Assembly: GCA_025356815.1 (NCBI GenBank)
Contig: JANXQL010000026.1
Location: forward strand, 62,001-126,000
DNA: 64,000 bases
Reading direction: 5' to 3'
From: Pseudomonadota bacterium
Lineage (GTDB): Bacteria > Pseudomonadota > Gammaproteobacteria > Steroidobacterales > Steroidobacteraceae
The notes below the pieces were generated by a model. That model ran no database searches. It was not told the DNA's origin and was given only the letters and a program-made list of their open reading frames with translations. Shown piece by piece: positions 1-64,000 of the stretch (position 1 is the stretch's first letter; every line of letters begins with the position of its first letter). A program made the position numbers and the translations under genes.

Positions 1-8
1 GCGCTCAT
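1..8 (-). CDS. start of a further leftward gene (only its first codons in the window)
   Basis: Read leftward, the edge shows AAGGAG, five bases, then ATG at 8-6, followed by AGC and a partial codon. The Shine-Dalgarno is near perfect and lies 11 bases past the stop of the SDR gene, so a co-transcribed gene almost certainly begins here and runs out of the window. Nothing can be said about its product. Confidence 0.5.
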
Positions 9-18
9 TGGCACTCCT

Positions 19-804
19 TCAATGGGCGATCAGGATGCCGCCGTCGATCGGGATGATGGCGCCGGTGATGTAGCTGCCGGCGCGCGAGCACAGGAACATG
101 GCGAGCCCTGCGATGTCATCCGGCGTCCCCGTGCGGCCCAACGGGATGGACTTCAGGAGCGCGTTGCGCGCAGCGGCGTCCTTGAGCACAAAGCCCGTCA
201 TCTTCGACGGGAACAGGCCCGGGGCGATCGCATTGCACAGGATCCGGCGCGCGGCGAGGTCGTGCGCCATGACACGGGTCAGCTGGTGGATCGCGGCCTT
301 GCTGGCGGTGTAGGAGTAGGCCTTCATGACCTCGGTCGTCTCGGCGTAGACGCTGCCGATGTTGATGATCCGGGCAGGGCTTTCGTCGCTGGCCGCGGCC
401 TCCAGCAGCGGCAGCAGCCCCTGCGCCAGCATGAACGGCGCCTGCACGTTGACGGTCATGACCGGCGACCAGGCTCTGGCCGGAAACTCCTCCAGCGGCG
501 CGCCCCAGGTCTGACCGGCGTTGTTCACCAGCACGTCGAGGCGTCTCTCGGCGGCGGTGAGTTCCGCGACGATGACGGCGACGCCCTCGGCCGTGCCGAG
601 ATCTGCGACGATGCCCCGCACGAAGGCGCCACCGGCACCCAGCTGCGCGACGGCCTCTGCCAGGGCATCGGGCTTGCGGCCGGTGATCCAGACGCGGGCG
701 CCGGCGGCGGCGAACCCTTCCGAGAGCATTCGGCCGATGCCGCCGACCCCTCCGGTGATCAGCACGGTCTTGCCGGCGACCGAGTACAGGCTGTTGAGGT
801 CCAT
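19..804 (-). CDS. SDR family oxidoreductase (classical, glucose 1-dehydrogenase/FabG-like)
   Basis: A 261-residue NAD(P)-dependent alcohol/ketone oxidoreductase of the classical short-chain dehydrogenase family. Seen: the cofactor motif TGGVGGIG (17-24), NNAG (94-97), the catalytic Ser151-Tyr165-Lys169 set (YTASK), and the C-terminal PIDGG. I start it at ATG 804 because GGGGAG sits seven bases upstream and the fold begins right after. An upstream in-frame ATG at 873 would add 23 residues that look non-coding. It is transcribed divergently from the B12-dependent mutase across a shared promoter region, so it probably acts on an alcohol or ketone of the same pathway. The substrate is not identifiable. 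Confidence 0.88.
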   Translation of the reverse strand: MDLNSLYSVAGKTVLITGGVGGIGRMLSEGFAAAGARVWITGRKPDALAEAVAQLGAGGAFVRGIVADLGTAEGVAVIVAELTAAERRLDVLVNNAGQTWGAPLEEFPARAWSPVMTVNVQAPFMLAQGLLPLLEAAASDESPARIINIGSVYAETTEVMKAYSYTASKAAIHQLTRVMAHDLAARRILCNAIAPGLFPSKMTGFVLKDAAARNALLKSIPLGRTGTPDDIAGLAMFLCSRAGSYITGAIIPIDGGILIAH

Positions 805-884
805 CGCAGCGCTCCCCTGCAGTGCATGGTCAGTTCCGGCTGCTTTTTCCGCCGGAATTGACTCTATGTACAAAATTAAAACTC

Positions 885-914
885 TTGGTAGATTCCTGAT
901 ACCAACAGTATACT
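885..914. promoter_or_regulatory. divergent promoter region with inverted repeat (SDR | mutase)
   Basis: An AT-rich island in GC-rich DNA. Rightward: -35 TTGGTA (885-890), an 18-base spacer and -10 TATACT (909-914), giving a start near 921 for the mutase operon. Leftward: the mirror TTGGTA (905-900) with a TTTTAA/TTTAAT -10 near 881-875, serving the SDR gene. The two TTGGTA/TACCAA arms form a perfect 6-9-6 inverted repeat (885-905), a plausible repressor operator. AGTATACT (907-914) is an 8-base palindrome. All of this was read by eye; no start site is proven. Confidence 0.5.
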
Positions 915-960
915 AACCATCAGGTCGCATCACGTCGATCGCACGGGACCGTCCCAGCTG

Positions 961-2592
961 ATGAGCCGTCCACCGCTACCGCCGACGTTCGCCACCCGCT
1001 CGGGCATCCCTCTGCGCGCATCCTACGGTCCCGAGGACGTACCCGAATCGCACCGCGCGGTGATGGGTACCCGTCCCGGTCAGCCGCCGTTCCATCGCGG
1101 CGGGTTCGCGCAAGGCTATCGCACCAAGCCCTGGCGCATCTTCCAGCTGTCGGGCTTCGGCAAGCCGGAAGACGAGAACGAGCGCATCAAGTTCCTGCTG
1201 GAACACGGCGAGACCGGCTTCCTGATGGAGCACGACCGCAACACCGCCGACCACATGTACAACGTCGACCACCCCGATGTGGTCGCCCGGCGGGAAGATG
1301 TCGGCCAGACCGGGGCGGTCATGCAGAGCGTGCGCGAGGTCGCCATCTGCCTGGACGGCATCCCGATCGAGTCGACCTATGGCCACGCCGGCGGCGCGGT
1401 CGTGCAGCACGCGCCGTTCGCGCTCGCCGCCTACTGGACCGTTGCCAAGCGCCGCGGCATTGCGCTGGACGCACTCGGCGGGACCGGCCAGAGCGACTTC
1501 TTCCTGACCTACCTCGGCTGCGTCACCAAGCAGCAGGTGCCGACCGCGGCCGGCCTGCGGCTCAACGCCGACATCATCGAGTTCTGCAGCGAGCACGTCC
1601 CCAAGTGGGTGCCGGTCTCGATAGCCGGCTACAACGGCGGCGACACGGGGCTGAACGCCTACCAGGAACTCGGCGCGGTGATCGCCAACGCCATCGAGTA
1701 CCTCGACGAGATCAAGCGCCGTGGCCGGCTCGACATGGCCACCGCCGCCTACCGCGTCGCGGGCGTCAATTTCCGCAGCACGATGGACATCTTCGAGGAC
1801 GCGGCCAAGCTGCGTGCCGCTCGCAAGATGTGGTGCACGCTGCTGCGGGACCGCTACGGCATCACCGACGAGCGCGCGCAACGGATGCGCATCCACATCG
1901 TCACGGCCGGGTCGATGATGACCTACCAGCAGCCGTTCAATAACATCGTGCGCGGCACGCTGATGGCCCTGTCCGCGGTGCTCGGCGGAACGCAGTCGCT
2001 GGGTGTCTCCGGCTATGACGAGGCGATCTCGATTCCTAGCGAGCACGCCCACCAGATGTCGGTGCGCATCCAGCAGATCCTGCAGCACGAGACCAATCTC
2101 GCGTCGGTGGCCGATCCGCTCGGCGGCTCCTACTACATCGAGACGCTCACCGCGGACATCGAGAAACGTGCATGGGAGTTCGCTGCCGACATCGAGCAGC
2201 GCGGCGGCTTCCTCGCGACGCTCGACTCGGGCTGGCTGCACGCCCGCGCCCGCGACAATCAGGTCGCCTGGCAGCAGGCCGAGAACGACGGGCGCCAGAC
2301 GATCGTCGGCGTGACCGACTTCCGCGGCGACTCGACGCCCTTCGAGGTGGACGGATTCCCCGGCGTGAACGACTCCTTCGACGTTGCGCTCGAACGCCTC
2401 CACACGGTCAAGCGCGAGCGCCACGAGGCAGGCGCGCACGCGGCGCTGAAGGGCCTCGAGGCGGCGTGCCGCGGCACTGCCAACGTGATGCCGGCGATGA
2501 TGGTCGCCCTCGACGCCGAGGTCACCCTGGGCGAGGTCGGCGATCTGTTCCGCGACGTGTGGGGCGACTGGCAGACCCCGGAGCTGATCTGA
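961..2592 (+). CDS. B12-dependent acyl-CoA mutase, large (catalytic) subunit, divergent
   Basis: A 543-residue protein matching the TIM-barrel catalytic domain of methylmalonyl-CoA mutase-type enzymes, which shift a carbonyl-CoA group between adjacent carbons by radical chemistry. Recognisable family blocks are SGFG (64-67), VDHPDV (102-107), PKW (214-216), the GTQSL block, the DEAISIP block and ADPLGGSYYIE. It lacks the B12-binding domain, which is the next gene, as in the split isobutyryl- and 2-hydroxyisobutyryl-CoA mutases. Aligned by hand, specificity positions differ from all three well-known types: Leu63 (Tyr/Phe/Ile elsewhere), Glu90 (Ala or Asp elsewhere) and Val188 (Arg or Gln elsewhere). 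Asn225 in GYN replaces the near-universal GYH histidine. The mutase family is clear; the substrate is not. Confidence 0.88.
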   Translation: MSRPPLPPTFATRSGIPLRASYGPEDVPESHRAVMGTRPGQPPFHRGGFAQGYRTKPWRIFQLSGFGKPEDENERIKFLLEHGETGFLMEHDRNTADHMYNVDHPDVVARREDVGQTGAVMQSVREVAICLDGIPIESTYGHAGGAVVQHAPFALAAYWTVAKRRGIALDALGGTGQSDFFLTYLGCVTKQQVPTAAGLRLNADIIEFCSEHVPKWVPVSIAGYNGGDTGLNAYQELGAVIANAIEYLDEIKRRGRLDMATAAYRVAGVNFRSTMDIFEDAAKLRAARKMWCTLLRDRYGITDERAQRMRIHIVTAGSMMTYQQPFNNIVRGTLMALSAVLGGTQSLGVSGYDEAISIPSEHAHQMSVRIQQILQHETNLASVADPLGGSYYIETLTADIEKRAWEFAADIEQRGGFLATLDSGWLHARARDNQVAWQQAENDGRQTIVGVTDFRGDSTPFEVDGFPGVNDSFDVALERLHTVKRERHEAGAHAALKGLEAACRGTANVMPAMMVALDAEVTLGEVGDLFRDVWGDWQTPELI

Positions 2593-2596
2593 CGCC

Positions 2597-2992
2597 ATGA
2601 CCAACGCCGCTGCCCGCATCCTGCTCGTGAAGACGTCCCTTGACGGCCACTGGCGCGGCCTGTCGGTCGTTGCCCGCGCGCTGCGCGACGCGGGCTTCCA
2701 CGTGATCATGGGGGGCATGCTCACCGGCGCCGAGATTGTCCGCGCCGCCGTGGACGAGGACGTGGACCTGGTGGGTCTGAACGTCGGTGGCCACGTCGAG
2801 GTGGTCATCCGGGTCATCGGCGAGCTGCGCGCCGCGCGGCAGGACCTGCCGATCTTCGCCGGCGGCGTCCTGCCGCCGTCCAGCTGCAGACGCCTAAATG
2901 CGATGGGCGTGGAGACTTTCCCGCCCGGCTCGTCGCTCGATGAGATCGTGGCCGCCGCACGCCGACTGACGGCACCCGTCGCGGGCGCCTGA
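2597..2992 (+). CDS. B12-binding (small) subunit of the acyl-CoA mutase
   Basis: A 131-residue cobalamin-binding domain of the methylmalonyl-CoA mutase C-terminal type. Seen: the base-off/His-on signature DGHWRG (Asp16, His18, Gly21), which supplies the lower axial ligand to cobalt, the conserved Lys12 four residues before the Asp, and a GGV turn near residue 98. It begins four bases after the large-subunit stop, so the two are translated together and should form an alpha/beta complex. The GLNVGGH stretch stands where SxLxGAH-like sequences are usual. The length fits stand-alone small subunits such as those of isobutyryl- or 2-hydroxyisobutyryl-CoA mutase. The stop lies 7 bases from the stop of the convergent meaB gene. 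Confidence 0.93.
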   Translation: MTNAAARILLVKTSLDGHWRGLSVVARALRDAGFHVIMGGMLTGAEIVRAAVDEDVDLVGLNVGGHVEVVIRVIGELRAARQDLPIFAGGVLPPSSCRRLNAMGVETFPPGSSLDEIVAAARRLTAPVAGA

Positions 2993-2999
2993 CCCGCCG

Positions 3000-3950
3000 C
3001 TAGAGCCGGGAAAGCACCGCCGCGCTGGCCTCCGGTAGCGAGCGCTCACCGCGCTCCACGGCCGCGACCAGTGCCGCGATCGAGGGCTCCGAGAGCGCCG
3101 CCGCGAGCCGCACGCGCAGTTCCCGGTCGACAAGTGCGCGGATCGCAAGCGCACTGAAGCGCTGGCGACGCAGCGGCAGCGCGCCGCTGCCTTCCTGGAA
3201 CTGGCGATGCGCGTCGATCGCCGCCCACAGCTCGCCGGTCCCGCGCCGCTCGCTCGCCACGGTGTCCAGTACCGGCACCCGCCAGCCACCCTTCGGTCCG
3301 GCCGCGAGCAGGCGCTCGAGGTCGTACCTGAGCACGGCGGCACCGTCACGATCGGCCTTGTTGATGACGAACACGTCCGCCACCTCGAGCAGGCCGGCCT
3401 TGACCGCCTGCACCTCGTCGCCCCAACCGGGGTTCAGCACGACGATGGTGGTCGCGGCCGCCTCGACGACATCCAGCTCCGACTGGCCGACGCCGACCGT
3501 TTCGATCAGGATCCAGGGCCACCCGGCCGCATCGAGTGCGCGCACCGCCAGCGGTGTCGTCGCCGACAGCCCGCCACCGTGCGGGTCGGCGGTCATCGAG
3601 CGCACGAACACACGCGGATCCGCTGTCGCACTCTCCATGCGCATGCGATCGCCGAGGATCGCACCGTGCGTCAGCGGTGAACGGGGATCGAGCGCGAGGA
3701 CGGCGGTGCGCCGATCGGCACGCAGTGCCTCGTCGAGCAGCGCGCCGACCAGTGTCGACTTGCCGGCACCGGGGGCGCCCGTGATCCCCACCGTGTAGGC
3801 GCGTCCGGTATGCGGCGCGATCGCAGCGTCGAGCACCGCGATCGCGGCCGGATCGCGCTCCAACCGTGTCAGCACCCGCGCCAGGGCCGCGCGTTCTCCG
3901 GCGACGAGCCGCAACGCCAGAGCGCCGGCGTCGGTGCCCAGCGTGGTCAC
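3000..3950 (-). CDS. meaB: MeaB/ArgK-type GTPase, mutase chaperone
   Basis: A 316-residue SIMIBI-class G protein that guards and reloads B12-dependent acyl-CoA mutases by gating cofactor delivery and removing inactivated cobalamin. Seen: P-loop GAPGAGKST (58-66), the LDPRSP and GAILGDRMRM blocks typical of MeaB, the ETVGVGQSE switch and the NKAD base-specificity motif. Start is GTG at 3950, four bases after the stop of the upstream dehydrogenase gene, so the two form a leftward operon running head-on into the mutase genes. That placement makes the neighbouring mutase its likely client. The family's ETVGVGQSE and RSM motifs are intact, so it should be active. Confidence 0.93.
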   Translation of the reverse strand: MTTLGTDAGALALRLVAGERAALARVLTRLERDPAAIAVLDAAIAPHTGRAYTVGITGAPGAGKSTLVGALLDEALRADRRTAVLALDPRSPLTHGAILGDRMRMESATADPRVFVRSMTADPHGGGLSATTPLAVRALDAAGWPWILIETVGVGQSELDVVEAAATTIVVLNPGWGDEVQAVKAGLLEVADVFVINKADRDGAAVLRYDLERLLAAGPKGGWRVPVLDTVASERRGTGELWAAIDAHRQFQEGSGALPLRRQRFSALAIRALVDRELRVRLAAALSEPSIAALVAAVERGERSLPEASAAVLSRL

Positions 3951-3954
3951 AGCG

Positions 3955-5124
3955 TCAGAGCGCGCGTCGCAGCAACTCGATCAGCGCGCCGCTGTCGGGA
4001 ACCGGGCGAGGGTTCGTGCCGCACCAGATGTCCTGGAACGTGAAGCCGGCAAGCGCCTGCAGGTCCGACTCCTTGATGCCGACCGTCGTGAGGCTGCGCG
4101 GCATGCCGAGGCTGCGGATGATCCGGTCGGCGAGCACGCTCGCCTTCGTGTCCGGCTCGCCCAGCGCAACGCTGATCAGCTTCTGGCGATGGCTGTTGAC
4201 GCTCTCGTTGAAGTCGAGTGCGAACGGTGCCATCACGCAGGATGTGTAGCCGTGCGGCACGTCGAAGGAGCCGCCGAGCGCATGACCGATCGCGTGGCTG
4301 ATCCCCATCGGCAGGCCGGAGACGATCGCGACCATCGAGCACCAGGCGCCTTCCTGGCATTTCTGCCGCGCAGCGAGATCGGCGGCGTTCGCCTTGACCG
4401 CTGCCAGGCCCTGCGACAGCAGCCGCAGGCCGTTCATGGCCATGCCGTCCCAGTAGTGGTTCGAGTTCAGCGAGCCAAGTGTCTCGAAGCAGTGATCGAG
4501 CGAGCGCACGCCGGTGGAGAACCAGATCCACTCCGGCGTATGGGTCGTGACCGCCGGATCGAGCACGATCGCACGCGGCGTCATCGTCGGGTGGAAGTAG
4601 GCCTGCTTTACGTTGATGACCTTGTCGGTCGCGCCGGACAGCGGGTTGAACTCGCCGCCCGAAAGCGTCGTCGGTACGATCACGACCGGGATGTCCGGGC
4701 CTTCGAAGGCCGGCATGGTCACCGTTCGGTCGGGGTTTACCACGACGTGATACGGCTCCATGGACGTGGGGGTGCGCAGGCCGTGCTTGAGGCACAGCGC
4801 GAGGATCTTGGTCGCGTCGGTGACCGAGCCGCCACCGAGCGAGATCAGAAGATCCGGCTTCAGCGGCTCCGCGGCCGCGACCGCGGCGCAGACGTCCTCG
4901 CGCGGAACATGCGGTCGGACGCTGTCGAAGATGCCGACCAGCCGGTCGCCGAGGGCGCGCTGGATCTTCTGGACCTCGTCGGTCTTGTGGCGCAGGGTAT
5001 TGCTGCACACCAGGAACACGCGCTTCGCGCCGTGCAGGGCAGCCTCGTCCGCCAGTGCGTCGGCACATGGGCGGCCGCTGTGGACCCGCTGGAGCGGGGT
5101 CAAACCGATCGTCGTCTGGTACAT
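3955..5124 (-). CDS. iron-ADH-fold dehydrogenase (maleylacetate reductase-like subgroup)
   Basis: A 389-residue member of the iron-containing alcohol dehydrogenase superfamily. Seen: the nucleotide-binding GGGSVTDATK, PTTLSGGEF in the place of the maleylacetate reductase PTT motif, two conserved metal-position histidines (HAIGHALGG and VPHG) and the SLDH segment. In metal-dependent members the first helix reads G-x-D-A-x-x-H; here it is G-V-R-S-L-D-H, so the first Asp ligand is Arg. That suggests a metal-independent or altered site, as in the maleylacetate reductases. ATG at 5124 is preceded by GGAG at good distance; a longer frame upstream overlaps the divergent promoter. First gene of the operon with meaB. 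Substrate unknown, probably an alcohol/aldehyde or enone in the island's pathway. Confidence 0.85.
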   Translation of the reverse strand: MYQTTIGLTPLQRVHSGRPCADALADEAALHGAKRVFLVCSNTLRHKTDEVQKIQRALGDRLVGIFDSVRPHVPREDVCAAVAAAEPLKPDLLISLGGGSVTDATKILALCLKHGLRTPTSMEPYHVVVNPDRTVTMPAFEGPDIPVVIVPTTLSGGEFNPLSGATDKVINVKQAYFHPTMTPRAIVLDPAVTTHTPEWIWFSTGVRSLDHCFETLGSLNSNHYWDGMAMNGLRLLSQGLAAVKANAADLAARQKCQEGAWCSMVAIVSGLPMGISHAIGHALGGSFDVPHGYTSCVMAPFALDFNESVNSHRQKLISVALGEPDTKASVLADRIIRSLGMPRSLTTVGIKESDLQALAGFTFQDIWCGTNPRPVPDSGALIELLRRAL

Positions 5125-5185
5125 GACGGTCTCCGGTCGCGTGACAGATTTGAGGCCGGCGCGGCGTTCCGCGCGGGTCCCGCCA

Positions 5186-5215
5186 ATTGTACTGGGTATA
5201 CCGATCGTGTACAAA
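5186..5215. promoter_or_regulatory. symmetric divergent promoter (Fe-ADH/meaB | CoA ligase operon)
   Basis: Rightward: -35 TTGTAC (5187-5192), a 17-base spacer and -10 TACAAA (5210-5215). Leftward, the same elements in mirror: TTGTAC (5214-5209), 17 bases, TACAAT (5191-5186). Each -35 therefore overlaps the -10 of the opposite promoter. GGTATACC (5195-5202), an 8-base palindrome, sits in the shared spacer and is a candidate operator. A rightward start near 5222 favours the ligase start at 5251 over the in-frame ATG at 5215. Confidence 0.55.
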
Positions 5216-5250
5216 TGCTTACCATCGGGAAACGGAATGCTACAACCGGT

Positions 5251-6888
5251 ATGAACTCGCCCACGACCGTGCCGACGCGCCACGCCGATCCGCGCGTCCC
5301 GGCGCGCGAAACCTGCGTTGTCCGCTATCTGATCGACCGCTTTGCCGCGGAGCGGCCGAAGCAGGTATACGCGCTGTTCGACGGCGGGCTCAGCTTCACC
5401 TTCGGCGAGCTGGCGCGCCGCACGCGGTGCATCGCCGCGGGCCTTGCGCAGCTGGGTGTCGCTCAGGGCGACCACGTGCTTGCCTGGCAGCCGAACACCC
5501 CGGAAATGCTACTGACGTTTTTCGCGATCAACTATCTCGGCGCGGTGTACGTGCCAATCAACACCGCCTTTCGCGGCGGCGTGCTCGAGCACGTGATCGA
5601 CAACTCCGATGCTAGCGTGGCAATCGTCCATGCCGACCTCGTGCCGCGGCTGCACGGCGTGCGGCTGGCCCGGCTCGCGCAACTGGTGGTCGTCGGCGGC
5701 GCGGTGCCGGCGCAGGTGCCGCTGCCGTCAGTGCCGTTCGCGACCCTTGAGCACGGCGCGGCCGAACCCGGCCCGCTGAAGCGGCCGATCGAGCCGTGGC
5801 ACACGCAGTCGATCATCTATACGTCGGGCACGACCGGGCCGTCCAAGGGTGTGCTGTCGTCATACCTGCACATGTACACGAACCCCGGGCCGGAGGCCTG
5901 GCACTTCGTGACCGGCGCGGATCGCTTCCTGGTCAACATGCCAATGTTCCACATCGGCGGACTGGGCCTTTCGTTCGCGATGCTGGCGCGCGGCGGCTCG
6001 CTGGTGATGCCGGAGCGGTTCTCGACAGAACGCTTCTGGCCGCTGGTACGGGAGACCGAGGTGACGGTCGTGTTCCTGCTCGGCGTCATGGCGACCTTCC
6101 TGCTGAAGGCGCCGCCGTCGCCCGACGACCGCCGCCATCAGGTGGCCAAGTGCTTCATCGTGCCATTGAGCGAGGGCTCGCAGCAGTTCCATGATCGCTT
6201 CGGCATCGACGTCTACACGATTTTCAACATGACCGAGATCTCCTCGCCGATCGTCTCGGAGCCGAACCCCGCCGTGCGTGGCACCTGCGGCAAGGTGCGT
6301 GCCGGCGTCGACGTCCGGCTCGTGGACGAGAACGACTGTGAGGTCGCGACCGGCAGCGTCGGCGAGATGATCGTGCGCACCGACCGGCCGTGGGCGATGA
6401 ATAGCGGCTACTACAAGAACGTCGAGGCCACTGTGAGCGCCTGGCGCAACGGCTGGTTCCATACCGGCGATGCGTTCCGATGCGATGCCGACGGCAACTT
6501 CTTCTTCGTCGACCGCATCAAGGACGCGATTCGTCGGCGCGGCGAGAACATCTCCTCCTTCGAGGTGGAGGCCGAGATCGTGGCCTACCCGGACGTACGC
6601 GAGGCAGCGGTGATCGCCGTGCCCAGCGAGTTCGGCGAGGACGAGGTGATGGCGGTGGTCGCCGCCGCTCCCGGTCGCGAAATCGACCCGGCGGCGCTAA
6701 TCGAGTTCCTGCGCGAGCGGCTGGCCTACTTCATGATCCCGCGCTATATCCGCATCCTGCCGGAACTGCCGAAGACGCCCTCGTCGAAGGTCCTGAAAAC
6801 CGACCTGCGCACGACCGGGATCACCGTCGAGACCTGGGACCGCGAAAAGGCGGGGATCGTCGTCCGGCGCGATAAGATCGGCAACTGA
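5251..6888 (+). CDS. acyl-CoA synthetase (AMP-forming, CaiC-like)
   Basis: A 545-residue ANL-superfamily ligase that activates a carboxylic acid to its CoA thioester with ATP. Seen: A3 P-loop YTSGTTGPSKG (190-200), an A5-like FNMTEISSP, A7 WFHTGD, the A8 hinge DRIKDAIRRRGENIS and the catalytic C-terminal Lys in PSSKVLK. FNMTE together with RRRGENIS is the style of crotonobetaine/carnitine-CoA ligases, whose relatives often handle small or unusual acids. ATG 5251 is chosen because the predicted promoter would start transcription just before it and the fold begins soon after; no strong Shine-Dalgarno is visible. First gene of a seven-gene rightward run ending at 14412, and the probable entry enzyme of the pathway. 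Confidence 0.88.
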   Translation: MNSPTTVPTRHADPRVPARETCVVRYLIDRFAAERPKQVYALFDGGLSFTFGELARRTRCIAAGLAQLGVAQGDHVLAWQPNTPEMLLTFFAINYLGAVYVPINTAFRGGVLEHVIDNSDASVAIVHADLVPRLHGVRLARLAQLVVVGGAVPAQVPLPSVPFATLEHGAAEPGPLKRPIEPWHTQSIIYTSGTTGPSKGVLSSYLHMYTNPGPEAWHFVTGADRFLVNMPMFHIGGLGLSFAMLARGGSLVMPERFSTERFWPLVRETEVTVVFLLGVMATFLLKAPPSPDDRRHQVAKCFIVPLSEGSQQFHDRFGIDVYTIFNMTEISSPIVSEPNPAVRGTCGKVRAGVDVRLVDENDCEVATGSVGEMIVRTDRPWAMNSGYYKNVEATVSAWRNGWFHTGDAFRCDADGNFFFVDRIKDAIRRRGENISSFEVEAEIVAYPDVREAAVIAVPSEFGEDEVMAVVAAAPGREIDPAALIEFLRERLAYFMIPRYIRILPELPKTPSSKVLKTDLRTTGITVETWDREKAGIVVRRDKIGN

Positions 6889-6938
6889 TAGCTGCGGCGC
6901 TGCAACCTGCGGCGCCGGCCGCACCGGATCACAAGACC

Positions 6939-7547
6939 ATGAAGTCACCCGAACTGAAGACCGAGGTCCAGGAATTCAAGCGCCGGCGCATCCTTGAGGA
7001 GTCGCGCGAGCTGTTCTATTCGCTCGGTTACGAGGCGACGACGCTGGACGCGATCGCGGAAGGCCTGAACGTCACCAAGCCGTTCATTTACTCCTACTTC
7101 AAGAACAAGAGTGAGATCCTGCGGGCGATCTGCGAAATCGGCATCCGCTCTTCCCTGGCAGCGCTCGCCGAGGCGCTGGCAACATCGCTGCCGCCGCGCG
7201 AGAAGCTGCGGATGATCGTCGACAGCGTCGTCTCGATCATCATCAAGAACCAGAAGTACATCGTCGTCTACGAGCGCGAGGAAAAGAACCTCCAGCCGCG
7301 CGATGCCAAGCAGCTGATGGCACTGCGCAAGGAGTTCGGCATTCACCTCGCAACGCTGCTCGAGGCCGGTGCCCGCAGCGGCGACTTCGACGTCGACGAC
7401 CCGGTGCTGACCGCGGTCTCGATCGGCGGGCTGGTGACCTGGGTGGCCAGCTGGTACCGGCCGCTCGGTCGCTGGACACAGACCGACGTGACCGCGCACA
7501 TGATCCGCAACGTCGAGCGGATGGTGTGCCGCCACCCCGTGCCGTGA
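6939..7547 (+). CDS. TetR family transcriptional regulator
   Basis: A 202-residue TetR-type repressor. The N-terminal helix-turn-helix is clear: TLDAIAEGLNVTKPFIYSYF followed by KNKSEIL, about residues 30-60. The rest is the helical ligand-binding domain, as in regulators of acyl-CoA or fatty-acid catabolism. It sits second in the ligase operon, between the ligase and the dienoyl-CoA-reductase-like SDR, so it probably regulates the island in response to a pathway acyl-CoA. The palindromes at 907-914 and 5195-5202 (RGTATACY) are candidate binding sites. Ligand and targets are inferred only from position. Confidence 0.9.
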   Translation: MKSPELKTEVQEFKRRRILEESRELFYSLGYEATTLDAIAEGLNVTKPFIYSYFKNKSEILRAICEIGIRSSLAALAEALATSLPPREKLRMIVDSVVSIIIKNQKYIVVYEREEKNLQPRDAKQLMALRKEFGIHLATLLEAGARSGDFDVDDPVLTAVSIGGLVTWVASWYRPLGRWTQTDVTAHMIRNVERMVCRHPVP

Positions 7548-7566
7548 CTGGACTGACGGATCCCGC

Positions 7567-8400
7567 ATGACTTCCTCCGCTTTCGCTCCGAACCTGCTGC
7601 TCTCGCGCGTCGCCTTCGTGACCGGCGGCAGCTCGGGAATCAACAAGGCGCTCGCCCGCCGCTTCCTCGAGCAGGGCGCGTCGGTGGTGATCGTCGCCCG
7701 CAATGTCGGCCGCCTGGAGGCCGCCCAGGCCGAGCTCGACGCGCTCGCGCCGGGGCGCGTGCAGGCCGCTTGCGCGGACGTCCGTGACGGCGACGCCGTG
7801 CAGGCCGCGGCCGACGCGGGCGCCGAATGCTTCGGCCGCTACGACATCGTGATCGCGGGCGCCGCCGGCAACTTTCTGAGCCCGACCGCGCTTCTGAGCT
7901 CGAACGCGTTCGCCGCGGTCGTCGACACCGACCTGAAGGGCACCTTCCACACCTTCCGCGCCTGCTACCGCCACCTCGCGCCGCGCGCGCGCCTGATCGC
8001 GATCTCGGCACCGCAGGCGCAACTGCCGATGGCGCTGCAGGCACACGCCTGTGCTGCCAAGGCCGGCATCGAGGCGCTGGTGCGCACGCTCGCCATCGAA
8101 TGGGGCGGAATCGACGGCGCACGCGTGAACGCGCTCTCACCCGGCCTCGTGGCGGGCACGCACGGTGCGGAGATCTTCCTGCAGGCCGTTGGCGAAGCGG
8201 CGCTGGTCGGTGGCCAGCCGATTCCAAGACTGGCGACGCTCGACGAGATCGCCGACGCCGCGCTGTTCCTCGCCGGACCGACCGGCGACTACGTCACGGG
8301 ACTCACGCTTGCGATCGACGGCGGCCTCGGCCTGCCGACGACCGCGGCGGCGGCGATCGGCGCCGCCGCTACTCGCGCCCTGGCCGCCGCCAGACGCTAA
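7567..8400 (+). CDS. SDR oxidoreductase, 2,4-dienoyl-CoA reductase (DECR)-like
   Basis: A 277-residue NADP-dependent SDR. Seen: TGGSSGI (19-25), the AGAAGNFLSP block (97-106) and Ser147. The usual YxxxK is replaced: HACAAK (160-165) keeps Lys165 but has Ala161 at the tyrosine position. The AGNFLSP and HAxxAKAG signatures are those of eukaryotic and bacterial 2,4-dienoyl-CoA reductases, which lack the classical tyrosine. It probably reduces a conjugated dienoyl-CoA, removing a double bond that would block beta-oxidation. It lies between the TetR gene and a thiolase in the same operon. The exact substrate is unknown. Confidence 0.82.
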   Translation: MTSSAFAPNLLLSRVAFVTGGSSGINKALARRFLEQGASVVIVARNVGRLEAAQAELDALAPGRVQAACADVRDGDAVQAAADAGAECFGRYDIVIAGAAGNFLSPTALLSSNAFAAVVDTDLKGTFHTFRACYRHLAPRARLIAISAPQAQLPMALQAHACAAKAGIEALVRTLAIEWGGIDGARVNALSPGLVAGTHGAEIFLQAVGEAALVGGQPIPRLATLDEIADAALFLAGPTGDYVTGLTLAIDGGLGLPTTAAAAIGAAATRALAAARR

Positions 8401-8473
8401 ACTGCCGACGACCGGGGCCGGCGCCACGGCGGCGCAGGCAGCGGCCGGTGGCACACCACGGGGATTGCCAGTC

Positions 8474-9682
8474 ATGACCGACGCATACATCTACGACCAC
8501 CTGCGCACGCCGCGCGGCCGCGGCCGCGCCGACGGGGCGCTGCATGAGGTACCTGCGATCGCACTCGCGAGCCAGACGCTCGCGGCGCTTCGCGACCGCA
8601 ATGGGCTCGATACGCGGGCGATCGACGACGTCATCCTCGGCTGTGTATCCCCGATCGGCGATCAGGGCTCGGCGATCGGCCGCGTCGCGGCACTCAACGC
8701 GGGCTTCGACGACAGCGTCGCCGGCTACCAGCTGAACCGCTTCTGCGCCTCCGGACTCGAAGCGATCAACAGCGGCGCCGCGCAGATCATGTCCGGCCAG
8801 GCGGACGCGGTGATTGCGGGCGGCGTCGAGAGCATGTCGCGCGTGCCGATCGCGGCCGACGGGGGGGCCTGGTACGGCGACCCGACAGTTGCCCGTCAGG
8901 TCTACTTCGTTCCGCAGGGCATCGGCGCGGACCTGATCGCGACGCTCGACGGCTACACGCGCACCGACGTCGATACCTTCGCGCTGGAGAGCCAGCGGCG
9001 CGCCGCGGCAGCCATGGCCGACGGACGCTTTGCCGCCTCGCTGGTCCCCGTCAGGGACGTCATCGGCGAGGTGCTGCTGGCGCGCGACGAGCACCCACGA
9101 CCGGCGACCACGCTCGCCGACCTCGGCGCACTCAAGCCCGCGTTCCTGCAGGCCGGCGAGGAAGGCGGCTTCGCCGCGGTCGCCATGCAGCGTTATCCGT
9201 CCGTTGAGGCGATCCGCTACGTGCACACCGCCGGCAACTCCAGCGGCATCGTCGACGGCGCAGCTGCCGTGCTGCTAGGCAGCAAGAGCGCCGGCAAGCG
9301 CCTGGGCCGCGCGCCGCGGGCCCGCATCCGCGCATTCGCCTCCATCGGCAGCGAGCCGACGATCATGCTGACCGGCCCGGCGCTCGCCACCCACAAGCTG
9401 CTCAAGCGCGCCCGCATGTCGCTGGCGGACATCGACCTATTCGAAGTCAACGAGGCCTTCGCCGCGGTCGTGATGCGTTTCATGCGCGAGACCGGCGTGC
9501 CGCACGACAAGGTCAACGTCAACGGCGGCGCGATCGCGTTCGGGCACCCGCTCGGCGCGACCGGCGCGATGATCCTCGGCATGGCCGTGGACGAACTCGA
9601 GCGGCGCAACCTCGGCACTGCGCTGATCACCCTGTGCGTCGGCGCCGGCATGGGCACCGCCACCATCATCGAACGCGTCTGA
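8474..9682 (+). CDS. thiolase family protein (acetyl-CoA C-acyltransferase)
   Basis: A 402-residue thiolase that cleaves a 3-ketoacyl-CoA with CoA in the last beta-oxidation step. Seen: the acylated cysteine Cys91 in [10 protein letters not shown], the NEAFAA asparagine motif, the histidine motif [15 protein letters not shown], and the second cysteine in CVGAGMGT. Start ATG 8474; an upstream in-frame extension overlaps the preceding SDR in another frame and is rejected. It ends 11 bases before the multifunctional enzyme, whose Shine-Dalgarno overlaps its stop. Together they form a FadA/FadJ-like pair. Confidence 0.93.
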
Positions 9683-9693
9683 GGAAGGTACTC

Positions 9694-11862
9694 ATGTACA
9701 CCACCCTCAAGATCGGCATCGACGCCGACGGTATCGCCACGATCACCATCGACGTCCCCGACCGGCCGATGAACGTGTTCACACCCGCACTCACGGCGGA
9801 TCTCGGCGCCGCCATCACGGCGCTCGGCGCCGACGCATCGGTGCGCGGCGTCCTGATCACATCCGGCAAGTCGAGCTTCATCGCCGGCGCGGACATCAAG
9901 GATATCGCCAGCGCCTACGACCGGGGCATCGCGCCCACGGTGGCTTACCAGTGGAGCCAGACGCTGTCACAGACGTTCCGCCGGCTCGAGACGATCGGCA
10001 AGCCGGTCGCCGCCGCGATCAATGGCGTCGCACTCGGCGGCGGCCTCGAACTCGCCCTCGCCTGCCACTATCGGGTGCTCGCCGACGACGCGAAGGCCGT
10101 GGTCGGCCTGCCGGAGGTCAAGATCGGCCTGTTGCCCGGCGCCGGAGGCACCGCGCGCGTACCGCGGCTGATCGGCATCGCGGCCGCCGCGAAGCTCATG
10201 ACGGACGGCTCGAGCGTGACCCCCGCCGAGGCGCTCAGGATGGGGCTCGTCCACGAGCTCGCGCCGCGTGGCGAGGTCGCGTCCCGCGCCCGTGCCTGGC
10301 TGATGGGCAAGCCCGAGGCCATGGCGCCGTGGGATCGCAAGGGGTTCCGCATTCCCGGTGGCGCGGGACTCACCAACGCCGCGATCGCGCAGACCTTCTC
10401 CATCGGCACTGCGCTGATCACCAAGAGCGCCGGCCGGAACTACCCTGCCCCCGGCGAGATCCTCAGCGCGCTGTACGAGGGCACCACGGTTCCGTTCGAG
10501 CTCGCACTGAAGCTGGAATCGAAGCACTTCGCCCGCCTGCTGACTGGCGCCGTGGCGCGCAACCTGATGCGCACGCTGTTCCTGCACAAAGGCGAGCTCG
10601 ACAAGCTGTCGCGGCGCCCGCCGGGCGAGCCGAAGGTCGAGCTCAAGCGTCTGGGCATCCTAGGCGCCGGCATGATGGGCGCGGGCATCGCGCACGTCGC
10701 TGCACTCGCAGGTGTGGAGGTCGTGCTGATCGATGCCACCGACGGGCAGGCCGTCCGCGGCAAGGCGCACGCCGAGCGGCAGCTGGCCCGCGACGTGGAG
10801 AAGGGGCGGCGCAGCGCGGAGTCCGCCGCACAGGTGCTCGCCCGGATCACGGCGACCAGCGACTACGCCGGCCTCGCCGGCTGCGAGCTGGTCGTCGAGG
10901 CCGTCTTCGAGGACCGCGCCGTCAAGGCCGAAGTCACCCGCCGCGCGCTGCAGGTCATGTCGAAGGACGCCGTGTTCGCCAGCAATACCTCGACGCTGCC
11001 GATCTCGGGACTCGCCGCAGCCTCGCCACGGCCTGCGCAGTTCATCGGCATCCACTTCTTCTCGCCGGTCGAACGCATGCCGCTGGTGGAGATCATCCTC
11101 GGCAAGAAGACGCGACCAGCGACGCTTGCGCGGGCTCTGGATTTCGTCGGCCTGCTGAAGAAGACGCCGATCGTCGTCAACGACAGTCGTGGGTTCTACA
11201 CGACGCGCGTGTTCGGCGCCTATTGCCACGAGGGCCAGGCGATGCTCGCCGAGGGCGTCGACCCCGCGCTGATCGAGAACGCCGGACGCCTCGCAGGCAT
11301 GCCCGTCGGCCCGCTTGCGGTCACCGACGAGGTCTCGCTGGAGCTGCAGTACCGCGCGACGCGCCAGGCCATGGAGGACCTCGGCGAACGCTTCGTGCCG
11401 CCGGTGTCCATGCCGGTGCTGACGCACTTCGTCGAGGACCTCCAGCGCCTCGGCCGCAAGAGCGGCGGCGGCTTCTACGACTACCCCGCCGACGGCCCGA
11501 AGCGACTTTGGACGGGGCTTGCGCAGCATTACCCGCGCGCGCCGGTGCAGCCGTCGGTCGAGCAGGTCAAGCAGCGCCTGCTGCACATCCAGGCGCTCGA
11601 AGCAGCCCGCTGCTACGAGGAGGGCGTCGTCACGACCGCCGCCGAGGCCGACGTCGGATCGATTCTCGGCATCGGCTTCCCGGCCTGGACCGGCGGCACG
11701 CTGTCGTATATCGATACGCTCGGCGTCGCACGCTTCGTCGGCGACTGCGAGAAGCTCTCCCGCACGGTCGGCAGGCGCTTCAAGCCGCCGCGCGGCCTGA
11801 AGGCACGTGCCACGTCCGACACGCCGTTCCATCCGCGCCCCGCCACAGGCGACGCCGCCTGA
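9694..11862 (+). CDS. multifunctional enoyl-CoA hydratase / 3-hydroxyacyl-CoA dehydrogenase (FadJ-like)
   Basis: A 722-residue fusion doing two successive beta-oxidation steps. The N-terminal crotonase part (about 1-190) has the FIAGADIKD oxyanion-hole loop, [13 protein letters not shown] and [15 protein letters not shown]. The NAD-binding dehydrogenase part begins near residue 315 with [11 protein letters not shown], has the catalytic histidine in [13 protein letters not shown], and closes with two C-terminal 3HCDH domains. The start is fixed by GAGGAAGG just before ATG 9694. Length and order fit FadB/FadJ alpha subunits. Its position between a thiolase and an acyl-CoA dehydrogenase places it in the island's main beta-oxidation operon. 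Confidence 0.94.
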
Positions 11863-11882
11863 CATTGATTGAGGTCGAGTCC

Positions 11883-13043
<1,161 letters not shown>

Positions 13044-13128
13044 GCGCCGGGGAGACCGGACGGCCGCGCATCCGTCTTCCGCCGGTGGCATCCTAGGCGG
13101 CGTCGCCGTCGCCTGAAGGAGAAGCGCC

Positions 13129-14412
13129 ATGCTCGTCGGCCCCCAGGTTCAGCGCGTCGCCATCCTCGGCGGCAGCCGCATCCCCTTCGTGCGCGGCATG
13201 GGCGCCTACGCCGCCGTCGGCAACCAGGAGATGCTCACCGCCGCGCTGCGCGGCGTGGTCGACCGCTTCGGCCTGGAGGGCGCGCGCCTCGGCGAGGTCG
13301 CCGCCGGCGCCGTCCTCAAGCATTCCAGCCAGTGGAACCTCACGCGCGAGTCCGCGCTGGGCGCGGGGCTCGCCGCCGAGACTCCCGCGCTCGACCTGCA
13401 GCGCGCCTGCGGCACCAGCCTCGAGGCCGCCATCCTGGTCGGCAACAAGATCGCGCTGGGCCAGATCGACGCCGGGATCGCCGCCGGCGTCGATACGGTC
13501 AGCGACGCACCGATCGTCTATGCCCGTCCCTACCAGCAGCTGCTGCTTGAGAGCGCCCGCGGCCGTACCCTCGGCGCGCGCCTGAAGCCGTGGCTCAGGC
13601 TGCGACCCGCGCACTTCAAGCCGGTCGCCCCCGCGGTCAGCGAGCCGCGCACGGGGCTGTCGATGGGCGAGAGCTGCGAGCGCATGGCGCAGCATTGGGG
13701 GATCGCCCGCACCGACCAGGACGCGCTCGCCTGCGAGAGCCACGGGCGCGCCGCGGCGGCCTACGCGGCCGGGTTCTACCGCGACCTGGTCGTGCCTTTC
13801 CAGGGCGTGAGCATCGACAACATCCTGCGGCCCGACACGTCGATGCAGCGGCTGGCGGCGCTGCGGCCCGTGTTCGACCGCTCGGCGGCGGGCACGCTGA
13901 CCGCCGGCAATTCGACGCCGCTGACCGACGGTGCCGCCGCCGTGCTGCTGGCTAACGAGACCTGGGCACAGCAGCGAGGGCTACCGGTACAGGCGTGGCT
14001 GACGACCGCCGCGGTCGCGGCGGTCGACTTCGTCGGCCGCGAGGGCCTGCTGATGGCGCCCGCGTACGCGGTGCCGCGGCTGCTCGCCGCACGCGGGCTG
14101 TCGCTTGCGGACTTCAACTACTACGAGATCCACGAAGCCTTCGCAGCCCAGGTGCTGTGCACGCTCAAGGCATGGGAGTCGGCCGAGTTCTGCCGCGAGC
14201 GGCTCGGGCTTGCCGCCGCGCTCGGGGGAATAGACCGCGCCAAGCTCAACGTCGTCGGCTCGAGCCTCGCCTACGGTCATCCGTTCGCCGCGACCGGCGC
14301 ACGCATCCTCGCGACCCTTGCGCAGCTGCTGGCGCAGCGTGGCGGCGGGCGCGGACTGATCTCGATCTGCACGGCCGGCGGGATGGGCGTGACGGCGATC
14401 GTCGAGCGCTGA
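13129..14412 (+). CDS. thiolase, FadI-type
   Basis: A 427-residue acetyl-CoA C-acyltransferase of the longer FadI/HADHB kind. Seen: Cys94 in RACGTSLEA, the acid-base motif [10 protein letters not shown], the histidine motif [11 protein letters not shown], and the second cysteine in [14 protein letters not shown] lies a few bases before ATG 13129. It is the last gene of the rightward run and follows the acyl-CoA dehydrogenase after an 85-base GC-rich gap with no gene. FadI-type thiolases normally partner FadJ-type alpha subunits, so this may be the true partner of the enzyme at 9694, leaving the thiolase at 8474 for another chain length or substrate. Confidence 0.93.
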
Positions 14413-14423
14413 AGGATCGCGCC

Positions 14424-14443
14424 CGACTCGACCGCCGGAGTCG
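14424..14443. terminator. possible bidirectional hairpin between convergent thiolase genes
   Basis: CGACTC (14424-14429) pairs with GAGTCG (14438-14443) over an 8-base loop, exactly between the stops of two convergent genes. There is no T-run, so this is at best a weak or factor-assisted terminator. Confidence 0.3.
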
Positions 14444-15625
14444 CTACAGCACCTCGAACAGGCCGGCGGCGCCCATGCCGCCGCCGATGCACATCGTCGC
14501 CACGATCCAGCGCGCGCCGCGGCGCTTGCCCTCGATCAGCGCGTGGCCGACGAGTCGTTGCCCGCTCATCCCATACGGGTGGCCGACCGCGATCGCACCG
14601 CCGTTGACGTTCAGGCGGTCGTCGGGGATGCCCAGATGATCGCGGCAGTACAGCACCTGCACGGCGAAGGCCTCGTTCAGTTCCCACAGGTCGATGTCGG
14701 AGACCTTCAGGCCCGCTCGCCCGAGCAGCTTCGGCACCGCGAACACGGGGCCGATGCCCATCTCGGCCGGCTCGCAGCCGGCGATCGCGAAGCCGCGGAA
14801 TGCGCCCAGCGGCTTCAGGCCGCGCTTCGCCGCCTCGCTCGCGCTCATGACCACGACCGCACCGGCGCCATCGGAGAACTGGCTCGCGTTGCCGGCGCTG
14901 ATCACGCCGCCGGGCAATGCCGGCCGCAGCACGGAAAGCGCCTCGACGGTGGTTCCCTCACGCAGCCCCTCGTCGACCGCGACTGTCACCTCGCGGGTCG
15001 ACAGGCGGCCGCTGCCCTTGTCGACGCTCGCCATCGTCACGGTGATCGGGGCGATCTCGGCGGTGAACACCCCCGCCGCCTGCGCGGCGCAGGCGCGCTG
15101 CTGGCTGCGGGCGCCGTATTCGTCCATCAGCGCGCGGGGGATCGAGTAGCGGCGCGCGACCTCCTCGGCCGTCTGCAGCATGTTCCAGTAGATGCTCGGC
15201 TGGTGCTCGACGAGCCAGGGATCCTGCAGCAGGTGCGTGTTGATCTCGTTCTGCACGACCGAGATGGCCTCGACGCCGCCGGCAACGTAGATGTCGCCTT
15301 CCCCTGCGATGATCCGCTGCGCCGCGAGCGCGATCGTCTGCAGGCCGGACGAGCAGAAGCGATTGACGGTCACGCCCGGGACGGTGACCGGGCAGCCGGC
15401 GCGCAGCGCCGCCTGGCGGGCGATGTTGGTACCGGTCGCGCCCTCGGGGAATGCACAGCCGAGGATGACGTCCTCGACGTCGCCCGCGTCGATGCCGGCG
15501 CGATCGATGGCGGCCCGCACGGCGTGACCGGCGAGCGTCGCGCCGTGCGTGAGGTTGAAGGCGCCGCGCCATGACTTGGCGAGCGGCGTACGGGCGGTAG
15601 AGACGATGACGGCGTCGCGGCTCAT
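14444..15625 (-). CDS. thiolase family protein (FadA-like)
   Basis: A 393-residue acetyl-CoA acyltransferase. Seen: Cys91 in [18 protein letters not shown], the histidine motif [15 protein letters not shown] and the [10 protein letters not shown] second-cysteine block. ATG 15625 overlaps the stop of the upstream multifunctional gene as ATGA, so the two are translationally coupled in a fadBA-like leftward operon. A longer frame extending to 15781 lies inside that gene and is not used. The third thiolase of the island. GHPYGMSG replaces the commoner GHPLGATG but keeps the catalytic His. Confidence 0.93.
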
Positions 15626-17739
15626 GAGCGGGCTCCGGCGGTGTTGAACGCACGGCCCTCGGCGGCCAGTCGCTCGATCAGGGGGGCGGGCGTCCAGAAC
15701 GCCGGATCGCCGTACGGGTTGCGCGCGAGTGCGCGCATGCGCTGTGCCACGCCGTAGACGCCGATCTCGTCGGCGTAGCACATTGGACCGCCGCGCCAGA
15801 CGGGGAACCCGTAGCCGGTCAGGTAGACGATGTCGATATCGGAGGCGCGCTGCGCGATCCCCTCCTCGAGGATGTGCGCGCCCTCGTTCACCAGCGCGTA
15901 GACCAGTCGATCGACGATCTCGGCGCTGTCAATCCGGCGCTGCGCTACCCCGATCGAGAGGCGATACGCGGCGATCATCTCGTCGACGACCGGCGACGGA
16001 TAGGCGGTGCGATCACCCGGCTTGTAGTCGTACCAGCCGGCGCCGCTTTTCTGGCCGAAGCGACCGAGTTCGCACAGCTTGTCGGCCACCTTCGAGTACA
16101 CGACATCGGGGTGCTCGATGGCGCGGCGCTTCCTGATGTGGAAGCCGATGTCGTTGCCGGCAAGGTCGCTGACCCGGAACGGGCCCATCGCGAAGCCGAA
16201 CTTCTCCATCGCGGTGTCGATTTGCTGCGGACTTGCGCCTTCGTCCACCATGAACAGCGCCTGGCGCAGGTACTGCTCGAGCATCCTGTTGCCGATGAAA
16301 CCGTCGCAGACACCGGCAACGACCGCGGTCTTCTTGAGCGTGCGGGCAAGCCTCATCGTCGTTGCGAGCACGTCCTTTGCGGTCGCGCTGCCGCGCACGA
16401 CCTCGAGCAGCTTCATGATGTTCGCCGGGCTGAAGAAGTGCGTGCCGATGACGTCGGCCGGGCGCTTGGTCACCGCGGCGATGCGGTTGACGTCGAGCGT
16501 GGAGGTGTTCGAAGCGAGGATCGCGCCCGGCTTCATGACCCGGTCCAGCGTCGTGAACACCTTCTCCTTGACCGCCATGTCCTCGAACACCGCCTCGATG
16601 ACGATGTCGGCGCCTCCGATATCGTCATAGGAAAGCGTCGGCCGGAGCAGCTTGCCGCGGGCCTCTGCGTCGGCCGGCTTCAGGCGCCCCTTCTTGACCT
16701 GGCCTGCGTAGGTATCCCCGATCCGCGCGACGCCCTTGTCGAGCGCGTCCTGGCCGACCTCGAGCAGGTACACCGGGATGCCGGCGTTGAGGAAGTTGAT
16801 CGCGATGCCGGTGCCCATCGTGCCTGCACCGATTACGGCGGCGCTGGCGATCGGCCGTACCGGCGTCGACTCGGGCACGTCGGCGATCTTCGCGGCGGCC
16901 CGTTCGGCGAAGAACGCACTGCGCAGCGCCCGCGACACCGGCGTGAACATGAGTTCGGTGAACAGCCGACGCTCGGTGGCAAGTCCCTCGTCGAAGGGCT
17001 GCGTCGCGGCCGCTTCGATCGCGTCGATGCACTTCAGCGGCGCCGGGTAATTGGCGAAGCCGGCCCTGGCGGTCGTGCGCGCGAAGCCCAGCAGCGCCTC
17101 GACCAGGGGACCTGCGGCGCTGCGATCGCGGGCACGTGGCAGGCGGCCGCCCGCTGCGAGCTCAACCGCCTTCGCCAGGGCAAGAGCGACGGCCGCCTCG
17201 ACCACATCGCCCGGCACCAGCGCCTCCAGCAGCGGGCTACCCGCGAACAGCTTGGCCGGCACTGGCTCGCCGCCGAGGATCACGTTCAGCGCGTTCTCCA
17301 CGCCGATCAGCCGTGGTAGGCGCTGTGTGCCGCCGGCCCCCGGCAGCAGGCCGATTTTGACCTCCGGCAGGCCGAGCTTGGCGTTCTGCGCCGCGACGCG
17401 ATAGTTCGCGCCGAGCGCGAGTTCGAGTCCGCCGCCGAGGCAGGTACCCTCGATCGCCGCAACCACGGGCTTCGGACTCGCCTCGACGACCGCGATGACC
17501 TCGTGCAGGTTCGGCGCCGCGAGCATCGCGGGGGTGCCGAACTCCTTGATGTCGGCGCCGGCGGAAAACAGGCCGTTTCGGCCGGCCAGCACGATGGCGC
17601 GGATCTCGGGGTCGGCGATCGCGGCGTTGAGCGCGTCGGCCAGTCCGCGACGGGTCGCGGCGCCTAGACTGTTGACGGGTGGCTCGCCGAAGCGGATCAC
17701 GGCAATCGGACCTGAACGGGACGTCTCGACGGTGGTCAT
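15622..17739 (-). CDS. multifunctional 3-hydroxyacyl-CoA dehydrogenase / enoyl-CoA hydratase (FadB-like)
   Basis: A 705-residue fusion resembling the peroxisomal-type multifunctional enzyme: a crotonase domain first (about 1-190, with [23 protein letters not shown] and [16 protein letters not shown]), then the NAD-binding 3HCDH domain ([15 protein letters not shown], catalytic His in [15 protein letters not shown]) and two C-terminal 3HCDH domains. ATG 17739 follows AAGGAACTCCC at good spacing; the longer upstream frame runs through the divergent dioxygenase gene and is not real. Coupled to the thiolase downstream by ATGA. A second, independently transcribed beta-oxidation pair next to the first suggests two substrate ranges or two stages of one degradation. 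Confidence 0.94.
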
Positions 17740-17815
17740 GGGAGTTCCTTGGGCTTGCCGGGCAATTATGCCAGTCGCCTCCCCGCGGCGGCGTCGGGAG
17801 GATCCCTGAAGCGGC

Positions 17816-17844
17816 TTGAAAATGGTTTCATTTGCAACTAAATT
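17816..17844 (+). promoter_or_regulatory. candidate sigma70 promoter for the homogentisate-dioxygenase-like operon
   Basis: TTGAAA (17816-17821), a 17-base spacer and TAAATT (17839-17844), giving a start near 17851 and a leader of about 27 bases before ATG 17878. TGAAA and TTTCA (17817-17821, 17826-17830) form a short inverted repeat over the -35/spacer, a possible operator. It lies in the only AT-rich stretch of this divergent intergenic region. No convincing leftward promoter for the FadB-like gene was found. Confidence 0.4.
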
Positions 17845-17877
17845 GACAGTTGAGAATCCCCATCCCGGAGTTCCGCC

Positions 17878-19032
17878 ATGAAGCGCTACATCCAGTACCC
17901 GCGCGTCGCCGGCACCGCCAGCCGCCAGGCCCACGCCGACCTGCCGCCGGGGACCTACGAGCGGGAAATGGGCAAGGAGGGCTTCTTCGGCCCCGCCGCC
18001 TTCTTCCATCACCGCCATCCGCCGACCGGCTGGACCCGCTTCGAGGGTCCGCTGCGACCGCACGCCTTCGACCTGAGCCGCCTCGCCACACCGGCCACCT
18101 CGCCGTGGGATGCGGCCCCTGTCCTCGAGAATGCCCACTGCCGCATCCGCTGGCTCGCGCTGGATGCGTCGATGGACCACCTGGCGCGCAATGCCGATGG
18201 CGACGAGCTGCTGTTCGTGCATGCCGGGCAGGCGAGCCTGTACTGCGACTTCGGCCACCTCCAGATCGAGGCCGGCGACTATGTGGTGCTGCCGCGCGGC
18301 ACGATGTGGCGGCTCGAGAGCGCCGCGCCGCTGCGGGTGCTGATGATCGAGGCGACCAACGCCGCCTACCTGCTGCCGGACAAGGGCCTCGTCGGCGCGC
18401 AAGCGATCTTCGATCCGGCGATGCTCGACGTGCCGGCGCTGGACGACGCGTTCCGGGCGCAGCAGGAGCAAGGCCCGGCCGGCGGCGCGGCGGGCGAGCG
18501 CGGCTGGCAGGTACGGATCAAGCGCCGCCAGCAGGTGTCGATCGCGCACTATCCGTTCAATCCGCTGGACGCGGTCGGCTGGCACGGCGACCTCGCGGTG
18601 TGCCGCATCAACGTGCGCAACCTGCGCCCGCTCATGAGCCACCGCTACCACCTGCCACCGTCGGCGCACACCACCTTCGTCGCCAACCGCTTCGTCGTCT
18701 GCACTTTCGTGCCGCGGCCGTTCGAGACCGACCCGGGCGCGCTGAAGGTGCCCTTCTTCCATAACAATGACGACTACGACGAGGTGATCTTCTATCACGC
18801 CGGGGACTTCTTCTCGCGCGACAACATCCACCCCGGTATGGTCACCTTCCATCCGGCCGGCTTCACGCACGGCCCGCACCCGAAGGCGCTGTCGCGGATG
18901 CTGGTGCAACCCAAGCCCGCGACCGACGAGTACGCCGTGATGATCGATACGCGCGACGCGCTGGAGCTCGGCGCTGCCGCCGCAGGCGTCGCATGGCCTG
19001 ATTACGTGGACAGCTGGCAGGGAGGCGCCTGA
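17878..19032 (+). CDS. hmgA: homogentisate 1,2-dioxygenase-family protein (short form)
   Basis: A 384-residue cupin-fold ring-cleavage dioxygenase matching homogentisate dioxygenase, which opens homogentisate to maleylacetoacetate with Fe(II) and O2. Seen: the N-terminal GFFGPAAFFHHRHPP block, a cupin-like AGDYVVLPRGTMW segment and the C-terminal iron-site region HNNDDYDEV, then FTHGPHP with the HGP histidine. Well-studied enzymes are about 430-445 residues and space their His and Glu ligands H-x5-E; here the spacing looks like H-x6-E. This short subgroup may therefore use a related ring substrate. GGAG precedes ATG 17878. The fumarylacetoacetase gene 22 bases downstream supports a homogentisate-type route. 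Maleylacetoacetate isomerase is not in the window. Confidence 0.75.
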   Translation: MKRYIQYPRVAGTASRQAHADLPPGTYEREMGKEGFFGPAAFFHHRHPPTGWTRFEGPLRPHAFDLSRLATPATSPWDAAPVLENAHCRIRWLALDASMDHLARNADGDELLFVHAGQASLYCDFGHLQIEAGDYVVLPRGTMWRLESAAPLRVLMIEATNAAYLLPDKGLVGAQAIFDPAMLDVPALDDAFRAQQEQGPAGGAAGERGWQVRIKRRQQVSIAHYPFNPLDAVGWHGDLAVCRINVRNLRPLMSHRYHLPPSAHTTFVANRFVVCTFVPRPFETDPGALKVPFFHNNDDYDEVIFYHAGDFFSRDNIHPGMVTFHPAGFTHGPHPKALSRMLVQPKPATDEYAVMIDTRDALELGAAAAGVAWPDYVDSWQGGA

Positions 19033-19054
19033 AGCGCGCCGCGGAGATTTCCCG

Positions 19055-20044
19055 ATGAAGCTCGCAAGTCTCAAGCACGGCCGTGATGGCCGGCTGGTCG
19101 TCGTCGACGCGGACCTCAGGCACTACGCAATCGCCGCCGGCGTCGCTGCAACCCTGCAGGATGCGCTCGACGACTGGGGGCGCTGCGCACCGCGCCTGCA
19201 CGACCTTGCCGTGACGCTGGCCGCCCACCAGGCGAAGGAAGCGCTCTCGTTCGAGCCTGCCGCCTGTGCCTCGCCGCTGCCGAGGGCGTACCACTGGGTC
19301 GACGGCTCGGCCTACGTCAACCACGTGGAGCTCGTGCGCAAGGCGCGCGGTGCGCAGCTGCCGCCCTCGTTCTGGGTCGACCCGCTGGTCTACCAGGGCG
19401 GCAGCGACGACTTCCTCGGACCGACCGAGGACGCGCCATTCGCGAGCGAGGAATACGGCATCGACTTCGAGGCCGAGGTCGCCGTGATCGTCGGCGACGT
19501 GCCCATGGGCTCCACCGCCGCCGAGGTGCGCGGCCGCGGCGACATCCGGCTGGTCATGCTCGTCAACGACTGGAGCCTGCGAAACCTGATCCCGGGCGAG
19601 CTCGCCAAGGGCTTCGGCTTCTACCAATCGAAGCCCGCCACGGCGTTCTCGCCGGTGGCCGTGACCCCCGACGAACTGGGCGCGGCCTGGCACGACTGCA
19701 AACTCCACCTGCCGCTGCACAGCGCGATCAACGGCACGCCGTTCGGCCGGCCCGAGGCGGGGGAGGACATGACCTTCGACTTCAGCCAGCTCATCGAGCA
19801 CTGTGCCCGCACCCGCAACCTGCGCGCAGGCACCATTGTCGGCTCCGGGACCGTTTCCAACTACGACCGCAGCCGGGGCTCGGCCTGCATCGCCGAACGC
19901 CGGATGCTGGAGCAGCTGGACGGCGGCAGCGCCACGACTCCGTTCCTCGCCTACGGCGACCAGGTCCGGATCGAGATGTTCGACGCCCGCGGCCGCAGCC
20001 TGTTCGGGGCCATCGAGCAGCGAGTCATCCGCCCCTGGCGTTGA
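19055..20044 (+). CDS. fumarylacetoacetate hydrolase family protein
   Basis: A 329-residue FAH-family hydrolase that cleaves a C-C bond in a beta-diketone product of ring cleavage, classically fumarylacetoacetate to fumarate and acetoacetate. Seen: the metal-binding EEYGIDFEAEVAVIVG segment, VNDWSLRN (Asp ligand), FYQSKPATAFSP and GSGTVSNYD. GGAG lies before ATG 19055. Its tight linkage to the homogentisate dioxygenase-like gene assigns it to the same operon and to fumarylacetoacetate or a homologue. The length fits the bacterial two-gene homogentisate clusters. It lacks the N-terminal SH3-like extension of mammalian FAH. Confidence 0.87.
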   Translation: MKLASLKHGRDGRLVVVDADLRHYAIAAGVAATLQDALDDWGRCAPRLHDLAVTLAAHQAKEALSFEPAACASPLPRAYHWVDGSAYVNHVELVRKARGAQLPPSFWVDPLVYQGGSDDFLGPTEDAPFASEEYGIDFEAEVAVIVGDVPMGSTAAEVRGRGDIRLVMLVNDWSLRNLIPGELAKGFGFYQSKPATAFSPVAVTPDELGAAWHDCKLHLPLHSAINGTPFGRPEAGEDMTFDFSQLIEHCARTRNLRAGTIVGSGTVSNYDRSRGSACIAERRMLEQLDGGSATTPFLAYGDQVRIEMFDARGRSLFGAIEQRVIRPWR

Positions 20045-20131
20045 ACCGAACCCCTGGGGGAGGTGGTGCCGGCGCCGGCGCTCGCGCAAAATGGGGCCCC
20101 GGCCCCCGCCGCCGCAGGACACCCGCGCGTC

Positions 20132-20803
20132 ATGAGCTCCGTGCAGACCGAGACGATCGGACTTAAGGCCGCCGATGGCCACCGCTTCGACACCTTCCGA
20201 GCGACGCCCGCCGGCACGCCGCGCGGCGCGGTCGTCGTCGTGCAGGAGATCTTCGGCGTCAACGCTCACATCCAGGCCGTGGCCCGGCAGTACGCCGAGG
20301 AGGGGTTCCTGGCGCTGGCGCCGGCGCTGTACGACCGTGTCCAGCGCCGCGCCGACATCCCGTACGCCGACGTGCCCGCCGGCCGGGCGCTGCGTGACGC
20401 GCTCAAGGTCGAGCAGACCCTGCTCGACCTGAAGGCGACCATCGACGTGGCCGGCAGCGCCGGCCGGGTCGGCATCGTCGGCTACTGCTGGGGCGGTACG
20501 ATGGCCTACGTCGCCGCCTGCCACCTGCCGCTCGCCGCCGGCATCTGCTACTACGGCGGAGGCATGACGAAGTTCCTCGACCGCACGCCCAAGTGCCCGG
20601 TCATGTTCCACTTCGGTGAGCGCGACACGATCATCCCGCCATCCGATGTCGACCAGATCAGGAAAGCCTACCCGCTCGGCCACTACCACGTGTACGCGGC
20701 GGACCACGGCTTCAACTGCACCGAACGACCCTCGTTTGATCCCCCGAGCGCGACGCTGGCCCTGCAGCGCACGTTAGAATTCCTGCACCGCCACGTTGGC
20801 TGA
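20132..20803 (+). CDS. dienelactone hydrolase family protein
   Basis: A 223-residue alpha/beta hydrolase of the dienelactone hydrolase type, which opens lactones such as those of modified ortho-cleavage. The Cys-Asp-His triad is visible: nucleophile in GYCWGG, Asp in ERDTIIPP and His in ADHGFN. A GTG at 20063 would extend it by 23 residues of low-complexity Pro/Ala sequence. I prefer ATG 20132, although its Shine-Dalgarno is weak (AGGA, long spacing). It follows the FAH gene by 87 bases in the same direction and may join the aromatic/lactone catabolism there. The substrate is not identifiable. Confidence 0.85.
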   Translation: MSSVQTETIGLKAADGHRFDTFRATPAGTPRGAVVVVQEIFGVNAHIQAVARQYAEEGFLALAPALYDRVQRRADIPYADVPAGRALRDALKVEQTLLDLKATIDVAGSAGRVGIVGYCWGGTMAYVAACHLPLAAGICYYGGGMTKFLDRTPKCPVMFHFGERDTIIPPSDVDQIRKAYPLGHYHVYAADHGFNCTERPSFDPPSATLALQRTLEFLHRHVG

Positions 20804-20863
20804 CCGACGACGCTGCCGGCGCCGGCGCGCCGTGCGCCACACCAGACTCGAGTGAGTAAAGAT

Positions 20864-22333
20864 ATGACGAAGACACTGACCCTTGCCGATCCCACCCTGC
20901 TGCGCGAGCAGTGCTATGTCGACGGACAGTGGATCGACGCCGACGACGGCGCGAAGTTCCCGGTCACCAATCCCGCCTCTGGCGAAGTGCTTGGCCACGT
21001 GCCGCGCTGCGGTGCGAACGAGACCCGCCGCGCGATCGAGGCCGCCAAGCGAGCACTGCCGGGCTGGGCCGCGACCCCGGCCAAGACCCGCGGCAAGATG
21101 CTGTGCAAGTTCGCCGATCTGATGATGGAGAACGCCGATGACCTCGGCCGGCTGATGACCGCCGAGCAGGGCAAGCCGCTCGCCGAGGCGAAGGGCGAGA
21201 TCGGCTACGCCGCCTCGTTCTACGAGTGGTTCGGCGAGGAGGGTCGGCGCGTCTACGGCGATGTGATCCCCTCGCCGGCCGGCGACAAGCGCCTGTTCGC
21301 GCTGCGCCAGCCGGTCGGGGTCGTCGGCGCGATCACGCCATGGAACTTCCCCGCGGCGATGATTACCCGCAAGGCGGGCGCGGCGCTCGCAGCCGGCTGC
21401 ACGATCGTGACCAAGCCTGCGGAGTCGACCCCGTTCTCGGCGCTCGCGCAGGCCCACCTTGCCGCGCGCGCCGGCATCCCGGCAGGCGTGTTCAACGTCG
21501 TGACCGGCAAAGCCGCGGCGATCGGCGGCGAACTGACCTCAAACCCGCTCGTGGCGAAGATCACCTTCACCGGCTCCACCGAGATCGGCAAGCTGCTGAT
21601 GTCGCAGTGTGCCGGTACCGTCAAGAAGGTCTCGCTCGAGCTCGGCGGCAACGCACCATTCATCGTTTTCGATGACGCAGACCTCGATGCCGCGGTGCTC
21701 GGCGCGATCGCGAGCAAGTACCGCAATACCGGCCAGACCTGCGTCTGTGCGAATCGCCTGCTGGTGCAGGCCGGCGTCTACGACGCGTTCGTCGCCAAGC
21801 TCATCGAGGCGACCAGCAAGCTGCGCGTCGGCAACGGCCTCGAGGGGCCGACCGAGCAGGGCCCGCTGATCGACGCGAAGGCGGTCGACAAGGTCGAGGA
21901 GCACGTCGCCGACGCGCTCGCCAAGGGTGCGAAGCTCGTGCTCGGCGGCAAGCGGCATGCGCTCGGCGGCACCTTCTACGAGCCGACGATCCTGACGGGG
22001 GTCACGCCTGCGATGAAGGTTGCGCGCGAGGAAACCTTCGGTCCGGTCGCGCCGATCTTCCGGTTCGAGACCGAGGCCGAGGCCATCCGCATGGCCAACG
22101 ACACCGAGTTCGGTCTGGCCGCCTACTTCTTCACCCGAGACCTCGCCCGCTCATGGCGGGTGGCCGAGGCGCTCGAGTACGGCATCGTCGGCCTCAACAC
22201 CGGCATCATCTCGACCGAGGAGGCGCCGTTCGGCGGCTGGAAGGAGTCGGGCACCGGCCGCGAGGGCTCGCGTCATGGCATTCTCGACTACACCGAGCTC
22301 AAGTACCTGTGCATGGGCGGCATGATGCCTTGA
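20864..22333 (+). CDS. gabD: NAD(P)-dependent succinate-semialdehyde dehydrogenase (GabD-type)
   Basis: A 489-residue aldehyde dehydrogenase; with the GTG at 20852 it would be 493. Seen: ITPWNFPAAMITRK, the FTGSTEIGK cofactor loop, catalytic Glu in LELGG, catalytic Cys in GQTCVCANR, and the C-terminal EEAPFGGWKESGTGREGS typical of GabD. It oxidises succinate semialdehyde, or a related semialdehyde, to the acid for entry to the TCA cycle. Neither start has a strong ribosome site; GAG about ten bases before ATG 20864 is slightly better. The next gene starts on its own stop (TTGA), so they are coupled. Family certain, precise substrate inferred. Confidence 0.9.
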   Translation: MTKTLTLADPTLLREQCYVDGQWIDADDGAKFPVTNPASGEVLGHVPRCGANETRRAIEAAKRALPGWAATPAKTRGKMLCKFADLMMENADDLGRLMTAEQGKPLAEAKGEIGYAASFYEWFGEEGRRVYGDVIPSPAGDKRLFALRQPVGVVGAITPWNFPAAMITRKAGAALAAGCTIVTKPAESTPFSALAQAHLAARAGIPAGVFNVVTGKAAAIGGELTSNPLVAKITFTGSTEIGKLLMSQCAGTVKKVSLELGGNAPFIVFDDADLDAAVLGAIASKYRNTGQTCVCANRLLVQAGVYDAFVAKLIEATSKLRVGNGLEGPTEQGPLIDAKAVDKVEEHVADALAKGAKLVLGGKRHALGGTFYEPTILTGVTPAMKVAREETFGPVAPIFRFETEAEAIRMANDTEFGLAAYFFTRDLARSWRVAEALEYGIVGLNTGIISTEEAPFGGWKESGTGREGSRHGILDYTELKYLCMGGMMP

Positions 22334-23532
22334 AGACGCGCGCGCTGTCCGAGCGCGCGCTGATCGTGCTGCTCGCGGCCATCACGGCCTCGGGCCCGGT
22401 CAGCCTGAACATCTACATGCCGGTCGTGCCGATGGCACGGGCGGCGTTTGGCGTGAGCGTCGCGGCGGCAAGCACCACGGTCAGCGCGCCGTTGATCGCC
22501 TTTGCATTCGGTCTGTTCCTCTACGGCCCCCTGTCCGACCACTATGGCAGGCGCCCGGTGATCCTGACGGGACTCGGCATCTACCTGGGCGGGCTGCTGC
22601 TCGCGCTGTTCGCGCCGTCGATCGGTGCGCTGACCGTCGGTCGGGTGATCGCGGCGCTGGGCACCTCCGCCGGGGTCACCGTCGCGCGCGCGGCCATGGG
22701 CGATCTGTACGCGCGCGAGAAGATGGCCCACAAGCTCGCGACGCTGACGATGGTCATGGTGACGGCGAACGCTCTGGCGCCGGCCGTCGGCGGAGCGCTC
22801 GCTGAGGCGTTCGGCTGGCAGGCGGTGTTCGTCGTGCTGCTGGTGAGCGCGCTGGCAATCGCATTCGCAACCTGGCGTTGGCTGCCGGAAACCCGTCGCA
22901 GCGGCGAAGGCCAGGGGCCGCGCCACATTCTCCAGGCGACGACGGGCCTGCTGCGGCAGCGGACGTTCGTCGGGCTCGCGCTGCAGAGCGCCGTGATCTA
23001 CGCGATCTTCTTTGTGTTCGTCGCCCTCGTGCCGTACGTGTTCAGGAACCTCGGCCGCTCCGCCGCCGAGTACGGCCTGTGGTACCTGATCATCTCGATC
23101 GGCTACTTCACGGGCAACTGGTGCGTGTCGCGCTACACGTACCGTTTCGGCGTCGCGCGCCTGATCTCGGCCGGCATCGCGATCCAGGCCGTCGCGGCAC
23201 TGGCCGGCTGGCTGCTGGCGCTTGGTGGGCTGTGGCATCCGTTCTGGCTGTTCGCACCGTGGGGCCTGATCGGATTTGCGCAGGGCCTAGCGCTGCCGAA
23301 CCTGACCGCGAGCGCGGTGGCGCTCGCGCCACGCCACGCAGGCGCAGCGTCCGGCCTGCTCGGCTTCATCCAGCAGATCGTCGGCGCACTCGCCGTGCAG
23401 ATGATGGCGGTCACCCCGACGGTGAACCCGAAGCCGCTCACCCTGTTCATTGCCGCCTGCGCCATGACCGCATGGCTCGCGCACGTGCTCGGCACACGCG
23501 ACAGGGTGTCGCCGACGCCGTCCAGCGACTAG
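22330..23532 (+). CDS. MFS exporter, Bcr/CflA-type drug efflux transporter
   Basis: A 400-residue twelve-helix major facilitator. Seen: an N-terminal helix ending in SLNIYMPVVPMAR, the inter-helix 2-3 signature GPLSDHYGRRPV, an APAVGGALAEAFGW motif-C-like segment in helix 5 and hydrophobic segments to about residue 385. This layout is that of the Bcr/CflA drug exporters, inner-membrane proton antiporters. The start is TTG at 22330 overlapping the gabD stop as TTGA, giving MKTRALSER then the first helix; GGGCGG precedes it. The coupling to a semialdehyde dehydrogenase is not obviously functional. Substrate unknown. Confidence 0.87.
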   Translation: MKTRALSERALIVLLAAITASGPVSLNIYMPVVPMARAAFGVSVAAASTTVSAPLIAFAFGLFLYGPLSDHYGRRPVILTGLGIYLGGLLLALFAPSIGALTVGRVIAALGTSAGVTVARAAMGDLYAREKMAHKLATLTMVMVTANALAPAVGGALAEAFGWQAVFVVLLVSALAIAFATWRWLPETRRSGEGQGPRHILQATTGLLRQRTFVGLALQSAVIYAIFFVFVALVPYVFRNLGRSAAEYGLWYLIISIGYFTGNWCVSRYTYRFGVARLISAGIAIQAVAALAGWLLALGGLWHPFWLFAPWGLIGFAQGLALPNLTASAVALAPRHAGAASGLLGFIQQIVGALAVQMMAVTPTVNPKPLTLFIAACAMTAWLAHVLGTRDRVSPTPSSD

Positions 23533-23541
23533 ACTCGAACG

Positions 23542-24255
23542 ATGCTCGGGCGCTTCCTCGAACTGTCGCTCACCACGCCGCGGATCCTCGAATCCTGGCA
23601 GTGGTACCAGCGCCTCGGGTTCGTGCCGGCCACCGACGGCGGCGTCTGGGACCACCCTTACGCGGTGGTGACTGACGGTCGCATCTCGGTGGGCCTGCAC
23701 GACGCCCCACTCGTGGGACCGCGACTTACCTATGTGCAGCCGGGGCTGGCGCGGCACGTCGAGGCGCTGACCGCGCGCGGCGTGGAGTTCGAGCGCTGCA
23801 CGCTCGGCGAGCACAGCTTCAACGAGGCGCTGTTCCCAACCCCGGACGGGCATGGCGTGCGCCTGCTCGAGGCACGCACCTACTCGATGCCGGCACAGCT
23901 GCCGCTCGCGCCGCTGGGATGGTTCGAGGAGATCGCGCTGCCGGTGCGCAACCTCGACGCCGCGGTCGGTTACTGGGAGGACATGGGCTTCGTGGCGGTC
24001 AGCGAGGAGAGCGAGCCGTGGGCGCATGTCTCACTGACCAGCGATACGCTGAACGTCGGCCTGCACGTGACGAACGCCCTCGAGGGCCCAACGCTGGTGT
24101 TCAGCACGGAGGATCGCGCTGCGCTGGATCGGCGTCTGGCAGATGCCGGTATCACGCCGCAGCGGCGCCTGCCGGGCGCGCTCGATCCGGCGGGGCACCT
24201 GCTGCTGCATGCCCCGGAGGGTACGCCGCTGTGGATTGTCCCGCCGCCTGCGTAG
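23542..24255 (+). CDS. VOC (glyoxalase/dioxygenase) family protein, two tandem domains
   Basis: A 237-residue protein made of two vicinal-oxygen-chelate beta-alpha-beta-beta-beta units, roughly 1-115 and 125-235. The first begins with FLELSLTTP and ends LFPTPDGHGVRLLEA; the second begins EIALPVRNLDAAVGYW and ends DPAGHLLLHAPEG. VOC proteins include glyoxalase I, ring-cleavage dioxygenases and antibiotic-sequestering proteins. The classical His/Glu metal ligands are only partly evident, so an enzymatic role is uncertain. It lies 9 bases after the MFS exporter, so a resistance or detoxification pairing with it is possible. Confidence 0.75.
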   Translation: MLGRFLELSLTTPRILESWQWYQRLGFVPATDGGVWDHPYAVVTDGRISVGLHDAPLVGPRLTYVQPGLARHVEALTARGVEFERCTLGEHSFNEALFPTPDGHGVRLLEARTYSMPAQLPLAPLGWFEEIALPVRNLDAAVGYWEDMGFVAVSEESEPWAHVSLTSDTLNVGLHVTNALEGPTLVFSTEDRAALDRRLADAGITPQRRLPGALDPAGHLLLHAPEGTPLWIVPPPA

Positions 24256-24258
24256 CCG

Positions 24259-25671
24259 TCAGACGACGCGCGAGAACCGCGGCTGGGGCGAGGTCGCCAC
24301 CGCCTTGTTCAGGTGCGCGTCGAACACCATCGCGACGTTGCGCATCAGCAACCGGCCGCGCGCGGTGATGCGCAGCGAGCGACCCTCGCGGGCGACCAGG
24401 TCGTCCGCTTCCAGCGGCGCTAGCGCCGCAAGTTCGCCGGCGAAATACCGCTCGAACTCGATGCCGTGGCGCGCTTCGATCGGCGCGAACTCGAGGCGTG
24501 TAGCGCACATCAGTTGCTGGATCACGTCGCGACGCAGGCGATCATCCGGCTCCAGCGCGACACCACGCTGCACCGCGAGGCTGCCGGCGTCGATCATCCG
24601 GTAGTACTCGGGCAGCGACTTCGCGTTCTGAGCGTAGGTATCGCCGACCTTCGAGATGGAGCTGACGCCGATCGCGATCAGGTCGCACTCGGCGCGCGTC
24701 GAGTAGCCCTGGAAGTTACGCTGCAGGGTACCAGCCTGCTGCGAGCGCACCAGTTCGTCGGTCGGCAGCGCAAAGTGGTCCATGCCGATGTAGACGTAGC
24801 CGGCCTCGGTCAGTGTCTCGACCGTGAGGCCGAGCAGGCCGAGCTTCTCGGCGGGGGAGATCAGGTCCTCGACCTTGATCTGCCGCTGCGGCTTGAACAG
24901 GTGCGGCAGGTGCGCGTAGCTGTAGGCGGCGATGCGGTCGGGACGCGCATTGATGATCATCTCGAGCGTGCGCGCAAAGCTCACGCGGGACTGCTTTGGC
25001 AGGCCGTAGATCAGGTCGACGCTGACCGAATCGATGTGCAGTCTGGGATCGCGCGTCGCGGCGATCAGCGCGAGCGTGTCCTCGGCCGACTGCACGCGGT
25101 TGACCGCGACCTGCACGTCGGCGTCAAAGTCCTGCACGCCGAGGCTGACGCGGTTGAAGCCGAGCCGCGACAGCGTCGCCAGCCGCTCGACCGATACGGT
25201 GCGCGGGTCGATCTCGATCGAGTACTCCCGACCCGGGTCGTCGCGCAGCGTGAACCGCTCGCGCAGTTTGGCGAACACCGACTCGAGTTCGGCGTCGCTG
25301 AAGAACGTCGGCGTGCCGCCGCCGAAATGCAGCTGGTCGACGGCCCGGCTGCGGTCGAACAGCACACCCTGCCGATCGATCTCCAGGAACAGGCGCTCCA
25401 GATACCCCGTCGCGCGGCCGTGGTCGCGGGTGATGACCTTGTTGCAGCCGCAGTAGAAGCACGGGCTCTCGCAGAATGGCACGTGCACGTAAATGGACAG
25501 GGGTTTGGGGTCAAGCGTGTTGCTCGCGCGCGCCGCAGCCTCGTATTCGGCGATGCCGAAGCCGGGATGGAACTGCACCGCGGTGGGGTAGGAGGTGTAG
25601 CGCGGACCCGGTCCGTCGTAGCGACGGACGAGGTCCGCATCGAAGATCGTCGTGGCGGAAACTGGGTTCAT
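24259..25671 (-). CDS. hemN: oxygen-independent coproporphyrinogen III oxidase
   Basis: A 470-residue radical-SAM enzyme that converts coproporphyrinogen III to protoporphyrinogen IX without oxygen. Seen: an N-terminal YTSYPTAVQFHPGF, the 4Fe-4S motif CESPCFYC followed by GC (the HemN-specific extra Cys), HFGGGTPTF, YSIEIDPRTV and YIGMDHFALP. These separate true HemN from HemW. hemF, the oxygen-dependent isozyme, is also in the window, so the organism can make haem with or without oxygen. Its stop lies 4 bases from the convergent VOC gene. No FNR box was recognised in the 92 bases before the start. Confidence 0.95.
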   Translation of the reverse strand: MNPVSATTIFDADLVRRYDGPGPRYTSYPTAVQFHPGFGIAEYEAAARASNTLDPKPLSIYVHVPFCESPCFYCGCNKVITRDHGRATGYLERLFLEIDRQGVLFDRSRAVDQLHFGGGTPTFFSDAELESVFAKLRERFTLRDDPGREYSIEIDPRTVSVERLATLSRLGFNRVSLGVQDFDADVQVAVNRVQSAEDTLALIAATRDPRLHIDSVSVDLIYGLPKQSRVSFARTLEMIINARPDRIAAYSYAHLPHLFKPQRQIKVEDLISPAEKLGLLGLTVETLTEAGYVYIGMDHFALPTDELVRSQQAGTLQRNFQGYSTRAECDLIAIGVSSISKVGDTYAQNAKSLPEYYRMIDAGSLAVQRGVALEPDDRLRRDVIQQLMCATRLEFAPIEARHGIEFERYFAGELAALAPLEADDLVAREGRSLRITARGRLLMRNVAMVFDAHLNKAVATSPQPRFSRVV

Positions 25672-25763
25672 GGCAGGACCGTACCCGCTCGGGAACGCGA
25701 GTCGCCACCGGGGAAATACGGACGCGCCTGCGGCATGGCCTAACTCCCTGAAAATATTTAACT

Positions 25764-26534
25764 TTAGTGCGTGGCCGGCACGGCGTCGCCCCCGCGGCTA
25801 CCCACCAGAGTGAAGCGGACGGCGAGTTCGTCGCGGACCTGCAGCGCGCCCAGGGCCACACTGTAAGGGATCAGGCCGAGCCGCGTCTGCTGCACCCGGA
25901 ACTCGCCGCTGGCGACCACCGAGCCGTCGGCGGCAGCGCGGATCGCCACCGGCACGTCGAGCGACGTCGCCACGCCGCGCACCTCGATCAGCGCGTGCGC
26001 GGTCAGCCCGGTCGCGGGTCCGTCCAGCGTGCCGGTCACGCGCAGCTCCGGATAGCGCTCGGCATCGAGCTGGTCCGGGCCGAGCAGGTGGCGGCGCGTG
26101 CCTTCGATGTCGGCCGCGCTCGGCACGCTCTCGAACTCCGCCCCGGCGACGGCACGTGCGGCGCTCTCGTCGATGCGCAGCGCCGCGATGGGCAGGCGAA
26201 GCTGGAACGTGCCGGGATGGCGGTCATCGCCGGGCACGAACTCGCCCTTCATGTCCCGCGCGAGCAGCACATGGTTGTGGCCGAAGCGGGCCAGGGCGCC
26301 GTCCCGATACGCGAGAATGCGCAGCTCCGAGCGTGCGTCGTCGAGTTGGTAGCGGGGGCCCGTCGCGACCGTGGGTGCCGTGGCCGCGGGCCGCTGGACC
26401 GGCCGCCGCGCGGAGCCGGTCGGCGGTGCGTTCATCAGCAGTGCGCAGCCGCCCAGCAGCAGGCACGCGAGGACGGCGAGCGCGCCGTATCCGCTGCTAG
26501 ACTGCGACCACCCTTCCGGATCCCGTCCTTGCAA
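25764..26534 (-). CDS. YceI-like lipoprotein
   Basis: About 256 residues. After a short N-terminus there is a hydrophobic segment ending LLLGGC, a lipobox, so this is an outer-envelope lipoprotein. Then come a Pro/Ala-rich linker and a YceI-like lipocalin domain with YQLDDARSELRILAYRDG, FGHNHVLLAR, FQLRLPIAALRID and the C-terminal LGLIPYSVALGALQVRDEL. YceI proteins bind isoprenoid or other amphiphilic lipids in the periplasm. The start is uncertain: TTG at 26534 has GGGGAGG five bases upstream. There is no ATG near, and a much longer frame upstream would overlap the divergent promoter region. Confidence 0.75.
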   Translation of the reverse strand: MQGRDPEGWSQSSSGYGALAVLACLLLGGCALLMNAPPTGSARRPVQRPAATAPTVATGPRYQLDDARSELRILAYRDGALARFGHNHVLLARDMKGEFVPGDDRHPGTFQLRLPIAALRIDESAARAVAGAEFESVPSAADIEGTRRHLLGPDQLDAERYPELRVTGTLDGPATGLTAHALIEVRGVATSLDVPVAIRAAADGSVVASGEFRVQQTRLGLIPYSVALGALQVRDELAVRFTLVGSRGGDAVPATH

Positions 26535-26641
26535 CACAACCTCCCCGCCGACACCGGTCCGCCCCGGCTGTGCCCGACCTGGGGCAACGGCCGACGTCTC
26601 GCTGCGTGGCAGGGTACCCCGCCGGTACGCACCGCACACCC

Positions 26642-27622
26642 ATGATCCTGCGCAGGCTGCCGTTTGACGCCTTCCTGCTCGCGATCGGTGCGGCGATCGC
26701 GCTGGCCACGCTTGCCCCGGCCATCGGCGCCCGCAACGGACCGCTGCACCTGGACCTCGCCACCGGCGCCGCGATCAGCCTCGTGTTCTTCCTCCACGGC
26801 GCCGCCCTGCCGCTGGAAGCGCTCGCCAGCGGGGTGCGCGCGCTGCGCGTGCACCTGCTGGTGCAGGGCACCACCTGGATCCTGTTCCCGGCCCTGGGTG
26901 CGTTGCTGCTGGCGCTGGCCGGAAACGCCTTGCCCGTGGGCCTCGCGCTCGGGTTCTTCCTGCTGTGCGCGGTCTCCTCGACGATCTCCTCGTCGGTTGC
27001 GATGACCGCGATCGCCGGCGGCAACGTCGCCGCAGCGCTGTTCAACGCCACCCTGTCGGGGGTGCTCGGCGTCGTGCTCACGCCGTTGTATGTAGGCCTC
27101 GTCGCACACAGCAGCGGCGGCGGCAATTCGCTGGCTGGCGCCATGGGCGCCGTCGCGCTGCGCGTGCTGCTGCCGTTGGCCATCGGCCAGCTGGCGCGCC
27201 CGCTGCTCGGGGCCCTGCTCATCCGCCACCGCACGCTGGTGGCCTACGTCGACCGCGGCTCGATCGTACTGATCGTTTACGGAGCGTTCTGCGACTCGAT
27301 CCTCGCCGGCGCGTGGACTCGCGGCTCGCTCACGGCGGTGATGACCGTCGCGCTGCTCGCGATCGCGCTGTTCGCGCTGGTAACGCTGCTGCTGCAGCGC
27401 GCGACGCGGCTGCTCGGCTTTGAGCGGGGTGACGCGATCGCGGTCGTGTTCTGCGGCTCGCAGAAGAGTCTCGCCAATGGCCTGCCGATCGCGCGGGTGA
27501 TGTTCGGCAGCTCGCCGGCGCTGGGCTTCATCGTGCTGCCGCTTATCATCTACCATCAGGTGCAGCTGATGTTCGGCGCGGTCCTGGCGCGCCGCCACGC
27601 GCGGGGCTCCAATCGACCATGA
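26642..27622 (+). CDS. bile acid:sodium symporter family transporter
   Basis: A 326-residue inner-membrane protein with about ten hydrophobic helices, matching the bacterial bile-acid/sodium symporter (BASS, SBF-like) family. Seen: SLVFFLHGAALPLEA in the second helix, LCAVSSTISSSVAMT in the substrate/Na-binding core, FNATLSGVLGVVLTP, and VFCGSQKSLANGLPIA in the crossover helix. Such carriers take up bile acids, pantoate, keto acids and other organic anions. The final codons overlap the next gene by 4 bases (ATGA), so it is coupled to a CoA-transferase-family enzyme, suggesting uptake of an acid that is then thioesterified. Confidence 0.87.
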   Translation: MILRRLPFDAFLLAIGAAIALATLAPAIGARNGPLHLDLATGAAISLVFFLHGAALPLEALASGVRALRVHLLVQGTTWILFPALGALLLALAGNALPVGLALGFFLLCAVSSTISSSVAMTAIAGGNVAAALFNATLSGVLGVVLTPLYVGLVAHSSGGGNSLAGAMGAVALRVLLPLAIGQLARPLLGALLIRHRTLVAYVDRGSIVLIVYGAFCDSILAGAWTRGSLTAVMTVALLAIALFALVTLLLQRATRLLGFERGDAIAVVFCGSQKSLANGLPIARVMFGSSPALGFIVLPLIIYHQVQLMFGAVLARRHARGSNRP

Positions 27623-29799
27623 CGTCCCAGAATCCACAGCGCCATGACGACGTCGGCGAATGCGTCGACGCGGCCCTGCGCCGGCTCGGCAAGCGCATCG
27701 TGCTCGCGACGCCGCTGGCGATTGGCAAGCCCAACGTCGTGCTCAACGAGTTCTACCGGCGCGTCGCGCGCGATCCATCGCTAAGCCTCACGATCGTCAC
27801 CGCGTTGTCGCTGAACCGTCCGGTCGGCGCCTCGGACCTCGAGCGACGATTTCTCGGGCCCATGGTCGAGCGCGTCTTCGGCGACTACCCGGATCTGGAG
27901 TATGTACGCGCGATGCGCTCCCGCACGCTGCCCGCCAACATCCGCGTCCGGCAGTTCTACGTACAGGCCGGTGCCTGGCTGGGTGTCGACTCGGTGCAGC
28001 ACGACTACATCAGCGTCAATTACTCGCACGTCGTGCGCGAGCTGGTCGAGCTTGGTGTCAACGTGCTGGCGCAGCAGGTGGCCGCGCGCGCGGGCGGTGG
28101 TCGTAACGAGCTGAGCCTGAGCTGCAACACGGACCTGTCGCTCGACCTGTTCGGGCACCTGGACCAGGCGCGTGCCGTAGGCACGCAGGTCGTGACCATC
28201 GGCGCGATCAACCATCGCCTGCCGTTCATGCTGGGCGACGCGGTGGTGCCCGAAGGGCGTTTCGACCTGCTGCTCGACCACGAGCGCTACGACCACGACC
28301 CGTACTGCCCCCCGCACATGCCCATCCACGATGTCGAGCACGCGCTCGGCCTGAACGCAGCCGCGCTGGTGCGCGACGGCGGCACGCTGCAGCTTGGCAT
28401 TGGCGAGCTGGGCGAGGCATGCGTCTACGCGCTGCAGCTGCGTCAGCAGCGCAACGACGTGTTCCGGGCCGCGCTCGCGGCGACCGGCGTAGCGGCGCGC
28501 TCGGCCGGCGCCATCGACCGCCTCGGCGGCCTCGCGCCACTCGAGCGTGGCGTGTATGCCTGCACCGAGATGTTCAGCGAGGGCTTTCTCGAGCTGTACC
28601 GCAGCGGCATCCTCTCGCGCCGCGTCTATCCGCACGCGACGCTGCAGCGACTGCTCGATGACGGTTCGATCGCCGAACGGCTCGACATCGAGACGCTGGT
28701 CGCGCTCGCGCGCGCGGGCGTCGAGTGGCTGGATCCGGCGGAGTTCGACGGACTCGATCAAGCCGGGCTATTCCTGGCCGGCACCCGGCTCGCAGGTCGC
28801 GGCACGCTAGTCGCCCCGGACGGCACGCGACTGGAGGCCCGGCTGGACACCGCCGAGGCACGGGCGGCGATCGCGGCGCGCTGCCTGGCGCGCCGGCTGA
28901 ACGGCGGCCGCGTGCTGCATGCCGGGTTCCTGCTCGGCTCGCGCGGCTTCTACGGCGCTCTGCGCGAGCTTCCCGCCGACGATCGCGAACGCTTCGACAT
29001 GACGCGGATCGGTTTCACCAACCAGCTGTACGGTCCGGACCAGGCGCTGAAGGTCGCGCAGCGACGCCACGCACGCTTCATCAACACGACGATGATGGTC
29101 ACCGGACTTGGTGCCGCCGTCTCCGATGCGCTCGACTCGGGCCAGGTCATCAGTGGCGTCGGCGGCCAGTACAACTTCGTCGCGATGGCGCACGCGCTGC
29201 CCGAGGCGCGCTCGATCCTGCTGTTGCGGAGCACGCGCACCAGCGGTGGTGTGACCCGCTCGAACGTGGTGTGGAACTACGGCCACACAACCATCCCGCG
29301 TCACCTGCGCGACGTGGTCGTGACCGAGTACGGCGTCGCTGATTTGCGCGGCCTGAGCGATCGTGACTGCGTCGCTGCGCTGCTGGCGGTGACCGACGCG
29401 CGCTTCCAGCCTGCGCTGCTCGCGCAGGCCCAGGGCGCCGGCAAGATCGAGCGCGGCTACCGCATCCCGGATGCGCAGCGCAGCAACCTGCCGCAGGCAC
29501 TGGCGGCGGCGCTGCAGCCACTGCGCGAGCAGCGGCTGTTCTCGGAGTACCCGTTCGGCAGCGACTTCACGGCCGAGGAAATCGTGCTCGCAAGGGCGCT
29601 TGAGCAGCTACGGCTGCGCAGTGCGACGAGCGGCGGACGCATGCGTTCGATCGTGGCTGCACTGGCGGCCGGTACCGATGGGGCGGAACTGCGCCCATAC
29701 CTCGAGCGGCTCGGGCTCGGCGCGCCGCGCGGCTGGCGCCAGCGGCTCACCGCGAGGCTGGTCGCAGGCGCGGTGAGCGAGGCGCTGGAGCCGAGCTAG
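27619..29799 (+). CDS. acetyl-CoA hydrolase/transferase family protein (long form)
   Basis: A 726-residue protein with both halves of the acetyl-CoA hydrolase/CoA-transferase fold. Seen: VLATPLAIGKPN at the N-terminus, LQLGIGELGEA at the end of the first half, and in the C-terminal half ISGVGGQYNFV and TRSNVVWNYGHTT, TEYGVADLRG. Ordinary members are about 430-550 residues; here about 80-120 extra residues lie between the halves (about 300-420) and there is an extra helical C-terminus. Members move CoA between acetyl-CoA and a carboxylate, or hydrolyse it. ATG 27619 overlaps the transporter stop. Its stop shares a CTAG with the convergent exonuclease stop. Confidence 0.85.
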   Translation: MTSQNPQRHDDVGECVDAALRRLGKRIVLATPLAIGKPNVVLNEFYRRVARDPSLSLTIVTALSLNRPVGASDLERRFLGPMVERVFGDYPDLEYVRAMRSRTLPANIRVRQFYVQAGAWLGVDSVQHDYISVNYSHVVRELVELGVNVLAQQVAARAGGGRNELSLSCNTDLSLDLFGHLDQARAVGTQVVTIGAINHRLPFMLGDAVVPEGRFDLLLDHERYDHDPYCPPHMPIHDVEHALGLNAAALVRDGGTLQLGIGELGEACVYALQLRQQRNDVFRAALAATGVAARSAGAIDRLGGLAPLERGVYACTEMFSEGFLELYRSGILSRRVYPHATLQRLLDDGSIAERLDIETLVALARAGVEWLDPAEFDGLDQAGLFLAGTRLAGRGTLVAPDGTRLEARLDTAEARAAIAARCLARRLNGGRVLHAGFLLGSRGFYGALRELPADDRERFDMTRIGFTNQLYGPDQALKVAQRRHARFINTTMMVTGLGAAVSDALDSGQVISGVGGQYNFVAMAHALPEARSILLLRSTRTSGGVTRSNVVWNYGHTTIPRHLRDVVVTEYGVADLRGLSDRDCVAALLAVTDARFQPALLAQAQGAGKIERGYRIPDAQRSNLPQALAAALQPLREQRLFSEYPFGSDFTAEEIVLARALEQLRLRSATSGGRMRSIVAALAAGTDGAELRPYLERLGLGAPRGWRQRLTARLVAGAVSEALEPS

Positions 29800-30695
29800 G
29801 CGGTCTCGAGCTGACGGCGGATACGCTCGGCCTGCAGTCGCAACATCGGACCGAAGCCCGCGGCATCGTAGAAGCCCCCCAGCGCGACAAGGTCCGGCGG
29901 CACGCGGCGCAGCGCATCGGAATTGACGGCGAGCGGCATGTCGCAGGCGATGCGGGTCAGCTCGCGCGCCAGGTACGCGGCGTCGCGGTGTTCCGCGAGG
30001 CGCGTCGCGACTCCCGCCGCGCCGCGGACCTTCAGAGCCGGGACGCGCCCGAGGTTCGCGTACAGCTCGTCCAGCGATTCGAACTCGCCGAGCAGCACGG
30101 CAGCTGTCTTCGGGCCGATCCCCGGCACGCCCCGGATGTTGTCGACCGCATCGCCGGTCAGCGCCAGGTAGTCGGCCATGCGCTCGGGGCGCACGCCGAA
30201 GCGCGCCGCGATGTCCTCGTAGGCATAGCGCTCCTCGGCCATGTAGTCCCAGAACTCGTCGCCGTCGTGCACCAGCTGCGCGAGGTCCTTGTCGCGCGTC
30301 ACCAGCGTCGAGCGGAATCCCGCGGCCCGCATGCGCGTGGCGATGGTGCCGATGATGTCGTCGGCTTCGTACTCGGGACTGGAATAGTCGGCGACGCCCA
30401 GGTGACGGCACAGCGCACGGCAGCGGGCGAACTGCTGCTTGAGGGCGTCGGGCGCCGGCTCGCGGTTGGCCTTGTACGCCGGATAGAGGCGGTTGCGGAA
30501 GGAGCTGGCGAGACTCTCGTCGAACGCGACCGCGACGAACTCCGGGCGCTCGTGCTCCAGCAGATCCGACATGAAGCGCGCAAAGCCGTAGAGCGCATTG
30601 ACCGGCTGGCCTTGCGCGTCGGCCATGTGATCCGGGATCGAGTAATAGGCACGGAACACGAAGAAACTGGCGTCGACCAGGTGCAGCTCTGGCAT
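29796..30695 (-). CDS. 5'-3' exonuclease, FEN/PolI-N type (ExoIX-like)
   Basis: A 299-residue flap-endonuclease-family protein equivalent to the N-terminal nuclease of DNA polymerase I, here free-standing. Seen: LVDASFFVFRAYY with the first metal Asp, VAVAFDESLASSFRNRLYPAYKANR, the acidic centre SPEYEADDIIGT, VTRDKDLAQLV and the H3TH segment LTGDAVDNIRGVPGIGPKTA. It would remove flaps and RNA primers in repair or replication. It follows the HNH gene by 4 bases, so the two nucleases are co-transcribed. ExoIX/Xni is usually about 250 residues; this one is longer at the C-terminus. Confidence 0.93.
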   Translation of the reverse strand: MPELHLVDASFFVFRAYYSIPDHMADAQGQPVNALYGFARFMSDLLEHERPEFVAVAFDESLASSFRNRLYPAYKANREPAPDALKQQFARCRALCRHLGVADYSSPEYEADDIIGTIATRMRAAGFRSTLVTRDKDLAQLVHDGDEFWDYMAEERYAYEDIAARFGVRPERMADYLALTGDAVDNIRGVPGIGPKTAAVLLGEFESLDELYANLGRVPALKVRGAAGVATRLAEHRDAAYLARELTRIACDMPLAVNSDALRRVPPDLVALGGFYDAAGFGPMLRLQAERIRRQLETA

Positions 30696-30699
30696 CGCG

Positions 30700-31281
30700 C
30701 TAGTGACGCCACTCGCGCAACCGCAGGTGCAGCGGGCTGGAGCGCGGAAAGTGGGCGAGCAGATACTGCATCTGGTCGGCCAGCACGCGGCGCCCCTTCA
30801 GGTACACGTATTCGGGATAGGTCGGCATGAACGGCACGGCCAGCAGCTGCATGCCAGCCTCTTCGGGCGTCCGGTAGGCCTTGGCGTTGTTGCAGCGCCG
30901 GCAGGCGGTCACGACGTTCGTCCAGACATCCTCGCCGCCGCGGCAGAACGGCCTGATGTGGTCGCGCGACAGCAGCGAGGTCTGGAAGCGCAGTCCGCAG
31001 TACATGCACAGGTACGCATCGCGCTTGAACAGCGTCTCATTGTTCAGGGGCGGGACGTAGTCGGCGCGCGAATTGCCGGGATTGCTCGAATGACCGACCG
31101 TGGCGACGATGGAACTGACGTCGACAATGCTCTGCCGGCCGCTGCGCGCATTAGTGCCGCCGTGCAGCCGGAACAGGACCGAGCCGCAGGTGTAGGCAAC
31201 CTGGCCCATGTAGTAGAGCCGGACCGCTTCGCGATAGTCGATCCATTCGAGCGGCATGCCCGCGACATCGGTGCGCAGCAC
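30700..31281 (-). CDS. HNH endonuclease
   Basis: About 193 residues. The C-terminal HNH zinc nuclease domain is clear: CMYC, DHIRPFCRGGED, NVVTACRRCNNAKA, with two CxxC pairs for a structural zinc. The N-terminus LRTDVAGMPLEWIDYREAVRLYYMGQVAY is the usual lead-in of a stand-alone HNH family widespread in gammaproteobacteria and cyanobacteria, role unknown. The start is uncertain: GTG 31281 fits the family N-terminus but has no Shine-Dalgarno; ATG 31257 is an alternative, and in-frame GTGs further upstream exist. It lies directly upstream of the FEN-type exonuclease. Confidence 0.85.
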   Translation of the reverse strand: MLRTDVAGMPLEWIDYREAVRLYYMGQVAYTCGSVLFRLHGGTNARSGRQSIVDVSSIVATVGHSSNPGNSRADYVPPLNNETLFKRDAYLCMYCGLRFQTSLLSRDHIRPFCRGGEDVWTNVVTACRRCNNAKAYRTPEEAGMQLLAVPFMPTYPEYVYLKGRRVLADQMQYLLAHFPRSSPLHLRLREWRH

Positions 31282-31386
31282 CTGCTGGGTGAGGCCGGAA
31301 GGCGCGCCCGCGCGCCCATACGCACTTCCCGAGGGAACTGCGGTCGAGCCGTAGCGGTGCACGGGTGGCGTCAATTTCACCCGTGT

Positions 31387-31415
31387 AAGATACGAAAGCC
31401 CTGTGCCATAATCAA
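31387..31415. promoter_or_regulatory. overlapping divergent promoters (HNH | pntAA)
   Basis: Leftward: -35 TTGATT (31415-31410), a 17-base spacer and -10 TATCTT (31392-31387). Rightward: an extended -10, TG-C-CATAAT (31404-31412), with no good -35, giving a leader of nearly 100 bases before pntAA. The rightward -10 overlaps the leftward -35, so the two would compete. Confidence 0.4.
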
Positions 31416-31515
31416 ACGACGCAAGGCAGTCAATCAAAACGTAATACTCGGGTCCGCGTCGCCTGCGCAACAGCCTCGCGACGGCGCCTTGCGGACCCCG
31501 ACCGGGAGGTCCTCG

Positions 31516-32664
31516 ATGTCTGCCTCTCCTAACGCCGCCGGGATCGTCGTCGGTGTGCCCCGCGAAACCACGCCGGGCGAAGCCCGGGTCGCCCTCGTCC
31601 CGGAGGTCGCCGCGAAATTCGCGAAGCTCGGTGCCCGCGTCGTGCTCGAGCGGGGGGCTGGCGATGCCGCCAAGTTCCCAGATTCTGCCTACAAGGACGT
31701 GGAGTTCGTCGACTCCGCAGCGGAGCTGTACGCCCGCGCAGACCTGTTGCTGCGGGTCCAGCCGCTGACGCCTGCCGAGGTCGGCATGATGAAGGTCGGC
31801 GCCGTGCATGCGGGCTTCATGCAGCCACACAACCATCTGCCGGCGGTAAAGGCCCTGTGCGAGCGCCAGGTGACGAGCTTCGCGATGGAGTTGGTCCCGC
31901 GCATCTCCCGCGCCCAGTCCATGGACGCGCTGTCCTCGCAGGCGGCGATCTCCGGCTACAAGGCCGTGCTGATCGGCGCCAACACCCTCGACCGCTTCTT
32001 CCCGATGCTCACGACCGCGGCCGGCACTATCCGCCCGGCGACCGTGCTGGTGATCGGCGTCGGCGTCGCGGGCCTGCAGGCGATCGCGACCGCCAAGCGC
32101 CTAGGCGCGATCGTCGAGGCATACGACGTGCGCAGCGCGACTCGCGATCAGGTGAAGTCTCTGGGCGCGAAGTTCATCGAGACGGGCGTCACCGCCGAAG
32201 GCGCGGGCGGCTACGCACGCGAGCTGACCGCCGAGGAGAAGGCCAAGCAGCAGGAGGTGCTGGACGGGCGCATCGTCGTTGCGGACGTCGTCGTCACCAC
32301 TGCCGGGGTCCCGGGCCGCCCGGCGCCGCGCATTGTCTCCAGGGCGGTCGTCGAGCGCATGAAGACCGGCGCCGTCATCGTCGACATCCTCGCCGAGAAC
32401 GGCGGCAACTGCGAGCTGACCCGCGCCGGCGAGACGGTGCAGCACGGCGGCGTGAGGATCGTCGGGCCGGTGAACCTGCCGGCCCAGCTCGCGTACCACG
32501 CATCCGAGATGTACGCGCGCAACCTGTACAACCTGCTGAGTCCGGCGCTGAAAGACGGCGTGCTCGGCTTCGACTGGTCCGACGAGGTGTTCGCCGGCAC
32601 CGTGCTGACGAACGCGGGCCAGGTGAAACACGAACCCACCGCCAAGCTGCTGGCGGCTGGCTGA
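31516..32664 (+). CDS. pntAA: NAD(P) transhydrogenase alpha subunit 1 (NAD-binding)
   Basis: A 382-residue soluble domain I of the proton-translocating transhydrogenase, which binds NAD(H) and passes hydride to NADP in domain III. Seen: VPRETTPGEARVALVP, SSQAAISGYKAV, the Rossmann GVGVAGLQAIATAKRLGA, YDVRSATRDQVKSLGAKF, and the mobile-loop/C-terminal VDILAENGGN. GGGAGG lies before ATG 31516. As in Rhodospirillum and many proteobacteria, the alpha subunit is split: domain II begins in the next gene. The complex uses proton motive force to make NADPH, useful with beta-oxidation and reductive steps. Confidence 0.95.
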   Translation: MSASPNAAGIVVGVPRETTPGEARVALVPEVAAKFAKLGARVVLERGAGDAAKFPDSAYKDVEFVDSAAELYARADLLLRVQPLTPAEVGMMKVGAVHAGFMQPHNHLPAVKALCERQVTSFAMELVPRISRAQSMDALSSQAAISGYKAVLIGANTLDRFFPMLTTAAGTIRPATVLVIGVGVAGLQAIATAKRLGAIVEAYDVRSATRDQVKSLGAKFIETGVTAEGAGGYARELTAEEKAKQQEVLDGRIVVADVVVTTAGVPGRPAPRIVSRAVVERMKTGAVIVDILAENGGNCELTRAGETVQHGGVRIVGPVNLPAQLAYHASEMYARNLYNLLSPALKDGVLGFDWSDEVFAGTVLTNAGQVKHEPTAKLLAAG

Positions 32665-32675
32665 AGGAGCGACCG

Positions 32676-32981
32676 ATGAATGGCGTCATTGCGATCTACA
32701 TCTTCATGCTTGCGGCCTTCACCGGCTACGAGGTCATCTCGCGCGTGCCGGTGATCCTGCACACGCCGCTGATGTCCGGCAGCAACTTCGTGCACGGCAT
32801 CGTGCTGGTCGGCGCGATGGTCGCGCTGTTCAATGCGCACGGCCTGCTCGAACTCTCGATCGGTTTCGTCGGCGTGATCCTGGCCGCGGGCAACGCGGTC
32901 GGCGGCTACGTCGTGACGGAGCGGATGCTCGAGATGTTCAAGTCGAGCAACAAGAAGGCGCCGGCGGGAGGACACCACTGA
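32676..32981 (+). CDS. pntAB: NAD(P) transhydrogenase alpha subunit 2 (membrane part)
   Basis: A 101-residue membrane protein with three hydrophobic helices (about 3-18, 38-54 and 60-82), the alpha-side half of the proton-conducting domain II. AAGGAG precedes ATG 32676, 11 bases after pntAA. Its TGA shares one base with the pntB ATG (TGATG), so translation is coupled. The small size and position between pntAA and pntB are diagnostic. Confidence 0.95.
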   Translation: MNGVIAIYIFMLAAFTGYEVISRVPVILHTPLMSGSNFVHGIVLVGAMVALFNAHGLLELSIGFVGVILAAGNAVGGYVVTERMLEMFKSSNKKAPAGGHH

Positions 32982-34378
32982 TGTCCACCATCAACTCGGG
33001 GCTGGCGGCGGGTATCGTCCAGACGGCGTACATCCTGGTGGCCGCCCTGTTCATCATGGGGCTCAAGCGGATGAGCTCGCCGTCGACGGCGCGTGGTGGC
33101 ATCCTCTGGGCCGGCATGGGCATGGTCATCGCCACGCTGGTCACGTACCTGCTCGGCGACTTCAACCTCAACCTCGCCCTCGTCATCGTCGCGACGGCGA
33201 TCGGCGGCGGCTTCGCCTGGTGGACGGGCAAGCGCGTCGCGATGACCGACATGCCGCAGATGATCGCGCTCTACAACGGCATGGGTGGCGGCGCCGCCGC
33301 CGCCATCGCCGCCGTCGAACTCTACCGCGGCCCGACCGAGAGTCCGGTGTTCGGCTCCCTCGCGGTGCTCGGTGGCCTGATCGGCGCCGTGTCGTTCTCC
33401 GGCTCCGGCATTGCGTTCGGCAAGCTGCAGGGCCTTATCAAGAAGTCGTTTCGTTTCGGCGGCCAGCAGTTCGTCAACATGCTGATCCTCGCCATCGCCG
33501 TGATCCTCGGCGTACTGCTCGCCACCGGCATCAATACGAGCGCGCCGGTCGTGACCGGGTTCTTCGTGCTCGCGCTGGTGCTCGGCGTGACGATGACGCT
33601 GCCGATCGGCGGCGCAGACATGCCGGTGGTCATCTCGCTGTACAACGCGCTGACCGGGCTTGCGGTCGCTTTCGAAGGCTTCGTGCTGCAGAACGCCGCG
33701 ATGATCATCGCCGGCATGGTGGTCGGCTCCGCCGGCACGCTGCTCACGCAGCTGATGGCGAAGGCGATGAACCGCTCGCTCGGCAACGTGCTGTTCTCCG
33801 GCTTCGGCGACACTGCCGGCGCGGCCACCGGCACGGTCAGCGGCTCGATGAAGTCGATCGAGGCCTCGGACGCCGGCGTCATGATGGCTTACGCGCAGAA
33901 GGTCATCATCGTGCCGGGTTACGGCATGGCCGTGGGCCAGGCGCAGCACAAGGTCTGGGAACTGGCGCAGCTGCTGCAGAACAACAGCGTCACCGTGAAG
34001 TTCGCGATCCATCCGGTCGCCGGCCGCATGCCCGGCCACATGAACGTGCTGCTTGCCGAGGCCGGCGTGCCGTACGACATCATCTCCGACCTCGAGGAGA
34101 TCAACGCCGAGTTCGAGACGGCCGACGTTGCGCTGATCATCGGCGCGAACGACGTCGTCAACCCGGTCGCGCGCAATGACAAGTCCAGCCCGATCTACGG
34201 CATGCCGATCCTCAATGCCGACAAGGCCAAGAACGTAATAGTCATCAAGCGCGGCCAGGGCCAGGGCTTCTCGGGTATCGAGAACGCGCTGTTCTTCCTC
34301 GACAATACCCGCATGCTGTATGGCGACGCGCAGGGCGCCGTCAACCAGCTGATCCAGGCGGTCAAGTCGTCCGGCTGA
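32981..34378 (+). CDS. pntB: NAD(P) transhydrogenase beta subunit
   Basis: A 465-residue subunit with about eight to nine transmembrane helices (roughly residues 5-265) followed by the NADP-binding domain III. Seen: the NGMGGGAAA segment, the GSMKSIEASDAGV linker, the domain III PGYGMAVGQAQHKVWEL dinucleotide fold, HPVAGRMPGHMNVLLAEA, IGANDVVNP and the C-terminal KRGQGQGFSG-IEN. These are hallmark PntB motifs. Coupled to pntAB by TGATG. Full length and intact. Confidence 0.96.
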   Translation: MSTINSGLAAGIVQTAYILVAALFIMGLKRMSSPSTARGGILWAGMGMVIATLVTYLLGDFNLNLALVIVATAIGGGFAWWTGKRVAMTDMPQMIALYNGMGGGAAAAIAAVELYRGPTESPVFGSLAVLGGLIGAVSFSGSGIAFGKLQGLIKKSFRFGGQQFVNMLILAIAVILGVLLATGINTSAPVVTGFFVLALVLGVTMTLPIGGADMPVVISLYNALTGLAVAFEGFVLQNAAMIIAGMVVGSAGTLLTQLMAKAMNRSLGNVLFSGFGDTAGAATGTVSGSMKSIEASDAGVMMAYAQKVIIVPGYGMAVGQAQHKVWELAQLLQNNSVTVKFAIHPVAGRMPGHMNVLLAEAGVPYDIISDLEEINAEFETADVALIIGANDVVNPVARNDKSSPIYGMPILNADKAKNVIVIKRGQGQGFSGIENALFFLDNTRMLYGDAQGAVNQLIQAVKSSG

Positions 34379-34382
34379 GGGC

Positions 34383-35657
34383 GTGCGCCGGCTCGCCCGC
34401 TCGCTGTACTTCTGGGTCCTCGTCGCGGTTGCGGCGGGGGCCCTGGTGGGGGTGCTGGCACCGCAGACCGGCGTTGCGCTCAAGCCGCTCGGCGATGGCT
34501 TCATCCGCCTGATTCGCATGCTGGTCGGCCCGATCGTGTACTGCACGATCGTGCTGGGAATCGCCCACATGCGCGACCTGCCACGCGTCGGCCGCGTCGG
34601 CTTCAAGGCGCTCGCCTACTTCGAGGTACTCTCGACCATCGCCCTCGGGGTCGGCATGCTGGTCGGCAACCTGCTGAGACCGGGTGACGGCTTCCACGCG
34701 GACCCGGCCCGGCTCGACGCCACGGCCGTGGCGAAGTACGCCCTTGCCGCCCACGACCAGTCGGTCGCCGACTTCCTGTTGAACGTGATACCGAGCACGC
34801 TGCCCGGCGCCCTGACCTCGGGCGAACTGCTGCAGGTGCTGGTCGCCGCGCTGCTTACCGGCTTTGGCGCCGCACTGGTCGGCGAGCGGGCACAGTTCTT
34901 CGTCTCGTTCATCGATTCTGCCTCGCAGGTCCTGTTCCGCATCGTCGCCATGGTGATGTGGCTTGCGCCGATCGGCGCATTCGGTGCGATGGCGTTCACG
35001 CTAGGCAGGTTTGGCTGGCAGAGCCTCGCGCCGCTGGCGCGCTTCATGGGCGTGTTCTACCTTACGTGCGCACTGTTCGTGTTCGTCGTGCTCGGCCTCG
35101 CCGCGCGAGTGGCGGGTTTCAGCCTGTGGCGGCTGGTGGCCTACCTGCGAACCGAGATCGTGACGGTCATCGGCACGTCATCCTCGGAGAGCGTGCTCGC
35201 GCCGCTGATCGACCGGCTCGAGCGCCTCGGCTGCCGGCGGGCGACGGTGGGCCTCGTCGTACCGACCGGCTACTCGTTCAACCTCGACGGCACCTGCATC
35301 TACCTGTCGCTGGCGGTGCTGTTCCTGTCGCAGGCGCTGGACGTACCGCTGTCGCTCGGCCAGCAGCTGACGCTGCTGCTGGTGGCGATGCTCTCGTCGA
35401 AGGGCGCGGCGGCAGTCACCGGCGGCGGCTTCATCACGCTCGCCGCGACGCTTGCCGTGGTTCCGGGGGTGCCGGTCGCGGCGCTGGCGCTGATCCTCGG
35501 CATCGATCGCTTCATGAGCGAGGCGCGTGCCGTCACGAACCTGATCGGCAATGCGGTGGCGACGCTGGTCGTGTCGCGCTGGGAGGGCGAGCTGACGGCC
35601 GCGAACCTTCGCGCCGCGCTCGTCGCCGGCGGTCGGGACGTACGCGGCACCGGCTGA
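34383..35657 (+). CDS. dicarboxylate/cation symporter (DctA/GltP family)
   Basis: A 424-residue DAACS-family carrier that imports C4-dicarboxylates or glutamate/aspartate with cations. Seen: the N-terminal RSLYFWVLVAVAAGALVG helix, the serine-rich re-entrant loop GTSSSESVLAP, YSFNLDGTCIYLS in helix 7, SSKGAAAVTGGGFI in the second re-entrant loop, and DRFMSEARAVTNLIGN in helix 8 with the substrate Asp/Arg/Asn positions. Start GTG 34383, four bases after pntB, implies the same transcript. The serine motif and ARAVTN favour a dicarboxylate over an amino-acid substrate. Confidence 0.9.
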   Translation: MRRLARSLYFWVLVAVAAGALVGVLAPQTGVALKPLGDGFIRLIRMLVGPIVYCTIVLGIAHMRDLPRVGRVGFKALAYFEVLSTIALGVGMLVGNLLRPGDGFHADPARLDATAVAKYALAAHDQSVADFLLNVIPSTLPGALTSGELLQVLVAALLTGFGAALVGERAQFFVSFIDSASQVLFRIVAMVMWLAPIGAFGAMAFTLGRFGWQSLAPLARFMGVFYLTCALFVFVVLGLAARVAGFSLWRLVAYLRTEIVTVIGTSSSESVLAPLIDRLERLGCRRATVGLVVPTGYSFNLDGTCIYLSLAVLFLSQALDVPLSLGQQLTLLLVAMLSSKGAAAVTGGGFITLAATLAVVPGVPVAALALILGIDRFMSEARAVTNLIGNAVATLVVSRWEGELTAANLRAALVAGGRDVRGTG

Positions 35658-35668
35658 GGGGCTCAGCC
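35652..35668. terminator. hairpin spanning both convergent stop codons (dctA-like | PPIase)
   Basis: GGCTGAG (35652-35658), loop GGG, CTCAGCC (35662-35668): a perfect 7-base stem that contains the stop codons of both convergent genes. On the plus strand it is followed by a pyrimidine-rich CTTCTTG rather than a T-run. A compact bidirectional terminator is plausible. Confidence 0.45.
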
Positions 35669-36592
35669 CTTCTTGTGCATTTCCGGCTTCTCGGCGTGCT
35701 CGCGCACCGGCAGCGGCACGTTGCAGACGTCGATGCGGCCGGCGGGCACCTTGTACCAGGGGTCCTTGCGGTTGCGGCGCAGCTCGATGAGCTTCTGGAA
35801 CAACGGCAGGTCGGTGCGCATCACTTCAAGAGGCAGGCGCTCGGCCGCGGGCAGGTCGGCGGCGACCTTGACGCTCTGGATCGGCACCCGCTGTTCCGGC
35901 TCGTAGAAGCCCAGATCGCCCGAGCCGCGCGGCAGGGATGACATCAGCTCCATCCCCCACACGACGCGTCCAACGACCGCGGCGTTGCGGTCGAGCTGGC
36001 GCGGCGAATGTCCGATCACGACGTACAGCTCAGTGCCGATCGCGGTCGCCGGATCATTGTCGCGACCGACGCCGACCATGCCGTAGCAATGCACGGGCCA
36101 GGCCTCGCCGTCGGCGGCCGTACGAGCGACCGGGATGCCGTTCGAGTGGCCGGCCTCGTTCGCGAAGGTGTCGGGGTCCTTCAGGCGGGTGAACGGCAGG
36201 TTCTGGGCGCTGCGCGAGAACTCCGCCGGCAGGCGCTTGTCGCCGACCTCAGGCTTCGAGTTCAGTGGGTCGCCCCACTGCGCGACGAAGTTGTCCTGCA
36301 GGCGGACGATCGCCAGCCCGTCGTACCAGTGGGCGCGCGCGAGCTTGAGGATGTTGGCGACATGGCGCGGTGCGAACGCCGGCGCAAGCTCGATGACGAC
36401 GCGCCCGGAGGACAGCTCCAGGTACAACGTGCGCTCCGGGTCGAGCGGTCGCCAGTCCCCGGGCTTGGAGGTGGCCACCAGCTCGCGCATCGTGGTCGGC
36501 TGCAAGAACTTCTTCGGCGGCGTCTGGGCCGATGCGGCAGCGGCAGTGGCGAGCACGGCGGCGATGACGGCGAGATGACGGATCGTCTGCAT
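35663..36592 (-). CDS. exported cyclophilin-type peptidyl-prolyl isomerase
   Basis: A 309-residue protein with a signal peptide (about 1-22, cleavage after AAASA). The cyclophilin-like fold follows from about residue 50: [61 protein letters not shown], and a long C-terminal section including [26 protein letters not shown]. It should catalyse proline isomerisation in the periplasm. It is larger than the 190-residue PpiA, and the region between the two core blocks has insertions, so substrate specificity may differ. It lies 10 bases downstream of the yebC-like gene, whose stop overlaps its ribosome site (AAAGG). Confidence 0.88.
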
Positions 36593-36602
36593 GGCTAAAC
36601 CT

Positions 36603-37325
36603 TTACGCGAGCGTGTGGAAGACGTTCTGGACGTCATCGTCCTGCTCAAGCTTGTCGATCAGTTCCAGGACTTCCTTGGCCTGCTCCTCGGGTAACTCGG
36701 TCGGGGTCGTGCAGACGAACTCGCGCTCTGCCGACAGCGGCGCGATACCACGGTCCTCGAGCGCCTTCTGCAGGTGGCCGAAATCCGGGAAAGCGCAGCG
36801 GATGACGAGCTGCGGCTCGCCCTTCTCGCCGGTACTCTCACCCATCTCGTCGAGGCCATGGTCCATCAGATACAGCTCTAGGTCGTCCTGGTCGACGCCG
36901 TCCGGCGCCAGCCGGAACACGCCCATCTCCTTGAACTGGAAGCTGACGCTGCCGGAGGTGGCGAGGTTGCCGCCGTACTTGGAGAAGATGTGGCGGACGC
37001 TCGCGACCGTGCGCGTGGAGTTGTCGGTGGCGGTCTCGACCAGCACCGCGACGCCATGCGGCGCGTAGCCTTCGTAGATCATCACGGTGAAGCTCGCCGC
37101 GTCCTTGCCTGAGGCGCGCTTGATCGCGGCATCGACCTTGTCCATCGGCATGTTGATCGCGCGCGCGTTCTGGATGCAACGCCGCAGGCCAGGGTTCGAG
37201 TTCGGGTCGGTACCGCCCGACTTGACCGAAATATTGATGTCCTTGGCGATGCGATGGAACTGCTTCGCCATCCGGTTCCAGCGCGCGAACATGGCGTGCT
37301 TGCGGACTTCGAAGATGCGACCCAT
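36603..37325 (-). CDS. YebC/PmpR family protein (variant N-terminus)
   Basis: A 240-residue YebC-family protein. Members bind DNA as regulators or, as shown more recently, assist ribosomes on difficult proline-containing stretches. Seen: a second-domain [68 protein letters not shown]. The usual N-terminus begins MAGHSKWANIKHRK; this one begins [19 protein letters not shown], a different and less common subgroup. It is not adjacent to ruvC, the usual neighbour. First gene of the pair with the exported isomerase. Confidence 0.88.
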
Positions 37326-37379
37326 GGCTGTGGCGATCCTGCTGCAGGTGAGCCCGGCGACCGGGCATAGCCCGCTAGT

Positions 37380-39101
37380 TTAGTGCTTCGGGGGGGGACG
37401 CGTCGCCCCCTGCGCGAAGGTGCCGGCCGGGGTGGCGGGGTGGCGGCGCTCGCGCGCCGGCGCGACCCACCGCTGGCCTCCCTCTGCCTGCAGGTCGTCC
37501 GGTGCCCGCGCCAGCAGGTAGCGCACCCGGGGGGGCTCCGGCCCCTGATGGAACGCCAGCACCCGCGCCCGGACACCTTCGTCTGCAACCGTCGCCCGCT
37601 GCCACTGGCGCAGGTGATCGAGCCAGGTGACGGCCTGATAGCGCTCCACGAAGCGGCTGGGGTCGCTCAGGTCCTGCATCAGCGACCAGCGGCGCGCGCC
37701 GTCCCGGCGGCGGGTCCTGCCCAATTCATGCGCGGCGTCCACGAACTCGACCAGACGGGCCACATCGACCCGGTATTCGACCGAGACGACGATGGGACCG
37801 GCGTCGGGGTCGACGGCCAGGTGCGCATGGTCGGCGACCGCGTTCTCGAGCTGGCCGACGTCCGCCAGGCCCGTGGCATGCACCGGCCAGCGCCGCCCCA
37901 GCAGCACGGCCGCGAGCAGCGCGAGCCCGCCCGTGACCAGCCCGACGCGCAGACCAATGTATTCGGCGCACATGCCGAACAGCCAGCTGCCGACCGCGAT
38001 CCCGCCGAACACGCCGGTCTGGTAGAAGGCCAGCGTCCGGCCGACCACCCATCGTGGCGAGGACATCTGGGTCACGACGTTGAAAGTCGAGAACGACAGC
38101 ACCCAGGCGCCGCCGGCGAGCACCATCGCCGGCACCGACAGCCACAGCCACGTGGAGAACGCCATCGCGATCGTCGCGAGCCCGAACACGGCCGAGGACA
38201 GCGTCGCGACCCGGTCGTGGCCATGGTGTCGGCGCAGCGCGGTGCTGGCGAGTGCTGCCAGCACCGCGCCTGCCCCGAACGCGCCCAGCAGCAGGCCATA
38301 GGTCAGCGGGCCACCGCCTAGCTGGTCGCGCGCAATCAGGGGCACCGTTGCCCACAGGCTGCTCGCGAACAGCCCGAACACGGCGCTGCGCAATAGCACC
38401 GTGCGGAGTCCAGGCGACAGCCGCGCGTAGCGCAGGCCCGCGCCGATGGCCGCGCCGATGCTCTCCGGCGGCAGGGTCGCCGCCGGCCGCGGCCGGCGCC
38501 AGGCGGCCAGCACCGCGATCAGGCCGACGTAGGAGAGGGTGTTGATCAGGAACGCGACCTGGGCGCCGGCACCGGCGACGATCGCACCGCCAAGGGCCGG
38601 GCCGACGGTACGGGCAATGTTGAAGCCCAGCGCGTTGAGGGCAATCGCGGCCGGCAGCAGCGCGCTCGGCACCTGCTCGCCGACCGACGACTGCCAGGCG
38701 GGGCCATACAGCGCGCTGCCGCAGCCGAGCAGGAACGTGAAGCCCAGCAGCGACCACGGCGTGAGCACGCCGCGGTAGGCAAGCACGGTCAACAGCAGCG
38801 CCGCAACCGCCATCACCGCCTGCGCGAGCAGCATCACATGGCGGCGGTCCCAGATATCGGCAACGGCACCCGCGGGCACCGACAGCAGCATGATCGGCAA
38901 CGCCGTGGCCGCCTGCACGAATGCCACCATGTCGGCGGAGTGCGCAAGCGTGGTCATCAGCCACGCCGCGCCGACCGTCTGGATCAGGGTGCCGAAGTTG
39001 GAACCGAGGCTCGCGAGCCAGAGCTTGCGAAAGACCGGCTCGCCCAACGGCGCGAGCGCGCCGCGGTACCAGGCGGAAGGGGCCGGGGGGGTCGTCTCCA
39101 T
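37380..39101 (-). CDS. MFS transporter with C-terminal ABM-like tail (MFS_3 / EntS-like)
   Basis: 573 residues. The first about 400 form twelve membrane helices of the enterobactin-exporter-like subgroup (FRKLWLASLGSNFGTLIQT, AGAVADIWDRRHVML, FNIARTVGPALGGAIVAGAG). The last about 170 are soluble: a stretch resembling an antibiotic-monooxygenase-like ferredoxin fold (VSVEYRVDVARLVEFVDA, FVERYQAVTWLDHLRQ), then a Pro/Arg-rich end. That tail is a known feature of this subgroup. Start ATG 39101; an upstream ATG adds only ten residues. No clear Shine-Dalgarno. It probably exports a small organic molecule. Confidence 0.85.
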   Translation of the reverse strand: METTPPAPSAWYRGALAPLGEPVFRKLWLASLGSNFGTLIQTVGAAWLMTTLAHSADMVAFVQAATALPIMLLSVPAGAVADIWDRRHVMLLAQAVMAVAALLLTVLAYRGVLTPWSLLGFTFLLGCGSALYGPAWQSSVGEQVPSALLPAAIALNALGFNIARTVGPALGGAIVAGAGAQVAFLINTLSYVGLIAVLAAWRRPRPAATLPPESIGAAIGAGLRYARLSPGLRTVLLRSAVFGLFASSLWATVPLIARDQLGGGPLTYGLLLGAFGAGAVLAALASTALRRHHGHDRVATLSSAVFGLATIAMAFSTWLWLSVPAMVLAGGAWVLSFSTFNVVTQMSSPRWVVGRTLAFYQTGVFGGIAVGSWLFGMCAEYIGLRVGLVTGGLALLAAVLLGRRWPVHATGLADVGQLENAVADHAHLAVDPDAGPIVVSVEYRVDVARLVEFVDAAHELGRTRRRDGARRWSLMQDLSDPSRFVERYQAVTWLDHLRQWQRATVADEGVRARVLAFHQGPEPPRVRYLLARAPDDLQAEGGQRWVAPARERRHPATPAGTFAQGATRPPPKH

Positions 39102-39153
39102 GGCGCAATTGTGGCGCCTGCCGGGCGCCACGGCGAGCGTCGCGCCGAGGCCG

Positions 39154-39384
39154 CTAGCCGGCCTTGCGCAGTTCCTCGCGCACCACGCGGCGCAGCGTCC
39201 GCTCGAGGGGTTCGCCGGCGCGGCGGATGTGCTCGCGCAGCGTCGCGTTCACCAGCGCCTCGAGGCCCGCCGAGTCGAGCCGTTCGCCGAACCACGCGCG
39301 CACATCCTCATCGAGCACGATGGCCTGATTCGACGCGGCGTGGATGCCCCGCTGTCCGTTGGAGAACTGCATCTCGTCCCTCAT
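39154..39384 (-). CDS. small protein, ribbon-helix-helix/antitoxin-like
   Basis: 76 residues from ATG 39384 (GAGGTCAGCC upstream); a longer frame to 39447 is possible. The C-terminal half, LEALVNATLREHIRRAG, then ERTLRRVVREELRKAG, resembles the ribbon-helix-helix plus helical tail of CopG/BrnA-like antitoxins or small regulators, and the N-terminus is polar. No toxin gene adjoins it: upstream is a three-helix membrane protein, downstream (52 bases) the MFS exporter. It may regulate that exporter. The assignment rests on helix pattern only. Confidence 0.55.
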   Translation of the reverse strand: MRDEMQFSNGQRGIHAASNQAIVLDEDVRAWFGERLDSAGLEALVNATLREHIRRAGEPLERTLRRVVREELRKAG

Positions 39385-39460
39385 GGCTGACCTCGGGCGG
39401 ATGTGGCGGCGACGTGCGCAGTATGGACCTGCGTTGCTGATCGTCAAGTCGCCAGCCGTC

Positions 39461-39733
39461 TCATCGGCGCGCCCGCACGGCGATCTCGCCCCACAGGGCG
39501 AACACGCCCAGCACCACGAGGAAGGTGACCAACGGTCGCCAGCCGGCGCGCGCGAGCCGCAGCGCGATCCAGACCAATCCCAGCAGCGCCGCCAGCTGCA
39601 GCCAGATCGGCTGTCGGCGCAGCGACTGCCAGCGGCCGGCCCACTGCCGCGACACGCCGCGCAGCGCCAGCAGCAGTGATGCCACGCCGATCGCGAAGAT
39701 CAGCGCGTACGGCCACCAGTCGGTGTGCCTCAT
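39461..39733 (-). CDS. small hypothetical membrane protein (three helices)
   Basis: 90 residues from ATG 39733. Three hydrophobic segments: about 9-27 (ALIFAIGVASLLLALRG), 44-62 (WLQLAALLGLVWIALRLA) and 67-85 (PLVTFLVVLGVFALWGEIA), with basic loops. No family recognised. No good Shine-Dalgarno. Reading direction matches its neighbours on both sides. Integral inner-membrane protein of unknown role; coding status is likely but not certain. Confidence 0.5.
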   Translation of the reverse strand: MRHTDWWPYALIFAIGVASLLLALRGVSRQWAGRWQSLRRQPIWLQLAALLGLVWIALRLARAGWRPLVTFLVVLGVFALWGEIAVRARR

Positions 39734-40017
39734 CGGTGTTCGCGTCGCGAACGACGGCTTGCGCACGTCGCTTTGCCGCGCAGGCGCCTGGCAGGCGACC
39801 GGTCGTGGCGAACGCAGATGCGGCGCCAGCGCGAGCCGCGCGTCCTCGACAGCGCAGCCAGCGACGCAGCCCATGTCTGCCTGGCCAGCGCGCGGGGTGC
39901 GAAGCGGGCGGCTGCGGTCATCGAAGGCTCCCTGCGCAGCGGGGACGGATGGTACCGATCCGACCGCGTGAAGCCTCGAAGTGTAGCGGCTATGCCGCGC
40001 CGAATCCCTATCGCGGG

Positions 40018-40527
40018 TCAGAGGCCGTGGCGCGGAGCGTGCTCGCGAACGCGCTCGCGCACCCGCTCGCGCTGCGCCGGCGACATCTGGCGCCAGCGGT
40101 CGCGCAGCTGCTCGCGTCGTTCCGGCGGCAGCTGCCGGAAGCGTTCGAAGTGGCTCCGGATACGCCGCTGCTCGTCAGGCGGCAGCGCCCGGAACTGGCG
40201 CCAGCGCTCGCGCATCTGCTGACGCTGCGCCGGCGGCAGCTCGCGCCAGTGCTCGAAGCGGTCCTTGGCCTGGTCACGCTGCTCGGACGACATCGACAGC
40301 CACCGCTCGCTGCCATGCGCCAGTGCGGCCTGCCGCTCCGCGGGCAGCTGGCTCCAGCGCTCCTCGAACGACTTGAGCACCTGCTGCTGCGGTAGCGCTA
40401 GTGCCGACCAGGCGACGCCCGGCGTTTCGTCGGCGCGGGCGGAAGGCGCGACCGTCGACAATGCAAGCGCACACAGCACGAGCGCGATAGCGCACTGCAC
40501 GCGCTGCTTGAATGAATTCGACATCAT
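40018..40527 (-). CDS. DUF3106 domain-containing exported protein
   Basis: A 169-residue protein with an N-terminal signal peptide (cleavage near SARADE, about residue 33) and an Arg/Gln/Pro-rich body built from repeated units of the form W-x-x-L-P-x-x-x-R-x-x (SQLPAERQ, RELPPAQRQQ, RALPPDEQRR, RQLPPERREQ, RQMSPAQRERV). This is the DUF3106 pattern, reminiscent of periplasmic CpxP/Spy- or CnrX-like helical proteins. ATG 40527 overlaps the previous gene's stop (ATGA), making it the last gene of the ECF sigma-factor operon. A sensing or chaperone role in that envelope regulon is inferred. Confidence 0.82.
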   Translation of the reverse strand: MMSNSFKQRVQCAIALVLCALALSTVAPSARADETPGVAWSALALPQQQVLKSFEERWSQLPAERQAALAHGSERWLSMSSEQRDQAKDRFEHWRELPPAQRQQMRERWRQFRALPPDEQRRIRSHFERFRQLPPERREQLRDRWRQMSPAQRERVRERVREHAPRHGL

Positions 40528-40754
40528 GGCTTCTCGCTCCCGTCCTTCGCCGCCGGCTTTGCCGCCTCGGTCTTGGCCGCGTGTTCACGCCCCGCGAGAT
40601 ATTTCTGCAGCTCCGGGTCGGCATCGTCGCCGTTACCCAGGAACTCCAGGAACTCCGCATCCGGCGCCGCGGGCTTCGCCTCGACCGCGAGCGCCGCGCC
40701 TGCGCCGAGCAGGCACCATCCCGCCAGCAGCAGCCGGGGCGTCACCACGCGCAT
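40524..40754 (-). CDS. small exported protein of the ECF sigma operon
   Basis: 76 residues from ATG 40754. Signal peptide LLLAGWCLLGAGAALAVEA, then an acidic segment DAEFLEFLGNGDDADPEL and a Lys/Ala-rich tail. Short proteins with the EFLEFLG core occur between DUF3619 and DUF3106 genes in sigma-factor operons of this bacterial group, as far as I recognise. It starts 2 bases after the DUF3619 gene and overlaps the DUF3106 gene by 4, so all are coupled. Function unknown. Confidence 0.7.
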   Translation of the reverse strand: MRVVTPRLLLAGWCLLGAGAALAVEAKPAAPDAEFLEFLGNGDDADPELQKYLAGREHAAKTEAAKPAAKDGSEKP

Positions 40755-40756
40755 GT

Positions 40757-41137
40757 CTAGCCTGTGCCCCCGGCCGCGTCGCCGCCGGCCCAGTCGTAGA
40801 ATTCCGCGTCGTCCTGATAAAGATCCGGTCCCTCGCTCGAAGACAGCATCTCCGCATCCTCGAGCGCGCTCGCCTCGGCGAGTGCCGTCGGCGGGTTCAC
40901 GACCGGTCGCGCCACCCATACCGCAAGGGCGAGCACCGCGGCCCCTGCGAGCACGCTGCCCGGCAGCCAGAACCCCGGTACGCGAAACGGGCGCGTACCG
41001 CTGCTCGCGGCGCGTTCCGCGAGGGCCGCCTGGCGCGCGCGGTTCAAGCGCGAACGGGCGTGCCCGTCGACGCTCTCGACGCGGGCCGCGAGCGCCTCGC
41101 GGCAGCGCTCCTCGAAAGGGTCCCGGTCGTGTGTCAT
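40757..41137 (-). CDS. DUF3619-like membrane protein, probable anti-sigma partner
   Basis: A 126-residue protein: a soluble N-terminal part with helices rich in Arg/Ala (about 1-45), one transmembrane helix (WLPGSVLAGAAVLALAVWVA, about 57-76) and an acidic periplasmic tail containing EDAEMLSSSEGPDLYQDDAEFYDWA. ATG 41137 overlaps the sigma-factor stop by 4 bases. The topology and coupling are what is expected of an anti-sigma factor, although no zinc-binding HxxxCxxC motif is present. The assignment to DUF3619 is by general resemblance. Confidence 0.75.
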   Translation of the reverse strand: MTHDRDPFEERCREALAARVESVDGHARSRLNRARQAALAERAASSGTRPFRVPGFWLPGSVLAGAAVLALAVWVARPVVNPPTALAEASALEDAEMLSSSEGPDLYQDDAEFYDWAGGDAAGGTG

Positions 41138-41757
41138 GTCCAGTGCTCTCCGAGCCTCGCGCGCAACGCTTGCAGCGCGCGGAAATAATGTGTCTTCACG
41201 CTACCCTGCGAGCAGCCCATCGCGGCAGCCGTCTCGGCCACGTCCATGCCCTCCAGCGCGCGCAGCAGGAACACCTGCTGCTGGCGCGGGGGCAGCGCCG
41301 CGAGGGCCTGCTCGAGCGCACCCATCGCTTCGCCCTGTTCCAGCCTCTCCTGCGGGCCTGCGTCGGTCGAGACCGCGGCGTCGATCGGATCCGGTGCGTC
41401 GTCTTCCTGCGCAATGCCGCCGGTCCACCAGGCGATCACCCGCGAGCGGGTCTGCCGCCGGCGCCGCCAGTCGTGGATCCGATTCTGCAGGATCCGGTAG
41501 AACAGTGGCTTCCACTGCTCGCCCGGGCGATCGCCGTAGCTGCGGGCGAGCTGGATCATCGCCTCCTGCACGACGTCGAGCGCATCGTCCGGGTTGCGCA
41601 GCGCGATCTCTGCGATCCGAAACGCCCGCCGCTCGACATCCTTCAAGAACCGCTCAAGTTCACGCGTCGCGTCCAGAAATCCCTCCCCGGAGGCCGGCCG
41701 GCCAGCATCGCTGCGGCCGTGGCAGTCATCGCGCGGCAGGGTAGCAGAGCAAGCCAT
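41134..41757 (-). CDS. RNA polymerase ECF sigma factor
   Basis: 207 residues as drawn from ATG 41757. Region 2 is visible as RNPDDALDVVQEAMIQLARSYG and FYRILQNRIHDWRRR; region 4 as ALAALPPRQQQVFLLRALEGMDVAETAAAMGCSQG-SVKTH, ending in a C-terminal helix. The first about 27 residues are unlike sigma factors. The homologous part begins LDATRELERFL, just after a very strong GGGGAGGG, at a CTG codon (41676), so the real start may be there. It heads a four-gene operon with two overlaps: sigma, DUF3619, small exported protein, DUF3106. Probably an envelope-responsive regulon. Confidence 0.85.
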   Translation of the reverse strand: MACSATLPRDDCHGRSDAGRPASGEGFLDATRELERFLKDVERRAFRIAEIALRNPDDALDVVQEAMIQLARSYGDRPGEQWKPLFYRILQNRIHDWRRRRQTRSRVIAWWTGGIAQEDDAPDPIDAAVSTDAGPQERLEQGEAMGALEQALAALPPRQQQVFLLRALEGMDVAETAAAMGCSQGSVKTHYFRALQALRARLGEHWT

Positions 41758-41959
41758 CGGTGCGTCCGCGGGCAGGTGAAGTTGGGTTCATCCAGAACGC
41801 GGGCATCGATGCTGGCCGCATCGCGCCCTCGCCGGTATAACGTGCGCTGGCCGGGCGCGTTGACGGCCACCCGGCAACGGGCCCCACCCGCACCGCCAGC
41901 CTCGCACAACCCTCTGATTCAAATTGCATAAGAGCCAGCCTCCGAACCATCCCGGGACG

Positions 41960-44149
41960 GTGCTCCGGGTCGCCCTGGACGCGCCGCTGCGGCGCGTGTT
42001 CGACTACCTGCCCCCGCCGGGGGCGGCGGTCGGGGCGTGCCGGGCCGGGCTGCGGGTCGAGGTACGGTTCGGCCGCCAGACCAAGGTCGGGCTGATCGTC
42101 GAGGTCGGCCGCGGCTCGGATCTGCCGACCGCGCGCCTGAAGGCAGCCAGCGTCGTGCTCGACACGGAACCGCCGCTGGATGGGATCACCTTCGAACTCG
42201 TGCGCTGGGCGGCGGACTACTACCACCACCCGCTGGGCGAGGCGCTCGCCGCCGCGCTGCCCTCGGCGCTGCGCGCCGGGCGCCCCCTGCACGCCCGCGA
42301 GACACGCTGGCAGTGGCGCGCCGATGGCGCGCAGGCCGTTGCCGGTCAGCCGCGGCTGGGGCCGCGGCAGAGGGCGTTGGTCGCCGCGCTGAGTACGGGC
42401 GCCTCGATCGGCGAGGCGCAACTCGAGGCCCTCGGCGCCGGCGTACGCGAGGCGCTGAAGGGCTTCGCGAGCCGCGGCTGGGTGGAGTCGTTCGTGCACG
42501 AGGCGCCGCCGCTCGCGCCGCCCGTCGCCACCGTCGCGCAGGGACCGGTGCTGACCGCCGCGCAGGCCGACGCGCTCGCCGCGATCGGCGCGACGCTCGG
42601 CACCTTCGCGCCGTTCCTGCTGCACGGCGTCACCGGCAGCGGCAAGACCGAGGTCTACCTGCGCAGCATCGAGGCGGTGCTGGCACGCGGCGAGCAGGCA
42701 CTCGTGCTAGTGCCCGAGATCGCGCTGACGCCGCAGGCGGTCGAGCGCTTCTCCACGCGCTATTCGGTGCCGCTCGCGGTGCTGCATTCCGGGCTCACCG
42801 ACAGCGAGCGGCTGCAGATGTGGCGCGCCGCGCGCAGCGGCGCGGCACCGATCGTGATCGGCACCCGCTCAGCCGTGTTCGTGCCGCTGGCGCGACCGGG
42901 CATCGTGATCGTCGATGAGGAACACGATGCGTCCTACAAGCAGCAGGAGGGCTTTCGCTACTCGGCGCGCGATCTGGCCGTGCTGCGTGCCCAGCGCCAT
43001 GGCATCCCGGTGGTGCTGGGCTCGGCGACGCCGTCGCTGGAGACGCTGCAGCACGCCGAAAGTGGTCGCTACCAGCGCGTGCGGCTGCCCGAGCGCGCCG
43101 GCGCTGCCGGCGCCCCGCGCACGGCGATCGTCGATCTGCGCATGCACGAGGAGCGCCACGGCATCGCGACGCCGAGCATGCTGGCGATGCAGCGCCACCT
43201 CGCCGCCGGCGGGCAGGTGCTGCTGTACCTCAATCGGCGTGGCTATGCGCCGCAGCTGTTCTGCCCCGCCTGCAGCTGGGCGGCGCCGTGTGGCGAGTGC
43301 GACGCGCGCATGACCGTGCACCTGAAGCGGCATCGGCTGATCTGCCACCACTGCGGCGCGCAGACGCCGGTGCCATTCGCCTGCCCGACCTGCGGCGCCG
43401 AGGTACGCCCCGTCGGCCAGGGCACCGAGCGCATCGAGGATGCACTCGACGAGTTCTTCCCCGGCGTGCCGGTGGTACGCATCGACCGCGATACGATCCA
43501 GAGCCGCGGCGAGATCGAGGCGGCGCTCGAACGCGTGCACTCGGGCGCCGCGCGCATCCTGGTCGGTACGCAGATGCTGACCAAGGGCCACGACTTCCCG
43601 GACGTGACGCTGGTGGTGGTGCTCAATGCCGACCAGGGCCTGTTCGGCAGCGACTTTCGCGCCAGCGAGCGGCTCGCGCAAAGCATCGTGCAAGTGTCCG
43701 GCCGCGCCGGACGCGCGAGCCGGCCCGGCGAGGTGCTGGTGCAGACCGCCTGCCCCGAGCATCCGCTGTTGGTCCGGCTGATGCAGGAAGGCTACGACGG
43801 CTACGCAAAGGCGGCGCTGGCCGAACGCGCCGAAGCACGCTGGCCGCCGTTCAGCCGGCTGGCGCTGCTGCGTGCCGACAGCACGGCGCGGGAGGCCGCG
43901 CTCGCCTTCCTGGAGGAGGCCCGCACGCTCGCCGGAGGCGCTGCCGGCAACGCCGTGCGGCTGCTGGGACCCGCCGCGGCGGCGATGGAGCGTCGCGCCG
44001 GTCGCTTCCGGGCGCAGCTGTTGCTCGAATCCGGCTCGCGCGCCGCCCTGCAGCAGTTCCTCGGACCGTGGCTGGAATCGATCGGCGCCCTGCCGTCGGC
44101 CCGCCGGGTGCGCTGGTCGATCGATGTAGACCCGCTCGAGGTCAGTTGA
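41960..44149 (+). CDS. priA: primosomal protein N' (replication restart helicase)
   Basis: 729 residues from GTG 41960. Superfamily-2 3'-5' DNA helicase that reloads the replisome at stalled forks. Seen: the N-terminal 3'-end-binding domain starting VALDAPLRRVFDYLPP, Walker A GVTGSGKTEVY, Walker B DEEHDASYKQ, GSATPSLE, two zinc-binding clusters (CPAC, CGEC, CHHC, CPTC) and the C-terminal helicase motifs ILVGTQMLTKGHDFP and QVSGRAGR. I choose GTG 41960 because it aligns with the family start. A TTG at 41924 would add 12 residues without homology or a ribosome site. Divergent from the sigma operon. Confidence 0.94.
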   Translation: MLRVALDAPLRRVFDYLPPPGAAVGACRAGLRVEVRFGRQTKVGLIVEVGRGSDLPTARLKAASVVLDTEPPLDGITFELVRWAADYYHHPLGEALAAALPSALRAGRPLHARETRWQWRADGAQAVAGQPRLGPRQRALVAALSTGASIGEAQLEALGAGVREALKGFASRGWVESFVHEAPPLAPPVATVAQGPVLTAAQADALAAIGATLGTFAPFLLHGVTGSGKTEVYLRSIEAVLARGEQALVLVPEIALTPQAVERFSTRYSVPLAVLHSGLTDSERLQMWRAARSGAAPIVIGTRSAVFVPLARPGIVIVDEEHDASYKQQEGFRYSARDLAVLRAQRHGIPVVLGSATPSLETLQHAESGRYQRVRLPERAGAAGAPRTAIVDLRMHEERHGIATPSMLAMQRHLAAGGQVLLYLNRRGYAPQLFCPACSWAAPCGECDARMTVHLKRHRLICHHCGAQTPVPFACPTCGAEVRPVGQGTERIEDALDEFFPGVPVVRIDRDTIQSRGEIEAALERVHSGAARILVGTQMLTKGHDFPDVTLVVVLNADQGLFGSDFRASERLAQSIVQVSGRAGRASRPGEVLVQTACPEHPLLVRLMQEGYDGYAKAALAERAEARWPPFSRLALLRADSTAREAALAFLEEARTLAGGAAGNAVRLLGPAAAAMERRAGRFRAQLLLESGSRAALQQFLGPWLESIGALPSARRVRWSIDVDPLEVS

Positions 44150-44242
44150 CGCGAATCTGGGGTATCCGCCGGATGCCGCCTCGGCGGGCGAATCCGGTAG
44201 ACTTTCGCCCCCCCAAGCGGGCTGGTTGCGGCGGATTCCATC

Positions 44243-46021
44243 TTGAAATCGACGATCGAGACACTGATCAGCGCGGCGCTCGCCGCCCTCCCCCCGGACC
44301 TGCTCGGTGCCGAAGCGCGCGCCACCCGACCGGAGGTCGAGCGCACGCGTGACGCCAGTCACGGCGACTACGCCAGCAACGTCGCGATGCGCCATGCCAA
44401 GGCCGCGCGCCAGAACCCGCGTGCGCTTGCCGAAGCAATCGTGCACGCGCTGCCCGCCGACCCGTCGATCGCGCGCGTCGAGATCGCAGGTCCCGGCTTC
44501 ATCAACTTCCATCTGACCGCGGCCGCCTACCACGGTGAACTCGGCGCGATCATCGATCGCGGTGCGGGCTACGGCGTGCAGCCGGCCGGCTCCGGCGAGA
44601 AGGTGCTGCTGGAGTTCGTCTCCGCGAACCCGACCGGCCCGCTGCACGTCGGCCATGGCCGCCATGCCGCCTACGGCGCGGCGCTCGCGAACCTGCTCAC
44701 CGCCGCCGGTCACTCGGTGCACCGCGAGTACTACATCAACGACGCCGGCCGCCAGGTCGACATTCTCGCGGTCAGCGTCTGGCTGCGTTACCTGGAGCGT
44801 CTCGGCGAGGACGTGCCGTTCCCGAGCAACGGCTACAAGGGCGAGTACCTGCTGCCCATCGCAGCTTCGCTCGAGGCCGAGGCCAGCCACAAGCTGCGCC
44901 ATAGCGCAGCGGCGATTCGTACGGGACTGCCGCCGGACGAGCCGGAAGGCGGCGACAAGGAGCAGTACGTCGATGCGATCATCAACCGCTCGCGCGAGCT
45001 GCTTGGCGAGGACGGCTTTCGCAGGATCGTCGACCACGCCCTCGGCGGCATGGTCGCGGACATCCGCAGCGACCTCGCCGAGATGGGTGTCACTTTCGAT
45101 CGCTGGTTCTCGGAACGCTCGCTGTCGACCAACGGCGCGATCGACGAGGCGCTCAGGCGTCTCGAGCAGAGCGGCCACACCTACCGCAAGGACGGCGCAC
45201 TTTGGTTCCGCGCGACCGAGTTCGGCGACGACGAGGATCGTGTCGTCGAACGCGAGAACGGCGTGCGCACTTACTTTGCCTCCGACATCGCCTACCACCT
45301 GGACAAGCGGCTGCGCGGCTTCGACCGGCTGATCGACGTGCTCGGCGCCGATCACCACGGCTACGTCGCGCGCGTGCGCGGCGGGCTTGCCGCGATGGGG
45401 GAGCCGCCCGATTCACTCGAGGTGCCACTGCTGCAGCTGGTGAGCCTGTATCGCGGCGGCGAGAAGGTCGCCATGGGCAAGCGCGAGGGCAACTTCGTGA
45501 CCCTGCGCCAGCTGCGCCACGAGGTCGGCAACGACGCCTGCCGTTTCTACTTCGTCATGCGCTCGCACGACCAGCACCTGGACTTCGACCTGGAGCTCGC
45601 CAAGAGCCGCACCACCGACAACCCGGTGTTCTATATCCAGTACGCCCACGCGCGCGTCGCGAGCGTACTTCGCCAGCTGAGCGAGCGCGGCCTCGAGCAC
45701 GATGTCGTCCGCGGCCGCGCGAGCCTTGAGCATCTGACGGAGCCGCACGAGCGCAGGCTGATGGTCGCGATGACCCGCTACCCCGAAGTGCTCGCGCTCG
45801 CGGCCGCGACGCGCGCGCCGCACACGCTGGTCAACTACCTGCGGGAGCTCGCCAACGAAGTGCACAGCGCATACGCGGCCGGCAACGAGAACGCCGCACA
45901 TCGCGTGATCGTCGACGACGAGACGCTGCGCGACGCGCGGCTGGCGCTTTTCCAGGCGGCTCGGCAGGTGATCCGCAACGGGCTTGCGATCCTCGGCGTG
46001 TCCGCTCCGGACACGATGTGA
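44243..46021 (+). CDS. argS: arginyl-tRNA synthetase
   Basis: A 592-residue class I synthetase charging tRNA-Arg. Seen: the N-terminal Add-1 domain (about 1-110), SANPTGPLHVGHGRHAAYG with the HIGH-type HVGH, EYYINDAGRQ, the weak KMSKS equivalent VAMGKREGNFVTL, and the anticodon-binding DALR domain at the C-terminus (LVNYLRELANEVHSAY). The start is TTG 44243 with GGCGGA upstream, reading MKSTIETLI; no in-frame ATG nearby gives a complete N-terminus. It is followed within 2 bases by the SPOR protein, the usual gammaproteobacterial arrangement. Confidence 0.95.
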   Translation: MKSTIETLISAALAALPPDLLGAEARATRPEVERTRDASHGDYASNVAMRHAKAARQNPRALAEAIVHALPADPSIARVEIAGPGFINFHLTAAAYHGELGAIIDRGAGYGVQPAGSGEKVLLEFVSANPTGPLHVGHGRHAAYGAALANLLTAAGHSVHREYYINDAGRQVDILAVSVWLRYLERLGEDVPFPSNGYKGEYLLPIAASLEAEASHKLRHSAAAIRTGLPPDEPEGGDKEQYVDAIINRSRELLGEDGFRRIVDHALGGMVADIRSDLAEMGVTFDRWFSERSLSTNGAIDEALRRLEQSGHTYRKDGALWFRATEFGDDEDRVVERENGVRTYFASDIAYHLDKRLRGFDRLIDVLGADHHGYVARVRGGLAAMGEPPDSLEVPLLQLVSLYRGGEKVAMGKREGNFVTLRQLRHEVGNDACRFYFVMRSHDQHLDFDLELAKSRTTDNPVFYIQYAHARVASVLRQLSERGLEHDVVRGRASLEHLTEPHERRLMVAMTRYPEVLALAAATRAPHTLVNYLRELANEVHSAYAAGNENAAHRVIVDDETLRDARLALFQAARQVIRNGLAILGVSAPDTM

Positions 46022-46023
46022 GC

Positions 46024-46599
46024 ATGAAGGATTACCGGCGCGGCGCGCCGCGCCGGCCGCGCGGCGGCAGTGGCGCGGGCTTCTCCGGCTGGACCGGGCT
46101 CGCCATCGGGCTGGCCATCGGACTCGCGGTCGCCGCCGCCGTCTGGCAGCACAAGCCACGCCAGCCGACCGATCCCGCTCCGGCCAAGGCCAAGAAGCGT
46201 GAGCCTGCGTCAGCGCGCGACGAGGCCGCGGACAAGGATCCGACGACCGACAGCGGCACGGTCTACAGCTTTCCCGACATGCTCAAGCGCCAGGAAATCG
46301 TGATTCCGGAGAAGGAGAAGGACCTGCACCACGACGTCCACGCGGCCCCGGTGACGAGGCCCGGCACGTACTACCTGCAGGCCGGCTCGTTCCGCAACGA
46401 AGCCGATGCCGATCGCGTGCGCGCAAAGCTCGCACTGACCGGCGTCGAGTCGAAGGTGCAGAAGGTCACGGTCGACACCGAGACCTGGCATCGGGTGCGA
46501 ATGGGGCCTTACTCGGACCTGGACGCGCTAAACCGCGTACGCACGCGCCTGAAGCAGGCAGACGTCGACGCCATCCTGATCAGCGTCGGCGGCGACTGA
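46024..46599 (+). CDS. SPOR domain protein (FtsN-like)
   Basis: 191 residues. A short basic cytoplasmic N-terminus (DYRRGAPRRPRGG), one transmembrane helix (WTGLAIGLAIGLAVAAAVW, about 22-40), a Lys/Ala/Asp-rich linker and a C-terminal SPOR domain (about 112-188: TYYLQAGSFRNEADADRVRAK and RVRMGPYSDLDALNRVRTRL). SPOR domains bind denuded glycan strands at the division septum; FtsN triggers constriction. The location after argS and near priA is where ftsN lies in many gammaproteobacteria. ATG 46024 is used; an overlapping GTG at 46018 is possible. Confidence 0.87.
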   Translation: MKDYRRGAPRRPRGGSGAGFSGWTGLAIGLAIGLAVAAAVWQHKPRQPTDPAPAKAKKREPASARDEAADKDPTTDSGTVYSFPDMLKRQEIVIPEKEKDLHHDVHAAPVTRPGTYYLQAGSFRNEADADRVRAKLALTGVESKVQKVTVDTETWHRVRMGPYSDLDALNRVRTRLKQADVDAILISVGGD

Positions 46600-46602
46600 C
46601 GC

Positions 46603-47847
46603 TCAGGTCACCGGCGCCGGCAGCGGCCGGGCGACCTTGAACGCGATCGACAGCGACGCGGCCGTCATCAGGGCCGCGACCAGGAATGGGGCTCCCGGCA
46701 GGATTACCGCATGCCCCGCGGCCGGTGAGATCGCGGTGGCAAACGTGAAGGTGAACAGTCCCGGACCGATCAGCCCGACCAGCCCCATCAAGCTCGAGCC
46801 GGCGCCCTGCAGCTGACCCTGCTCGCTCGGCGAGACCCGCTTGCTCAGCAGCGAATCCGCCGCCGCGCTGTACAGCCCCGCGAGGGCCCCGAACGGGATT
46901 GCGCACAGGAACCAGGCCCCGGTCGGCGCGAGCGCGTACATCGCGTAGCTGATCGTCTCGCTGGCAAGGCCGATCAGTGCCGCGCGCCGCTCGCCGAGCC
47001 GGCGCACCGCCGGACCAACCAGTGCTCCCTGCACGATCGCCGTACAGACACCGATGAAGGCGAGCGTGAGGCCCACCCGGGTCGAGTCCCAGCCATAGCG
47101 ATAGCCCGCGTACAGCACGAACACGCTCGGCAGCGAATAGTGCGCGACCCGACGCAGCACCTGCATCGTGAACAGCCCGGCGAGGCCCTTGCGGGCGCGG
47201 ATCAGGAGCAGGGCGCCGAGTGGATTGGCTCGCCGCCAGCTGAAGCGCGTGCGCAGCGACTCGGGCAGCGATTCCGGCAGCACCGCCCAGCCGTAACAGG
47301 CGTTCGCAAGCGTGAGGCCCGCCGCCGCCCAGAACGGCAGACGCGGATCGATCCCGCCGAGCAGGCCGCCGATGGCAGGCCCGAAGACGAAGCCGGCGCC
47401 CCAGGCGGCGCCGACGTAGCCGAAGGATGCCGCGCGCCGCTCCGGCGGCGTGATGTCGGCGATGTACGCCGCGGCCGTGGCATAGGTGGCCGCCGTGATG
47501 CCGGACAGGACACGTCCGACGAACAGCCACAGCACGTTCGGCGCCAGCGCCATCAGCACATAGTCGAGGCCAAGACCGGTCAGCGAGATCAGCAGCACGC
47601 GCCGGCGACCGTACTGGTCGGACAGCACGCCGAGCACCGGCGAGAACAGGAACTGCATCAGCGCCCAGGCCGTGGCAAACACGCCGTAGGTCTCGGCGGC
47701 GAGCGCGGTATCGCCGTGCTGGAAGTGCTCGATCAGCTTGGGCAGCACGGGCACCACGATGCCGAACGCGAGCACGTCCATCACCACCGTCACGAGGATG
47801 AACGCGATCGCGGCCGGGCGCCCCCGCGGCGTTTCCGAGCCGCTCAA
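46603..47847 (-). CDS. MFS transporter, TetA(A/C)-like
   Basis: A 414-residue twelve-helix facilitator resembling tetracycline/proton antiporters. Seen: VMDVLAFGIVVPVLPKLIEHF in helix 1, the FSPVLGVLSDQYGRRRVLL signature between helices 2 and 3, GRVLSGITAATYATAAAYIAD in helix 4 and GAAWGAGFVFGPAIGGLLG in helix 5. The start is TTG 47847 overlapping the ntrX stop (TTGA). It reads MSGSETPRGRPAAIAFILV, which suits the family start. Closeness to TetA does not show tetracycline resistance; chromosomal relatives have unknown substrates. Last gene of the leftward def-to-MFS run. Confidence 0.88.
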   Translation of the reverse strand: MSGSETPRGRPAAIAFILVTVVMDVLAFGIVVPVLPKLIEHFQHGDTALAAETYGVFATAWALMQFLFSPVLGVLSDQYGRRRVLLISLTGLGLDYVLMALAPNVLWLFVGRVLSGITAATYATAAAYIADITPPERRAASFGYVGAAWGAGFVFGPAIGGLLGGIDPRLPFWAAAGLTLANACYGWAVLPESLPESLRTRFSWRRANPLGALLLIRARKGLAGLFTMQVLRRVAHYSLPSVFVLYAGYRYGWDSTRVGLTLAFIGVCTAIVQGALVGPAVRRLGERRAALIGLASETISYAMYALAPTGAWFLCAIPFGALAGLYSAAADSLLSKRVSPSEQGQLQGAGSSLMGLVGLIGPGLFTFTFATAISPAAGHAVILPGAPFLVAALMTAASLSIAFKVARPLPAPVT

Positions 47848-49208
47848 TCGTCCGTGCCCTGGCGGAAGTCCACACCCAGCGAGCGCAGCTTGCGGTACAG
47901 GTGCGTGCGCTCCATGCCGACCCGCTTGGCCAGCTGGCCGACCTTGCCGTTGCACAGCAGCAGCTGCTGCTGCAGGTAAGCCCGCTCGAACGCCTCGCGC
48001 GCCTCGCGCAGTGGCAGGGCCAGCAAGTCCTGCTTGACCAGCGGCTCGTCGCGCGTCAGGTGGGTCGCCAGCTCCCGCTCGATCTCCTCGAGCCGGATCT
48101 CCTCCTCGCCGCCGAGCAACAGCAGGCGGTGCGCGAGGTTCTTCAGTTCGCTGATGTTGCCCGGCCACGGGTAGTTGCGCAGGCGGTTCTGGGCGGCGAC
48201 GCCGAAACGGCGGAACGGCAGGCGCTCCTCGTCGACCAGCCGGTCAACGTAGTGGCGCAGCAGGTCCGGCACGTCCTCCGCGTAGTCGCGCAGCGGCGGC
48301 ACCTTGAGCGTGACGAGGTTCAGGTGAGCGAGCAGGTCGCGGCGAAATGGCTCGGGGCTCGCGCGCAGCTCGAGGCCTGGCTGCGCACTGCTGATCAGCC
48401 GTGCGTGCAGCGGCTGCGCCACGCTGCCGTCGACGCGGGTGTAGGCGCCTGCGTCGAGGTCGGCTGCCAGCATTCGCTGCACGGCCGGCGAAAAGTCCTC
48501 GAGGCCCGCAAGGTACAGCGTGCCTCCCTGCGCCTGATCGTACAGGCCGGGCGTGACAACACCGCCACGCTCGCTGCCGCGCAGCCGCGCCGCGGCGCCG
48601 TGCTCGTCGAGCGTGCCACCGGCCACCACCACGAACGGCTGGTCGGCGCGCGCGCCGAGCGAGTGCAGGTAGCGGGCAAAGGCCTCGCGCCCGGTGCCGG
48701 TCTCACCGACCATCAGCACCGACGTGTCGCGTGCAGCCACCTGCTGGACCTGCTCGCGCAGCTGCTGCATCAGCCGACTCTTGCCGACCGGCGCGATCAG
48801 CGGCGGCACCAGGGCTCGCGCCGCGACGCGCTTGCGGCGGCCGGAATCGAGTGCGCGCTCGACCGTGCGCAACAGCTTCGCCAGCGACAGCGGCTTCTCG
48901 ATGAAGTCGAAGGCACCGAGACGGGTCGCCTCGACGGCGGTCTCGACGGTACCGTGGCCGGACATCATCACCACGGGACAGCTGAGCGCCCCCTGGCTTG
49001 CCCACTCGCGCAGCAGGGTGATGCCGTCGGTATCGGGCATCCAGATGTCCAGCAGCACGAGGTCGGGCTCGTGCCGGGCCCGCGCGGCGCGGGCCTGCAC
49101 GGCGTCGGCGGCGACATCGACGTCGTGGCCCTCGTCGCCGAGCACTTCCTTGAGGGTACTGCGGATATCGGACTCGTCGTCAACGACGAGTATGCGTGGG
49201 GCACTCAT
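47844..49208 (-). CDS. ntrX: NtrX-type response regulator with degenerate AAA+ domain
   Basis: 454 residues: receiver (1-120, phospho-acceptor Asp54 in LLDIWMPD, Lys105 in EKP), AAA+ domain (about 140-370) and C-terminal Fis-type DNA-binding helix-turn-helix (GKVGQLAKRVGMERTHLYRKL). The AAA+ motifs are decayed: Walker A GETGTGRE has Arg174 for the catalytic Lys; Walker B reads GTLYLAGLED, with Ala and Gly where Asp-Glu belongs; and the sigma54-contacting GAFTGA loop is absent (GSERGGVVTP instead). It should bind DNA but not remodel sigma54 polymerase. Partner kinase ntrY overlaps by ATGA. Confidence 0.9.
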   Translation of the reverse strand: MSAPRILVVDDESDIRSTLKEVLGDEGHDVDVAADAVQARAARARHEPDLVLLDIWMPDTDGITLLREWASQGALSCPVVMMSGHGTVETAVEATRLGAFDFIEKPLSLAKLLRTVERALDSGRRKRVAARALVPPLIAPVGKSRLMQQLREQVQQVAARDTSVLMVGETGTGREAFARYLHSLGARADQPFVVVAGGTLDEHGAAARLRGSERGGVVTPGLYDQAQGGTLYLAGLEDFSPAVQRMLAADLDAGAYTRVDGSVAQPLHARLISSAQPGLELRASPEPFRRDLLAHLNLVTLKVPPLRDYAEDVPDLLRHYVDRLVDEERLPFRRFGVAAQNRLRNYPWPGNISELKNLAHRLLLLGGEEEIRLEEIERELATHLTRDEPLVKQDLLALPLREAREAFERAYLQQQLLLCNGKVGQLAKRVGMERTHLYRKLRSLGVDFRQGTDD

Positions 49209-51496
49209 GCACGCTCTCTCCTCAGCTCGGGTCTACGGACATCTCGGGGCATGCTGTTCGCCAGCGCGTAACGCGCGGCGTCGTCGAGCGGTAGCAGGAC
49301 CTGGACGCGGGCACCGCCATTCGGCGCATTGTCCGCCTCGATGCGGCCACCGTGTTCCTCGACGATCTTCTTGACGATCGCGAGCCCGAGGCCGGTGCCC
49401 TTGGGCTTGCTGGTGACGTAGGGGTCGAACACCTGGCTGATGATCTCATGCTGGAAGCCGGGGCCGTTGTCGGACACGACCAGCTCAAGCATCGGGTGGC
49501 CGCCCAGCAGCGTGCGGCGGGTCCCGACCACCACAGCGGCGTCGGTGTTCCCTTCCAGCGCCTCGAAGGCATTGGTCAGCAGGTTGTTGAGGATCTGGCG
49601 AACGCGGCCGCGGTCGGCCTCCACCAGCCCGAGGGCGGGATCCAGCGACAGATGCACCGAGACCGGCGTCGCGCCGCCGCCGGCGGCGCCCTGGGCCCGA
49701 TACAGTTCCGCCACCTCGGTCACCAGCTGGTTGAGGTCGAAGTTCGCCAGCTCCATCGACGGAGCCCGCGCGTACTCGGAGAACGCGTTGACCATCTGCT
49801 TCATCGCCTCGACCTGCTGAATGATCGTGTGCGTGCCGCGCTCGAGAATCTCTGCGTCCTTGGGGTTCATCTGCTCCAGCAGCCGCCGACGCATCCGCTC
49901 GGCGGACAACTGGATCGGCGTCAATGGGTTCTTGATCTCATGGGCGAGGCGTCGGGCGACCTCGCCCCACGCAGCATCCCGCTGCGCGCGCAGCAGGGTC
50001 GAGATGTCGTCGAACACGATCACCAGGCCCGCCGGCGCGCCGTCTTCGGCCGGCAGCGCCGTGCACGCCACCATCAGCTCGCGGCGACCGGTGTCGGTCT
50101 TGAACTGCAGCTGCTCGCGCCACTCGGTCTGGCCGGCGTCCAGGTGGCGGCGACACGCGACCAGGAACTGCTCCAGCAACGCCGCGCCACCGGCAAGCTC
50201 CACGAGCGAACGGCCGACGGCGGCCTCGAGGTCGACGCCAAGGATGTTCGAGGCGGCCGGATTCGCCGTGCGCAACCGCAGGTCCGCCTCGACCGAGATC
50301 ACGCCGGTCGACAGGCGCGCGAGGATCACCGCGAGGCTGGCGCGTTCCTGCTCGACCGCGGCTCGGCTGCTCTCGGCATCCGCGCGGGCACGGCCGAGGC
50401 GCTTAGTCATGTCGTTGAAGGAGTGCACCAGGAAGCCCATCTCGTCGTGCGAAGGAAGCGTCAGGCGCAGGTTGAGGTCGCCCTTGCCGACCGCGCGCGT
50501 GCCCGCGATCAGGTCCTGCACCGGCTTCACCAGACGGGTCGACCAGAAGAACGCGCCGTACACGGCGGCCAGGGCCGACAGCAGCAGCACCAGCGTCAGC
50601 GTCAGGGTGAACGTCGACTTTAGAAACGGTCGCTGGTAGATGCGCAGCGCATACTGCGAGTACGCCGCCTGCACATCGTCCGCGAGCCCGCCGAGCTGCT
50701 CGGGAACCTGATAGGCCGCCACCAGCACGCGCGGCTCGCCGGTCGCGCTGTCAGCCAGCACCGTCGCGGTCGTCACTCGATAACCGCCGGCCGGGCCCGG
50801 ATCCAGGCTCACGTAGCTGTTGCGGTGGCGGGCCTCGATCAGCACCTCCTCGGCTGGCAGCGTCGGCAGCATCTGCGAATTGAAGTCGGTGCTGGCGGCG
50901 ATGATGTGCCCATGGTCGCCGACCACGAGCAGTTCGGCGGCGCCCGCGAAGCGGCGGAAGCGGTCGAGCTGCGAGATCAGCTCGAAGTCGCGCGCCGTGC
51001 GCAGCTCCTCCGCGACGCTGCGGGTGCGGTTGGAGAACTCGCGCACCCTCAGGCTCAGCGCGGCGCGCGACAGTGCCAGCGCGTCGTCGAGCCCGCGGCC
51101 GACGTTGACGTCGAACCAGCTGTCGATGCCCCGGCTGATCGCGCTGACCGAGAACAGGTAGACGACGAGAATGGGCGCCAGCGCCAGGGCGCTCGACATC
51201 AGCACCGCTCGCGCCTTCATGCGCGAGCCCGGCACGCCCTGCCGCCAGTCTCGCGCGAGTTCGTAGAGCTTGCGACCGATGAGCCCGAGCAGCACCAGCA
51301 CGCCGAGCAGGTTGACCACCAGCAGCCAGGGCTGCAGGTCGTTGAAGCGGGTCGCGTCCTGGGCGGTGATCGCGAGCAGCACCAGCGAGGCGACGCTGGC
51401 GAGCCCACCGAGGATCGTCAGCACCGTCACCGTCAGCCTCCGCCAGCGGGGCGGCGAGACGTGGATCGATGCGGGGGCCGACACTGGCGAGTTCAC
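49205..51496 (-). CDS. ntrY: NtrY-type sensor histidine kinase
   Basis: A 763-residue membrane kinase. N-terminal transmembrane helices (about 20-75 and 95-120), a long periplasmic segment to about 305, another helix (LTLTLVLLLSALAAVYGAFF), HAMP (about 325-385), a PAS domain (about 395-500), the HisKA box RRLAHEIKNPLTPIQL, and an HATPase domain with N box LLTNAFEAL and G boxes DNGPGF and GTGLGLAIVK. Kinase motifs look complete. It phosphorylates NtrX and is linked to nitrogen, redox or envelope control in other bacteria. It overlaps ntrX downstream and the DUF4390 gene upstream by 4 bases each. Confidence 0.94.
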   Translation of the reverse strand: MNSPVSAPASIHVSPPRWRRLTVTVLTILGGLASVASLVLLAITAQDATRFNDLQPWLLVVNLLGVLVLLGLIGRKLYELARDWRQGVPGSRMKARAVLMSSALALAPILVVYLFSVSAISRGIDSWFDVNVGRGLDDALALSRAALSLRVREFSNRTRSVAEELRTARDFELISQLDRFRRFAGAAELLVVGDHGHIIAASTDFNSQMLPTLPAEEVLIEARHRNSYVSLDPGPAGGYRVTTATVLADSATGEPRVLVAAYQVPEQLGGLADDVQAAYSQYALRIYQRPFLKSTFTLTLTLVLLLSALAAVYGAFFWSTRLVKPVQDLIAGTRAVGKGDLNLRLTLPSHDEMGFLVHSFNDMTKRLGRARADAESSRAAVEQERASLAVILARLSTGVISVEADLRLRTANPAASNILGVDLEAAVGRSLVELAGGAALLEQFLVACRRHLDAGQTEWREQLQFKTDTGRRELMVACTALPAEDGAPAGLVIVFDDISTLLRAQRDAAWGEVARRLAHEIKNPLTPIQLSAERMRRRLLEQMNPKDAEILERGTHTIIQQVEAMKQMVNAFSEYARAPSMELANFDLNQLVTEVAELYRAQGAAGGGATPVSVHLSLDPALGLVEADRGRVRQILNNLLTNAFEALEGNTDAAVVVGTRRTLLGGHPMLELVVSDNGPGFQHEIISQVFDPYVTSKPKGTGLGLAIVKKIVEEHGGRIEADNAPNGGARVQVLLPLDDAARYALANSMPRDVRRPELRRERA

Positions 51497-52104
51497 GGTG
51501 GCAAGGTCCAGGTGTACCAGTCGGTCGTGCGCTTCCAGTCCATCCAGAACATCATCACCCGCAGCGCACCGGGCAGGCCGCTCTCGATCGTCGCCTGCAC
51601 GCGCAGCGACCCCTCGTAGTGGCTGTCCTTCTCGATCAGCGCCTCGTCCACCACCGGCAGACCGCGTACGTCGGACAGCGCGGCCAGGGCCGCGGGCAGC
51701 GACAGGAACGAGGTCTGCTGGCCGCTGTTGAGGTTGTTGACGATGTAGCGCTCGGACAGCGCGTGATAGTGCAACTGCCAGCGCTGCGCGAGCGAGGCCA
51801 CTTTTTCGTCCGGCAGGTAGCGACGCTTGCGGTTGACGCCGAGGTCGAGCTCCAGCACGACCGGGACGCCCTCCCTGATCGCCGCCTGGGCGCTGCGCGA
51901 CAGCGCAAGGTCCAGCGTTGCGTTCAGCTGGTAGACGTGTTCAGCGGGCTCCAGGAACGCGGAGCGCACCTCGAAGCGGGCACCGTCCTCGAGCGCCGCC
52001 TCCCCTGCCTGCGCGAATGCCGCCACCAGCAGCAGCGCGAACAGCGCCATGCGCCGCCAGGAGGTGGCACGCAAGAGGGGCGGGGCAGCGGGATTTCCTT
52101 TCAT
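51493..52104 (-). CDS. DUF4390 exported protein
   Basis: About 203 residues from ATG 52104. A signal peptide-like segment (MALFALLLVAAFAQAGEA) starts at an internal Met near residue 18, which may be the true start. The body is a beta-rich DUF4390 domain: FEVRSAFLEPAEHVYQLNA, VPVVLELDLGVNRKR, LHYHALSERYIVNNLNSG and the C-terminal LRVMMFWMDWKRTTDWYTW. DUF4390 genes almost always lie between rsmB and ntrY in this group, as here. The function is not known; exported, possibly periplasmic, and possibly connected to NtrYX signalling. Confidence 0.85.
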   Translation of the reverse strand: MKGNPAAPPLLRATSWRRMALFALLLVAAFAQAGEAALEDGARFEVRSAFLEPAEHVYQLNATLDLALSRSAQAAIREGVPVVLELDLGVNRKRRYLPDEKVASLAQRWQLHYHALSERYIVNNLNSGQQTSFLSLPAALAALSDVRGLPVVDEALIEKDSHYEGSLRVQATIESGLPGALRVMMFWMDWKRTTDWYTWTLPP

Positions 52105-52139
52105 GTCGGGCGAGCAGCAGGTCCCGTCTGGTCCGGCAT

Positions 52140-53465
52140 TCAGCCGGCGCGCTCGAGGCACGCGTAATAAAAGCCGTCGGTGCCGGCAACGCCGGGCAGG
52201 AGCACGAGCCCCGGGCCACGCGGCGCGGGCAGCGGCGGCAGCCCAGCCAGCGCAAGGCTAGCAGATTCCGTGACGTCGACAGCAGCCGGCGTCGCTGCCA
52301 GGAACTTACGGATCACCGAGACATTCTCGGCGCGCAGCACCGAGCAGGTGGCGTAGACCAGCCGCCCACCGGGCGCCAGCTGCGGCCAGAGCGCCTGCAG
52401 CAGCCGCGCCTGGCGCTCGACCAGGGCGGTCACATCGCGGGGCCGGCGCAGCCACTTGATGTCCGGGTGGCGACGGATCACACCGGTCCCCGTGCACGGC
52501 GCGTCCACCAGGATCCGGTCGAACTTACCGCCGCCAGTCGCGGCGGGATCCAGCGCATCGCCAACCCGCAGCGTCGCGGTGAGGCCGAGCCGGTCAAGGT
52601 TGTCGCGGATGCGGTCGATGCGGCCGGCATCGATGTCCAGGGCCACGACTTCCCCCAGCTCGGGCACTGCCTCAAGCAGATGGCAGGTCTTGCCGCCAGG
52701 CGCGGCGCAGGCGTCGAGGACGCGCATCCCGGCGGCGGCCGCGAGCAGCGGCACGGCGAGCTGCGCCGCCGCGTCCTGCACCGAGCAGCGCCCCTCGATG
52801 AAGGCGGTGAGGCTACGCACGTCGGTGGGCTTTTCGAGGTCGAGCGCGCTGGGCGCGAACGGCACGGTGTGGGTCGCATGGCCCGCCGCGGCGAGTTCCT
52901 CGGCCAGCGTCTCGGCCGTGCTGCGGCGCGCATTGATCCGCAGCGTGAGCGGCGGGTGGTCGTTGTTCGCCTGCATGATTCGCTCGGCCTGGTCGCGCCA
53001 GTCGCGTTCCAGCGCATCGACGATCCAGGCCGGATGGGACGTCCGGCCGCCGACCGACTGATCCACCGTGGCGAGCAGCGTCTCGCGCTCGCGCTGAAAG
53101 CGGCGCAGGCAGGCATTGATGAAGCCGGCCGCCGGCGCCTCGCCGACGCGGCGGGCCGCGGCGACGGTCGCACTGACGGCGGCGTGCGCGGCCGTGTCGG
53201 CGTATTCGAGCTGGTACAACCCGACCAGGAGGAGCGCCTGCACTTCCGACGACAGCGCGTCCCACTTGCGGGTCGCGAGCTGCGCGGCGACCTGCTTGAG
53301 GCGATGTCCGAACCGGAGTGCGCCGAACGCGAGCGCCTGTGCGAAGGCGCGGTCGGCCGGCTCCGCGCCGCTGTCGGCCAGCGCCCCCTCCAGCGACTGG
53401 CCTCGGCCGATGACCGCGGCGACGGCTCGTACTGCCGCCGCCCGACTGCCTGAACCGTCGCTCAT
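52140..53465 (-). CDS. rsmB: 16S rRNA (cytosine(967)-C(5))-methyltransferase
   Basis: 441 residues. N-terminal NusB-like RNA-binding domain (about 1-140) and a SAM-dependent m5C methyltransferase. Seen: DACAAPGGKTCHLLEA (SAM motif I), VALDIDAGRIDRI, VDAPCTGTGVIRRHPD with the first catalytic-site Cys, and the nucleophile Cys in YATCSVLRAEN. ATG 53465 overlaps the fmt stop as ATGA. The fmt-rsmB coupling is conserved in proteobacteria. Full length. Confidence 0.95.
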   Translation of the reverse strand: MSDGSGSRAAAVRAVAAVIGRGQSLEGALADSGAEPADRAFAQALAFGALRFGHRLKQVAAQLATRKWDALSSEVQALLLVGLYQLEYADTAAHAAVSATVAAARRVGEAPAAGFINACLRRFQRERETLLATVDQSVGGRTSHPAWIVDALERDWRDQAERIMQANNDHPPLTLRINARRSTAETLAEELAAAGHATHTVPFAPSALDLEKPTDVRSLTAFIEGRCSVQDAAAQLAVPLLAAAAGMRVLDACAAPGGKTCHLLEAVPELGEVVALDIDAGRIDRIRDNLDRLGLTATLRVGDALDPAATGGGKFDRILVDAPCTGTGVIRRHPDIKWLRRPRDVTALVERQARLLQALWPQLAPGGRLVYATCSVLRAENVSVIRKFLAATPAAVDVTESASLALAGLPPLPAPRGPGLVLLPGVAGTDGFYYACLERAG

Positions 53466-54415
53466 GAACGCTCTCCGAATGTCTGACCCGTTAGCGGCCC
53501 GTGCCGTGCCTCGTTGCGCGCGAATTCGGCTGCCGTCACCACGTTGCGCCCGGCCAGCTGCAGACGCACCAGCCGCAGCAGGCCCGCGCCGGTCGCGACA
53601 TCGACGCCTGCGGTACCCACTGCGACGATGCTGCCGGGCGCCGCGTCCGTGGGCAGGCTCAGCGGCTCGGTCTCGTGTATTCGCACTTGCGCGCCGCGCC
53701 AGACGGTCTCCGCCACCGGCCACGGCTGGAACGCGCGCACGCGCCGGTCGAGCAGGGCGGCGTCCTCGGCCCAGTCCAGCCGGGCCTCGCGCTTGTCAAG
53801 CTTGTGCGCGTAGGTGACCCCCTCGGCCGGCTGTGGAACCGCCCGCGCCGTACCCGCCTCGAGCTGGGCGAGCACCTCCAGCAGCAGCCGCGCGCCTTGC
53901 GCGGCCAGCGCCCGGCTTAGCGTCGCGGCCGTGTCGTGCGGCCCGATGGGCAGCGTCGCGCTGGCGTACACCGGGCCCGTGTCCAGACCCGCCGCCATGC
54001 GCATGATCGCCGTTCCGGTCGCGGGGTCCCCGGCGAGCACCGCCCGTTGCACCGGCGCCGCGCCCCGCCAGCGCGGCAGCAGCGAGCCGTGGATGTTCAC
54101 GCAGCCGAGCTGCGGCACGGCGAGAATCGAAGGCGGCAGCAGTAGGCCGTAGGCGGCGACGACCATGACGTCGGGCGCGAAGGCTGTAAGGGTCGCGACG
54201 GCCTCGAGATCCTTGAGGGTGGCGGGCTGCAACACGGGGATGCCCGCCTCGAGCGCGGCGCGCTTGACCGGCGAGGGCGTGAGCGCGCGACCGCGGCCGG
54301 CAGGCCGGTCGGGCTGGGTGTAGACCGCGGCGACTCGGTGGCCGGCGGCGACGATCGCCTCGAGCGCCGGCACCGCGAATTCCGGTGTGCCGGCGTAGAC
54401 GATCCTGAGCGGCAC
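53462..54415 (-). CDS. fmt: methionyl-tRNA formyltransferase
   Basis: A 317-residue enzyme that formylates initiator Met-tRNA with 10-formyl-tetrahydrofolate. Seen: IVYAGTPEFAVPALEA at the start, VVAAYGLLLPPSIL, the catalytic-site NIHGSLLPRWRGAAPVQ, MAAGLDTGPVYA and the C-terminal OB-like domain. Start GTG 54415, five bases after the def stop: the classical def-fmt pair. Nothing unusual. Confidence 0.96.
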   Translation of the reverse strand: MPLRIVYAGTPEFAVPALEAIVAAGHRVAAVYTQPDRPAGRGRALTPSPVKRAALEAGIPVLQPATLKDLEAVATLTAFAPDVMVVAAYGLLLPPSILAVPQLGCVNIHGSLLPRWRGAAPVQRAVLAGDPATGTAIMRMAAGLDTGPVYASATLPIGPHDTAATLSRALAAQGARLLLEVLAQLEAGTARAVPQPAEGVTYAHKLDKREARLDWAEDAALLDRRVRAFQPWPVAETVWRGAQVRIHETEPLSLPTDAAPGSIVAVGTAGVDVATGAGLLRLVRLQLAGRNVVTAAEFARNEARHGPLTGQTFGERS

Positions 54416-54420
54416 GAGGT

Positions 54421-54957
54421 CTACAGTGCCGGCGGGTGCGGCGAGGCACTGGGCCCGCCCCGCAGGCGCTGGTCCTTCTCGAGCTTCTTGCGGATCCGCG
54501 TGCGCTTGAGTTCAGACAGGTAGTCGACGAACAGCTTGCCCTCGAGGTGATCCATCTCGTGCTGCACGCAGATCGCGAGCAATCCGTCGCAGTCCATCTC
54601 GAACGTCGCGCCGGTGCGGTCCTGCGCCCGCACCCGTACGGCCTGCGCACGCCGCACCGTCTCGTAGTAGCCGGGCACGGACAGGCAGCCCTCCTCGGCC
54701 ATGCAGATTTCACCGCGGCGGAGGATCTCGGGGTTGATGAAGACCAGCGGCGTGTCTTTGTGCTCGGACACGTCGATGACCAGCAGCCGCTGGTGGAAAT
54801 CGACCTGCGGCGCCGCCAGACCGACGCCGGGGGCGGCATACATGGTCTCGAACATGTCGTCGATCAGCCGCTGCATTCCAGCGTCGATCTGGGTGACCGG
54901 CCGGGCCCGGGTCCGCAGCCGGGGGTCGGGATATTCAAGAATCGTGAGGCGCGTCAT
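54421..54957 (-). CDS. def: peptide deformylase
   Basis: A 178-residue metal enzyme removing the N-formyl group from nascent proteins. The three family motifs are present: [17 protein letters not shown] (Cys ligand) and [12 protein letters not shown] (two His ligands and the catalytic Glu). First gene of the leftward run def-fmt-rsmB-DUF4390-ntrY-ntrX-MFS. No Shine-Dalgarno is evident before ATG 54957, where the sequence is AT-rich (CTCATAAAC). Translation may begin on a very short leader. Confidence 0.96.
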
Positions 54958-55132
54958 GTTTATGAGTGGGGTATTTCGTGCAACTGGCGCAATAATGCTG
55001 CTAATGTTTCGGTGGCATTGGACTTAATGTCGCCTGCCAACCGCGATCCGCATGGATTATAGGGCGGCGAGCCGCATCGGGTCTCAACTGGATGGGACTT
55101 TGTAAGAGCCCCAGACACGGGCAGCTAACTTC

Positions 55133-56260
55133 ATGAAAAAACTCCGTAAAGTCGCTGGCTTCTGGGCTCTGGGCATCCTGCTCGGCCAACTCGCGTCAGC
55201 CGCCGAGGCACCACCGCCTGCGGCCGGCCACAGCACCTCGGTGCCGCTGGCACCGGACGCGCCGTCCAGCTACGTCGTCCAGCAGGGCGACACGCTGTGG
55301 GCGATCTCATCGAAATTCCTCACGCAGCCGTGGTTCTGGCCGGAGATCTGGTACCTGAACCCGGATATCAAGAACCCCCACCTGATCTATCCGGGCGACA
55401 CGTTGCGCCTGGTGTACGACGCCGACGGCAAGCCGAGGATTCGTCTGGAGCGCGGCGCCGAGCACGGTGACAGCGTCCGCCTCAGCCCGCAGGTCCGCAC
55501 CAGCCCGCTCGACCAGGCGATCACCGCCATCCCGTTCGAGATCGTCGCTGCATTCATGTCAAAGCCGAGCGTGATCTCGGCGGAGGACGAGAAGCGACTG
55601 CCCTACGTCGTCGCACTGGGGGACCAGCGGGTCGTCGGCGGCATGGGCGATGTGATTTATGCGCGCGGCGTCAGGGGCGTCGATACCGGTGCCCACCTCA
55701 ACGTCGTGCATGTCGGCGATCGGCTGAAGGATCCCGACAGCGGCAAGGTGCTCGGCTATCAGGGTATCTACGCCGGCACCGCGCGGCTGGAGCGCGCAGC
55801 CCAGGGGACGGGGAAGAATGCGCTGTCGAAGCTGGTGCTCACCTCCTCCGCCCGCGAGACCCTCGCGGGTGATCGCTTGGTCCGCGACAGCCTCGAGGTG
55901 CCGCTGGACTTCATCCCGCACGCGCCGGCGCGCCCGGCCAACGGCCAGATCATCTCAGTCGTGGATGGCGTCACCGTGATCGGCCAGTATCACGTCGTGG
56001 TCGTGAACCGCGGTCGTCGCCAGGGCCTCGAGCCGGGTCACGTGCTGGCGATCTGGCAGCGCGGCGACGTCGTCGCCGACCGCGGCCGCGGCGGACTGAA
56101 TTCGAACGAGTTCGCCTCGGCATTCTCGGCGAACGTGCGACTGCCCAGCGAGAAGGCCGGTACCTTTATGGTGTTCCGCGCCTACAACGACATGAGTTAC
56201 GGGCTCGTCCTCAGCGCCGAGCGCGAACTGCACGTCGGCGACATGATCAGGAATCCGTGA
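55133..56260 (+). CDS. LysM peptidoglycan-binding domain protein
   Basis: A 375-residue exported protein: signal peptide (about 1-24), a LysM module (about 46-95: SYVVQQGDTLWAISSKFL, PHLIYPGDTLRLVY) and a long C-terminal beta-rich region of unknown fold. LysM binds the glycan backbone of peptidoglycan. The gene lies divergent from def, the constant place of this family upstream of dprA in gammaproteobacteria. A 175-base intergenic region separates it from def; it is AT-richer but I found no clean -35/-10 pair in it. Confidence 0.9.
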   Translation: MKKLRKVAGFWALGILLGQLASAAEAPPPAAGHSTSVPLAPDAPSSYVVQQGDTLWAISSKFLTQPWFWPEIWYLNPDIKNPHLIYPGDTLRLVYDADGKPRIRLERGAEHGDSVRLSPQVRTSPLDQAITAIPFEIVAAFMSKPSVISAEDEKRLPYVVALGDQRVVGGMGDVIYARGVRGVDTGAHLNVVHVGDRLKDPDSGKVLGYQGIYAGTARLERAAQGTGKNALSKLVLTSSARETLAGDRLVRDSLEVPLDFIPHAPARPANGQIISVVDGVTVIGQYHVVVVNRGRRQGLEPGHVLAIWQRGDVVADRGRGGLNSNEFASAFSANVRLPSEKAGTFMVFRAYNDMSYGLVLSAERELHVGDMIRNP

Positions 56261-56266
56261 ACCGAG

Positions 56267-56286
56267 CGGGCCCGCTTCCGGGCCCG
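56267..56286 (+). terminator. hairpin after the LysM gene
   Basis: CGGGCCC (56267-56273), loop GCTTCC, GGGCCCG (56280-56286): a 7-base all-GC stem starting 7 bases after the stop. No T-run follows, so it may act only as a partial terminator or RNA-end stabiliser. Confidence 0.45.
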
Positions 56287-56399
56287 TCATGCCCGGTCGC
56301 GAGCGTCCCTTCGACGCGACCGCAAGGCCCCGACAACCACCGCAACCAGCGCCGGCGCGCGGTCAGCGCCGCCCGCAATACGTTGAATCGACCGCCGTA

Positions 56400-56612
56400 C
56401 TCGCGGTCCCCTGGTTGGACAAGCCCGGCAAAATGCTGTTAGATGCGATCGGCTTCGAACCGGCGGACGTCGACACGTGGGTCATCCGATCGGGCCGAGC
56501 GGCACACGTCCCGTTCGGCTCCTTGATCACTGACCGCAGGGTTAAGACGGCGCCACTGACCGGCCGCCGCTTTCACAGACCCGCGGTCGCGTCCCAGGGG
56601 CGCCCGACATGA
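56400..56612 (+). pseudogene. dprA: dprA remnant (C-terminal winged-helix part only)
   Basis: The 348 bases between the LysM gene and smg hold no intact gene. In one frame, about 56410-56590 translates to LDKPGKMLLDAIGFEP, then ADVDTWVIRSGRAA, then RRVKTAPLTGRRFHRP. That is the pattern of the C-terminal winged helix of DprA/Smf (LL-x-LGFEPVDVDTLVxRSG ... V-x-x-x-PGGRYxR). DprA normally occupies exactly this slot. The Rossmann domain that loads RecA (about 900 bases) is missing, and the helix that normally reads MLLxLELxG is disturbed. The frame is open back to 56289 and ends on a TGA overlapping the smg ATG, so a short peptide could still be made. Confidence 0.65.
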
Positions 56613-57091
56613 AAGACCCGATGAACGATAACGTGCTCGATATCCTGATCTACCTGTTCGAGAACTACCTCGAATCGGACACCGTCCCGCAACCGAGCCG
56701 GGACGTGCTGCGCGAGGAACTCGAGCATGCCGGCTTCGCCGAAAGCGGCATCGAGCGCGCGCTGGAGTGGCTCGAAGGGCTGTCTGGCGACGGCGTCGAG
56801 GTCGGCGACGCGCAGAAGCGTTCGTTCCGCGTGTTCAGCGGCTACGAGCAGGCCCGCCTCGCCCCCGAGGTCCGCGGCTACCTGCTGCAGCTGGAGCACA
56901 TTGGCATCCTCCCGGCGCAGCAGCGGGAGCTGGCGATCGACCGACTGCTGGCGCTGGAGGCCGAGGAGATCGACATAGAACAGGTGAAGTGGGTCGTCCT
57001 GATGGTGCTGTTCAGTCAGCCCGGCCAGGAGCAGGCCTACCAGCGGATGGAAGACCTCGTGTTCGAGGGCCAGTCGGACGCCCTGCACTAG
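56609..57091 (+). CDS. smg: Smg/DUF494 family protein
   Basis: A 160-residue acidic helical protein of the DUF494 family (VLDILIYLFENYLES at the start, FSGYEQARLAPEVRGYLLQLE, ILPAQQRELAIDRLLAL, EEIDIEQVKWVVLMVLFSQPGQEQAY). It lies between dprA and topA in many gamma- and betaproteobacteria; the cellular role is not established. ATG 56609 overlaps the stop of the dprA remnant. It is followed by the only clear intrinsic terminator of the window. Confidence 0.93.
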   Translation: MKDPMNDNVLDILIYLFENYLESDTVPQPSRDVLREELEHAGFAESGIERALEWLEGLSGDGVEVGDAQKRSFRVFSGYEQARLAPEVRGYLLQLEHIGILPAQQRELAIDRLLALEAEEIDIEQVKWVVLMVLFSQPGQEQAYQRMEDLVFEGQSDALH

Positions 57092-57127
57092 GCGCAGCGC
57101 AGACCGCCCGGCCGGAGCCGGAACGAG

Positions 57128-57160
57128 CCGCGGCCTTCAGGTCCGCGGTTTCATTTTTTT
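57128..57160 (+). terminator. Rho-independent terminator between smg and topA
   Basis: CCGCGGCC (57128-57135), loop TTCA, GG-T-CCGCGG (57140-57148, one bulged T), then TTTCATTTTTTT (57149-57160). The T-run is immediately followed by GGAGCC and the topA ATG. A transcript passing this point would carry a U-rich stretch just before the topA ribosome site, so the site may also tune topA expression. Confidence 0.7.
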
Positions 57161-57166
57161 GGAGCC

Positions 57167-60599
<3,433 letters not shown>

Positions 60600-60676
60600 T
60601 GCGCGAGGGGTGCGCGATGTCGGCGCAGCGAGCTCGCGTTCGTCTGGGCGGCGTAGTCATGCAGGAGGCCGGAGCC

Positions 60677-60702
60677 GGCAGGCCGCTCGCGGGCGTCCTG
60701 CC
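60677..60702. terminator. possible hairpin between hemF and the convergent NTF2-like gene
   Basis: GGCAGG (60677-60682) pairs with CCTGCC (60697-60702), with CCGC/GCGG pairing inside. It lies in the 117-base gap between convergent genes. No T-run, so low confidence. The rest of the gap shows nothing recognisable. Confidence 0.3.
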
Positions 60703-60716
60703 GCTCCCTCAGCGCG

Positions 60717-61157
60717 CTATTTCTTGATCTCGCCGGCCTGCGAGGCGACCATGATCCAGCGTCCGTCACGCCGCACGTAGGAATCCGTGAAGCGGTAGTA
60801 CATGTTGTACTTGGGCGTCACCCACTTCGTCCGGCCGATCGCGACCGCCGAATCACCGTACACGCGCACCTGCAACTGATCGGTCTCACACACCGTGGTC
60901 TTGTCCGTCTTCAGGTTCGCGAGTGTCTGCGCCTTGTTCTCGATCGCACCGCTCATGACGACATCGGTGTAATCGTCACTGAGCAGGGCCGCCAGCGCGG
61001 TGGCGTCGGCCTTGACCGACGCGGTGCACCAATCCTGCTCGACCTGCTTGATCGCCTGGGCTTCCTTGCCGACCTCTCCCGCCAACACGGCATTAGGCAC
61101 AGCGATAGTCATGGCCAGCGCGCTGCAAACCAGAACTAAGCGAAATCCTTGGCGCAT
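60717..61157 (-). CDS. exported NTF2-like / DUF4440 protein
   Basis: 146 residues from ATG 61157 (GGAGGGAGC directly upstream). Signal peptide (about 1-26, ending NAVLAG), then a cone-shaped NTF2-like fold: AIKQVEQDWCTASVKADATALAALLSDDY, VYGDSAVAIGRTKW and the C-terminal FTDSYVRRDGRWIMVASQAG, which is the DUF4440/SnoaL-like ending. Such proteins bind or turn over small hydrophobic molecules; no catalytic set is obvious. Divergent from rlmJ. Confidence 0.85.
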   Translation of the reverse strand: MRQGFRLVLVCSALAMTIAVPNAVLAGEVGKEAQAIKQVEQDWCTASVKADATALAALLSDDYTDVVMSGAIENKAQTLANLKTDKTTVCETDQLQVRVYGDSAVAIGRTKWVTPKYNMYYRFTDSYVRRDGRWIMVASQAGEIKK

Positions 61158-61292
61158 GCTCCCTCCTGTGGATCCGGTGGATCCGTTGTTGGAAGGCCGA
61201 GCATACGCTGGCAGTCGGGGAATGACTCGGGGCCACGCACTGCACCGCAACAACCCCGACACAGCGGGGCCGACGCAGGTACAGTCGCGGCC

Positions 61293-62135
61293 ATGAACTA
61301 CCGCCACGCCTACCACGCCGGCAACTTTGCCGACGTCCTCAAGCACGTCGCGCTGGTCGGCGTGCTCGAGCATCTGGGCCGCAAGACCACGCCGTACTGC
61401 TTTGTGGACACCCACGCCGGACGCGGCGACTACCCGCTCGGTGCCGCCGAGACCCAGCGGGCCGGTGAGTTCCGCGACGGCATCGCGAAGCTGCTGGAGG
61501 CGAAGGACCCGCCGCCGCCGGCGGCCCGCTACCTCGCGCTGATCCGCTTGCTCGGGGTCGAGGACGGCCACCTGCTGCGCTACCCCGGCTCGCCGCGCAT
61601 CGCACTCGCGCTGATGCGCGCGACCGACCGCGCGGCGCTCATCGAGCTTGAGCCGCGCGAGGCGGACGCGCTGCGCCAGCTCACCCGCGCCGACGGCCGG
61701 GCCGCAGTGCACGAGCGGGACGGCTACGAGGCGCTGGTGGCGCTGGTGCCACCGCGCGAGAAGCGTGGGCTGGTGCTGATCGACCCGCCGTACGAGGATC
61801 CGCAGGAGTACGAGAACCTCGAGCGGGCGCTGGTCGCCGCGCTCGGCCGCTGGCCGCTGGGCAGCTACATGGCCTGGTACCCGATCAAGCACGGCGACGC
61901 GTCGGGCCGATTCCTGGCGCGCATGGCAGTGACCGGCATCCGCCGCCAGCTCGCGGTGGAGCTCACCGTCGAGCGCGACGACCTGCCGGGTGGGCTCAAC
62001 GGCACGGGGCTGCTGCTGATCAACCCGCCGTTCCAGCTCGACGAGCAGCTGACAGCCACCGTGCCCTGGCTGCACCGGCTGCTCGCGCGCGAGGGCCGCG
62101 GCCGCTGGCGGGTCAGCTGGCAGGTCCGGGAGTAG
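61293..62135 (+). CDS. rlmJ: 23S rRNA (adenine(2030)-N(6))-methyltransferase
   Basis: A 280-residue RlmJ-family methyltransferase. Seen: the start MNYRHAYHAGNFADVLKH, FVDTHAGRGDYPL (SAM-binding), the catalytic motif DPPYEDPQEYE, AWYPIKHG and LLLINPPFQLD near the end. The family normally modifies A2030 of 23S rRNA. The start is fixed by homology at ATG 61293; longer frames upstream have no support. Single gene between a divergent NTF2-like gene and hemB. Confidence 0.94.
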   Translation: MNYRHAYHAGNFADVLKHVALVGVLEHLGRKTTPYCFVDTHAGRGDYPLGAAETQRAGEFRDGIAKLLEAKDPPPPAARYLALIRLLGVEDGHLLRYPGSPRIALALMRATDRAALIELEPREADALRQLTRADGRAAVHERDGYEALVALVPPREKRGLVLIDPPYEDPQEYENLERALVAALGRWPLGSYMAWYPIKHGDASGRFLARMAVTGIRRQLAVELTVERDDLPGGLNGTGLLLINPPFQLDEQLTATVPWLHRLLAREGRGRWRVSWQVRE

Positions 62136-62175
62136 CATCGATCCGGATGGCGGGCGCCGGGGCATTGTGATGTGA

Positions 62176-64000
<1,825 letters not shown>

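Follow-up and report, generated by a model that had tools for sequence, protein, structure and literature searches.

To our knowledge, only a few carbon-skeleton rearrangements carried out by B12-dependent acyl-CoA mutases are known. Each newly found mutase rearrangement has revealed a way for catabolism to get past a carbon that is branched or quaternary. The types described include the 2-hydroxyisobutyryl-CoA mutases (HCM), in excerpts of PMC11599936 and PMC7176365, and the benzylmalonyl-CoA mutase IaaGH, in an excerpt of PMC8360864. The window, which is the whole stretch of 64,000 nucleotides that was analysed (C92:62001-126000; the genome comprises 4.0 Mb in 207 contigs), contains a mutase gene pair, and an ORF check showed that both reading frames are intact:

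961..2592, + strand: mutase large (barrel) subunit, 543 aa (PF01642, AlphaFold2 model)
2597..2992, + strand: B12-binding small subunit, 131 aa, with K12 and D16xH18xxG21 (PF02310, TIGR00640)

The large subunit matches PF01642 across 961-2589 with 466 bits, and the small subunit matches the B12-binding family PF02310 across 2597-2989 with 63 bits and passes the cut-off of TIGR00640. The pair thus has the MM_CoA_mutase barrel and the separate B12 subunit with DxHxxG of the acyl-CoA mutase superfamily. The only NCBIfam model passed by the large subunit is the general N-domain model TIGR00641, and its scores for the equivalog models of methylmalonyl-CoA mutase (MCM), MCM-beta and IcmF are far below the cut-offs (338/876, 143/617 and 147/1500 bits, respectively). 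Naming this gene from its Pfam match alone ('methylmalonyl-CoA mutase') would be wrong. An AlphaFold2 model of the large subunit, predicted with 33 of 62 homologues as input, has a pLDDT of 77.4 (below 50 in the stretches 141-146, 317-320 and 351-359) and a pTM of 0.84. The best solved structure for this model is HCM 4r3u, with a TM score of 0.86 vs 0.84 for 1req and 0.83 for 2xiq, and its Z score of 37.2 is nearly tied with the 36.9 of MCM 1req.

HcmAB from Aquincola (4r3u) shares with the pair the two-subunit layout, the fold and an acidic residue in the Asp117 column, and in both systems a ligase gene and a MeaB-type gene lie beside the mutase genes (for HcmAB, in an excerpt of PMC7176365). 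Unlike HcmAB, to which it is 32% identical, the query falls in a clade of its own and has Leu for Ile, Glu-His for Asp-Phe, Val/Cys for Gln and Asn for His244. With MCM (1req, 2xij), the query has in common the PF01642 fold and the residues Gln197, Tyr243, His328, Gln361 and Glu370, but the identity is 29% and Tyr89, Arg207, His244, Arg87 and Asn366 are missing. The fused IcmF (4xc6; 5cjw with pivalyl-CoA) belongs to the same superfamily, presumably with the same cofactor chemistry, whereas the query pair is 25% identical to it, lacks the fused B12 and G domains and has no Phe/Gln pocket. Ethylmalonyl-CoA mutase (ECM, meaA), also of this superfamily, resembles the query in that Asn366 is replaced in both; however, the identity is 27%, and the ECM rows keep Tyr89, Arg207 and His244 and have a fused B12 domain, while the query large subunit lies outside the ECM clade and has no Tyr/Arg pocket.

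In three maximum-likelihood trees, the 15 clade members sampled (out of 62) are monophyletic with support of 100/100 and lie outside the MCM, HCM, IcmF and ECM clades, as judged against references that include neither stand-alone IcmA nor a characterised pivalyl-CoA mutase or IaaGH; the Marinobacter-type rows of the second tree are possibly IaaGH-like. The preliminary description had set the query apart from characterised MCMs, and the trees agree. The first tree was built after omission of G_L098-L101 and trimming of one IcmF; for the second tree, 22 rows were omitted (mostly MCM-like, but also an MCM beta chain and G_L075) and three IcmF sequences were reduced to their last 600 residues, and for the third tree X_L128 was omitted as well. 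The MCM clade excludes the query clade with 100/100 in the second tree and 100/99 in the third, and in the third tree the HCM group is recovered without it at 97/94. The stem of the query clade (2.23) is comparable with those of ECM (2.29) and IcmF (2.98). Its sister varies with the sampling, being a group termed clade B (88/45), X_L128 (77/94) and again clade B (93/90) in trees one to three, and the tree program gave a warning on meeting long branches in all three trees.

The residues of the substrate pocket were placed by sequence alignment to MCM and HCM chains with solved structures, using phmmer and three MAFFT runs:

1147..1149, + strand: Leu63 codon, at the MCM Tyr89 position (Ile in HCM); Leu in 62/62
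1228..1233, + strand: Glu90-His91 codons, at MCM Ala116-Phe117 (Asp-Phe in HCM); 62/62
1519..1524, + strand: Cys187-Val188 codons, with MCM Arg207 on either; C187 in 62/62, V188 in 55/62
1633..1635, + strand: Asn225 codon, at the MCM His244 position; Asn in 62/62

All four alignments agree at positions 63, 90, 91 and 225, which upholds the earlier hand placement of Leu63 at Tyr89, of Glu90 at the Ala column with His91 beside it, and of Asn225 at His244. Val188 had likewise been placed at Arg207. Neither Arg nor Gln is present there, but the column itself is ambiguous by one residue, being V188 in two MAFFT runs and C187 in phmmer and one MAFFT run. The MCM S285 column is also alignment-dependent and falls on A267 or G268. 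The canonical Tyr, Arg and His were looked for at shifted positions by proper alignment and are not there, and an alignment artefact behind their absence is ruled out by the concordance of phmmer and the three MAFFT runs. The query therefore has L63, V188/C187 and N225 in place of Tyr89, Arg207 and His244 of MCM, and L, E, V/C and N in place of Ile90 (or Val), Asp117, Gln208 and His244 of HCM, all of which we take to be the diagnostic residues of these two types with the roles usually given to them.

These residues are conserved throughout the homologues. The homologues were retrieved by exact matches to short peptides of the query and are close to it by construction; positions 63, 90, 91, 187, 188 and 225 lie outside these peptides. 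A clustered large-subunit ORF was present in 61 of the 63 loci that were fetched (all except L052 and L066). In the window and these 61 loci, R59, F61, L63, E90, H91, R93, T175, Q177, C187, Y224, N225, G268, R272, H312, Q345, G348, S350 and E354 are identical in 62/62; position 188 is V in 55, I in 5, L in 1 and P in 1. Relative to MCM, the clade retains Q197, Y243, H328, Q361 and E370 and replaces Y89, A116, F117, R87, S114, R207, H244, Q330 and N366, positions that in MCM and HCM serve as substrate, thioester and adenosyl contacts. Over 21 positions that we assume to form the first shell, the window protein agrees with six reference rows (MCM, HCM, IcmF, ECM and the uncharacterised Sinorhizobium and Marinobacter types) at 5-8, while these rows agree with one another at 9-19. 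In columns conserved in at least 8/10 reference rows, the clade keeps 4/11 in the shell vs 67/107 elsewhere. That the first shell has changed more than other positions is a trend and is not significant (Fisher p 0.41, 0.30 and 0.11 with the conservation threshold at 10/10, 9/10 and 8/10 rows).

At five positions, a large side chain of MCM gives way to a smaller one (Y89 to L, R207 to V/C, H244 to N, H364 to G and N366 to S), and such a pocket would suit an acyl group of greater bulk. Glu90 together with Arg272 would point to polar groups on this acyl group. The loss of His244, R87, S114 and Q330, given the roles that we presume for them, could mean a low activity or another binding mode.

According to the record titles, the 63 loci are in species genomes of Halieaceae and relatives, Steroidobacteraceae, other Gammaproteobacteria and some Alphaproteobacteria. 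Close orthologues were found in 17/81 sampled Halieaceae genomes (66-72% identity), in 5/40 near relatives including the window's own genome (at least 72% identity) and in 1/299 sampled Pseudomonadota genomes, which is again the window's own; a plasmid collection gave 426 matching records, all below 60% identity. The distribution of the mutase and its cassette is patchy and accessory. Of 8 carrier genomes, 7 have an MCM-like gene in addition to the pair (756-803 bits to PF01642; reading frames 714-739 residues long), and the eighth has an IcmF-sized match. This rules out that the pair is the housekeeping MCM of these genomes and supports a role other than that of the MCM; the different rearrangement suggested earlier is a hypothesis. 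At least one further mutase match occurs in 15/17 Halieaceae carriers, and the window's genome has two further PF01642 fragments, one on contig C178 and one on C172.

The mutase pair in the window is surrounded by the following genes; fractions refer to 37 loci with 5 kb on either side, in which the ORFs were clustered at 45% identity:

19..873, - strand: short-chain dehydrogenase 'SDR15' (profile match; 11/37 loci)
3000..3950, - strand: MeaB-type GTPase chaperone (TIGR00750 above cut-off, PF03308)
3955..5130, - strand: iron-containing alcohol dehydrogenase (Fe-ADH), start approximate (PF00465/PF25137; PDB 3jzd, 3w5s)
5260..6888, + strand: AMP-dependent acyl-CoA ligase, 542 aa, start inferred from homologue length (PF00501)
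6939..7547, + strand: TetR-type regulator (profile match; 30/37 loci)
7567..8400, + strand: second short-chain dehydrogenase 'SDR22' (PF13561; 4/37 loci)
8477..9682, + strand: acetyl-CoA C-acyltransferase (thiolase; PRK08242 above cut-off; 8/37 loci)
9691..11862, + strand: FadB-like hydratase/3-hydroxyacyl-CoA dehydrogenase, start inferred (PF00378, PF02737, PF00725; 4/37 loci)
11880..13043, + strand: acyl-CoA dehydrogenase, start approximate (ORF read by eye; cf. L004, L005, L008)

Across the 37 loci, the B12 subunit is found in 36, the ligase in 32 (the family is absent from the other 5), Fe-ADH in 31, MeaB in 29, a TonB receptor in 28, an enoyl-CoA hydratase in 26, a P450 in 17, an LLM flavin monooxygenase in 13, and a lactonase-like hydrolase and acyl-CoA dehydrogenase in 11 each. 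The P450 and the LLM monooxygenase, which is SfnG/RutA-like but scores below both cut-offs, are thus each present in under half of the loci. In the window's genome (L067), a TonB receptor, a hydrolase and a hydratase lie just upstream of the mutase. The thiolase, FadB and acyl-CoA dehydrogenase genes downstream of it are outside the wider cassette, in which thiolase and FadB are rare; an acyl-CoA dehydrogenase family also directly follows FadB in L004, L005 and L008. The best PDB matches of Fe-ADH include maleylacetate reductases, and look-ups of the P450 and of Fe-ADH gave no pointer to the substrate. The PRK06155 match of the ligase (486 bits) is below the cut-off of 722, and a look-up of the ligase at the strict limit of 1e-60, which carries little weight, gave no match. 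A gathering-score scan with Rfam found no RNA element in window positions 1-26000, which rules out a known element such as a B12 riboswitch there.

The clade is a separate subfamily with a conserved pocket and a conserved cassette, and it is under purifying selection. We classify it as a new subfamily within a known kind of enzyme, and no account of it was found among the matches listed in a search of titles and abstract openings in the open literature. On balance, the pair is probably an AdoCbl-dependent acyl-CoA mutase that represents a subfamily of its own in the MCM/ICM/HCM/ECM superfamily and unblocks the beta-oxidation of a hindered acid. The AdoCbl reaction is attributed to the pair by analogy with the family, and our guess for the substrate class is a hindered, oxygenated, alicyclic or terpenoid acid. 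Read from the gene set, the steps and their order would be as follows. An imported compound would be oxygenated and opened by the P450, flavin monooxygenase and hydrolase where these are present, and Fe-ADH would adjust the oxidised compound, after which the ligase would activate the carboxylic acid to its CoA ester. In the mutase, homolysis of the Co-C bond would be followed by hydrogen abstraction by the 5'-deoxyadenosyl radical, as in the family mechanism, and a 1,2-shift would move the thioester carbonyl off the tertiary, quaternary or 2-hydroxy carbon that blocks beta-oxidation. A hydratase, dehydrogenases and a thiolase, encoded locally or elsewhere, would complete the chain. Counting against this reading are the 5/37 loci that lack the ligase family, the scarcity of thiolase and FadB in the wider cassette, and the presence of the P450 and the LLM monooxygenase in under half of the loci. 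With a conserved subfamily at 63 loci, an invariant pocket without His244 and a cassette in named Halieaceae strains, such a new reaction can be tested directly.

A more specific reading is that this clade, perhaps together with clade B, in which His244 and a large part of the CoA channel are gone, catalyzes a novel rearrangement of an acyl group that is bulky and oxygenated, of terpenoid or alicyclic type, and held in a new manner; we regard this as a tentative possibility. For the main reading, the TonB receptor, the P450, the SfnG/RutA-like monooxygenase and the lactonase-like hydrolase, present at some loci, point to a starting compound that is oxygenated and either alicyclic or terpenoid. 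The Rhodobacteraceae MAG locus L036 encodes the ligase, mutase, an SDR (SDR15, as near the mutase in the window), thiolase, FadB, acyl-CoA dehydrogenase and a TRAP permease, and a TRAP binding protein, read by eye, also adjoins its mutase; a transport system of this kind is more in keeping with a small acid than with a bulky terpenoid. At the alphaproteobacterial loci L034 and L053, different oxidoreductases were seen by eye around the mutase, with a PaaA/PaaC-like protein among the L034 neighbours.

The pair might instead be an HCM-like 2-hydroxyacyl-CoA mutase, in which Glu90, acting as Asp117 does, holds the hydroxyl of a 2-hydroxy-2-alkyl substrate and the 3-hydroxyacyl-CoA product is passed to the SDR and thiolase. 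This is a rather unlikely alternative, although among solved structures 4r3u ranks first in sequence score (307 bits vs 232 for human MCM) as well as in fold, the acidic residue is in the same column as HCM Asp117, and both the window and L036 have SDR, FadB and thiolase genes close to the mutase. The equivalents of HCM Ile90, of the Phe after Asp117, of Gln208 and of His244 are all replaced, however, the ligase is a 542-aa PRK06155-like enzyme, and forcing the query clade and the HCM group together is rejected, if weakly and at the borderline (AU p 0.043).

A mutase for a carboxylated acyl-CoA of the substituted succinyl or malonyl type is improbable. It was argued earlier that the loss of Arg207 speaks against methylmalonyl-CoA; as an argument against any carboxylate, this is weakened: Arg207 is gone, as is Tyr89, but three arginines, R59 (at MCM T85), R93 (at L119) and R272 (at G289), are invariant in 62/62, while Arg is absent from these columns in the reference rows of known types. 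From their strand positions, these arginines probably face or flank the barrel, and they could form a relocated site for a carboxylate-bearing substrate. Against it, no CoA-transferase or decarboxylase is found among the named neighbour clusters.

It is very improbable that the protein is a degenerate or regulatory relative without catalysis, as might be read from the changes at His244 and several further first-shell positions, since Gln177, Tyr224, His312, Gln345, Glu354 and the B12 ligand set are retained, MeaB accompanies the mutase at most loci, and dN (0.03-0.15) is far below dS (0.56-1.55) against four relatives, which indicates purifying selection and not decay. The same ratio excludes a pseudogene.

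Normal cofactor binding had been expected from Lys12 and DxHxxG of the small subunit, and K12, D16, H18, G21 and the GG pair are indeed identical in 61/61 small subunits, with MeaB adjacent. The SxL stretch is a secondary motif of the B12 domain. Compared with the HCM subunit, an MCM alpha chain and a mutase subunit from an archaeon, this stretch is two residues shorter here and reads N-I/V (N in 50/61, S in 9/61 and H in 2/61), so that the expectation is weakened at this point; superfamily membership is upheld despite this loss because the barrel and DxHxxG carry it. In addition, Trp directly follows the Co-ligating His in 61/61, where aligned relatives have Asp. With K12, DxHxxG and GG kept, base-off B12 binding is likely, although in a changed environment around the lower ligand.

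Clade B, comprising L106/L117, L116, L120 and L127, is a possible sister of the query clade in view of the third tree. Both have Glu in the A116 column, have lost His244 and have MeaB and the B12 subunit adjacent, whereas the identity between them is 30%, only 4/21 first-shell residues are common, and the neighbours are different. Twelve plasmids of Sphingobium carry clade B, among them the L116 plasmid. It keeps 75/107 conserved scaffold columns and 1/11 conserved first-shell residues (p 1.2e-4). Its pocket is more altered than that of the query clade, and it may be the stranger enzyme of the two.

Clade B, a second PF01642 mutase group, is represented by the following proteins from other genomes and plasmids (coordinates are internal to each locus):

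L117:7622-9370, clade B PF01642 protein
L116:3857-5578, clade B PF01642 protein
L120:7102-8853, clade B PF01642 protein of Haliea alexandrii
L127, clade B PF01642 protein

Alignment to reference mutases shows that, in clade B, the methylmalonyl-CoA mutase residues His244, Tyr243 and Gln197 are replaced by Gln, Ala and Val, respectively, and that the A116 column is occupied by Glu. Among columns conserved in at least 8 of 10 reference rows, 1 of 11 first-shell residues is retained, versus 75 of 107 elsewhere.

Clade B mutases are found on 12 Sphingobium plasmids (74-76% identity to the L117 protein), 11 of which come from 'Tom' strains. Neighbours of the mutase at the clade B loci listed above are the B12 subunit and MeaB, and in L116 also an annotated P450 and TonB receptor. 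Nearby ORFs read by eye code for an EthD-like protein at both L116 and L117 and, at L117 only, for a KstD-like flavoprotein; in H. alexandrii (L120:2935-5597) they comprise an APH-type kinase-like ORF and an acyl-CoA-dehydrogenase-like ORF, a pair that we take to be reminiscent of ACAD10/11.

A further mutase is located on a plasmid of Roseovarius sp. THAF8:

L110:3905-5581, mutase large subunit

In its alignment, the AFDLPT motif is changed to LLPCNSG and His244 is retained; a ligase, MeaB and a haloalkane dehalogenase lie close by. The PF01642 protein of L128 (G396, Halieaceae; 537 aa read) is strongly divergent, with Phe and Trp aligned at the His244 and D199 columns, respectively, and forms a long branch in the mutase tree. 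At 17878-20044 of the window, a homogentisate-dioxygenase-like ORF is followed by a fumarylacetoacetase-like ORF (both read by eye).
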